From: Oscillospiraceae bacterium
Lineage (GTDB): Bacteria; Bacillota; Clostridia; Oscillospirales; SIG519
Reading direction: 5' to 3'
NCBI GenBank assembly: GCA_015067255.1
Contig: SVMS01000021.1
Coordinates: forward strand, 1 to 36,811
DNA length: 36,811 nucleotides
Within the stretch, counting starts at the first letter, position 1, and each line of letters starts with the position of its first letter. Below, in pieces: positions 1-36,811 of the stretch. Position numbers and translations under genes: made by a program. The notes beneath the pieces are model-generated. The model was given only the letters and a program-made list of their open reading frames with translations. It was not told the origin of the DNA and did no database searches.

Positions 1-50
1 TAAATTGCGGCAGTATAAATTTCTTTTAATAACAAATACTAACATCACGA

Positions 51-180
51 TACCGCAAGGAGACCCCTTGCGAGTGAATAGTTAATAGTTGCGGTGTCGG
101 CAAAGCCGACGAATATAAAATGTGCCGCAGGCACACCTTAATTATTCAATATTCATCATTCATTTTTCATTATTCATTAA
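51..180. repeat. AT-rich intergenic mini-hairpin stretch
   Basis: No gene is seen before position 208. The stretch holds three short perfect hairpins: CGCAAGG/CCTTGCG at 54-72, GTCGGC-AAA-GCCGAC at 96-110 and TGTGCC-GCA-GGCACA at 121-135. They are followed by iterations of ATTCAT-like words up to 180. The style (3-5 nt loops, unrelated stems, AT-rich linkers) matches the arrays near 19.8, 21.2, 26.9 and 28.6 kb. Function is unknown. Confidence 0.55.
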
Positions 181-207
181 ATTAAGTAAAGAGGAGTTCA
201 TTATATT

Positions 208-270
208 ATGAAGGCTACTGGAATAGTAAGACGTATAGAGGAATGCGTTATAATAGGGCAAACCGCCTAA
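208..270 (+). pseudogene. 5' remnant of a SpoVT/AbrB-type regulator gene
   Basis: A 20-codon frame with a good ribosome binding site (AGAGGAG at 190-196) encodes MKATGIVRRIEECVIIGQTA and then stops. The first ten residues are the hallmark start of clostridial/bacillar SpoVT and AbrB-like sporulation regulators, which normally continue through a DNA-binding swapped-hairpin fold and total roughly 80-180 residues. After residue 11 the similarity is lost and the frame closes. I infer that the 5' end of a spoVT-like gene was separated from the rest by an insertion or deletion whose border lies near 240. A complete copy may exist elsewhere. A functional micropeptide cannot be excluded but has no support. 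Confidence 0.6.
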
Positions 271-307
271 AACCCGCATAAACACTAGGATTTTCGCTGG
301 TTTGCCC
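256..307. repeat. 9-bp inverted repeat at a possible recombination scar
   Basis: GGGCAAACC (256-264) and GGTTTGCCC (299-307) are perfect inverted repeats around 34 nt, immediately downstream of the point where the SpoVT-like frame loses similarity. This could be the end of a mobile element or an attachment site. No integrase gene is present in the window, so the role is inference. The rest of 271-430 shows no gene; a purine-rich AGAAAGGAG at 350-358 resembles a ribosome binding site, but no frame of any length follows it. Confidence 0.35.
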
Positions 308-433
308 CACCCGACGCATTGGTGTCAAAACAGGGTTTTTCGGCGATTTTAGAAAGGAGTATAATACATTCAAATATGCGTCAGAAATACATACTCTGTT
401 GCAGTCAAAACTAAATATTCAAACTGTCACAGA

Positions 434-469
434 AAAAGCCGAATGAGCGTTAAAACTCATTCGGCTTTT
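434..469 (-). terminator. Rho-independent terminator after the XRE gene
   Basis: A 14-bp perfect stem, AAAAGCCGAATGAG (434-447) and its complement (456-469), with an 8-nt loop. It has A/T runs on both sides, so it can act in both directions. It lies 8 nt beyond the stop codon of the minus-strand regulator gene. Confidence 0.85.
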
Positions 470-476
470 GTCATAC

Positions 477-686
477 CTATTTGTCGCCACGCAGTATCCA
501 CTCGGCATCGTAGCCGAACTCCATTGCAATGACCTTTGCGAGCATTGGAGAAAGTGTGGTGATTTTATTACTCTCACCCGTCAGTGTATAAACATAGTTT
601 TCGGAAACTCCAACCCGTTTTGCAAACTCACGCTTGGAGATCTTCTGTTCGTCAATAATTTGATTTAACCTATTTGCCAGTGACAT
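477..686 (-). CDS. XRE/Cro-C1 family small regulator
   Basis: This encodes a 69-residue DNA-binding protein consisting almost only of a Cro/C1 helix-turn-helix domain. The segment ISKREFAKRVGVSENYVY (about residues 15-32) is the two-helix DNA-binding core. I chose the ATG at 684-686 because a strong GAGGAGG lies 6-8 nt upstream and the longer reading frame would run through it. The start overlaps the last codons of the LuxR-like gene by 17 nt, so translation is probably coupled. A terminator follows directly. The target is unknown; small XRE proteins of this size are typical of accessory islands, where they often regulate the neighbouring genes. Confidence 0.75.
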   Translation of the reverse strand: MSLANRLNQIIDEQKISKREFAKRVGVSENYVYTLTGESNKITTLSPMLAKVIAMEFGYDAEWILRGDK

Positions 687-1335
687 TGTTTGCCTCCTCA
701 AACGTAGCTTGTACGGATTTAATATGCTTATGTATTTCAAGCAGTTCCTTACGGGAGGATACACCCAATTTCCCGTAAAGGTTTCGATTGTGATATTTCA
801 AGGTGGTTTCCTTAATGCTCATATTCGCCATAATCTCCTTGGTGGTAACTCTGGCAATATACGCATCATAGATTTTCCGCTCTGTCGGTGTCAGCGTTTT
901 CAGTCCCATCATAAAGACCTCAATGCGCTCAGGGAAGGCGGCTTCGTCCTCCACCGGCTTTTCAAGCATCACATCCGGTGTGGATGATTCGGCATCGAAA
1001 AAGCCTTGTACCGACTCGACCTGCTTGACGATTTTCTTCATACGCTGGTATTCGTTCATAACAAGGTGGATGCCGAGCAAGAACAGTTCACTGATGATAT
1101 AGGAAATAGACAGCATTTCAAATTCAATGCTCGTCATCTGCTCGATGAACCAAACGCCGATATTTACAAATACCGCAATTGCAAGGATAACAGCGCGTGC
1201 TGTGGTATCGATGGTCTTCTTGACCTGCGCACGGATAATGACCGTAACCATAGCGGCGAAATAGCTGAGCAGATAAACAAGGTATAAAGGATGCAACGGC
1301 CCATAAACCTTCACAAGCGTAGATACACCGTTCAC
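670..1335 (-). CDS. LuxR-type membrane regulator lacking its N-terminal part
   Basis: The predicted protein is 221 residues. The first ~95 residues contain three hydrophobic helices, similar to the end of 7TM sensor modules found in front of LuxR-type regulators of gut Clostridia. A linker follows, then a C-terminal LuxR/GerE helix-turn-helix (TPTERKIYDAYIARVTTKEI, about 149-168, and the recognition helix after it). The only start is a GTG at 1333-1335 with no clear ribosome binding site. In-frame homologous-looking sequence continues upstream of it (QDTIYKEVSFAVV) to a stop near 1385. I infer that the 5' part of the gene was deleted and the remainder joined to the PD-(D/E)XK gene, so it is probably a decayed gene. 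It overlaps the XRE gene downstream. Confidence 0.6.
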   Translation of the reverse strand: MNGVSTLVKVYGPLHPLYLVYLLSYFAAMVTVIIRAQVKKTIDTTARAVILAIAVFVNIGVWFIEQMTSIEFEMLSISYIISELFLLGIHLVMNEYQRMKKIVKQVESVQGFFDAESSTPDVMLEKPVEDEAAFPERIEVFMMGLKTLTPTERKIYDAYIARVTTKEIMANMSIKETTLKYHNRNLYGKLGVSSRKELLEIHKHIKSVQATFEEANNVTGK

Positions 1336-2186
1336 TACCGCAAAGGAAACTTCTTTGTAAATGGTGTCCTGAATCGTATATAGGATTTAGAACATTTTTC
1401 TTCATCTAAATAAATAAGGCCTTTTTCATGTTGCTTTTTGCACCAGTCTTTAAAAAACTCAGAAACGTTTTGTAATCTATCAGGACGGTTTTCAAAAATT
1501 AAATCTAATGCTTCCTTATGTTCCGCATATATTTGCTGACATAATTCAATAATTTCGTTGTTTTCCATTGTTTCTCTCCTTAAAGTGTTTAAATAAGAAC
1601 GTATAAAATTCACAGTTTCAGAATCATATATTGCTTTTTCAAGTTCTGTTTCTATAATACGAATAATAGTTTCGTATTTTATACATCCCCACGCAGAGTT
1701 GCTGTCTTGTAAAGGAGCTAATCCCTCTGGTGTAAGATATAAATATATTTTTGTGAATTCGGGATATTTATCCTCAATAACATTATAGTATTTGTCTAAT
1801 TGTCCGTCGTGGTCCTGGGAATCAACTTTATTTTCAATACACAAAATATATTTTTCTTTTTGAGATTCAATTAAAATATCTATATTTTGCCATTCCCTAT
1901 ATACCACAATATCGGAATACTTCATTGTGAGCAATTTAAAGGCAACATCATCCGTAACAAGACCATCTTTGGCAATATACGAATTCAATCGTGCTATAAA
2001 TGCTTTGCCAAATCCATGATTTTCGTTTGGATTTAAAAGCCATGCCAAAACATTACTATGTCTAATTTCTGTTCTTGCAATTTTCAATACATCAAAAATG
2101 TTAAAAGAAGATTTTTCAAGAGGAGATAGGCACTCAATATTTAGCAGAAAATCTTTCAATTTCTTAGCAATATTATCGTTAGTCAT
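1335..2186 (-). CDS. PD-(D/E)XK nuclease superfamily protein, C-terminally truncated
   Basis: This 283-residue protein resembles the PDDEXK_4 group, phage- and island-associated proteins with a restriction-endonuclease-like core. The core is visible as D (NIDILIESQ, about residues 102-110) followed by E-x-K (CIENKVDSQDHDGQLDKY, about 116-133). The start ATG at 2184-2186 is supported by AAAGGAAAAAAG and by a good promoter at 2214-2242. After about residue 267 the sequence changes character (SYIRFRTPFTKKFPLR) because the reading frame has run into the LuxR-like gene in another frame, so the native C-terminus is missing. Substrate and role (defence or regulatory) are unknown. Confidence 0.6.
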   Translation of the reverse strand: MTNDNIAKKLKDFLLNIECLSPLEKSSFNIFDVLKIARTEIRHSNVLAWLLNPNENHGFGKAFIARLNSYIAKDGLVTDDVAFKLLTMKYSDIVVYREWQNIDILIESQKEKYILCIENKVDSQDHDGQLDKYYNVIEDKYPEFTKIYLYLTPEGLAPLQDSNSAWGCIKYETIIRIIETELEKAIYDSETVNFIRSYLNTLRRETMENNEIIELCQQIYAEHKEALDLIFENRPDRLQNVSEFFKDWCKKQHEKGLIYLDEEKCSKSYIRFRTPFTKKFPLR

Positions 2187-2213
2187 TTCTTTTTTCCTTT
2201 CAGCTTTTCATTA

Positions 2214-2242
2214 ATTATACCATAATCTTTTTTATTGGACAA
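2214..2242 (-). promoter_or_regulatory. Sigma-A-type promoter of the PD-(D/E)XK gene
   Basis: Reading on the minus strand: -35 TTGTCC (2237-2242), 17-nt spacer, -10 TATAAT (2214-2219). It is placed about 30 nt before the start codon. Confidence 0.6.
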
Positions 2243-2285
2243 GTATATTATAAATAAAGTGTTGTACCTTATTTGGTGCATAAAA

Positions 2286-2314
2286 ATCCCTCTGCCGATT
2301 TTTGGCAGAGGGAT
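2286..2314 (-). terminator. Intergenic hairpin terminator
   Basis: An 11-bp perfect stem, ATCCCTCTGCC (2286-2296) and GGCAGAGGGAT (2304-2314). On the minus strand it is followed by TTTTA. There is no intact gene just upstream on that strand; only a short open frame ends at 2336, so this may serve a gene that has been lost. Confidence 0.6.
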
Positions 2315-2423
2315 AAGTTTGCTTTATAAATCTAATTACTTAGATTCTTTGATAGCAGCCTGTGGTGCAATATATCGAGCGATGAGAACAAATTTTAAAA
2401 CTGTCCTTAAGCGTCCGACCCTT

Positions 2424-2667
2424 ACCCGCCCGCAATTTTAATGCGTAGGCGGGTCAGGTTCTTATTGTGAAAACAACAAGGTTCTGGGGTACCCGCCCGC
2501 AATTTTAATGCGTAGGCGGGTCAGGTTCTTATTGTGAAAACAACAAGGTTCTGGGGTACCCGCCCGCAATTTTAATGCGTAGGCGGGTCAGGTTCTTATT
2601 GTGAAAACAACAAGGTTCTGGGGTACCCGCCCGCAATTTTAATGCGTAGGCGGGTCAGGTTCTTATT
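2424..2667. repeat. 67-bp tandem repeat, about 3.6 copies, two hairpins per unit
   Basis: Units start at 2424, 2491, 2558 and 2625. Three are full length and essentially identical; the fourth is cut after 43 nt. Each unit carries a long hairpin, ACCCGCC-CGCA / TGCG-TA-GGCGGGT, and a second one, CTTATTGT-GAAA-ACAACAAG, with one mismatch and a GAAA loop. There are no CRISPR-like variable spacers: the whole unit repeats. It lies between the groEL terminator and the truncated accessory genes. No coding potential is visible. The copy number in an assembly may be unreliable. Confidence 0.9.
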
Positions 2668-2732
2668 CTTTAAAAAGATAAAATCCTCTAATCTCGCCTA
2701 AAAGAAGAAAGAATAAATAAGAAATAAGAAAG

Positions 2733-2770
2733 AAAAAATGTGGCGCGCTTCGTAATGAAGTGCGCCACAT
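2733..2770 (-). terminator. Terminator of the groESL operon
   Basis: On the minus strand a long stem (ATGTGGCGC and GCGCCACAT, continued inward with one A/C mismatch to CTTC/GAAG) is followed by six T. It starts 7 nt beyond the groEL stop codon. Confidence 0.9.
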
Positions 2771-2776
2771 AGGCTA

Positions 2777-4414
<1,638 letters not shown>

Positions 4415-4468
4415 TCACCTTTCTTTATATACTGTTAGTTAAATAGCTTGGAAATTATACTTATTGTA

Positions 4469-4817
<349 letters not shown>

Positions 4818-4827
4818 TGATATATAT

Positions 4828-4856
4828 ATAATAATATTAAGCGGTAATTTGTGCAA
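4828..4856 (-). promoter_or_regulatory. Sigma-A promoter of groESL
   Basis: Reading on the minus strand: -35 TTGCAC (4851-4856), 17-nt spacer, -10 TATTAT (4828-4833). The transcription start should fall at the edge of the CIRCE element, as usual for HrcA-repressed operons. The -35 sits inside the arm of the upstream terminator hairpin. Confidence 0.75.
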
Positions 4857-4882
4857 TAGTAAAACTACACAAATTACCGCTT
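4839..4882 (-). terminator. Terminator-like hairpin after khpA
   Basis: AAGCGGTAATTTGTG (4839-4853) and CACAAATTACCGCTT (4868-4882) form a 15-bp perfect stem just after the ylxM-ffh-rpsP-khpA operon. The downstream side is AT-rich rather than a clean T-run. The distal arm overlaps the -35 and spacer of the groESL promoter. Confidence 0.65.
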
Positions 4883-4908
4883 TAACTTTTCCACGGTATT
4901 AACAAAAC

Positions 4909-5148
4909 TCACAGCGCATCTACTATTTCGACATTAACCTTCAAATTTTCCTTTACTGCTGCGGCTTTGATAACGGTACGGATTGCCTTTGCAATTCTTC
5001 CCTGCTTACCTATTACCTTGCCCATATCGTTGGGAGCAACGGAAAGCTTAAGGGTAAGAACACCGTCTTCGGTACCTGCGTCGACAACCTTAACCTCATC
5101 GGGATTTTCTACAAGAGATTTGGCTAAAAATGTAAGCAATTCCTGCAT
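4909..5148 (-). CDS. khpA: KH-domain RNA-binding protein KhpA (YlqC)
   Basis: This 79-residue single-domain KH protein binds RNA. In Gram-positive bacteria it forms a heterodimer with KhpB (Jag), affecting mRNA turnover and cell elongation. The diagnostic GxxG loop is GKQG at residues 47-50, within GKVIGKQGRIAKAIRTVIKA. The family length is about 75-80. It is the last gene of ylxM-ffh-rpsP-khpA. A 98-nt spacer with strong inverted repeats separates it from rpsP, so its level could be set separately. Its partner khpB is also in this window (33175-33918), in a different operon. Confidence 0.93.
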   Translation of the reverse strand: MQELLTFLAKSLVENPDEVKVVDAGTEDGVLTLKLSVAPNDMGKVIGKQGRIAKAIRTVIKAAAVKENLKVNVEIVDAL

Positions 5149-5164
5149 AATAAGCCCCTTTTCT

Positions 5165-5230
5165 CCGACGGATAAAAATCATTGGCACACGGGACAACAG
5201 CTGTTTATCCGTCGGGAAAACAGCTGTGCC
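5165..5230 (-). other. Alternative hairpins in the rpsP-khpA spacer
   Basis: CCGACGGATAAA (5165-5176) and TTTATCCGTCGG (5204-5215) are a 12-bp perfect inverted repeat. Two copies of the self-complementary ACAGCTGT (5197-5204 and 5220-5227) and GGCAC/GTGCC (5184-5188/5226-5230) overlap it, so competing structures are possible. The KhpA ribosome binding region follows immediately. No known riboswitch or ribosomal-protein leader is recognised. Confidence 0.5.
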
Positions 5231-5246
5231 TTTTAATTTCAGAAAA

Positions 5247-5492
5247 TTAGTCGATTATTCCGCTTCTCTTCATAAGTGCCTTAACGGTATCTGTAGGCTG
5301 TGCTCCGTTCTTCATCCACTGAGCTGCCTTGTCTGCATCAATATTGATTGCTGAAGGCTCTCTGGTAGGATCATATGTGCCTATTTCCTCGATAAATCTT
5401 CCATCACGGGGATATCTGGAATCTGCAACAACTACACGGTAAAACGGTGCTTTTTTTGCGCCCATTCTCTTTAAACGAATTTTTACTGCCAT
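5247..5492 (-). CDS. rpsP: 30S ribosomal protein S16
   Basis: This is a structural protein of the small ribosomal subunit. The 81-residue sequence begins [20 protein letters not shown] and contains the S16 signature through [21 protein letters not shown] selected the ATG at 5490-5492 because GGAGGTG lies 7-8 nt upstream and the S16 family begins exactly here; a longer frame to 5555 adds non-homologous residues. It lies between ffh and khpA, the usual Firmicutes order, but rimM, trmD and rplS, which commonly follow, are not here. Confidence 0.97.
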
Positions 5493-5555
5493 TGTTATTT
5501 CACCTCCGAATAAAAATCTATATAATACAACCGTTTGCCATTGGCATACAGTCAA

Positions 5556-6884
5556 TTACCGAAATTTGTTCATAAGAGCTTTTCTGCCCTTTTTGCCGTT
5601 CATCTGCTTTATCATCTGACGCATTTGTTCAAATGATTTCATAAGCTTGTTGACATCTTCAACTCTTGTGCCGCTTCCCGCCGCAATTCTTTTTCTGCGT
5701 GAGGCATTGAGAAGCTCGGGCTTTTGCCTTTCCTTTTTGGTCATAGAAAGAATTATTGCTTCTGTACGGTCAAACATAGAACTGTCAACCTGAGTTTCGG
5801 CAAGCGCCTTTTTATCAACTCCCGGAACCATTTCCAGAAGCTTATCCAAAGGACCCATTTTCTTTATCTGACGAAGCTGCTCAAGAAAATCCTCTAAGTC
5901 GAATTTGTTTTCTCTCAGCTTTTTCTCAAGAGCTGCCGCCTTTTTCTCGTCAATAGACTGCTCCGCTTTTTCGATAAGGGACAAAACGTCACCCATACCT
6001 AAAATTCTTGAAGCCATTCTGTCGGGATAAAAAGGCTCAATATCTGAAAGCTTTTCGCCTACGCCGCAAAATTTGATAGGCTTTCCCGTAACGTACAAAA
6101 CGGAGAGAGCCGCACCGCCTCTTGTATCACCGTCAAGCTTTGTTAAGATAACGCCGTCAATTTCAAGGGCATTATTAAAGCTTTCCGCAACGTTTACAGC
6201 ATCCTGACCTGTCATAGCGTCAACAGTCAAGAGAATTTCATTTACATTGACAGCTTCCTTGATATCTTTAAGCTCGTCCATAAGAACTGTATCAATATGA
6301 AGTCTGCCGGCGGTATCTATAATAACAATATCGTTGCCGTAATCCTTAGCGTGTGCTATTGCTTTTTTAGCAATATCAACTGCACTTGTTCCTTCAGGCA
6401 TTGTAAAGACGGGAACATCAACCTGACTGCCCACAACCTGTAACTGCTTTATTGCCGCAGGACGATATATATCGCAGGCAACAAGCAACGGCCTTTTGGA
6501 CATCTTCTTATAATAGCCCGCAAGCTTTGCACAATGGGTTGTTTTACCTGCGCCCTGCAGACCTACAAGCATAATAACTGTGGGCGGCTTTGAGGAAAAA
6601 CGCACCATTTGATTTTCGCTGCCCATAAGAGCAACCAATTCATCATTTACTATTTTAACGATTTGCTGAGCAGGAGTAAGGCTTTGCAAAACCTCTTCTC
6701 CCATAGCTTTCTCGGTAACCTTAGCTATAAAGGCTTTAACCACTTTAAAAGAAACATCGGCTGAAAGCAGAGCAAGCTTTATTTCACGCATACCCTCTTT
6801 TATGTCCGCCTCGGTAAGCTTACCTTTGCCTCTGAGCTTTTTAAAAGCGGCTGATAGCTTGTCGGACAAGCTGTCAAATCCCAT
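5556..6884 (-). CDS. ffh: Signal recognition particle GTPase Ffh
   Basis: This protein binds signal sequences of nascent membrane and secreted proteins with 4.5S RNA and hands them to FtsY at the membrane. The 442-residue length is normal. The N domain covers about 1-95. The G domain has the P-loop GLQGAGKT (108-115), DTAGR (190-194) and TKLD (248-251). The C-terminal M domain is Met-rich (about 330-430, with SGTRVEDVNKLMKSFEQM). It follows ylxM by 11 nt and precedes rpsP, so co-transcription is expected from the consensus promoter at 7304-7332. Confidence 0.97.
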   Translation of the reverse strand: MGFDSLSDKLSAAFKKLRGKGKLTEADIKEGMREIKLALLSADVSFKVVKAFIAKVTEKAMGEEVLQSLTPAQQIVKIVNDELVALMGSENQMVRFSSKPPTVIMLVGLQGAGKTTHCAKLAGYYKKMSKRPLLVACDIYRPAAIKQLQVVGSQVDVPVFTMPEGTSAVDIAKKAIAHAKDYGNDIVIIDTAGRLHIDTVLMDELKDIKEAVNVNEILLTVDAMTGQDAVNVAESFNNALEIDGVILTKLDGDTRGGAALSVLYVTGKPIKFCGVGEKLSDIEPFYPDRMASRILGMGDVLSLIEKAEQSIDEKKAAALEKKLRENKFDLEDFLEQLRQIKKMGPLDKLLEMVPGVDKKALAETQVDSSMFDRTEAIILSMTKKERQKPELLNASRRKRIAAGSGTRVEDVNKLMKSFEQMRQMIKQMNGKKGRKALMNKFR

Positions 6885-6895
6885 AAAAGTTCACC

Positions 6896-7261
6896 CTATC
6901 TCAAAATTTCTTTTGCTAAAGCTGTTATCTTGTCGGCACGTACGGAAATATCCGGAACGCAGGAACGCTTGAGATTTATATCGCTTATCTCCCCTGTAAG
7001 ACGGAGAATTTCATCGGCATTTTTCTTTTGCTGTTCAAATCTTGCCGCAAGTCCTAATTTAGCTTCCATATTGTAAAGCATTTGTTCTCCTCTTTTTATG
7101 GAATCACGAACGCCCTGACGACTGATAAAAAGATGCTCGGCAATTTCCGAAAGCGACATATCCTCATCGTAATAATATTCGATTGCCTGACGCTGTTTGT
7201 CAGTAAGAAGCTCACCGTAAAAATCAAGTAATATTGAAAGCCTTAAATCCTTTTCGTACAT
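6896..7261 (-). CDS. ylxM: YlxM, SRP-associated helix-turn-helix protein
   Basis: YlxM proteins are small partners of the SRP pathway, encoded next to ffh; in streptococci the protein binds the SRP and modulates its GTPase. This 121-residue copy has the usual opening (YEKDLRLSILLDFYGELLT) and a sigma-70 region-4-like helix-turn-helix (SLSEIAEHLFISRQGVRDSI, about 36-55), with a helical tail. It is the first gene of ylxM-ffh-rpsP-khpA, read from a perfect consensus promoter. The start ATG at 7259-7261 has AAAGGGGG upstream. Confidence 0.93.
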   Translation of the reverse strand: MYEKDLRLSILLDFYGELLTDKQRQAIEYYYDEDMSLSEIAEHLFISRQGVRDSIKRGEQMLYNMEAKLGLAARFEQQKKNADEILRLTGEISDINLKRSCVPDISVRADKITALAKEILR

Positions 7262-7303
7262 TACCTCGCCCCCTTTCTCTGTAAAGCTTTTAACTTTACA
7301 TAC

Positions 7304-7332
7304 ATTATAGTCGATAAAGCCCTTTTTGTCAA
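7304..7332 (-). promoter_or_regulatory. Consensus sigma-A promoter of ylxM-ffh-rpsP-khpA
   Basis: TTGACA (complement of 7327-7332), 17-nt spacer, TATAAT (complement of 7304-7309). Both hexamers are perfect, consistent with strong constitutive transcription of translation and SRP genes. Confidence 0.9.
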
Positions 7333-7351
7333 GTAAAATTTACCTTACTTT

Positions 7352-7381
7352 TGAATTTTTCAGCTTTTTAAATAAATAATA
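7352..7381 (+). promoter_or_regulatory. Possible sigma-G promoter of the ger operon
   Basis: TGAATT (7352-7357), 17 nt, AATAATA (7375-7381). This resembles the sigma-G pattern (TGAATA...CATAATA-like) expected for forespore-expressed germination genes. It is inferred from position and gene type, and one -10 base departs from consensus. Confidence 0.4.
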
Positions 7382-7394
7382 AAGGTAATATCTG

Positions 7395-8807
7395 ATGATG
7401 AAGAGGAATAATATGCAACTTACGTGTTCTTTAGCTGAAAATTTAAAGCAATTAAAAGAAATTTTTAAAGACGATGACACCTTCAGAATAAGAGAAATAA
7501 CTGCAAAAAGCGGTGTAAAATGCGCCGTAATTTATATAGACGGAATGGTAAGCAATCAGATTGTTGACCAGTTTCTCATAGGACAGGCGCTCAATTCCTT
7601 AAAGGAAAGAAGCATTAGCTTTGAGGATTTTAAAAGCAAGGTTTTAGCTTCCAATGAAGCTTACGAGGAAACCGACATAATAAAGCTTTGTGAAAAAATT
7701 CTTTACGGTGATACTGTCTTTTTGGTTGACGGCTACTGTGTGGGAATGTGGCTGTCCACGAAGGGCTTTATGCTTCGTTCTCCCTCTGAGCCCGAAAACG
7801 AAGCTATGCTTTTTGGCTCTCACGAGGGCTTTATAGAGAGCGTGCTTATGAATACGGCGATGATACGCCGCCGTATACAGAGCAAGGATTTAAAATTTAA
7901 GTTTATGAGCCTTGGCACTATAACTCAGACAAAGCTTTGTATCTGTTTTTTGAGAGGCAAAGCTGACGAAACGCTTTTGAAAAAAATAGAGGATAAATTA
8001 AGCACTATAAAAACAGACGGTTTTTTTGACTCCAATTTTTTAAAGGAACAGCTATGCGCCAAAAAGAAAACGCCCTTTGATTTGATAGGCTCTACAGAAA
8101 GGCCTGACACCGCTGCGGCAAAAATACTCGAAGGAAAATTTATAATTATTGTTGACGGCTGTCCCGTTGCGCTGACACTGCCATTTTTATTTTTTGATAA
8201 TTTCAGACTTGCCGACGATTATAACTTCAATTTTTATTTTACCACCTTTTCAAGAAATCTGAGAGTTCTCTCCTTTGTTTTTACCGTTACCTTTCCCGCC
8301 TTTTATCTTTCCCTTGTTGCTTTTCACAGAGAGATGATACCGACTCCGCTGTTATTAAGCATTTCTCAATCCCGTTCGGGTGTGCCTTTTCCAACTCTTT
8401 TAGAGGCTATAGGGCTTCTTTTGATTTTTGAACTTTTAAGAGAGGCAGGACAAAGAATACCCTCGGGAGTAGGACAGGCTTTGTCGGTTGTTGGCGCTAT
8501 TGTCATAGGTCAGTCGGCAGTAAGCGCAAAGCTCATTTCTGCGCCTCTTGTTATAATCGTTGCTTTTACGGGGCTTACAGGTCTTATGACACCACGTCTT
8601 AAAGGTATAATTATTGTTTCACGCTTTGCCTTTTTGATTTTATCGGCTTTTTTCGGGCTTTACGGGCTTATAGTAGGCGTTTGCATAGCCGTAATTCATA
8701 TTGCGGCGCAAAGCTCCTTCGGAGTTTCCTATTTGCTTTACAGCTCACCGCTCAACAAAAAGAGCTTTCGTGATAATCTTTTAAGGCTTCCCAAAAGGAG
8801 AAATTAA
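7395..8807 (+). CDS. Spore germination receptor subunit A (GerA family)
   Basis: This is the A subunit of a nutrient germinant receptor in the inner spore membrane, acting with B and C subunits to trigger germination. The 470-residue length is typical. A soluble N-terminal domain (about 1-270, including VIYIDGMVSNQIVDQ) is followed by several membrane helices in the C-terminal 200 residues, and LSISQSRSGVPFPTLLEA is the conserved GerA membrane-region motif. Two starts are possible. The ATG at 7395 has AAAGG 9 nt upstream. The ATG at 7413 has AAGAGG 6 nt upstream and fits better if the sigma-G-like promoter is real. It is the first gene of an A-C-B operon. Confidence 0.93.
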   Translation: MMKRNNMQLTCSLAENLKQLKEIFKDDDTFRIREITAKSGVKCAVIYIDGMVSNQIVDQFLIGQALNSLKERSISFEDFKSKVLASNEAYEETDIIKLCEKILYGDTVFLVDGYCVGMWLSTKGFMLRSPSEPENEAMLFGSHEGFIESVLMNTAMIRRRIQSKDLKFKFMSLGTITQTKLCICFLRGKADETLLKKIEDKLSTIKTDGFFDSNFLKEQLCAKKKTPFDLIGSTERPDTAAAKILEGKFIIIVDGCPVALTLPFLFFDNFRLADDYNFNFYFTTFSRNLRVLSFVFTVTFPAFYLSLVAFHREMIPTPLLLSISQSRSGVPFPTLLEAIGLLLIFELLREAGQRIPSGVGQALSVVGAIVIGQSAVSAKLISAPLVIIVAFTGLTGLMTPRLKGIIIVSRFAFLILSAFFGLYGLIVGVCIAVIHIAAQSSFGVSYLLYSSPLNKKSFRDNLLRLPKRRN

Positions 8808-8808
8808 A

Positions 8809-9429
8809 ATGAAAATTAAAATATTTTTACTCTTTTTTCTGCCTGCTCTTTGTCTTTGCGGCTGTTACGATTACAGCGAAGCCGAAACCTTAAGCATAAT
8901 CTCCTGTGCTGCGGTAGATTATAATGGCTATCAAGTGGAGCTTTTCGTGTTTGCTTCGGATTTTGCCGACTCCAACGAAAATGACAATGAGAAAATTTCA
9001 ATGTCTTCTGTGGGCGAAAATATGGAAACGGCAGTCAAAAATATGGAAAATGAGTACGGCACGCATCTTTATTGGAGCCATTGTGATGCTATAGTTATAG
9101 GAAAAGAGCTTGCTGAGATAGGCATTTATCCCGTGCTTGATTTTATTTTAAATACACCCGATGCAAGAATAACAACAAATTTACTTGTTGCCAAAAAAGC
9201 AAGAGAAGCTTTAGAAGCCAAGGACGATTTCGGTAAATCTATTATAAAGGTAATAAATTTCAATAAAAAGCTTAATTCCTGCCCAAGCTATACTGTCTAT
9301 AAAAAAAGCGCTTTAAAGGAAGAATATCTTTTGCCGATGCTCTTTTTGTCAGACAAGGGCGCAGGCTTTGAAATACACCGTTGCGCAAAGTTTTTATCAG
9401 ACCGTTTTCAAGAGGTGAGCCGCTATTAA
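8809..9429 (+). CDS. Short GerAC-type germination lipoprotein
   Basis: This is the C subunit of the Ger receptor, a lipoprotein on the outer face of the inner spore membrane. The signal peptide ends in a lipobox, L-C-G-C, with the lipidated Cys at residue 19. The following ~180 residues match the N-terminal GerAC domain in order (LSIISCAAVDYNGYQVELF, then the HLYWSHCDAIVIGKELAE region). The family is usually about 350-400 residues with a second conserved domain. This one stops at 206, just where that domain should begin. AAAGGAG lies before the ATG, 1 nt after gerA. The stop overlaps the inferred gerB start. Confidence 0.85.
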   Translation: MKIKIFLLFFLPALCLCGCYDYSEAETLSIISCAAVDYNGYQVELFVFASDFADSNENDNEKISMSSVGENMETAVKNMENEYGTHLYWSHCDAIVIGKELAEIGIYPVLDFILNTPDARITTNLLVAKKAREALEAKDDFGKSIIKVINFNKKLNSCPSYTVYKKSALKEEYLLPMLFLSDKGAGFEIHRCAKFLSDRFQEVSRY

Positions 9430-10492
9430 CAGTAACGAAATATCTCAAAAGCAAATAGTATTTATAACTATTTTCTTCCTGTTGGGCAACAGTCTCTCCA
9501 AGGGCTATAACTATTATATGGGAGCTTCTTCATATTTCCTGAATTTGATATGTATTCCCATAGCTCTTTTATTTGCCGCCGTTCTCTTTAAAATTTTAAA
9601 GACCTTTCCTCAAAAAAATATATTTCAGATTTTTGACATCTGCTTAGGCAAGCGCCTTTCTCAGATAATAACCCTTGTTTTTACGGTCATTTCCGTATTT
9701 CTTGCTTCGGAAAGTCTTTTTAACGGCGCAGGCTTTGTTAAAGCCTCAATGCTTCCCAAATCGCCCTTTTGGTTTATTGTTTTACTGTCGGCTGTTTTTT
9801 GCGCCTATGTATCCTGTCATAAAAACAGCATAGTGGGGCGCTTTGCGGTAACAAGCGTGCCTGTTTTACTGCTGCTTATTTTTATCTCGCTTTTATTGGC
9901 AACTAAAAGCTACGATTTCTCAAATTTAAAAATTTCGGGAATAAGCCTTGAAAATGCTTCAATGGGAGTTTTTCACGGCGTTTGTTCACCCTACGGAGAG
10001 CTTTTCTTTTTGTCGGTGCTTTTTTCCAGATACGACGGCTCACACAAAGGCTTTAAGGCGTGCTTTTTGGGAATAGCGGCGGCAGGAATTATTTTATCGC
10101 TCATATATTTGCGCAATCTCTTGCTTTTGTCCGAATATGTGCTGACACGCACTCCCTTTTCCTCAAACCTTGCTATGTCAGTAACAAATGCAGGGGAATA
10201 TCTTCGACGTTTCGAGGTCATTCTTTCCTCGGCATATGTAGTGCTTGACCTTTTTAAAGCCTCCTGCTTTGTGCTTTTTGCCTTGAGAGGCATCTCTCAT
10301 CTTTTTGAAAACAAAAGACCTTCCCGCTATTTTTTGCCAATTTCAGCAGCCACCTATTTGCTCACTGTTTTAATGAGCATTTTCCAAAAGGAATTTTCAG
10401 ACTTTTTTGCCCTCAAAAGCCTTTTCCTTTCACCTCTTGTTTTAATTTTCCCGATTGTGTTGCTACTACTTTCAAAAAGGAAAAAGAGTTGA
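9425..10492 (+). CDS. Spore germination receptor subunit B (GerB family), probable ATT start
   Basis: This is the integral-membrane B subunit of the receptor, an APC-superfamily fold with about ten helices. A TTG at 9482 would give 336 residues, but the frame is open back to 9419. The upstream residues (NSNEISQKQIVFITIFFLLG) match the conserved start of GerB proteins, so the true start must lie upstream. The only sensible codon is ATT at 9425-9427, with AGAGGTGA 6 nt upstream and a 5-nt overlap with the gerC stop. ATT starts are rare but known (infC). That gives 355 residues, a normal GerB length. It is the last gene of the operon, with a terminator 23 nt downstream. Confidence 0.85.
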   Translation: MNSNEISQKQIVFITIFFLLGNSLSKGYNYYMGASSYFLNLICIPIALLFAAVLFKILKTFPQKNIFQIFDICLGKRLSQIITLVFTVISVFLASESLFNGAGFVKASMLPKSPFWFIVLLSAVFCAYVSCHKNSIVGRFAVTSVPVLLLLIFISLLLATKSYDFSNLKISGISLENASMGVFHGVCSPYGELFFLSVLFSRYDGSHKGFKACFLGIAAAGIILSLIYLRNLLLLSEYVLTRTPFSSNLAMSVTNAGEYLRRFEVILSSAYVVLDLFKASCFVLFALRGISHLFENKRPSRYFLPISAATYLLTVLMSIFQKEFSDFFALKSLFLSPLVLIFPIVLLLLSKRKKS

Positions 10493-10514
10493 ATTGCTTT
10501 TTGATATAAATTAA

Positions 10515-10553
10515 GCCCGAATATGCAAGCTGATTTTTCTTGTATATTCGGGC
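10515..10553 (+). terminator. Terminator of the ger operon
   Basis: GCCCGAATATGCAAG (10515-10529) pairs with CTTGTATATTCGGGC (10539-10553) with one mismatch and is followed by GTTTTAAT. It probably also stops the convergent Fic-fragment transcript. Confidence 0.85.
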
Positions 10554-10560
10554 GTTTTAA

Positions 10561-11049
10561 TCATTTCTTTATATATCTTTGATTTCTGCTTTGCACTTTG
10601 TCGGGAATTGTCATTTGTATAAGGTTAAGTTCCAAAGCCGGATGGATATAGTGTCGTCTTATGGTTTCTTTTGATTTAAGACCTAATAGCTCCATAAGTG
10701 ATGTTAATGTGTATGGCATATCATATTCCATCACATCAAGAAGCCTTTTCACATACTCTGAAACATTTTCTGCGGATGTTGAAAGCTGTTCTGTAATTTC
10801 ATCGAGTATTTTATCAATCTGCTCCAAAATAAACAGAATAAATGTATTTGAGCTTCCTTCTGTATGGCATCTTGCGATAGCCTCATAATATTCATCCTGA
10901 AATTTTTCAATCTGACTTTCTATCGGTATATATTCAAATATCGAATTCCATTTGGTCAAAAAGGCACTGTGCCACAATCGAGCCATTCTTCCGTTGCCAT
11001 CCGAAAAAGGATGTATAAACATAAATTCATAGTGAAACACAGCAGACAT
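10561..11049 (-). pseudogene. Fic-domain protein, 5' end missing
   Basis: Fic proteins transfer AMP or related groups to target proteins. The 162-residue frame opens almost at the catalytic motif HPFSDGNGRMAR (residues 13-24), which is intact including the active His. It continues into a helical region and a C-terminal winged-helix-like segment (TSLMELLGLKSKETIRRHY). Intact homologues carry roughly 150-200 more residues before the motif, including the Fic_N part. In-frame homologous residues (VHPLI) reach only to 11064, after which the sequence is the gatB terminator. No ribosome binding site precedes the ATG. I infer a truncated remnant; a short active domain is less likely. Confidence 0.75.
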
Positions 11050-11083
11050 AATAAGAGGGTGAACTTTTTCCTTGTTGCAAGAA

Positions 11084-11115
11084 AAGAAGGCTGTAAAATG
11101 TTTTACAGCCTTCTT
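11084..11115 (-). terminator. Terminator of aspS-gatCAB
   Basis: AAGAAGGCTGTAAAA (11084-11098) and its exact complement (11101-11115) form a 15-bp stem 15 nt after the gatB stop, with a T-rich tail on the minus strand. The core GGCTGTAAAA...TTTTACAGCC and the following AAAGGGGATA resemble the ends of the two inverted elements around trmL. Confidence 0.85.
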
Positions 11116-11129
11116 AAAGGGGATAAAAT

Positions 11130-12554
11130 TTATTGTAGCTTCTTTTCTAAAAGCTCTTTGATTATTGCAGGGTCGCCTGTGCCCTTAAGCTCACGCATAC
11201 AAGCTCCGAAGATAGACATAAACGCTTTTGTTTTTCCGTTTTTGTAATCGTTTACTGCCTGTTTGTTTTCCTTGATTGCCTTATCAACAACTGCTTCTAT
11301 AAGGCCTTGGTCTGTCTGCGCATCCAGGTTATTTTCCTTGCAGAAGGCTTCGGGGTCTACATCCTTTTCGATAACAGCGGTAAGCACCTTCTTGCCAGCT
11401 GCTCTTGTAATCTTGCCGTTTTGCACCATTGTAATCACCCCGGCAAGCTTTTCGGGGGCAATTTTAAGCTGTCCAAGTACCTGTCCGTTTTTACGCAAAA
11501 TTCCCGCGCAATCTGTAAGAAGCCAGGTAACAGTATCCTTTGCGTTACAGCCTAAAGCTACAACCTTATCAAGAATATCGCAGAGAACACGCTCCGAGGT
11601 CATAATCTCAATATCCTTTTCGGATATGCCGAAGCCCTTGTATTCCTCCGCCTTTTCCTGTGCAGATACAGGCATATTCTTTTTAATTTCTTCAAGCCAC
11701 TCGTCATCAATAATAATAGGCATAAGGTTGGGGTCGGGGAAATAACGGTAATCCGCCTCTGTTTCCTTGTTACGCATAGGGAAGGTTCTACCCTTTGTAT
11801 CGTCCCAACGTCTTGTTTCCTGAACTAAAACCTCAGTTCCTCTTTCAAGAGCGTCAATATGTCTTGCCGTTTCAAACTTAATAGCTCTTTCAATGGAGCT
11901 TAAGGAGCTCATATTCTTTATTTCGGCACGCACGCCAAGCTCAGTTGCGCCCTCAGGTCTTACAGAAATGTTGACGTCGCAACGCATAGCGCCCTCTTCA
12001 CATTCGGAAATATTTCCGAAGCGGAACATCTCCTTTATCTTTTCAAGATATGCCACAACCTCGTCTGCACTGTGAAAATCGGGCTGTGTAACAATCTCGA
12101 TAAGAGGCACACTGGTTCTGTTAAAGTCAACAAGAGTTGTGTCTGCCCAGTCGTCGTGAACTAATTTGCCCGCATCCTCTTCCATATGGATTTGCTTAAT
12201 TCTTATTTTGCTTGTGCCCTCTTTAGTGGTAACCTCAACAAGACCGTTTGTGCAAATGGGGTGGAAAAGCTGAGTTATCTGATAGGCACAGGGAAGGTCG
12301 GGATAATAGTAGTTCTTTTTGTCAAAGGTGCTGTAGCGGTTGATTTCGCAATTCAGCATAAGACCTGCTGTAGCGGCAAGCTCAACAACTCTCTTATTCA
12401 TTACAGGGAGCATACCCGGCATACCCGAGCAAGCGGGACATACACAGTCATTGGGCTCTATTGCTTCGGAATGGCCGCCGCAGGCGCAGAAAATTTTAGA
12501 ATTTGTCTGCAGCTCAACGTGGGTTTCAAGACCGATAGTAACCTCGTATTTCAT
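11130..12554 (-). CDS. gatB: Aspartyl/glutamyl-tRNA amidotransferase subunit B
   Basis: GatB is the kinase/transamidase subunit. It activates Asp-tRNA(Asn) or Glu-tRNA(Gln) with ATP and completes amidation with ammonia delivered from GatA. The 474-residue protein is full length. It opens MKYEVTIGLETHVELQTNSK, carries the zinc cysteines (CACGGHSE, CVCPACSG), the conserved DFNRTSVPLIEIV and MRCDVNISVRP segments, and a YqeY-like helical tail. The ATG at 12552-12554 overlaps the gatA stop as TAATG, favouring it over a GTG 9 nt upstream. It is the last gene of the operon before a strong terminator. All motifs look intact, in contrast to gatA. Confidence 0.96.
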   Translation of the reverse strand: MKYEVTIGLETHVELQTNSKIFCACGGHSEAIEPNDCVCPACSGMPGMLPVMNKRVVELAATAGLMLNCEINRYSTFDKKNYYYPDLPCAYQITQLFHPICTNGLVEVTTKEGTSKIRIKQIHMEEDAGKLVHDDWADTTLVDFNRTSVPLIEIVTQPDFHSADEVVAYLEKIKEMFRFGNISECEEGAMRCDVNISVRPEGATELGVRAEIKNMSSLSSIERAIKFETARHIDALERGTEVLVQETRRWDDTKGRTFPMRNKETEADYRYFPDPNLMPIIIDDEWLEEIKKNMPVSAQEKAEEYKGFGISEKDIEIMTSERVLCDILDKVVALGCNAKDTVTWLLTDCAGILRKNGQVLGQLKIAPEKLAGVITMVQNGKITRAAGKKVLTAVIEKDVDPEAFCKENNLDAQTDQGLIEAVVDKAIKENKQAVNDYKNGKTKAFMSIFGACMRELKGTGDPAIIKELLEKKLQ

Positions 12555-13735
12555 TAACAGCACACCCCTTCCGTTGCTTTGGCAAGGCTTAAGAGCATAC
12601 TCTCATCAAAATAGTTGCCCATAAGCTGAACCTTATTGCTTACAAGAGCAGGCATTCCCGTAATACTGGGAATAGCTGTATATACACTCTCTTCAAAAAC
12701 CTTTACAAAAGCGTCCTTTATGTCATATGGCTTGTACTCTGCCTTTGAGATGGCAGGTAAAAGCACTGCATCGTAGCCTTTGAAAATTTCCTTCATTTTT
12801 TCAACAACTATACGGCGAATACGCAAGGATTTGTCATAACACTCTGTGTATCTGCCCTTGGAAAGAGCCTCGGAGCCGTAAATAATAGTTGCTTTGGTAA
12901 GGAAATTGAAGCCCTCAGTACGTGTATTTACATAAAGCTCGTCAATATTTGAATAGTTGGGAGTACGGTAGCCGAATTTAACGCCGTCATAACGGGATAA
13001 ATTGTTACAGGTTTCAGCGCACATCAAAATCTGCCAAGCAGAATTTGCAAGCTTTGCAATATCGCTTGAAATCTCCTCAACAATTACGCCTTTTTTAATA
13101 AGGGCATTTTTATAATTTTCAATATAGCTTTTGGTAGCCTCGTCAACGTTTTCCAAAAGCTCTTTTATAATGCACACCTTTGCGCCTTTGATTTCTAAGT
13201 CGGTATCATAATCATAGCTTTTATTTTTAAGGCTTGTGCCGTCCTTCTCATCGTGGCCTGCGATAACGGTGAGAATTTCTTTAATATCGGAAATACTTCC
13301 TGCCATAACGCCGATTTGCTCAGCAGATGAGGCGCAGGGAATTACTCCGTAACGGGATACTGTTGAATAAGTAGGCTTAATGAACTTTACGCCCGAAAGA
13401 GCTGCCGCACGGCGAGGAGAGCCGTTAAGGTCAACGCAAAGTGCCGCTTTAACCTTTTTGTCGGCAACAAGCTCTGCCGCTGCGCCTTTAAGAGTGTCAT
13501 TTTCAAAATAAGAAAATTCACCCACTAAATCAAGACCGAATTCACCCACGTTTGTTTTGCCCGAAATTGTATAGCCCTTTTTTTCAAGACGCTCTACTGC
13601 TGTTGCGCTGAAAAGAGGAGTAAAATTTTCAAGCATACGACTTCCTGCAGTTGCCGGTGTACCTTTTACAAGGATTGTATCGTCAACAGCAATATTTCCC
13701 TTTTCGTTTATCTGTGAAATATAATTCATATACAA
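12554..13735 (-). CDS. gatA: GatA-like amidase subunit with degenerate active site
   Basis: GatA normally hydrolyses glutamine and channels ammonia to GatB, using a Lys/cis-Ser/Ser triad. This homologue has 393 residues against about 485. The ~65-residue N-terminal helical region is missing. The segment that normally reads IKDNI is VDDTI (about residues 16-20), so the catalytic Lys is Asp. The Gly/Ser-rich loop PGGSSGGSAA is shortened and replaced by LKGAAAELVA, so the cis-Ser is gone. The nucleophile region survives as DLNGSPRRAAALSG with its Ser. Downstream similarity is good (IKPTYSTVSRYGVIP; YRTPNYSNIDELYVNTRTEGF). No frameshift is needed. It sits 4 nt after gatC and overlaps gatB. It may be a structural or repurposed subunit. 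Confidence 0.85.
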   Translation of the reverse strand: MYMNYISQINEKGNIAVDDTILVKGTPATAGSRMLENFTPLFSATAVERLEKKGYTISGKTNVGEFGLDLVGEFSYFENDTLKGAAAELVADKKVKAALCVDLNGSPRRAAALSGVKFIKPTYSTVSRYGVIPCASSAEQIGVMAGSISDIKEILTVIAGHDEKDGTSLKNKSYDYDTDLEIKGAKVCIIKELLENVDEATKSYIENYKNALIKKGVIVEEISSDIAKLANSAWQILMCAETCNNLSRYDGVKFGYRTPNYSNIDELYVNTRTEGFNFLTKATIIYGSEALSKGRYTECYDKSLRIRRIVVEKMKEIFKGYDAVLLPAISKAEYKPYDIKDAFVKVFEESVYTAIPSITGMPALVSNKVQLMGNYFDESMLLSLAKATEGVCC

Positions 13736-13739
13736 TCCC

Positions 13740-14021
13740 TCACTTTACAAGCTTAGGTACAACCCAGCTGTCCTCTGAGCGTTCAGCGCCGCAGTTGAGC
13801 AAATCTTCTCTGTCAAAGTCCTGCTTGCGAACATCCTCTCTGAGAACATTCTCCATAGGCATAACGTGTACCATAATATCTGTATTTTCTGTGTCGATAG
13901 TGTTTAAAAGCTTTTCGCTCTCTTCCATTTCAGAAAAAATGGAAACCATAGCCTGCTTTTCTTCTTCGGAAAAGGCAAGCTCGTTGAGCTGCTCCAAGCC
14001 TTTGAGCTGTTCTAAAGTCAT
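13740..14021 (-). CDS. gatC: Aspartyl/glutamyl-tRNA amidotransferase subunit C
   Basis: GatC is the small belt-like subunit that wraps the GatA-GatB interface and stabilises the complex. It is 93 residues, the usual size. The N-terminal helices contain LNELAFSEEEKQAMVSIFSE and the C-terminal stretch (VMPMENVLREDVRKQDFDRE, then a short tail ending WVVPKLVK) is the conserved extended arm that contacts GatA. It lies between aspS (11 nt) and gatA (4 nt), so all four genes are one transcription unit. Retention of the arm suggests that complex assembly is still selected even though GatA is unusual. Confidence 0.92.
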   Translation of the reverse strand: MTLEQLKGLEQLNELAFSEEEKQAMVSIFSEMEESEKLLNTIDTENTDIMVHVMPMENVLREDVRKQDFDREDLLNCGAERSEDSWVVPKLVK

Positions 14022-14032
14022 AAGAAACTCTC

Positions 14033-15763
14033 CTATTCTCTAATAGAAATATTAGCTTCAAGAAGCTGTTGCTCTGTAACCTCGCTGGGCGCACCCAAGA
14101 GTAAATCCTGTGCGTTTCCGTTAAGAGGGAATGCTATAACGTCACGGATTGTTTCCTCGTCTGCAAGAAGCATAATCATTCTGTCAATTCCCGGTGCCAT
14201 ACCTGCGTGAGGAGGAGCTCCGTACTGGAATGCTGTATAGAGAGCAGAAAATCTCTTTTCAAGCTCTTCCTGTGTATAGCCTGCTATTTCAAAGGCTTTT
14301 TTCATAATTTCGTTACTGTGGTTTCTTACAGCGCCCGATGCAAGCTCAATTCCGTTACATACAAGGTCATACTGATATGCAAGAATTTCTGTGGGCTCTT
14401 TTGTTTCAAGCGCTTCCATTCCCCCCTGTGGCATAGAGAAGGGGTTGTGGGTAAAGATGATTTTTCCTGTGCTTTCGTCCAATTCGTACATGGGGAAATC
14501 TACAACGAAGCAGAATTTAAATGCGTTTTTGTCGATAATATCAAGATTTTCGCCAAGCCAGGTGCGTATCTGACCTGCATAACGGTCAACAACCTTTTTG
14601 CCGTCGCAGATAAAGAAGAGTGTTTCGCCCTCTTTGATGCCCGAAATTTCAACTATTTCCTTCTTTTGCTCGTCAGACAGGAATTTTTCAATAGGTCCTT
14701 TGAATACGCCGTCATTAAGAGTAATATATCCAAGACCCTTCATTCCTATACTTTGCGCAAATTTAAGGGAATGCTCAAAGAAGCTTCTTGACTGACCTGC
14801 ACAGTTTGCAACGATACCTCTGACAGGCTTTCTCTTGAAGAGCGGGAAATCAACCTTGCTGAAAAATTCAGTTAAATCGCAGATTTCCAAGGGGTTACGA
14901 AGGTCGGGCTTGTCAGAGCCGTATTTTAACATTGCATCTGCATAGGTAATTCTTCTGAAGGGAGCCTCTGATATCTTTTTATCGGAAAAGGCTTTGAAGG
15001 TATCGTAAATAACGCCCTCGCAAACCTTTAATACATCCTCCTGAGTAGCAAAAGCCATCTCGAAGTCAAGCTGATAGAACTCACCGGGAGATCTGTCCTG
15101 ACGGGCATCCTCGTCTCTGAAGCAGGGAGCTATCTGATAGTATCTGTCAAAGCCGGATACCATAAGAAGCTGTTTAAACTGCTGAGGTGCCTGGGGAAGA
15201 GCGTAGAATTTGCCCTTGTGCTTTCTTGAGGGTACAAGGAAGTCACGGGCGCCCTCGGGGGAAGATGCTGTAAGAATAGGAGTCTGGATATCAAGGAAGT
15301 TTTGTCCTTCCATATATCTTCTCATATGGCCTATAACCTTTGAGCGCAATACGATATTCTTATGAATTGCAGGATTTCTCAAATCAAGATATCTGTACTT
15401 AAGACGTACATCCTCTCTTGTTCCCGTTGACTCGTTTATGTCAAAGGGAAGCATATGATGGCTCTTGCCCAGCACCTCAAGAGTGTCGGCAATAAGCTCC
15501 ACTGTTCCTGTTTCGATTTTAGCATTTACTGTTTCGGGGTCTCTCTTTTCAACCTTACCCGAAACAGAAATAACTGTTTCACGGTTTACGTCCTTTAAAA
15601 GAGACTCGTCGTTGATAACCACCTGAGTAATACCGGTATGGTCACGAAGGTCAACAAAGACAACTCCGCCGTGGTCACGGATTTTGTCAACCCAGCCGGC
15701 AAGCTGAACTGTCTGCCCTATATTTTCCTCTCTGATGTCGTTACAAAATAGTGTTCTATACAT
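14033..15763 (-). CDS. aspS: Aspartyl-tRNA synthetase
   Basis: This class II synthetase charges tRNA(Asp), and tRNA(Asn) too if it is non-discriminating. At 576 residues it is the bacterial type: an N-terminal OB fold (about 1-105), a class II core with motif 2 FRDEDARQDRSPGEFYQLD, an inserted GAD domain (about 290-410), and motif 3 GAPPHAGMAPGIDRM. The ATG at 15761-15763 has AGGAGG upstream. It leads the aspS-gatC-gatA-gatB operon behind a T-box. Pairing with gatCAB suggests a non-discriminating enzyme feeding Asp-tRNA(Asn) to the amidotransferase; this is inference, since asnS may exist elsewhere. Confidence 0.95.
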   Translation of the reverse strand: MYRTLFCNDIREENIGQTVQLAGWVDKIRDHGGVVFVDLRDHTGITQVVINDESLLKDVNRETVISVSGKVEKRDPETVNAKIETGTVELIADTLEVLGKSHHMLPFDINESTGTREDVRLKYRYLDLRNPAIHKNIVLRSKVIGHMRRYMEGQNFLDIQTPILTASSPEGARDFLVPSRKHKGKFYALPQAPQQFKQLLMVSGFDRYYQIAPCFRDEDARQDRSPGEFYQLDFEMAFATQEDVLKVCEGVIYDTFKAFSDKKISEAPFRRITYADAMLKYGSDKPDLRNPLEICDLTEFFSKVDFPLFKRKPVRGIVANCAGQSRSFFEHSLKFAQSIGMKGLGYITLNDGVFKGPIEKFLSDEQKKEIVEISGIKEGETLFFICDGKKVVDRYAGQIRTWLGENLDIIDKNAFKFCFVVDFPMYELDESTGKIIFTHNPFSMPQGGMEALETKEPTEILAYQYDLVCNGIELASGAVRNHSNEIMKKAFEIAGYTQEELEKRFSALYTAFQYGAPPHAGMAPGIDRMIMLLADEETIRDVIAFPLNGNAQDLLLGAPSEVTEQQLLEANISIRE

Positions 15764-15883
15764 AAAATCTCCTCCTGAAAAATTTTACAAAATTAGTTTG
15801 TACGAAAATCGCGAAGCGGTTTTCAACCACAACTTTTCACTTTTCACTTTTACTTTTTACCTGTTTTTGCAAAGCAAAAAACA

Positions 15884-16085
15884 CGTCCCGAGAATAATAC
15901 AAATTATTCTCGGGACGAGTAAATAAATTAACCCGCGGTGCCACCCGTTTTGATGCAAAACGCATCCGCTTTTTATTAAATTTTAAAGCCTATCGAAGTG
16001 TTCCCAAGCTTACTACTCATCTTGAATATGCTCTCAGTCTATGACATATTCTCCCTGTCAGACTTTCCAAAAAAGCCGAGTCTTC
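15884..16085 (-). promoter_or_regulatory. T-box leader of aspS-gatCAB
   Basis: On the minus strand the leader runs from about 16085. It has a Stem I-like region whose base pairs as CGAAG/CTTCG, then the T-box sequence GGGTGGCACCGCGGGT (15931-15946). It ends in a 15-bp terminator, CGTCCCGAGAATAAT with its complement (15884-15917), followed by TGTTTTTTG. T-boxes sense uncharged tRNA and allow antitermination. I could not fix the specifier codon; GAC or GAU would mean tRNA(Asp), AAC or AAU tRNA(Asn). Between 15764 and 15883 lie two mini-hairpins (GAAAATCGC/GCGGTTTTC; TTTGC-AAA-GCAAA) and CTTTTCA iterations. Confidence 0.9.
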
Positions 16086-16091
16086 GAAAAT

Positions 16092-16119
16092 ATTATATCA
16101 AATTTTGTGGATTTGTCAA
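16092..16119 (-). promoter_or_regulatory. Consensus promoter of the T-box operon
   Basis: TTGACA (complement of 16114-16119), 16-nt spacer, TATAAT (complement of 16092-16097). Both hexamers are perfect. It lies just beyond the mfd stop codon, so the operon has its own start rather than relying on read-through from mfd. Confidence 0.9.
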
Positions 16120-16126
16120 TAATATT

Positions 16127-19100
16127 TTATTCTGTTTTTTCTTCTATATTCTTCTTAGTTTCACTATACTTTGAAATAAAGCCTTCAAGCTGTTCGACTG
16201 TGTCCTCGGGGGTAAGTCGAAGAGATATATACGCTTTTCCCGCAGTTGAGAGCATAAGTCTGCCTCGATACTGCGCCGAAAGAATTGAAAAGGCTTGCAA
16301 ATCGGGCTTATCGGTATAAAGAACAAGCACTTTTCCATTTTGTACTATCTCCGTTATTTTAAGCTTTGCCGCCGCATTTTTAATTGTTGCAATTTTTATA
16401 AGAGTAAGCACGCAGGGTGGCGGCTCTCCGTAACGGTCTATAAGCTCGTCTAAAATATCCTCTACGTCCTCCTCTGTTTCTATTGAGGATATCTTTTTAT
16501 AAAATTCTATTCTTTCCTCACCCGAAAAGATATAGTCGTTGGGGATATAAGCCGAAACGTTTATATCAATTACGCAGGAAATCTCCTCTATCGGCTCGCC
16601 CTTTTGAATGGCAATTGCCTCTTTGAGTAGACTTACATACATATCGTAGCCCACAGCCTCCATATGTCCGTGCTGTTTTGCGCCTAAAACATTTCCTGCT
16701 CCTCTTATCTCCAAATCACGCATAGCAATTTTAAGCCCTGAGCCAAATTCCGTGTACTCCTTGATTGCAAGCAGTCTTTTTGCCGCATCCTCAGATAAAA
16801 CCTTGCCCTTTTTATACATAAGGTAAGCGTAGGCACGCCTTGAGCTTCTGCCGACTCTGCCCCTTATCTGATGAAGCTGTGCAAGTCCCAATTTGTCGGC
16901 ATCGTAAATAACTATGGTATTTACGTTGGGGACGTCTACACCCGTTTCAATAATAGTTGTACAAACTAAAATGTCAATCTCGCCCTTGACAAGACTTTCC
17001 CAGATTGCCGACATTTCCTCCTCGCCCATTTTTCCGTGAGCTACTGCAATTCGGGCATCGGGTAAGCTTTCCCCTATCTGAGATGCAATTTTATAAATGC
17101 TCTCTATTCTATTATATAAAACATAAGCCTGTCCGCCTCTTGCCAGTTCCTTTGCCAAAGCATCTGTTATAAGGGATAAATCCTGCTCCGCCACAAAGGT
17201 CTGAATTGGATGTCTGTTCTGGGGCGGCTCTTCAATAACCGACATATCTCTTATTCCCGTAAGCGCCATATTAAGCGTTCTGGGAATAGGTGTTGCAGAA
17301 AGAGCAAGAGCATCTACCGACTTTGTCAATTCTTTCAGCTTTTCCTTATGGCTTACTCCGAAGCGTTGCTCCTCGTCAACTATAACAAGTCCCAAATCCT
17401 TAAAGGCAATATCCTTTTGTAAAAGACGGTGTGTGCCTATAATTATATCAACCTCGCCCGTTTTAAGCTGTTTAACTATCTTTTCCTGTTGCTTCGGCGT
17501 TCTGAAACGGGACAGCATCTCAACCTTTATGGGATAATCCGCCATACGCTTTGAAACGGTCTGGTAATGCTGCCAGCAAAGCACCGTTGTAGGCACTAAA
17601 ATTGCCACCTGCTTATTGTCGGCAACGGCTTTAAAGGCGGCTCTCAAAGCAACCTCTGTTTTGCCCACGCCCACATCTCCGCACAAAAGACGGTCCATAG
17701 GCTGTGGACGTTGCATATCTCTTTTTATTTCGGCAATACAGCGAAGCTGGTCCTCAGTTTCGTCATATTCAAATTTATTTTCAAAGCCGTGCTGCCAATC
17801 GTCGTCCTCGCAAAAGGCATAGCCCTTGATTTCCATTCTCTGTGCATAGAGCTGTATAAGCTCCTTTGCCATTTCGGCAACCTCGGCACGCACTCTCGAT
17901 TTTGTTCTTGCAAAATCGTTTCCGCCCAATTTATTGAGCCTGATATTTTCAACGTCTGCCCCCATATATTTTGAAATAAGGTCAAGACGTGAGCAGGGAA
18001 TATACAAAACGTCGCTCCCTGCATAGCGGATTTTAAGCTGGTCCTTTGTAACACCGTCAACGGTACGGCTGATAAGTCCCTCAAAAACACCGATACCGTA
18101 ATCGTTATGCACAATATAATCTCCCGGCTTCAAGTCGGTTATTGAGGATATTTCCTTTGATTTTTCGGTGTATTTGTTTTTAGGTCTGAGCTTTTTGCGC
18201 TGTGCTCTTTGCTCTGTATTGTCAGAAAAAATTGCTAAACGGCAAGAGGGTAGCTCATAGCCTGCGTTGAAATAAAAGGGTACTACGTAAACATAGCTTT
18301 CGCTTAAGGTTTCGGGTACATCTGCCGAGGTAACGGCATTTATTCCTTTTTCTTCAAGGCAATCTCTCAGATATGTAGCGTGGGAAGGGTTTGAAGCCGA
18401 AACCAAAATTTTAGTTTTATTTTTATAAAGGGGATATATATCGTCGCAAAGCTCGTCTGTTATTCCTCTCCAATGAGGTGTCTGCCTTGCGTTTATTGAA
18501 AAGAGGGATTTAAGCCTTAAATTGCCCTCGTTTCTTGAAAGATTTTCAAAAATAATTATTCCCTTTTTACCTATTTTCTCCTTGAAGCCTTCCACATCAA
18601 GATAATAGCTTCCCGAAACAAAGGGAATGTCGCTCTCTGCAAGAGCTTTTATATCCTCGTCTATACGAAAGGCACTGCCCTTTACATTTTCAAAAAAGCG
18701 TGCAAACTCAAAGGAAAACAAAAGGCAATCCTCAATATAGTCAAGAAGCGTCGCTTTCTCGGAAAAGACGTAGGGGATATATTTGTCAATAGATGCAAGA
18801 CGGGCAGTATTTCTTATAGCCTCTGCATCTGAATAGAGAGTTTGTGCCGCTGTCTTGTTTTTCTTTTCCATTACACGAGCATCAACCTCAAGGCTTGTGG
18901 CTAAAGCCTCCTTGTCGTCGCCGTCTAAAATGACCTCGGCAACAGGGGTTATTTTTACGCACTCAAGCTGAGAAATTCGTCGCTGTGAAAAAACGTCAAA
19001 TTCCCCTATTAAATCGGGCTCATCTCCGAAATATTCTATTCTGACAGGGTTTTCACTCAAAAGGGGGAAAAAGTCTAAAATTCCGCCTCTTATGCAAAAC

Positions 19101-19612
19101 TGTCCCACTCCCTCTACTCTTTCACAGCGGGTATAGCCTGCATTTAAAAGGGAAAACTCCGCATCCTCTAAGGGAAAATCCTCTCCCCTTGTAATTGTAA
19201 CTGTCAAATCGACAAGCTTGCGCTTGTCGATAGTATATCTCATAAGAGCATCGGCAGAGGTAACAACTACGTTAAAATCTCCGCTTATAAGGCGCAAAAG
19301 CACCTCTAAACGCTCCGCCTCCTCCGTTGCAGACGCGCTTTCCACACGTCTGAAAACGTAATCTCTGGGCTTAAACACCAAAACTCCCTCGCCGAAATGG
19401 GCAATAAGGTCATTTTTAGCTCTCGCAAGCTCACCCTCGGGTACAAGCACTACTGCTTTCTTCCCCGTTTTCTGACAAAGGGCATAGGTGAAGGACGCCT
19501 TAAGGCTGTCCGGCACCCCCCACATTGCTGCAGGGAGAGCTTTTTTTCTTACGGCGTCATATAAATCGCAATATTCCTTGCACTGTTCCAGTGCGCTAAG
19601 TAAAAATTTCAT
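16127..19612 (-). CDS. mfd: Transcription-repair coupling factor Mfd
   Basis: Mfd is a DNA translocase that removes RNA polymerase stalled at lesions and recruits UvrA. The 1161-residue length is normal. The order is: UvrB-like N-terminal domains (about 1-350), a CarD-like RNA-polymerase interaction domain (about 490-560, from LKPGDYIVHNDYGIGVFEGL), a RecG-like motor with Walker A GDVGVGKTE (about 640) and DEEQ box IVDEEQRFG, then a helicase C part with IRGRVGRSSRRAYAYL, and a C-terminal D7-type domain. The ATG at 19610-19612 is preceded by AAGGGAAAA. It lies alone between the LRR gene and the aspS operon; no lesion in the frame is visible. Confidence 0.97.
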   Translation of the reverse strand: MKFLLSALEQCKEYCDLYDAVRKKALPAAMWGVPDSLKASFTYALCQKTGKKAVVLVPEGELARAKNDLIAHFGEGVLVFKPRDYVFRRVESASATEEAERLEVLLRLISGDFNVVVTSADALMRYTIDKRKLVDLTVTITRGEDFPLEDAEFSLLNAGYTRCERVEGVGQFCIRGGILDFFPLLSENPVRIEYFGDEPDLIGEFDVFSQRRISQLECVKITPVAEVILDGDDKEALATSLEVDARVMEKKNKTAAQTLYSDAEAIRNTARLASIDKYIPYVFSEKATLLDYIEDCLLFSFEFARFFENVKGSAFRIDEDIKALAESDIPFVSGSYYLDVEGFKEKIGKKGIIIFENLSRNEGNLRLKSLFSINARQTPHWRGITDELCDDIYPLYKNKTKILVSASNPSHATYLRDCLEEKGINAVTSADVPETLSESYVYVVPFYFNAGYELPSCRLAIFSDNTEQRAQRKKLRPKNKYTEKSKEISSITDLKPGDYIVHNDYGIGVFEGLISRTVDGVTKDQLKIRYAGSDVLYIPCSRLDLISKYMGADVENIRLNKLGGNDFARTKSRVRAEVAEMAKELIQLYAQRMEIKGYAFCEDDDWQHGFENKFEYDETEDQLRCIAEIKRDMQRPQPMDRLLCGDVGVGKTEVALRAAFKAVADNKQVAILVPTTVLCWQHYQTVSKRMADYPIKVEMLSRFRTPKQQEKIVKQLKTGEVDIIIGTHRLLQKDIAFKDLGLVIVDEEQRFGVSHKEKLKELTKSVDALALSATPIPRTLNMALTGIRDMSVIEEPPQNRHPIQTFVAEQDLSLITDALAKELARGGQAYVLYNRIESIYKIASQIGESLPDARIAVAHGKMGEEEMSAIWESLVKGEIDILVCTTIIETGVDVPNVNTIVIYDADKLGLAQLHQIRGRVGRSSRRAYAYLMYKKGKVLSEDAAKRLLAIKEYTEFGSGLKIAMRDLEIRGAGNVLGAKQHGHMEAVGYDMYVSLLKEAIAIQKGEPIEEISCVIDINVSAYIPNDYIFSGEERIEFYKKISSIETEEDVEDILDELIDRYGEPPPCVLTLIKIATIKNAAAKLKITEIVQNGKVLVLYTDKPDLQAFSILSAQYRGRLMLSTAGKAYISLRLTPEDTVEQLEGFISKYSETKKNIEEKTE

Positions 19613-19724
19613 ATTTTCCCTTTTTAAATATTACAAAAAGTATAAATATAATCAATATATACTTTTCGTTTATTCTCTTATGTCTATTATATCAATAAAA
19701 ATATAAGAATTTTGTCGCTTTGCG

Positions 19725-19912
19725 TTGCGCAGTAAATTAAAAGCTATGAAGCGAAGCGGAATAATTTAGCTTTAAACAAAGTTTAAAATTTAGCTAAATT
19801 CGCTGTCGCGAGCTAATTGTGCTGATGCACGCTAAATTGCCTTCGGCAGCTAAATTGACCTACGGTCAGCTTAATGCGAATTTTATTTAGCTACTCCGAA
19901 GGAGTTATTTAG
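19725..19912. repeat. Mini-hairpin array with GCTAAATT linker
   Basis: The ~300 nt between mfd and the LRR gene contain no gene. From about 19725 they consist of short hairpins: TTTAAAC-AAA-GTTTAAA, CGC-TGTC-GCG, GTGC-TGAT-GCAC, TGCC-TTC-GGCA, GACC-TAC-GGTC and ACTCC-GAA-GGAGT. Each is separated by AGCTAAATT or its complement, with the palindromic AATTTAGCTAAATT at 19787-19800. Stems differ from one another; the linker is constant. The array touches the LRR stop codon. Function is unknown. Confidence 0.8.
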
Positions 19913-20998
19913 CTACCCCTTAAAAATCATCGCTTTCAATATCAGTAAATCATAAATATCAAAAACCAAATCACCGTTCATATCTGCCGTTTCACTATGA
20001 GCCTCTTTCCCAATTATGCCGTTTCTCAAGCTTATGGCATCAAGTACATTTATCTCTCCGTCGTCGTTTGTATCGCCTGTAACAGCTTCATTTCCTGTGT
20101 AGTTATAATGAATATTAGCATTTAACAAATAATCATTCTCTTCACCTATTACAATGTTTTCCCACTGCTTCTCTGTACCCGAATAATATACATCTGACAG
20201 AGCATAACAATCGCCAAAAGCATAATCCTCTATGCTTGTAACACTGTCGGGGATGTTTATACTTGTTAGGCTTTCGCAACCATAAAATGCCCAACTACCT
20301 ATACTTGTAACACTGTTTCCGATGGCTACTCTTGTAAGATTATAACAACAATAAAATGCCCAACCGCCTATACTTGTAACGCTATCGGGAATGGTTATAC
20401 TTGTTAAGCTTTCGCAACTAAAAAATGCAGAATCTCCTATACTTGTAACTTTGTCGGGTATAGTTATACTTGTTAAGCTTATGCATTCATAAAAGGCATA
20501 ATTTCCTATACTTGTAACACTGTCGGGGATTTTTATACTTGCAAGACTTGAGCAATAAGCAAATGCATTGACCTCTATTCTCGTAATGCTGTTGGGTATA
20601 GTTATACTTGTAAGATTAGAACAGCGAGAAAATGCTCTGATACCTATGCTTGTAACGCTGTCGGGAATTGTTATATTTGTTAAGCTTTTGCAACCATAAA
20701 ACGCCTCATTTCCTATACTTGCAACACTATCGGGGATTGTTATGCTTGCAAGGTTCGAGCAATATTCAAATGCAAAATTACCTATACTTGTAACAGGATA
20801 ACCGCCTAAGGTTGAAGGAATGGTAATATCGCCGCTTATCGAAGTATCGCAACCTGTTATAGTTGCCTCATCGTTTAATACCTCATATGTATAATATCCC
20901 TCGGTTTCTGCGCTAACGGTAAAAACACCTATAGGCAGAATAGCAGTAATCAATGCGATAGTAAGCAAAATTGAAAATAATTTTTTTGTTGTTTTCAT
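19913..20998 (-). CDS. Secreted BspA-like leucine-rich-repeat protein with C-terminal dockerin
   Basis: The 361-residue protein has a signal peptide (about 1-31, ending VSAE). Roughly ten BspA/TpLRR-type repeats of about 23 residues follow (ITIPDSVTSIGNEAFYGC pattern, about 60-290), ending in a type I dockerin (about 300-361). The dockerin has two calcium-binding segments, GDTNDDGEINVLDAISL and ADMNGDLVFDIYDLLIL. Dockerins plug into cohesin-bearing scaffoldins; LRR domains of this kind usually bind proteins or glycans. It should therefore be an extracellular or cell-surface adhesin-like or cellulosome-attached protein. The ATG is preceded by AAAGGAGG and, 18 nt further up, by a 12-bp hairpin (21026-21053). 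The gene stands alone; no scaffoldin is in the window. Confidence 0.9.
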   Translation of the reverse strand: MKTTKKLFSILLTIALITAILPIGVFTVSAETEGYYTYEVLNDEATITGCDTSISGDITIPSTLGGYPVTSIGNFAFEYCSNLASITIPDSVASIGNEAFYGCKSLTNITIPDSVTSIGIRAFSRCSNLTSITIPNSITRIEVNAFAYCSSLASIKIPDSVTSIGNYAFYECISLTSITIPDKVTSIGDSAFFSCESLTSITIPDSVTSIGGWAFYCCYNLTRVAIGNSVTSIGSWAFYGCESLTSINIPDSVTSIEDYAFGDCYALSDVYYSGTEKQWENIVIGEENDYLLNANIHYNYTGNEAVTGDTNDDGEINVLDAISLRNGIIGKEAHSETADMNGDLVFDIYDLLILKAMIFKG

Positions 20999-21025
20999 AA
21001 ACTTTTTCCTCCTTTGCGTAATAGC

Positions 21026-21335
21026 GATGAAAATTTCTCAAGAAATTTTCATCATATCGCAATCGACCTGAAAGGGCGATTATATCGCATTTGTCATAGA
21101 CAAATATATCGCACGAGCGTAAGCGAGTGTATCGCTTTTATTATTTATTATTTATTCAATATTCTTTATTCTTTAAACAACAATCATAATATTGGTTGTT
21201 CTTTTTGTTTAGCGATATAAATCCCTTACGGGATTTGCGATATACGCAAAAGCGTGCGATATGCTTTTGACAAGATTGTCAAAACCGCGATATGTTGCCT
21301 GCGGCAACGAGATAATTGTGCTGCCGCACAATTAT
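21026..21335. repeat. Mini-hairpin array with ATATCGC linker
   Basis: This 330-nt gene-free stretch has about ten short hairpins: GATGAAAATTTC-TCAA-complement (21026-21053), ATTTGTC-ATA-GACAAAT, AAATCCC-TTAC-GGGATTT, ACGC-AAAA-GCGT, TTTTGACA-AGAT-TGTCAAAA, GTTGCC-TGC-GGCAAC and ATAATTGTGC-TGCC-complement (21312-21335). They are separated by ATATCGC/GCGATAT linkers. The last hairpin includes the rpoD stop codon and may serve as its 3' end. Around 21140-21170 lies a patch of ATTTATTATTTATTC-like iterations. Function is unknown. Confidence 0.8.
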
Positions 21336-22474
21336 TCCAAAAAGTCCTTTAATCTTTTGCTTCTGCTGGGGTGGCGGAGCTTTCTCAAGGCTTTAGCTTC
21401 AATCTGACGTATTCTCTCTCTTGTAACCTCGAATTCCTTGCCCACCTCTTCAAGAGTTCTCATTCTGCCGTCCTCAAGGCCGAAACGAAGGCTCAACACC
21501 TTAGCTTCTCTGGGGGTAAGAGTTGCAAGCACGTCTGCCAATTCCTCCTTAAGCAATACGTGGGAAGCCGCCTCTGCAGGCGCAGGAATATCCTCATCGG
21601 GAATAAAGTCGCCCAAGTGGCTGTCCTCCTCTTCACCGATAGGTGTTTCAAGGGAAACGGGCTCCTGTGCGATTTTAAGAATATCTCTTACCTTGTCTGC
21701 AGGCATACTCATTTCAATAGCGATTTCCTCTGCTCTGGGCTGTCTGCCAAGCTCCTGCTCCAGCTGACGCTCAACACGGGAAACCTTATTTATTGTTTCA
21801 ACCATATGAACGGGTATTCTTATTGTTCTTGCCTGGTCTGCAATAGCTCTTGTAATAGCCTGTCTTATCCACCAGGTTGCATAGGTGGAAAACTTAAAGC
21901 CTTTCTGGCAGTCAAACTTTTCAACGGCTTTTATAAGGCCTAAATTACCCTCTTGAATAAGGTCAAGGAAAAGCATACCTCTGCCCACATATCTTTTTGC
22001 AATACTTACAACAAGACGCAAGTTTGCCTCTGCAAGAAGCTGTTTTGCCTTTTCGTCGCCATCGGACATTTTTTGCGCCAATGACTGCTCCTCCTCGGGA
22101 GTGAGCAGGGGCACACGGCCGATTTCCTTAAGATAAACTTTAACGGGGTCGTCAATGCTTACGCCCTCAGCCATAAGAGCTTTTTCAATCTCTTCGGGGG
22201 CAAGCTTTAATTCCTCAACCTCTTCCTCAAGCTCTGAAATTTCGTCCTCGGGGATATCAATTTCCTCGATAATTTCAACGCCCATAGCCTCTAAGCTGTC
22301 ATATATTTTTTCAAACTGGTCAGCATCAATATCAATTTCGCTCAAGGACTCGATAATTTCATTTTTGGAAAGAGAGCCTTTACTCTTTGCCTTTTCTATA
22401 AGATTTTTAAGTACCGTCTTTTTATCCTTTTCTCCTACTTGGTTTTCTGTGTTCTGAACGTTTGCCTCTGCCAT
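21332..22474 (-). CDS. rpoD: Housekeeping sigma factor SigA (RpoD)
   Basis: This is the primary sigma factor, directing RNA polymerase to TTGACA/TATAAT promoters such as several in this window. The 380-residue protein has an acidic N-terminal region 1.1 (about 1-100, rich in Glu), region 2 with [20 protein letters not shown] (2.3-2.4, -10 recognition), region 3, and region 4.2 with [20 protein letters not shown] (-35 recognition). The ATG at 22472-22474 lies 2 nt after the dnaG stop, with its AAAGGGAG inside dnaG. dgt-dnaG-rpoD is the standard clostridial macromolecular-synthesis cluster. Confidence 0.97.
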
Positions 22475-22476
22475 AT

Positions 22477-24246
22477 TTATTCTCCCTTTCTCTTTTGTAA
22501 ATCCTTCATCATTTTCAACAGCTCGTCGTTGGAAACTTCCTTTAAATTTTGAGCTCTTATTTTTTCGTTTTCCGTTTTTATTACATCTGACAGCTCTGAA
22601 ACAATACTTCTGTCAAAGTTTATATTCAAATTGCTTTTGACAATAATTGCCGTTATTCTGCTCATTTCATCGCTTGTAAAATCCTTTGAGAAAAAGGTCA
22701 AGTCAAGCGCCTGTCCCGTTTCAATTCGGGCAACGATATATTCAAACAGACGGCGGTTAAACTCAGTTACAAACTCGCCTGCCGAAATATTCTGCTGAAC
22801 GGTTGACAGAAAATCGGGGTTTTTGTAAATAACTCCGATAAGCTCCTCCTCAGCTCTTGCCGCTTTCAGATGCGTGCTTTTTTCGGGGTTTACTCTGTCT
22901 TTTATTCCCAAAAGCATCTCGTTTTGTGTTTTAAATTCATTTTTACGGCTTTTTTGTGCATTTATTTTTAAAAGCCTGTTTACTTCGGCAGAAATCGCAG
23001 AAGCGCTTATATTAGTTTGCTTTGCAATTTTGTTAATATACACTTCTCGCTCAATTGCGTTATATACCTGACTTATAACGTTTGCCGCATCCTTTATAAA
23101 ATAAACGGTATCGTCAGCCGAGTCTAAATTATATTTCGACAAAAGCTTCTGAATTTTAAAGTCAATATGACCTCCGCTGCCCTCAAGCAAATTTTTAAAA
23201 CGCTCTGCGCCAAAGGTCCTTATAAATTCATCGGGGTCCTTTCCCCCTACTATGCTCAGAACCTTTACATTTACCCCCACCTCGTTCAAAAGGGTAATTG
23301 CCTTGTTTGTCGCCGCTTGCCCTGCTCCGTCAGCATCGTATGCAAGCACAACCTCCTTGCTGTATCGGGAAATAAGCCTTGCCTGCTCCTTTGTTATTGC
23401 TGTTCCTAAGGTTGCAACGGCATAGTCAAAGCCTGCCTGATGCATTGAAATAACGTCCATATAGCCTTCGCATAAAATAAGCTTGCCTGCAGGTGAATTT
23501 TTTGCAAAATTCAGCGCAAAAAGATTTAAGCTCTTTTTAAAAGCAAGGGTATCGGGTGAGTTTAAGTATTTAGGCTTACTGTCATCAAGCACACGTCCGC
23601 CAAAGCCGATAACGTTACCCCGTAAATCTATAATGGGGAACATAAGTCTGTTACGGAATTTGTCGTATACAGAATTTTTTTCGGTATTTTTAACGGCAAG
23701 GCCTCCTGCCACCATTTCATTTTCACTAAAACCCTGCGATTTTAGATAATCTCTTAAATCACTCCAGCTGTCAGGGGCAAAGCCGATGCCGAAATGCCGT
23801 ATTGTCTTTTGCAAAAGACCTCTTTTTTTGACATATTCCTGAGCGACCTTTGCCTTTGGGTCATACAGGCATTTATGGAAAAAGCCTGCCGCTTTTTTGT
23901 TCATCTCAATTATTCTTGCCCTTTGAACACTGTTCTGACGGTCATCATCAGTTTCAGGTACTGTAAGTCCTGCATATTCAGCTAACAGACGTATAGCCTC
24001 AAGGTAATCGAGATTTTCCATTCTCATAACATAGCTTATTATATCTCCCCCTGCTCCGCAGCCGAAGCAATAAAAGGACTGAGTATCGGGGAAAACTGTA
24101 AAGGACGGCGTTTTCTCGCTGTGGAAGGGACAAAGCCCCACGATATTACTGCCCGTTCTTTTAAGCTGTAAATTTCTTAATATATAATCCTCTATATTTA
24201 TTCTGTCTTTCAGCTCCTGTAAAAAGCTGTCCGGTATTTTTGCCAA
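22477..24246 (-). CDS. dnaG: DNA primase DnaG
   Basis: DnaG makes RNA primers at replication forks. The 589-residue protein has an N-terminal zinc domain (Cys39, His42, Cys60, Cys63 in [11 protein letters not shown] and CFGCGAGG), the primase core, and a TOPRIM fold with the catalytic acids in LCEGYMDVI and YDADGAG. A C-terminal helicase-interaction domain (about 440-589) follows. The ATG at 24244-24246 follows CGGTGAAACC, a weak ribosome binding site. It sits between dgt (35 nt upstream) and rpoD (2 nt downstream). Nothing unusual is seen. Confidence 0.97.
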
Positions 24247-24281
24247 GGTTTCACCGCCTTTTTAATAAGTTTCATCTTCTT

Positions 24282-25286
24282 TTATTTCAACGTCCATGCG
24301 GACGGCACATATATTTTTGTAAATTCTGAGATTGCGTAATGGTCGGACATTGCCGAAACATAGTCAAGAACTGCCCTTTCAACGCCCTCTTTTTCCAAGG
24401 TGTTTTTATAAAAATCGGGAAGCTTGTCGGGATTTTCTACATAGTACAGATAAAGCTGTTTTACAAGCTCCTCTGCCTTGCCCTCTTCCTTTTTGGCAAC
24501 AGAGCCGAAATATACATTTGAAAACATAAATTTTTTAAGCTCCAGAGTTGCCTGTAAAATTTCTTCACTCATTGATATAGATGGCTTTTCTATACTGTTT
24601 TTGATTATATCGGTAATCATAACAGTTATTCTTTTGCTGTGGGTTTCTCCCAACGCCTTTTTAAATTCTACGGGGATATCCTCTAATATTCCGCCTCTTA
24701 TAGCATCGTCAATATCGTGATTTATATAGGCAATAACGTCGGCATAACGAACTACCTGTCCTTCTAAAGTGGCGGGCTTTCCCTCCCACGTGTGATTTGC
24801 AAAGCCGTCAAGCACCTCTTTTGTAAGGTTAAGACCTTTAAAGCCCTTTTCCAGATACTGCGCAACTCGTACGCTGTTTTTATCGTGCTCAAAGCCCAAA
24901 GGGCAAATTTCATTGAGCGCTCTCTCCCCTGCGTGCCCGAAAGGAGTATGCCCCAAATCGTGTCCCAAGGCAATAGCCTCTGTCAAGTCCTCATTGAGCC
25001 TTAACGCTCTCGAAATAGTTCTTCCCACCTGAGAAACCTCAAGGGTATGGGTAAGCCTTGTTCTGTAATGGTCGCCCTCGGGGGATAAAAAAACCTGTGT
25101 CTTATGCTTTAATCGTCTGAAGGATTTACAGTGGATTATCCTGTCCCTGTCCCTTTGGAAAACAGTTCTTATATCGTCTTGCTTCTGTTCCTTTTCTCTG
25201 CCCTGAGAATTCTCAGCCAAAACGGCATACTGACTTAAAGTCTCTCTTTCTCTCTTTTCTTGCATCTGTCTTATGTTCATTTCCAA
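24282..25286 (-). CDS. dgt: Deoxyguanosinetriphosphate triphosphohydrolase-like HD protein
   Basis: This HD-domain dNTPase releases tripolyphosphate from dNTPs. It is 334 residues, like the short Gram-positive Dgt group. Metal ligands are visible in RLTHTLEVSQ (His), IALGHDLGHTPFGH (His-Asp, then His) and a later Asp in VVRYADVIAYINHDIDD. The start is most likely TTG at 25284-25286 because AGGAGG lies 8 nt before it; the next ATG, two codons on, would be 14 nt away. It is the first gene of dgt-dnaG-rpoD. The 112 nt upstream are AT-rich with a small hairpin, GCGTT-GTA-ACGC, followed by ATGAATTG linkers. Confidence 0.92.
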   Translation of the reverse strand: MEMNIRQMQEKRERETLSQYAVLAENSQGREKEQKQDDIRTVFQRDRDRIIHCKSFRRLKHKTQVFLSPEGDHYRTRLTHTLEVSQVGRTISRALRLNEDLTEAIALGHDLGHTPFGHAGERALNEICPLGFEHDKNSVRVAQYLEKGFKGLNLTKEVLDGFANHTWEGKPATLEGQVVRYADVIAYINHDIDDAIRGGILEDIPVEFKKALGETHSKRITVMITDIIKNSIEKPSISMSEEILQATLELKKFMFSNVYFGSVAKKEEGKAEELVKQLYLYYVENPDKLPDFYKNTLEKEGVERAVLDYVSAMSDHYAISEFTKIYVPSAWTLK

Positions 25287-25398
25287 AGTTATTTCCTCCT
25301 TTACATATATAAATACGGAAATTTGTCAAAAAATCCTCTTTTTATTTTAAAAAAGTTTTTTTGCGTTGTAACGCTATGAATTGATGCTTCGCAGTTCA

Positions 25399-25863
25399 TT
25401 ATAAAAGTTTTGCTAAATTTATTATCGTCTTTTCCTTCTTCTTTGCATATTCTATTGTTTTTGAGGCTCCGCCTTTTTCCTCAACATAGCATATAATTAA
25501 ATCTGCTCTGTCCACCATTTCACGATTGCGTGCCTGTATTGCCGCCTTTGGATGCACCCCTGCACAAGCTATTTCCACATCGGTATAATAATTGTAAAAG
25601 GCTTCTTTGTTGTTTGAAAACTCTGCCGTTGAATAAGGAAGCACCAATACAAGAGAGCTGTTACACTCTCCGTACTTTTTTCTTGCCCTAAGCACTGCCG
25701 AAGATGCAAATCTGTCAAAATCTCCGTTTCGTCCCACAAGAAACTCGACATATTCCTTTTCTCTGATAAGCTTTCCTACTTTCTCCTCAAGTAAATCTTC
25801 CACTTTAATCAGATTATCTATATGCCTGTGCCCGAAAAACGCAACTGTAAAAAAATCAAACAT
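25399..25863 (-). CDS. SLOG-family (DUF1273-like) nucleotide-binding-fold protein
   Basis: This 154-residue protein begins MFDFFTVAFFGHRHID. The G-H-R motif after a hydrophobic strand, the region VEFLVGRNGDFDRFASSAVL and the late RADLIICYVEEKGGASKTIEYA are typical of YspA/YoqJ-like SLOG Rossmann folds, which bind nucleotides or nucleotide-derived signals. The biological role of this subgroup is not settled. I chose the ATG at 25861-25863 because GGAGGG lies 8 nt upstream; the longer frame to 25962 adds residues without family similarity. It stands alone, transcribed away from the two XRE genes. The mini-hairpin ATGAATTGATGC at its 3' end belongs to the intergenic arrays. Confidence 0.75.
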   Translation of the reverse strand: MFDFFTVAFFGHRHIDNLIKVEDLLEEKVGKLIREKEYVEFLVGRNGDFDRFASSAVLRARKKYGECNSSLVLVLPYSTAEFSNNKEAFYNYYTDVEIACAGVHPKAAIQARNREMVDRADLIICYVEEKGGASKTIEYAKKKEKTIINLAKLL

Positions 25864-26016
25864 TTTATATTCCCTCCATATAACAGTTATGGGCTTATTT
25901 CCGTTATTTTCATCATTATAGCATTTACAATCCCACATTTCAACAAATTTAACATCTGACAACCAATAATTTTGCCATTCATATAGGTTAAAATATAATA
26001 AAGGAGTGGTAAGATT

Positions 26017-26325
26017 ATGGACGAAAAGGAATTTGCTCTGCGTTTAACTCAGCTCAGACAAAAGAAAAATGTATCTGCCAGAGAAATGAGTTTAGCAATC
26101 GGACAAAACGCAGGATATATTAACAATATTGAATCAGGAAAAGCTCTGCCGTCGTTACCCGGAATTTTCTATATATGCGATTATTTAGGCATTACTCTAA
26201 GTGAATTCTTTGACCTTGAAACCAAAAATCCCACTAAAATAGATGCTATTGTTACAGATTTAAAAAAGCTTGACGACCAACAGCTTGATACCATTGCCAA
26301 TTTGATAAAAGGCTTAATGCGGTAA
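26017..26325 (+). CDS. XRE-family regulator (first of a tandem pair)
   Basis: A 102-residue Cro/C1-type DNA-binding protein. The helix-turn-helix is VSAREMSLAIGQNAGYINNI (about residues 19-38), followed by ESGKALPSLPGIFYICDYLG. The C-terminal helix (LKKLDDQQLDTIANLIKGLM) resembles that of the next gene. The ATG at 26017 follows AAAGGAGTGG. The next XRE gene starts 27 nt after this stop, so they should be co-transcribed. Targets are unknown; no phage or conjugation genes are nearby. Confidence 0.85.
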   Translation: MDEKEFALRLTQLRQKKNVSAREMSLAIGQNAGYINNIESGKALPSLPGIFYICDYLGITLSEFFDLETKNPTKIDAIVTDLKKLDDQQLDTIANLIKGLMR

Positions 26326-26352
26326 AATTCCGCTATGAAAGGTAGTGAGGCT

Positions 26353-26664
26353 ATGGATACACATCAAAGACTTCGTCAGCTGTTAAACGAGCGTGGTTGG
26401 ACAGAATACCGTTTATCAAAAGAGTGCGGTTTGTCTGAATCTACTCTTGCAAATATTTTCAAAAGAAATACGTTGCCTTCAATCAGTACATTGGAAGCTA
26501 TCTGCGCAGGCTTTGGCATTACTGTTTCTCAGTTTTTTGCTGAGGGAGATATGGTAGAAATGACACCTGAACTCAAAGAGCTTTTTGACTCTTGGGTTAG
26601 CCTTACAGCAGAACAAAAGAATGTAGTAATGCAAATGATACGCACTCTTAATTCTAATAAATGA
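26353..26664 (+). CDS. XRE-family regulator (second of a tandem pair)
   Basis: A 103-residue Cro/C1-type regulator. The DNA-binding core is WTEYRLSKECGLSESTLANI (about 15-34), then FKRNTLPSISTLEAICAGFGI. The C-terminus (SLTAEQKNVVMQMIRTLN) parallels the upstream protein, suggesting an old duplication. I prefer the ATG at 26353 (GGTAGTGAGG upstream) over the in-frame ATG at 26335. The gene ends exactly at a strong terminator. It has no visible partner gene other than the first XRE protein. Confidence 0.85.
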   Translation: MDTHQRLRQLLNERGWTEYRLSKECGLSESTLANIFKRNTLPSISTLEAICAGFGITVSQFFAEGDMVEMTPELKELFDSWVSLTAEQKNVVMQMIRTLNSNK

Positions 26665-26697
26665 AAAGAAAGCCGTGAAAAATCACGGCTTTCTTTT
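26664..26697 (+). terminator. Terminator of the XRE pair
   Basis: AAAAGAAAGCCGTGA (26664-26678), AAAA loop, and the exact complement (26683-26697) ending in TTTT. It starts at the stop codon of the second XRE gene. A second weaker hairpin with a T-run, CAAGAA-CGA-TTCTTG-CTTTTT, follows at 26730-26749. Confidence 0.92.
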
Positions 26698-26700
26698 ATG

Positions 26701-26994
26701 CTCGATATGAATACAATTCATTAAAAAATCAAGAACGATTCTTGCTTTTTGTCGATATGCAGACTAAAGTCTGCTCGATATTTTTACTACCGTAAAATCG
26801 ATATGTTTCTCGTTTCACTCAAAACTCGATATGGTATAAATCTCGTTGCCTTTGGCAACATATCGAAAATCTCGTTAGAGATTTATATCGATGCGTTGCT
26901 TTGCAACGCTATGAATTGATGCTCACGCATCATGAATTGGTGTACACCATGAATTCTCGCTTCGCTCCATGAATTGAATTGCAAAGCAATTCAT
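26701..26994. repeat. Mini-hairpin array with TCGATAT and ATGAATTG linkers
   Basis: There is no gene between 26665 and 27170. Hairpins in order: GCAGAC-TAAA-GTCTGC, TTTTAC-TACC-GTAAAA, GTTGCC-TTT-GGCAAC, AAATCTC-GTTA-GAGATTT, GCGTTGC-TTT-GCAACGC, GATGC-TCAC-GCATC, TGGTGTACACCA and GAATTGC-AAA-GCAATTC. The first part uses TCGATAT as linker, the last part ATGAATTG. The block 26751-26832 recurs without change at 28540-28621, on the other side of the ATPase gene. Confidence 0.85.
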
Positions 26995-27031
26995 AAAGGA
27001 CAGGGAAAATTTACGTTCTCTGTCCTTTTTT
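26995..27031 (+). terminator. Terminator at the end of the hairpin array
   Basis: AAAGGACAGGGAA (26995-27007) pairs with TTCTCTGTCCTTT (27016-27028), one G-T pair, and is followed by further T to 27031. There is no gene directly upstream other than the XRE pair 330 nt away. Confidence 0.7.
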
Positions 27032-27059
27032 GGCGATATTTGCTTTAAATAAAACGGAG

Positions 27060-27157
27060 AAATACGCAAAATATTTAAATGTAACTGTTGACATATAAAG
27101 CAGTTCATGTTAAAATACAAATAAGAAAATTGCGTAAATACGCAAAATATTTAAATG
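27060..27157 (+). promoter_or_regulatory. Promoter bracketed by 22-bp direct repeats
   Basis: TTGACA (27088-27093), 17-nt spacer, TAAAAT (27111-27116). An exact 22-bp repeat (AAATACGCAAAATATTTAA...) occurs at 27060-27081 and 27136-27157, one copy on each side. The downstream copy also forms part of the palindrome TTGCGTA-AA-TACGCAA (27130-27145). The arrangement suggests two operator sites for a regulator of the ATPase gene. Confidence 0.65.
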
Positions 27158-27170
27158 AGGTATATAAGTT

Positions 27171-28469
27171 ATGATTGAAAGAAATAAATATCTCGAAAAA
27201 TTGATAAGCAAAAAGCAAAACGGCCTTGTTAAAGTGATTACCGGAATCAGAAGATGCGGTAAATCTTATTTGCTGTTCAACATATATAAGGACTATTTGA
27301 AGTCAATAGGGGTTGAGAATGAGTGTATTATATGCCTGGCTCTTGATGATGACGAAAACATTCAATATCGTAACCCAATTGAACTGGGAAAACATATCAG
27401 AAGTTTAACTGCAGACGAAAGCAAAAACTATTTTGTATTTCTCGATGAAATTCAAAAGGTCGTTCCTATTCAGAATCCTTATATTGAAGGTGCCGAGGAC
27501 AAGATAGGTTTTGTGGATGTTGTTCTCGGTCTTATGAAGCACGACAATATTGATGTGTATGTTACCGGCAGCAACTCTAAAATGCTATCGTCTGACATAC
27601 TCACAGAGTTTCGTGGCCGCGGCGATGAGATTCGAGTGAATCCGCTTTCTTTTGAAGAATTTTATAAAGCTTTCAAGGGTGATAAACACAATGCCTGGAA
27701 AGAGTATTATACCTATGGCGGATTGCCGTTGGTTCTTAGCAAAAAAGGTCATGAAGAAAAAGCGAAATACCTACAAACCTTGTTTGATGCTATATATCTG
27801 AGTGATATTATGGACAGAAACAAAATCGTACATGAGAAAACTATATTGGATGATATTTTAAATATTATTTCCTCTTCTATCGGCTCGCTGACTAACGCAA
27901 ACAAAATTACTAATACCTTTAAGAGCGAACGTCAGGTAAATATCAGTAATTATACCGTTTCAAAATATCTTGATTATTTAATTGATGCTTTCTTGCTCTA
28001 CAAAGCCGAGCGTTATGATGTTAAGGGCAGAAAATATATCGGCTCTCCTTTAAAATATTATTTCAGCGATGTGGGACTTCGTAATGCAAGACTTAATTTC
28101 CGTCAGCAAGAAGAAAATCACATTATGGAAAACATTATTTATAACGAGCTTTGTAACCGTGATTTTAGTGTTGATGTCGGCGTGGTTGAGTATTGCTATA
28201 AGGATGCAGAAAAGAAAAGCAAACGCACCCAACTTGAAATTGACTTTGTTGCCAATAAAGGTAGCAAAAAGTATTATATTCAGTCTGCGCTGACCGTGGC
28301 TGATGAAGAAAAACGTGAGCAAGAGATTCGTTCATTAAAGCGTGTCGGCGATTCCTTCAAGAAGATTGTTGTAGTCAGGGACAACATTATACCTTGGCAC
28401 GACGATGACGGTATTTTCTACATTGGCATTGAACAATTCCTACTCGAAGAAAACGCTATGGATATGTAA
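27171..28469 (+). CDS. AAA_14/DUF4143 ATPase
   Basis: This 432-residue protein belongs to the large AAA_14 + DUF4143 group of P-loop ATPases. Walker A is GIRRCGKS (about residues 25-32), Walker B FVFLDEIQ (about 89-96), and an Arg-bearing sensor region is TGSNSKMLSSD. DUF4143 in the C-terminal half (YTVSKYLDYLIDAFLLYKAE through LEIDFVANKG) has a nuclease-like fold with no proven activity. The cellular role of the family is unclear. The ATG at 27171 follows GAGGTATATA. The gene has its own promoter with flanking direct repeats and is bracketed by near-identical hairpin arrays, consistent with acquisition as a unit. Confidence 0.9.
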   Translation: MIERNKYLEKLISKKQNGLVKVITGIRRCGKSYLLFNIYKDYLKSIGVENECIICLALDDDENIQYRNPIELGKHIRSLTADESKNYFVFLDEIQKVVPIQNPYIEGAEDKIGFVDVVLGLMKHDNIDVYVTGSNSKMLSSDILTEFRGRGDEIRVNPLSFEEFYKAFKGDKHNAWKEYYTYGGLPLVLSKKGHEEKAKYLQTLFDAIYLSDIMDRNKIVHEKTILDDILNIISSSIGSLTNANKITNTFKSERQVNISNYTVSKYLDYLIDAFLLYKAERYDVKGRKYIGSPLKYYFSDVGLRNARLNFRQQEENHIMENIIYNELCNRDFSVDVGVVEYCYKDAEKKSKRTQLEIDFVANKGSKKYYIQSALTVADEEKREQEIRSLKRVGDSFKKIVVVRDNIIPWHDDDGIFYIGIEQFLLEENAMDM

Positions 28470-28690
28470 GTGTGAATTGATGCTTCGCATAATGAATTGC
28501 TGCGCAATTCATTATATTGATGTTCAATACAAAAAACCAGTCGATATGCAGACTAAAGTCTGCTCGATATTTTTACTACCGTAAAATCGATATGTTTCTC
28601 GTTTCACTCAAAACTCGATATAAATCTCGTTAGAGATTTATATCGATGCGTTGCTTTGCAACGCTATGATATGAATTGAATTGCTTTGAA
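28470..28690. repeat. Mini-hairpin array, second copy flanking the ATPase
   Basis: After two ATGAATTG-linked hairpins (GATGCTTCGCAT; GAATTGC-TGC-GCAATTC) comes an 82-bp block identical to 26751-26832. AAATCTC-GTTA-GAGATTT and GCGTTGC-TTT-GCAACGC follow in the same order as in the first array, but the GTTGCC-TTT-GGCAAC unit is missing. The array ends with an imperfect GAATTGCTTTGAAATTC. There are no coding frames. Function is unknown. Confidence 0.85.
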
Positions 28691-28696
28691 ATTCAT

Positions 28697-28732
28697 AAAA
28701 AACGCAAGAACGGAAACCGTTCTTGCGTTTTT
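28697..28732 (-). terminator. Terminator of ddh
   Basis: AAAAACGCAAGAACGG (28698-28713), AAA, and the exact complement (28717-28732), with A/T runs on both sides. It starts 2 nt beyond the ddh stop and would also block read-through from the ATPase side. Confidence 0.93.
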
Positions 28733-28734
28733 AA

Positions 28735-29715
28735 CTAAAGTAATTTCTTGCGAAGCTCTTCGGGACTTAAGGGAGAAAGATAGGCGGGGGCAACATCGAA
28801 AACAGTTTTACAGCCGAAAAGACCTTCTTTATTCATTCTGTAAGCAGCTCTTGCGTAAGATACAAGCACGCTGGCAGTAAATTCAGGGTTGGAGTCAAGC
28901 TTTAAGCTGTATTCGATAATGTTTGTATTTTCTTTATTTAAGCCTGTTTTTCCGCTGCGGATAACAACTCCCCCGTGAGGTAAGCTTGAATGGTCTCTTT
29001 TCATTTCCTCTTCGGAAATAAAATGCACCGTTGTATCGTAATCTGCAAAATAGTTGGGCATAGTTTTTATCTGCTCCTCTATTCTTGCAAGGTCCGCCCC
29101 TTCCTCTACTGTAACAAAGCATTCTCTTGTATGCTTTTGACGGGTGGTGAGAATGGGATTTTCGCCGTTTCTTACAGCTTCCAAGGCTTCGGGAACAGGA
29201 ACGGTATATTGTCTTGCATCCTTTACGCCTTCTATTCTGCGTATTGCGTCGGAATGGCCTTGGCTTACGCCCTTGCCCCAAAAGGTATAATCACAGCCGT
29301 CGGGAAGAATAGCCCCAGCATACATACGGTTTAAAGAGAACATTCCGGGGTCCCAGCCAACAGAGATAATGCCGATTTTTTTGCTCTGCTGAGCAGCGGC
29401 ATCAACATTAGCAAAATGAGTGGGAATGTTTGCGTGAGTGTCAAAGCTGTCTATAACATTAAAATATTTGACAAATTCGGGCGTCTGAACGGGAAGGTCT
29501 GTAGCGCTTCCGCCGCAGATAACCATAACATCAATTTTATCCTTCATATCCAAAGCGCTGTCTATATGCAAAACAGGCGTATTCGGAGTTGAAATCTTAA
29601 GAGTTGACGGGTCTCGTCTTGTAAAAACGGCGGCAAGCTCCATATCCTTATTCTGAGCAATAGCGGCTTCAACGCCTCTGCCTAAATTTCCATAGCCTAA
29701 AATTCCGATTTTCAT
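28735..29715 (-). CDS. ddh: meso-Diaminopimelate D-dehydrogenase
   Basis: This NADPH-dependent enzyme converts tetrahydrodipicolinate, ammonia and NADPH directly to meso-diaminopimelate, a one-step branch of lysine and peptidoglycan precursor synthesis. From the ATG at 29713-29715 it is 326 residues, the family size. The Rossmann motif is GYGNLGRG (about 7-14). Conserved segments include VICGGSATDLP, SFDTHANIP, IISVGWDPGMFSLNR and WGKGVSQGHSDAIRRI. AAAGGATATG precedes this ATG; a longer frame to 29823 would add a spurious hydrophobic leader. It is a single gene with its own terminator, unlinked to other lysine genes here. Confidence 0.95.
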   Translation of the reverse strand: MKIGILGYGNLGRGVEAAIAQNKDMELAAVFTRRDPSTLKISTPNTPVLHIDSALDMKDKIDVMVICGGSATDLPVQTPEFVKYFNVIDSFDTHANIPTHFANVDAAAQQSKKIGIISVGWDPGMFSLNRMYAGAILPDGCDYTFWGKGVSQGHSDAIRRIEGVKDARQYTVPVPEALEAVRNGENPILTTRQKHTRECFVTVEEGADLARIEEQIKTMPNYFADYDTTVHFISEEEMKRDHSSLPHGGVVIRSGKTGLNKENTNIIEYSLKLDSNPEFTASVLVSYARAAYRMNKEGLFGCKTVFDVAPAYLSPLSPEELRKKLL

Positions 29716-29783
29716 TAAATCATATCCTTTCAACCAATAAATTATATTACATAAAAAAACGAATGTCAATAATGTAATAGCTA

Positions 29784-30602
29784 TTAAAATAAGAACTTTT
29801 GACGTGTCAGAATACATTGACAAGCCCTGTCTGCGATAATTGCTCTGTCCCTTTCGGGATAATATTCGAGTAACGGATATAAAATTTCGTATATATCCTT
29901 TCTTGTCAAAATCGGCATTTTTAAAATTTTTCCGTACATTTCACGTGCTGTATTCATTTGCCTTGTAAAGCTTGTATTAAAAGGTCTTGCAACTAAACCT
30001 TTAATCAATCCTTTTGGTTCGATATTCATAGGAGAAAACTGAATGTTGGATAAAAGTCCTGCGCCGTTATCAAAAATCGGACAATAATCGTATTTTCCGT
30101 TTTGTTCTATAAGCGCTATATTATTAAGATGTCTGTCATCGTTTAAAACGAGGGAATCAATCTCAAAAAGCAGCGTTAAATACTGCGGAAAGCTTTCAAG
30201 TCCCGTAAGCTCTTTAGTGGTATCGGCAAGATATGCTATGCGTTTTTTATCACTGCTCAAGCCTTCTAATTTTTCTTTTAAAAAACGATTATATCTTTTG
30301 AGTAAATGGCTTAACGTTATAATGGACTGCCCTTCCTTTAAAAAGCTTTCGCTTGAACAGCCCGTTCTTTCCCTTGAATGAACATTAAGCTTTTCCATAT
30401 TATATTTCACAAAACAAAAAGATGTTTCGCTTGTTATATTGCTAAGCTGTAACAGCCTTGACACAGTTACCTCGGCAAGCGCTTCATATCCGAATTGGTC
30501 AAGCTTATACCATTTGTTTGCAGCTTTATCAAACCATTTTTCCTGATTGCCCTTTGATGAGGTTTCAGCAACCTTTTCATTTGTAACAAGCTTAACTGAC
30601 AT
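29784..30602 (-). CDS. HipA-like protein kinase, putative toxin
   Basis: This 272-residue protein has the small HipA/CtkA kinase fold. The catalytic loop LNDDRHLNNIALI (about 153-165) and the metal-binding Asp in FDNGAGLL (about 177-184) are intact, and the N-terminal KWFDKAANKWYKLDQFGYEALAEV resembles the nucleotide-binding lobe. HipA kinases phosphorylate tRNA synthetases or other targets and cause growth arrest; the target here is unknown. The ATG overlaps the stop of the partner gene as TAATG, so translation is coupled. With an autoregulated AbrB-fold partner upstream, a toxin-antitoxin pair is the best reading. It could also be a regulatory kinase. Confidence 0.75.
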   Translation of the reverse strand: MSVKLVTNEKVAETSSKGNQEKWFDKAANKWYKLDQFGYEALAEVTVSRLLQLSNITSETSFCFVKYNMEKLNVHSRERTGCSSESFLKEGQSIITLSHLLKRYNRFLKEKLEGLSSDKKRIAYLADTTKELTGLESFPQYLTLLFEIDSLVLNDDRHLNNIALIEQNGKYDYCPIFDNGAGLLSNIQFSPMNIEPKGLIKGLVARPFNTSFTRQMNTAREMYGKILKMPILTRKDIYEILYPLLEYYPERDRAIIADRACQCILTRQKFLF

Positions 30603-31132
30603 TATATTTCCTCCATTTCAAGCCATTGACTGTCCTCTGCCATTTTGCCGTGAGTTTTTTTTATGATTTCTATTGGAGAATATTCCTCTACCCCTATCGC
30701 TTCAAGATATTCTCTTATTCCGCTTCTGCTTTTAGGCACACAGCGTTCCTCTAAAAAGGCTTGAAATTCTTCCCAGGTCGGAGCTTTTATTTTGCCGAAA
30801 GCAGTTTTAATTATATTTGTTGTTTTATTTTGCACAGATATCGTTTTATCGGTAAAGTCAGCGCAAATCTGAGTACATAAAATGTCCTTATCAAAAAAAT
30901 TAAAAATAATAAGCTTATGTTTTAAAGCCTTTTTTTTATTTAAAAAATCATCAAAGGCTAAAAACGGCGCTATTGTAATTTTTTCACCGTCGAAGGAAAT
31001 TTCAATCTCTTGCTCTGCAAGCGCCAATTCCTTTACCCATTTTGAAGGCAGTGAAATTTTATAGCCTTTAGAGCTTTTTCCCGAATTTCCTCCCGCAGAA
31101 CCGACTATAATTTTTCCTATTCTTTTTTCCAT
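30602..31132 (-). CDS. AbrB-fold protein, putative antitoxin of the kinase
   Basis: This 176-residue protein has an N-terminal swapped-hairpin-like segment (KGYKISLPSKWVKELALAEQ, then EIEISFDGEKITI; about 21-54), as in AbrB/MazE antitoxins. The C-terminal part contains FLEERCVPKSRSGIREYLEA, GVEEYSPIEIIKK and THGKMAEDSQWLEME. I chose the ATG at 31130-31132 (GGTGAT upstream) because the promoter lies over the longer frame. The stop overlaps the kinase start by 1 nt. It probably binds the palindrome in its own promoter and neutralises the kinase; this is inference from architecture. Confidence 0.7.
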   Translation of the reverse strand: MEKRIGKIIVGSAGGNSGKSSKGYKISLPSKWVKELALAEQEIEISFDGEKITIAPFLAFDDFLNKKKALKHKLIIFNFFDKDILCTQICADFTDKTISVQNKTTNIIKTAFGKIKAPTWEEFQAFLEERCVPKSRSGIREYLEAIGVEEYSPIEIIKKTHGKMAEDSQWLEMEEI

Positions 31133-31148
31133 AATTATCACCATAGCA

Positions 31149-31177
31149 AATATATCATATTGGTAACCAATAGTCAA
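31149..31177 (-). promoter_or_regulatory. Promoter with palindromic operator of the kinase pair
   Basis: TTGACT (complement of 31172-31177), 17-nt spacer, TATATT (complement of 31149-31154). The spacer contains the palindrome ATTGGT-A-ACCAAT (31159-31171), ideally placed for a repressor to block polymerase. The untranslated leader would be only about 10 nt. Confidence 0.8.
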
Positions 31178-31202
31178 GGTTTTTTAAAAGAGAAAAAAAG
31201 TG

Positions 31203-31232
31203 TTGACAAAGCAGTAAGGTGTATAGTATAAT
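31203..31232 (+). promoter_or_regulatory. Promoter of rpmH-rnpA-yidD-yidC
   Basis: TTGACA (31203-31208), 18-nt spacer, TATAAT (31227-31232). It is divergent from the kinase-pair promoter. A leader of about 95 nt without an obvious known riboswitch precedes rpmH. Confidence 0.85.
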
Positions 31233-31333
31233 AATATCCGTATCATTGCCTATAACGGCGTTTTGCAAAATAAAATTGTTATAATCGGTAGCATGCCGTA
31301 TTATACTAAAAATTTAACAGGAGGTGCGGTTTG

Positions 31334-31468
31334 ATGCTAAGAACATATCAACCTAAAAAAAGACAGAGAAGCAAGGTTCACGGATTTCGCAAGAGAATGT
31401 CCACTGCTAACGGCAGAAAGGTGCTTGCACGCAGACGTGCAAAGGCAAGAAAAAGACTTACACACTAA
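31334..31468 (+). CDS. rpmH: 50S ribosomal protein L34
   Basis: This 44-residue basic protein of the large ribosomal subunit begins [20 protein letters not shown] and ends [13 protein letters not shown], a clear L34. The ATG at 31334 follows AGGAGGTG (31319-31326) by 7 nt. It is the first gene of the conserved rpmH-rnpA-yidD-yidC-jag cluster that usually lies near the replication origin. A 117-nt spacer before rnpA carries a small hairpin, CAAAGC-TCA-GCTTTG. Confidence 0.97.
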
Positions 31469-31585
31469 AAAATGAGGCCGCTGCTACCGTTGATTTATAG
31501 GTAAAGGTGGTCTTTTTTGTCTGTGAGAGTAGTTTTTTCAAACAAAGCTCAGCTTTGAAAACAAGCAGGTAAAAGGTTCGTGTTT

Positions 31586-31921
31586 ATGAAAAATACTGTT
31601 TCTATCAAGGAAAATCACGAATTTAAGCGCATTTACTATAAGGGAAAATCGGTCTGTACTCCGGTGGTTGTTTTGTATTACAGGAAAAACAACCTTACCT
31701 TCAACCGTTTAGGGCTTACGGCAACCAAGAAAATAGGTACTGCTGTTTGCAGAAACAGAGCAAGACGTGTCTTGCGTCAGGCTTACAGAGAGCTTGAGCC
31801 CTTTTTAAAAACGGGGTACGATTTTATTCTTGTAGCCAGGACAAAAACCCCTTTTGTAAAAACGCAGGCAGTAAAGCAAGCGCTTGAAGAGTGCTTTGCA
31901 GGGCGGGAGATGCTCAAATGA
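31586..31921 (+). CDS. rnpA: Ribonuclease P protein component
   Basis: RnpA assists the RNase P RNA in cutting the 5' leaders of pre-tRNAs. At 111 residues it has the normal size. The RNR signature is present ([21 protein letters not shown], positions about 46-66; substrate-binding residues in RNRARRVLR). I prefer the ATG at 31586, 9 nt after AAAAGG, over the GTG at 31580. Its stop overlaps the yidD start as ATGA. Confidence 0.95.
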
Positions 31922-32130
31922 AAAGAGTTATGATTTATCTTATTCGCTTTTATCAGAAGTACCTTTCCCGTCTTAAAGGGCGTTCCACCTGTATTTTTTA
32001 CCCGTCTTGTTCCCAATACGCCATAGAGGCTTTTGAAAAGCACGGCTTTTTCAAAGGTCTTGTTCTTTCGGTCTGGCGTATTTTAAGATGCAACCCTTTT
32101 AATAAGGGCGGCGTTGACAATGTTCCCTGA
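31918..32130 (+). CDS. yidD: Membrane protein insertion efficiency factor YidD
   Basis: This 70-residue inner-face membrane-associated protein assists insertion of proteins by Sec/YidC. The family cysteines and motifs are present: [19 protein letters not shown], then [14 protein letters not shown]. The start overlaps the rnpA stop (ATGA), which fixes the ATG at 31918 and excludes the longer frame. yidC follows 41 nt later, the usual arrangement. Confidence 0.95.
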
Positions 32131-32171
32131 ACTGCCTTTATCGGTAAAAATTTAAAAAAGGAAATGTAGAA

Positions 32172-33185
32172 ATGGAAGTTATAGGAAATCTTTTAAGCTA
32201 TCCCTTTGCTCTTATTCTGTCATTTTTTTACGGACTTTTTCGAAATTACGGATTTGCGCTTATTGTATTCACAATTATTATTAAGGTTATTTTGATACCC
32301 TTGGGCATTAAGCAGCAAAAATCATCTTTAAATCAGATGAAATTTCAGCCCAAAATGAAAGAAATCCAGCAAAAATACGCTAACAACAAGCAAAAACAAA
32401 GTGAGGAAATGCAAAAACTGTATCAAGAAGAAGGCTTCAGCCCCTTTGGCGGATGTCTTCCTATGCTTATACAGCTCCCCATTATCCTTATTCTTTATAA
32501 TATTATAAGAAACCCCCTTACAAATATCTGTGCAATGACAGCTTCTAAAATCAATACTGTTGTTGCGGCTCTTGCAAATTTAGGAGTAACTATTGACTCT
32601 AAGGATGCAAATTTTCAGATAAAGCTTGCAGAAGCTATTAACGAAAATTTTGACAGTCTTATGAGCGCAGGTGCGTTACCCGAAAACTTTTCAAAAATAG
32701 ATTTTTCATTTTTCGGAATAAACCTTTCTCAGACTCCCAGTCTGTCAAGCTTTAATTTATTGCTTCTGATTCCGCTTTTTGCGTGTCTGACCGGATTTTT
32801 AGTAGGTATTATATCTCAGAAGTTTTCTGCTGTTCAGGCAACAGGCGGAACAAAAATGTTGCTTCTTATGTCACCCTTACTCTCTCTTATTTATACCTTT
32901 ATGTTCCCTGCAGGTGTAGGTCTTTACTGGATTATGAGTAACATAACCGCTGCTGTTCAGTCCTACGTTCTCGGAAAAATTTATAATCCCCGTGAATATG
33001 CCGAAAAGCTTAAGGCAGAGGAAGAAGAGAAAAAGCGTGCTCAAAAGCAAGCTATTAAGGATAAGCGTGCTAAAAAGTTTGCTCAGCAAAACGGTGAGCA
33101 GTCAGAAGAAAATAAAACAGTGAGCATCGAGTGCGAGGTAAGCGACCCACAAGAAAAAAAGGAGAATAACTCTGATGATAAATGA
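32172..33185 (+). CDS. yidC: Membrane protein insertase YidC
   Basis: YidC/OxaA inserts and folds membrane proteins, alone or with Sec. The 337-residue protein is the short Gram-positive type with an N-terminal helix rather than a large periplasmic domain. About five membrane helices are seen, with the cytosolic hairpin (MKFQPKMKEIQQKYANNKQ) and the conserved GGCLPMLIQLPIILILYNII. The conserved Arg of the hydrophilic groove is expected near IKVILIPLGIKQQ, where a Lys seems to stand instead. A long charged C-terminal tail (Lys/Glu-rich, ~70 residues) may bind ribosomes. It overlaps jag by 11 nt. Confidence 0.95.
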   Translation: MEVIGNLLSYPFALILSFFYGLFRNYGFALIVFTIIIKVILIPLGIKQQKSSLNQMKFQPKMKEIQQKYANNKQKQSEEMQKLYQEEGFSPFGGCLPMLIQLPIILILYNIIRNPLTNICAMTASKINTVVAALANLGVTIDSKDANFQIKLAEAINENFDSLMSAGALPENFSKIDFSFFGINLSQTPSLSSFNLLLLIPLFACLTGFLVGIISQKFSAVQATGGTKMLLLMSPLLSLIYTFMFPAGVGLYWIMSNITAAVQSYVLGKIYNPREYAEKLKAEEEEKKRAQKQAIKDKRAKKFAQQNGEQSEENKTVSIECEVSDPQEKKENNSDDK

Positions 33186-33918
33186 GTATATCAGTACGGG
33201 AAGAACTATAGACGAAGCCGTTGAAGCAGGTCTTGCCGCAATCAATATGGACAGAGACGATGTTTCGGTTGAGGTTATAGATACTCCCAGCAAAGGCTTT
33301 TTAGGAATAGGCTCAACTCCTGCCAAGGTTAAATTAACCTATGAAACAGCTGACGAAGCGCCTGCCCCTAAAGAGAAAAAAGAAGAAAAGAAAGCAGTAG
33401 CAGAACCCAAAAAGAAGGTTGAAGAAAAAGCAGAAGAGCCTGTTTTTGACGGCGATAAGGAAAAGCTTGAAAAGGTAAAGGCTTTTGTTGAAGAGCTTCT
33501 TTTAAAAATGAAAACAGAAGGCTGTAGTGTTGAAGCTTCCTATAAAGAGGACGGCGCTATTGCAGTTTTAATAAAGGGCGACAAAACAGGAAGCGTTATA
33601 GGAAGACACGGAGAAACTCTTGACTCAATTCAGTATATCGTAAGCCTTTATACAAATAAGAACAAAAGCGAAGCATTTACAAGAGTAAGCTTAGATGCTG
33701 AGGGCTACCGTGCAAAGCGTAAGGATACTTTGGAGCATCTTGCAAAGCAAAAGGCATCAATGGCGCTTAAGAAAAAGGGTAATATCACTCTTGAGCCTAT
33801 GCAGGCTTATGAAAGAAGAATTATCCATTCTGTTTTACAGGAATATCCCAACATAACCACATATTCTGTAGGCGAAGAGCCGAGAAGAAGGCTTGTAATC
33901 GCATATAAAGGAAAATGA
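33175..33918 (+). CDS. khpB: RNA-binding protein KhpB (Jag/EloR)
   Basis: KhpB pairs with KhpA to bind RNA and influence cell elongation and sporulation. The 247 residues show a Jag_N domain (about 1-55, with GKGFLGIGS-like SKGFLGIGSTPAKV) and a charged linker (about 60-98). A KH domain with the loop GRHG (about 143-146, in VIGRHGETLDSIQY) and an R3H domain (YERRIIHSVLQ...EEPRRRLVIAYK) complete it. The start lies within the end of yidC, with AAAAAAGGAG upstream, so the two are translationally linked. In many Firmicutes mnmE and mnmG follow; here a ferredoxin gene does. Confidence 0.95.
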   Translation: MINEYISTGRTIDEAVEAGLAAINMDRDDVSVEVIDTPSKGFLGIGSTPAKVKLTYETADEAPAPKEKKEEKKAVAEPKKKVEEKAEEPVFDGDKEKLEKVKAFVEELLLKMKTEGCSVEASYKEDGAIAVLIKGDKTGSVIGRHGETLDSIQYIVSLYTNKNKSEAFTRVSLDAEGYRAKRKDTLEHLAKQKASMALKKKGNITLEPMQAYERRIIHSVLQEYPNITTYSVGEEPRRRLVIAYKGK

Positions 33919-33953
33919 TTATGTGCTTTAATTTTAAAGTACTTATCATATAA

Positions 33954-34154
<201 letters not shown>

Positions 34155-34182
34155 TCTTAGCAAATAATTGTCACAGAAAAGG

Positions 34183-34461
34183 GGCTGTAAAAAAACGAAA
34201 GTTTTTTACAGCCTCTTTTTAGGGGATAGGAAAAATGTACAGAATATGTCAATTTCGCGCCGACAAAGCCTTGTCGGCGGTTACCCGACGGCGTACAGAG
34301 GTACGTCGAGGGCGAAATTGGCAGATAGCATAAAACGTATATTTCTTAAAAGAATTAACAAAAAGATGTTTTTCTATTAATTTTTGCTCTTTCTTTCAAG
34401 AGATGATAGTATATAATCCTTTTATTTACTTGTTTTATGCGTTCTGTGCTTTTTTACATCC
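34183..34461 (+). mobile_element. MITE-like non-coding element, left copy
   Basis: A 279-nt non-coding block starts with GGCTGTAAAAAAA and ends with CTTTTTTACATCC, giving imperfect terminal inverted repeats. The outer end folds as a hairpin (34183-34213), which also serves as the ferredoxin terminator (T-run after it). Inside are AGGGGATAGGAAAAATGTACAG, shortened here to its core AGGGGATAGG, a stem GCCGAC/GTCGGC, then GGTTACCCGA, GGTACGTCGAG and ATAGCATAAAAC. The same words recur in the same order in inverted orientation at 35004-35270. No transposase is present; mobility is inference. Confidence 0.6.
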
Positions 34462-34502
34462 CCTTTTGCGCATTATATTGCTTTTGAAACAGAGGGAATT
34501 AA

Positions 34503-34994
34503 ATGAACAATATAAATATTGTCCTTGTTGAGCCCGAAATCCCGCAAAATACGGGAAATATCGCCAGAACCTGTGCCTGCACCGGTGCGGCATTACATCT
34601 TGTGCGCCCCTTAGGCTTTGAAATTGATGATAAAAAGCTTAAAAGAGCAGGGCTTGACTATTGGCATTTTTTAAATATTACTTATTATGACAGTCTTGAA
34701 GATTTTATGGACAAAACAAAGGACAAAAAGAAATTCTTTTGCTCCACAAAGGCTTCGAAAACCTATGCTCAGGTTGAATTTCCGAAGGATTGCTATCTTG
34801 TTTTCGGCAAGGAAACAAAAGGCTTGCCCGAAAAGCTTTTGTATGAAAATATGGACAGCTGTATAAGAATACCTATGATAAACGGCGCAAGAAGCCTTAA
34901 TTTATCAAACTCCGTGGCAATAATAGCCTTTGAAGCCCTCAAACAACAAGGCTTTGAAAACCTTGAAGAAACAGGACATCTGACAATGTATTAA
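34503..34994 (+). CDS. trmL: tRNA (cytidine/uridine-2'-O-)-methyltransferase TrmL
   Basis: TrmL is a SPOUT-class enzyme that uses S-adenosylmethionine to methylate the wobble nucleotide 34 of certain leucine tRNAs. The 163-residue length is typical. Conserved segments are VLVEPEIPQNTGNIARTCA (N-terminal), LVFGKETKGLP, and the trefoil-knot SAM-binding part IPMINGARSLNLSNSVAIIA. The ATG at 34503 follows AGAGGGAATTAA. It is a single gene, enclosed by two inverted copies of a non-coding repeat element whose inner ends lie 41 nt before the start and 9 nt after the stop. Confidence 0.95.
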   Translation: MNNINIVLVEPEIPQNTGNIARTCACTGAALHLVRPLGFEIDDKKLKRAGLDYWHFLNITYYDSLEDFMDKTKDKKKFFCSTKASKTYAQVEFPKDCYLVFGKETKGLPEKLLYENMDSCIRIPMINGARSLNLSNSVAIIAFEALKQQGFENLEETGHLTMY

Positions 34995-35003
34995 ATTAAA
35001 AGT

Positions 35004-35270
35004 GGCTGTAAAAAAAGCACAGAACGCATAAAACAAGGTCTGAGAGCTTACGGACGAGAAAAATAAGGTTATAAAACAATCAGACAAAGCTTTTAGCAAA
35101 AAAATGTTTTATGCTATGAACAAACTTCGCCTCTCGACGTACCGTTGTACGCCTTCGGGTAACCGCCCACAACGCAAAAGCGTTGTGGGCGCTCAGTTTG
35201 TCCATTCTGTACATTTTTTCCTATCCCCTAAAGAGCAGAATGGCTGTAAAAAACTTTCGTTTTTACAGCC
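35004..35270 (-). mobile_element. MITE-like non-coding element, right (inverted) copy
   Basis: This 267-nt block is bounded by GGCTGTAAAAAA (35004) and TTTTTACAGCC (to 35270). Read on the minus strand it gives the hairpin GGCTGTAAAAAC...complement (35242-35270), then TTTAGGGGATAGG, TGTACAGAAT, a long stem GCCCACAACGC-TTTT-GCGTTGTGGGC, GGTTACCCGA, GGTACGTCGAG, ATAGCATAAAAC and TTGTTTTATGCGTTCTGTGC. That is the same order as the left copy. The central stems have different sequences but pair in both copies. It overlaps no gene. Confidence 0.6.
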
Positions 35271-35276
35271 ATTTGT

Positions 35277-35438
35277 CTATTTCTTATTCAAATTTACAAA
35301 TTCTCTTGCCTGTATAACATTGTCCTCGGTGGGAATAGTAGTATTTGTCTTTTTGTTTTTCTTTTTTACGTCGGCTATGGCAAGAGTTTCGTATGATGAC
35401 GGAGTATTCTTTTTATTGAATTTCTCAAATCTGTTCAT
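35277..35438 (-). CDS. Small DUF3787-like protein
   Basis: This 53-residue hydrophilic protein starts at the ATG at 35436-35438, preceded by AAGGGAGAG. The C-terminal half, TNTTIPTEDNVIQAREFVNLNKK, which exceeds the core TIPTEDNVIQAREFVN, resembles the pattern of DUF3787, a family of ~50-65-residue clostridial proteins of unknown function. No cysteine, signal peptide or membrane helix is present. It is encoded downstream of the membrane-protein gene on the same strand, about 110 nt away. An in-frame ATG at 35454-35456 is an alternative start. The family assignment comes from pattern memory only. Confidence 0.55.
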   Translation of the reverse strand: MNRFEKFNKKNTPSSYETLAIADVKKKNKKTNTTIPTEDNVIQAREFVNLNKK

Positions 35439-35548
35439 TTTCTCTCTCCCTTTCATATATATTATTTGAAGCCGAAATAAAAATATTCTAATAAAAAACT
35501 GCCTCCGATTTCTCGAAAGCAGTAAACTTATTGTATAAAAACACAATA

Positions 35549-35995
35549 TTATACTTTTTGTTTATTTTTTGCCGTTGCAATAAGAACAGCAAGAATGATT
35601 GCACGCCATAAAAAATTGATAATTAAAAAAGCAATAGTCTTAGTAAAGCAAAGTAAAACGAGCATATCAGCAATAAGCAAAACAATGCTTATAATAAGAG
35701 CCTGAGATTTATTTCTTCTTACCATAACACCTAAAAGAGCAATAATAACAGCAGGTGAAAGACCGATTAAAGAAATAATTATCCAATACCAAGCAACGCT
35801 TGGAAGCATACCGTCCTGCCACATATCGTAGCCGATAATAGAGGCAAGGTCGGAAATTATAAGGCCTGTAGGCATTCTCAAAATATTTCCGTTATTATTA
35901 AAAATAAGAAAAACGCTTATAAAAGACATAATTGAAACAAGGTATAAAGCTATTTCTGACGCAATAGAAAGCTTAGTTCTTTTTATCTTTTTCAT
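35549..35995 (-). CDS. Four-helix membrane protein of unknown function
   Basis: This 148-residue protein is mostly hydrophobic, with four predicted membrane helices (about 12-30, 67-88, 97-115 and 118-138), a short basic N-terminus (MKKIKRTKLS) and a basic tail (KNKQKV). A loop between helices 1 and 2 (MPTGLIISDLASIIGYDMWQDG region) lies outside or inside, not determined. The ATG at 35993-35995 follows AAAGGAAAAAAGG. I do not recognise the family. The DUF3787-like gene lies downstream on the same strand and ssrA diverges from it. Confidence 0.7.
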   Translation of the reverse strand: MKKIKRTKLSIASEIALYLVSIMSFISVFLIFNNNGNILRMPTGLIISDLASIIGYDMWQDGMLPSVAWYWIIISLIGLSPAVIIALLGVMVRRNKSQALIISIVLLIADMLVLLCFTKTIAFLIINFLWRAIILAVLIATAKNKQKV

Positions 35996-36113
35996 TTCCT
36001 TTTTTCCTTTCCTTAAGGTGATAATTTTATTTTAACATCAATTTTGTGAAAAAGCAATATCAATATGTCGAAAAAATACCTATATTTACAAAACCAAACA
36101 GCGCTTGATTTGA

Positions 36114-36142
36114 TTGACTTTTTCAATCAAATATGCTAATAT
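36114..36142 (+). promoter_or_regulatory. Promoter of ssrA
   Basis: TTGACT (36114-36119), 17-nt spacer, TAATAT (36137-36142). An 8-bp inverted repeat, TTGATTGA/TCAATCAA (36110-36117 and 36123-36130), overlaps the -35. The mature tmRNA begins about 20 nt after the -10. Confidence 0.7.
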
Positions 36143-36162
36143 ATTTCTACACCTTTTTATAT

Positions 36163-36511
36163 GGGGGCGTAAAGGTTTCGACGGGGACTTTGAAGCCGGA
36201 TAAGCGGGTAGCTTTGCGAAAAGCTTAAAAATCGCAAACTTTAAATTTAAACGCTAATAATAATAGATTAGTAGCTGCCTAACTAATGGCGGCCGTCGAT
36301 GCAGAGAGTACCGCGACTTTGTAATCGGCGTCACTTAGCGGTGAACGTAGCCTTGGAAAGCTTTGCCCTTGCGCTATGAATTATGAAGCTACCAAAAAAT
36401 AAAGTCTGTCATTAGACGTTATTTTAAGGGAATGTAAAATAATGACTACACCCGTAGAAAGTCTTGTGAATAGGTTTTCGGACAGGGGTTCAATTCCCCT
36501 CGCCTCCACCA
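36163..36511 (+). ncRNA. ssrA: Transfer-messenger RNA
   Basis: This 349-nt RNA rescues stalled ribosomes by trans-translation with SmpB. The 5' end GGGGGCG pairs with CGCCTCC before the encoded CCACCA (36506-36511). The 5' part GGTTTCGACGGGG and the 3' part with a T-arm-like GTTCAATTCC are diagnostic. The tag frame begins at GCT (36253) and reads ANNNRLVAA before TAA (36280-36282), so the full tag should be AANNNRLVAA including the alanine carried by tmRNA. The ending VAA differs from the common LAA. It is a single-piece, not permuted, tmRNA. Confidence 0.97.
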
Positions 36512-36587
36512 AACGTGTATTGGACGAACACCTACTTCTTTAGCGGCGGCTTTGCCGTCAAGGTGATGCTCTGATACGAACAGAAAC

Positions 36588-36624
36588 CGCCATCTTAGAT
36601 TTACCTCTAAGGTGGCGTTTTTTT
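36588..36624 (+). terminator. Terminator downstream of ssrA
   Basis: CGCCATCTTAGA (36588-36599) pairs with TCTAAGGTGGCG (36606-36617), one G-T pair, followed by seven T (36618-36624). It lies 77 nt after the tmRNA CCA end. Confidence 0.92.
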
Positions 36625-36700
36625 GCTTATGTAGAAATATTGATAAATATGTGATATAATGATTTATAATAAAAGTTATTTCAGTAAAGGAAGAAGAAAT

Positions 36701-36811
36701 ATGTTCAAATATCCATTAGCGGTTACGATTGATACTAATATTTTAGATGCGGCAAAATATGATTTAAGCGACGGAAGTACACTTCAACTACTTAAAACCT
36801 ATGTAGATGAT
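36701..36811 (+). CDS. Probable PIN-domain protein, partial at window end
   Basis: The first 37 codons are visible: MFKYPLAVTIDTNILDAAKY and onward. A hydrophobic strand followed by D-T-N-I is the typical N-terminal motif of PIN-fold ribonucleases, whose first catalytic Asp would be residue 11. The ATG at 36701 follows AAAGGAAG by 9 nt, and an extended -10 (TGATATAAT, 36652-36660) lies upstream. The rest is outside the window, so domain content and any antitoxin partner cannot be judged. Confidence 0.55.
   Translation, partial: MFKYPLAVTIDTNILDAAKYDLSDGSTLQLLKTYVDD

What the first reader, a model, noticed from the sequence alone, without database searches (positions are those of the whole stretch)
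12554..13735. GatA subunit without catalytic Lys and cis-Ser in an otherwise intact gatCAB operon
Aligned by eye to known GatA, the IKDNI Lys is Asp (VDDTI). The PGGSSGGSAA loop is shortened to LKGAAAELVA, losing the cis-Ser; only the nucleophile-like Ser in DLNGSPRRAA remains. About 65 N-terminal residues are missing. GatB and GatC look intact and the operon is T-box controlled, so the complex seems to be maintained. Options: ammonia-dependent amidotransferase, another glutaminase supplying ammonia, a scaffold GatA, or a paralogous operon repurposed for something else.
Basis: partly seen in the sequence, partly recalled or inferred. Interest (0 to 1): 0.75.

Follow-up and report, generated by a model that had tools for sequence, protein, structure and literature searches.

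The report
Glutaminase-dead GatA in asparaginyl-tRNA operon
These gut bacteria make the asparagine for protein synthesis on its tRNA with an enzyme whose nitrogen-supplying subunit has lost its active site across a whole lineage, and in most of them this is the only visible route to asparagine-charged tRNA, so the enzyme probably runs on free ammonia instead of glutamine.

Summary
Window 13735-12554 (-) encodes a GatA homologue (GatA*) in the operon T-box, aspS, gatC, gatA*, gatB. Lys79 is Asp, the cis-Ser loop is deleted, and the glutamine-binding residues Arg358 and Asp425 are also gone. In 48 further genomes (Oscillospiraceae/Clostridia, mostly ruminant gut) the same operon has the same losses, and the nucleophile Ser is Ala, Thr or Tyr in 28 of 49. 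The gene is under purifying selection (dN/dS about 0.1) and its GatB forms one clade (100/100). So it is neither a sequencing error nor a pseudogene.

Only 3 of 49 genomes, the window's among them, also have a canonical gatA. AsnRS is absent from 34 of 41, while 19 of 20 same-order genomes without any GatA have AsnRS. GlnRS is present in 37 of 41. The T-box reads AAC (Asn), and AspRS2 has the His associated with non-discrimination. GatCA*B is therefore most likely a dedicated Asp-tRNA(Asn) amidotransferase without a glutaminase, fed by ammonia not made by GatA, as in human CPS1. No activity was measured. An asparaginase/GatD-like gene sits beside the operon in 12 of 49 genomes and 0 of 43 controls, but lacks its catalytic Lys.

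The parts
15908..16093 (-). T-box leader of the operon; specifier codon AAC (Asn) at 16002-16000, antiterminator core GGGTGGCACCGCGGGT at 15946-15931
   Evidence: Rfam RF00230, 45.1 bits, E 1e-8, below gathering score 93; same leader with AAC in relatives
14033..15763 (-). aspS2: bacterial-type AspRS, 576 aa, with His at the non-discriminating position (RDHGG)
   Evidence: NCBIfam TIGR00459 642 bits, cut-off 374; RDHGG in every star AspRS2 that covers it, RNLGG in the genome's other AspRS
13740..14021 (-). gatC2, 93 aa; fused to AspRS2 in one ORF in most relatives
   Evidence: TIGR00135 59.1 bits, cut-off 47.1; fused ORFs
12554..13735 (-). gatA*: amidase-fold GatA homologue without catalytic Lys, cis-Ser loop and Gln-binding Arg/Asp
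   Evidence: PF01425 186 bits; TIGR00132 273.8 bits, below cut-off 481; residue table; predicted fold matches GatA 2df4 at Z 46.3
13682..13684 (-). codon of Asp18, in place of catalytic Lys79
13418..13420 (-). codon of Ser106, nucleophile position (Ser178); Ala, Thr or Tyr in 28 of 49 relatives
11130..12563 (-). gatB2: kinase/transamidase subunit with conserved motifs; interface Lys89 is Cys (LPCAYQ)
   Evidence: TIGR00133 511 bits, cut-off 315; conservation against canonical GatB

Best explanation
The operon encodes a dedicated asparagine transamidosome whose GatA has become a non-catalytic scaffold. A non-discriminating AspRS2 charges tRNA(Asn) with Asp. GatB, held together by GatC and GatA*, activates the Asp side chain with ATP and amidates it with ammonia that does not come from GatA; the simplest source is free cytosolic ammonia in an ammonia-rich gut. 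The T-box induces the operon when tRNA(Asn) is uncharged. Shown here by sequence: loss of the glutaminase machinery across the lineage, retained GatB motifs, purifying selection, Asn specifier, replacement of AsnRS. Inferred: complex formation, amidation activity, and free ammonia as donor.
For: Loss of the catalytic Lys, cis-Ser loop and Gln-binding residues in all 49 members, against 22 intact canonical GatA (one star has a gap at the Lys). GatB keeps GLExHxEL and HMEEDAGK and 89 of 117 canonical-invariant columns. dN/dS 0.08-0.14 for gatA*. One star clade, 100/100. Canonical gatA in only 3 of 49 star genomes. AsnRS in 7 of 41 star genomes against 19 of 20 same-order genomes without GatA, including same-genus pairs G013/G046 and G017/G118 (Fisher p 4e-9). 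GlnRS in 37 of 41. AAC specifier. Precedents: human CPS1 keeps an inactive glutaminase domain and takes up ammonia (PMC4655335); yeast GatFAB uses NH4Cl in vitro (PMC4027206); one-domain NadE uses ammonia in vivo (PMC3376133).
Against: No activity was measured. Seven of 41 star genomes also have AsnRS, and three of 49 have a canonical GatA that might serve GatB2. G350 lacks AsnRS, GlnRS and canonical GatA, so either GatCA*B serves both tRNAs there or the assembly is incomplete. gatA* evolves about three times faster than gatB, so its role may be less constrained. An asparaginase-family gene beside the operon in 12 genomes hints at another ammonia source. Non-discrimination of AspRS2 is read from one residue.
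Confidence: 0.72

Rival explanations
1. Another enzyme supplies the ammonia in trans: an asparaginase/GatD-like protein encoded beside the operon turns Asn into Asp plus NH3, the two substrates of AspRS2 and GatCA*B, or channels NH3 to GatB as archaeal GatD does to GatE.
For: PF00710 genes lie next to the operon in 12 of 49 star genomes, in several orientations, and in 0 of 43 canonical loci (Fisher p 3e-4). The closest solved relative of the one searched is archaeal GatD.
Against: 37 star loci have none nearby, the window included. The catalytic Lys is Gln in all 12 and the proteins score below asparaginase and GatD cut-offs, so activity is doubtful. Some of the 12 are close relatives. Whole genomes were not searched for unlinked copies.
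Confidence: 0.12
2. GatA* keeps or regained an amidase activity with a rebuilt active site, on glutamine, asparagine or another amide.
For: The former pocket has new lineage-invariant residues (Asn104, Arg109, Trp234, Asn244, Glu349 in window numbering), and Asp102 and Gly105 of the nucleophile loop stay.
Against: The Ser nucleophile is Ala in 23 of 49; no conserved Ser, Cys or Thr in the nucleophile loop replaces it; Lys and the cis-Ser loop are gone in all.
Confidence: 0.06
3. The canonical GatA1 from the other locus lends its glutaminase to GatB2 or replaces GatA* in the complex.
For: The window's genome has a canonical gatCAB, split between contigs C40 and C16.
Against: 46 of 49 star genomes have no canonical GatA.
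Confidence: 0.04
4. The operon has been repurposed for something other than Asn-tRNA synthesis.
For: GatA* lacks its enzymatic role; an AlaX-like tRNA editing gene follows gatB in 23 of 37 named loci.
Against: AspRS2 and GatB are strongly conserved, the T-box reads tRNA(Asn), and the operon replaces AsnRS across the order.
Confidence: 0.06

Closest known systems
[quoted passage not shown]
   Same: Same subunits, GatA fold (Z 45 to 46), GatB motifs, partner AspRS
   Different: GatA has no Lys-cisSer-Ser triad and no Gln-binding Arg/Asp and is about 90 residues shorter; GatC often fused to AspRS
T-box controlled AspRS/GatCAB of Clostridium acetobutylicum (Saad et al. 2012, cited in PMC4206432; paper not held, content recalled)
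   Same: T-box control of tRNA-dependent Asn formation
   Different: I could not check whether its GatA is catalytically intact
Human CPS1 (PMC4655335)
   Same: Ancestral glutaminase domain kept but inactive; enzyme takes ammonia from solution
   Different: Unrelated enzyme; in the tRNA case the donor is inferred, not measured
Ammonia-dependent NAD synthetase NadE (PMC3376133)
   Same: Amidating enzyme without a glutaminase using ammonia
   Different: The glutaminase domain is absent, not retained as a scaffold
Archaeal GatDE
   Same: GatB-like subunit with a different, asparaginase-family ammonia generator
   Different: Here GatA* remains, and the PF00710 neighbour is sporadic and lacks the catalytic Lys

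Membership tests
GatCAB glutamine-dependent amidotransferase | GatB kinase/transamidase subunit with ATP/Mg motifs | tested here: met
   TIGR00133 511 bits over 315; motifs conserved in 48 star GatB
GatCAB glutamine-dependent amidotransferase | GatC subunit | tested here: met
   TIGR00135 59.1 over 47.1
GatCAB glutamine-dependent amidotransferase | GatA at curated score (TIGR00132) | tested here: not met
   273.8 bits, cut-off 481.1
GatCAB glutamine-dependent amidotransferase | Glutaminase triad Lys79, cis-Ser154, Ser178 | tested here: not met
   Asp/Glu, Leu/Ile (loop deleted), Ser/Ala/Thr/Tyr in 49 members
GatCAB glutamine-dependent amidotransferase | Gln-binding Arg358 and Asp425 | tested here: not met
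   Val/Ala/Thr/Met and Ser/Asn/Gly/Ile
GatCAB glutamine-dependent amidotransferase | Glutamine-dependent amidation of Asp-tRNA(Asn) | not testable with these tools
   needs purified complex
Amidase signature fold (PF01425) | Profile over cut-off and fold | tested here: met
   186.4 over 27 bits; Z 46 to GatA
T-box leader (RF00230) | Curated score | tested here: not met
   45.1 bits, gathering 93
T-box leader (RF00230) | Specifier codon and antiterminator core conserved in relatives | tested here: met
   AAC specifier by exact motif in 26 of 37 leaders with a T-box core; by eye still AAC with changed flanks in most of the other 11
Non-discriminating AspRS | His in place of Leu at the anticodon-binding position (recalled: P. 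aeruginosa His31) | tested here: met
   RDHGG in all star AspRS2 covering it; RNLGG in AspRS1
Non-discriminating AspRS | Charges tRNA(Asn) | not testable with these tools
   needs an aminoacylation assay
AspRS-GatC fusion PRK12820 | Curated score | tested here: not met
   relative L013 444.8 bits, cut-off 1379

The most novel reading that the evidence does not exclude
In this lineage the ammonia generator of a tRNA amidotransferase has been exchanged: GatA* became a docking or ammonium-entry module, and an asparaginase/GatD-like protein feeds GatB, so that salvaged Asn is split into Asp and NH3 and rejoined on tRNA(Asn), a bacterial parallel to archaeal GatDE.
Probability: 0.12. Interest if true: 0.9.

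Novelty: new variant of a known kind. Interest (0 to 1): 0.78.

Why it matters
GatCAB is treated as a glutamine-dependent enzyme whose glutaminase and amidation steps are coupled. A natural lineage in which the glutaminase is dead, yet the complex is apparently the only route to Asn-tRNA(Asn), would show that translation can depend on ammonia not made by GatA, and it separates GatA's structural role from its catalytic one. It would also be a tRNA-world counterpart of CPS1, and would break the annotation rule that gatCAB means glutamine-dependent amidation.

Tried and rejected
Pseudogene or sequencing error: rejected (48 relatives, dN/dS about 0.1). A hidden canonical GatA in star genomes: the profile that finds canonical GatA throughout the order finds it in only 3 of 49. 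The weak PF00733 hit is GuaA, not AsnB. Papers on tunnel mutants, the C. acetobutylicum T-box and the A. aeolicus structure are not held. Literature searches found no description of a GatA without triad, but the library holds only open-licence papers. 'Same genus' and 'same family' searches returned only the window's own genome. The structure tools give no coordinates, so pocket geometry and tunnel were not measured.

Full report
The locus. On the - strand of the window the order is T-box leader (16093-15908), aspS2 (15763-14033), gatC2 (14021-13740), gatA* (13735-12554) and gatB2 (12563-11130). The leader is below Rfam's gathering score, but its specifier is AAC and its antiterminator core is intact. 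Most leaders found in relatives carry AAC at the same place, while most members of the deeper star subclade (families f14, f17, f18, f22) showed no T-box by motif search. ('Star' below means: with GatA*.)

What GatA* lacks. Against 22 canonical GatA of the same order, including the genome's own GatA1, all 49 GatA* sequences lack the catalytic Lys (45 Asp, 3 Glu, 1 gap), the cis-Ser loop, and the glutamine-binding Arg358 and Asp425. The nucleophile position is Ser 21, Ala 23, Thr 4, Tyr 1. Of 127 canonical-invariant columns 47 are kept, among them Asp174, Gly177 and the KPTYG-VSR segment. New invariant residues appear around the old site: Asn104, Arg109, Trp234, Asn244, Glu349 in window numbering. 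The AlphaFold model (pLDDT 82, pTM 0.86) keeps the GatA fold, Z 46.3 to 2df4. Residues 244-254 and 257-287 of the model are of low confidence.

It is not decay. gatA* dN/dS in 13 close pairs is 0.08 to 0.14, higher than gatB (0.015 to 0.08) and aspS but far below 1. The 48 star GatB form one clade with 100/100 support among 69. Canonical relatives of the whole operon (L068, L071, L074: aspS, gatC, full-length gatA, gatB) show what is probably the ancestral form.

It is probably the Asn-tRNA route. Canonical GatA occurs in 3 of 49 star genomes: the window's, G398 and G416. AsnRS passes the curated cut-off in 7 of 41 star genomes, and 32 of 41 have neither AsnRS nor canonical GatA. In the same order 19 of 20 genomes without any GatA have AsnRS, as do 12 of 20 with canonical GatA (Fisher p 4e-9, and 1e-6 with only the 12 order genomes of at least 90% completeness). 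In two genera (g14 and g18) one genome has AsnRS and no GatA, and another has GatA* and no AsnRS. GlnRS is over cut-off in 37 of 41, so Gln-tRNA is made directly in most. The window's genome has no GlnRS, no AsnRS and no AsnB, and there the canonical gatCAB can serve Gln. G350 has none of AsnRS, GlnRS or canonical GatA and remains unexplained.

Partners. AspRS2 carries RDHGG, the genome's second AspRS RNLGG. That His marks non-discriminating bacterial AspRS is my recollection of P. aeruginosa work. AspRS2 and GatC are a single ORF of about 690 to 770 aa in most relatives. GatB keeps its ATP and Mg motifs. The Lys of LPKAYQ (Lys89) is mostly Cys, otherwise Ala, Ser or Gly, in the star clade, and GatA Thr175 is Met, Val, Leu or Ala. 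I recall that the H. pylori residues Lys89 (GatB) and Thr149 (GatA) couple the two active sites; that paper could not be read and the correspondence of Thr149 to Thr175 is not verified.

Mechanism. Shown by sequence: loss of the glutaminase, retention of GatB, selection, Asn control, replacement of AsnRS. Inferred: GatB amidates Asp-tRNA(Asn) with ammonia not produced by GatA. Free ammonia is the simplest source, with CPS1 and NadE as precedents and in-vitro NH4Cl use by yeast GatFAB. That ruminant guts are rich in ammonia is general knowledge; the hosts are read from the record titles.

Open lead. A PF00710 gene of the asparaginase/GatD kind lies next to the operon in 12 of 49 star genomes and 0 of 43 canonical loci. 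It keeps the GGT and HGTD motifs, but the catalytic Lys is Gln in all 12, so its activity is uncertain. Flank lengths differed between sets (about 4.5 kb around canonical gatA, up to 9.5 kb around some star gatA), although all 12 genes lie within about 2 kb of the operon. Some of the 12 are near relatives, so the p value overstates independence; the same holds for the other Fisher tests.

Limits. Most genomes are MAGs; absence of a gene in one may be a gap, though hardly in ten of at least 90% completeness at once. No enzyme was assayed, and no coordinates were available to examine the pocket or tunnel.

Noticed in passing
L008-L043 (e.g. L013:2391-4478), L089: AspRS and GatC are encoded as one 690-770 aa ORF in most star loci; the NCBIfam fusion model PRK12820 scores below its cut-off. 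Fused AspRS-GatC also precedes canonical GatA in L086 (and a similar long ORF in L085, L094).
   Followed up: partly
L013:7098-8201, L031, L029, L035, L014, L018, L027, L030, L092, L135, L138, L142: Asparaginase/GatD-like gene (PF00710) beside the operon, catalytic Lys replaced by Gln in all 12.
   Followed up: partly
L021:4765-6153 and 22 other star loci: Long AlaX-like alanyl-tRNA editing gene directly downstream of gatB or of the asparaginase-like gene.
   Followed up: partly
L013:704-2077, L031:733-2097: Archaeal-type AspRS (PRK05159 over cut-off in L013) directly upstream of the aspS-gatC fusion; a similar 462 aa frame in G423.
   Followed up: partly
G350: 98% complete genome with GatA* but no AsnRS, no GlnRS and no canonical GatA found.
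   Followed up: no
window 10561-11049: Fic-like ORF directly after gatB2 (read from sequence, not searched).
   Followed up: no
window 36163-36511: tmRNA with tag ANNNRLVAA.
   Followed up: no
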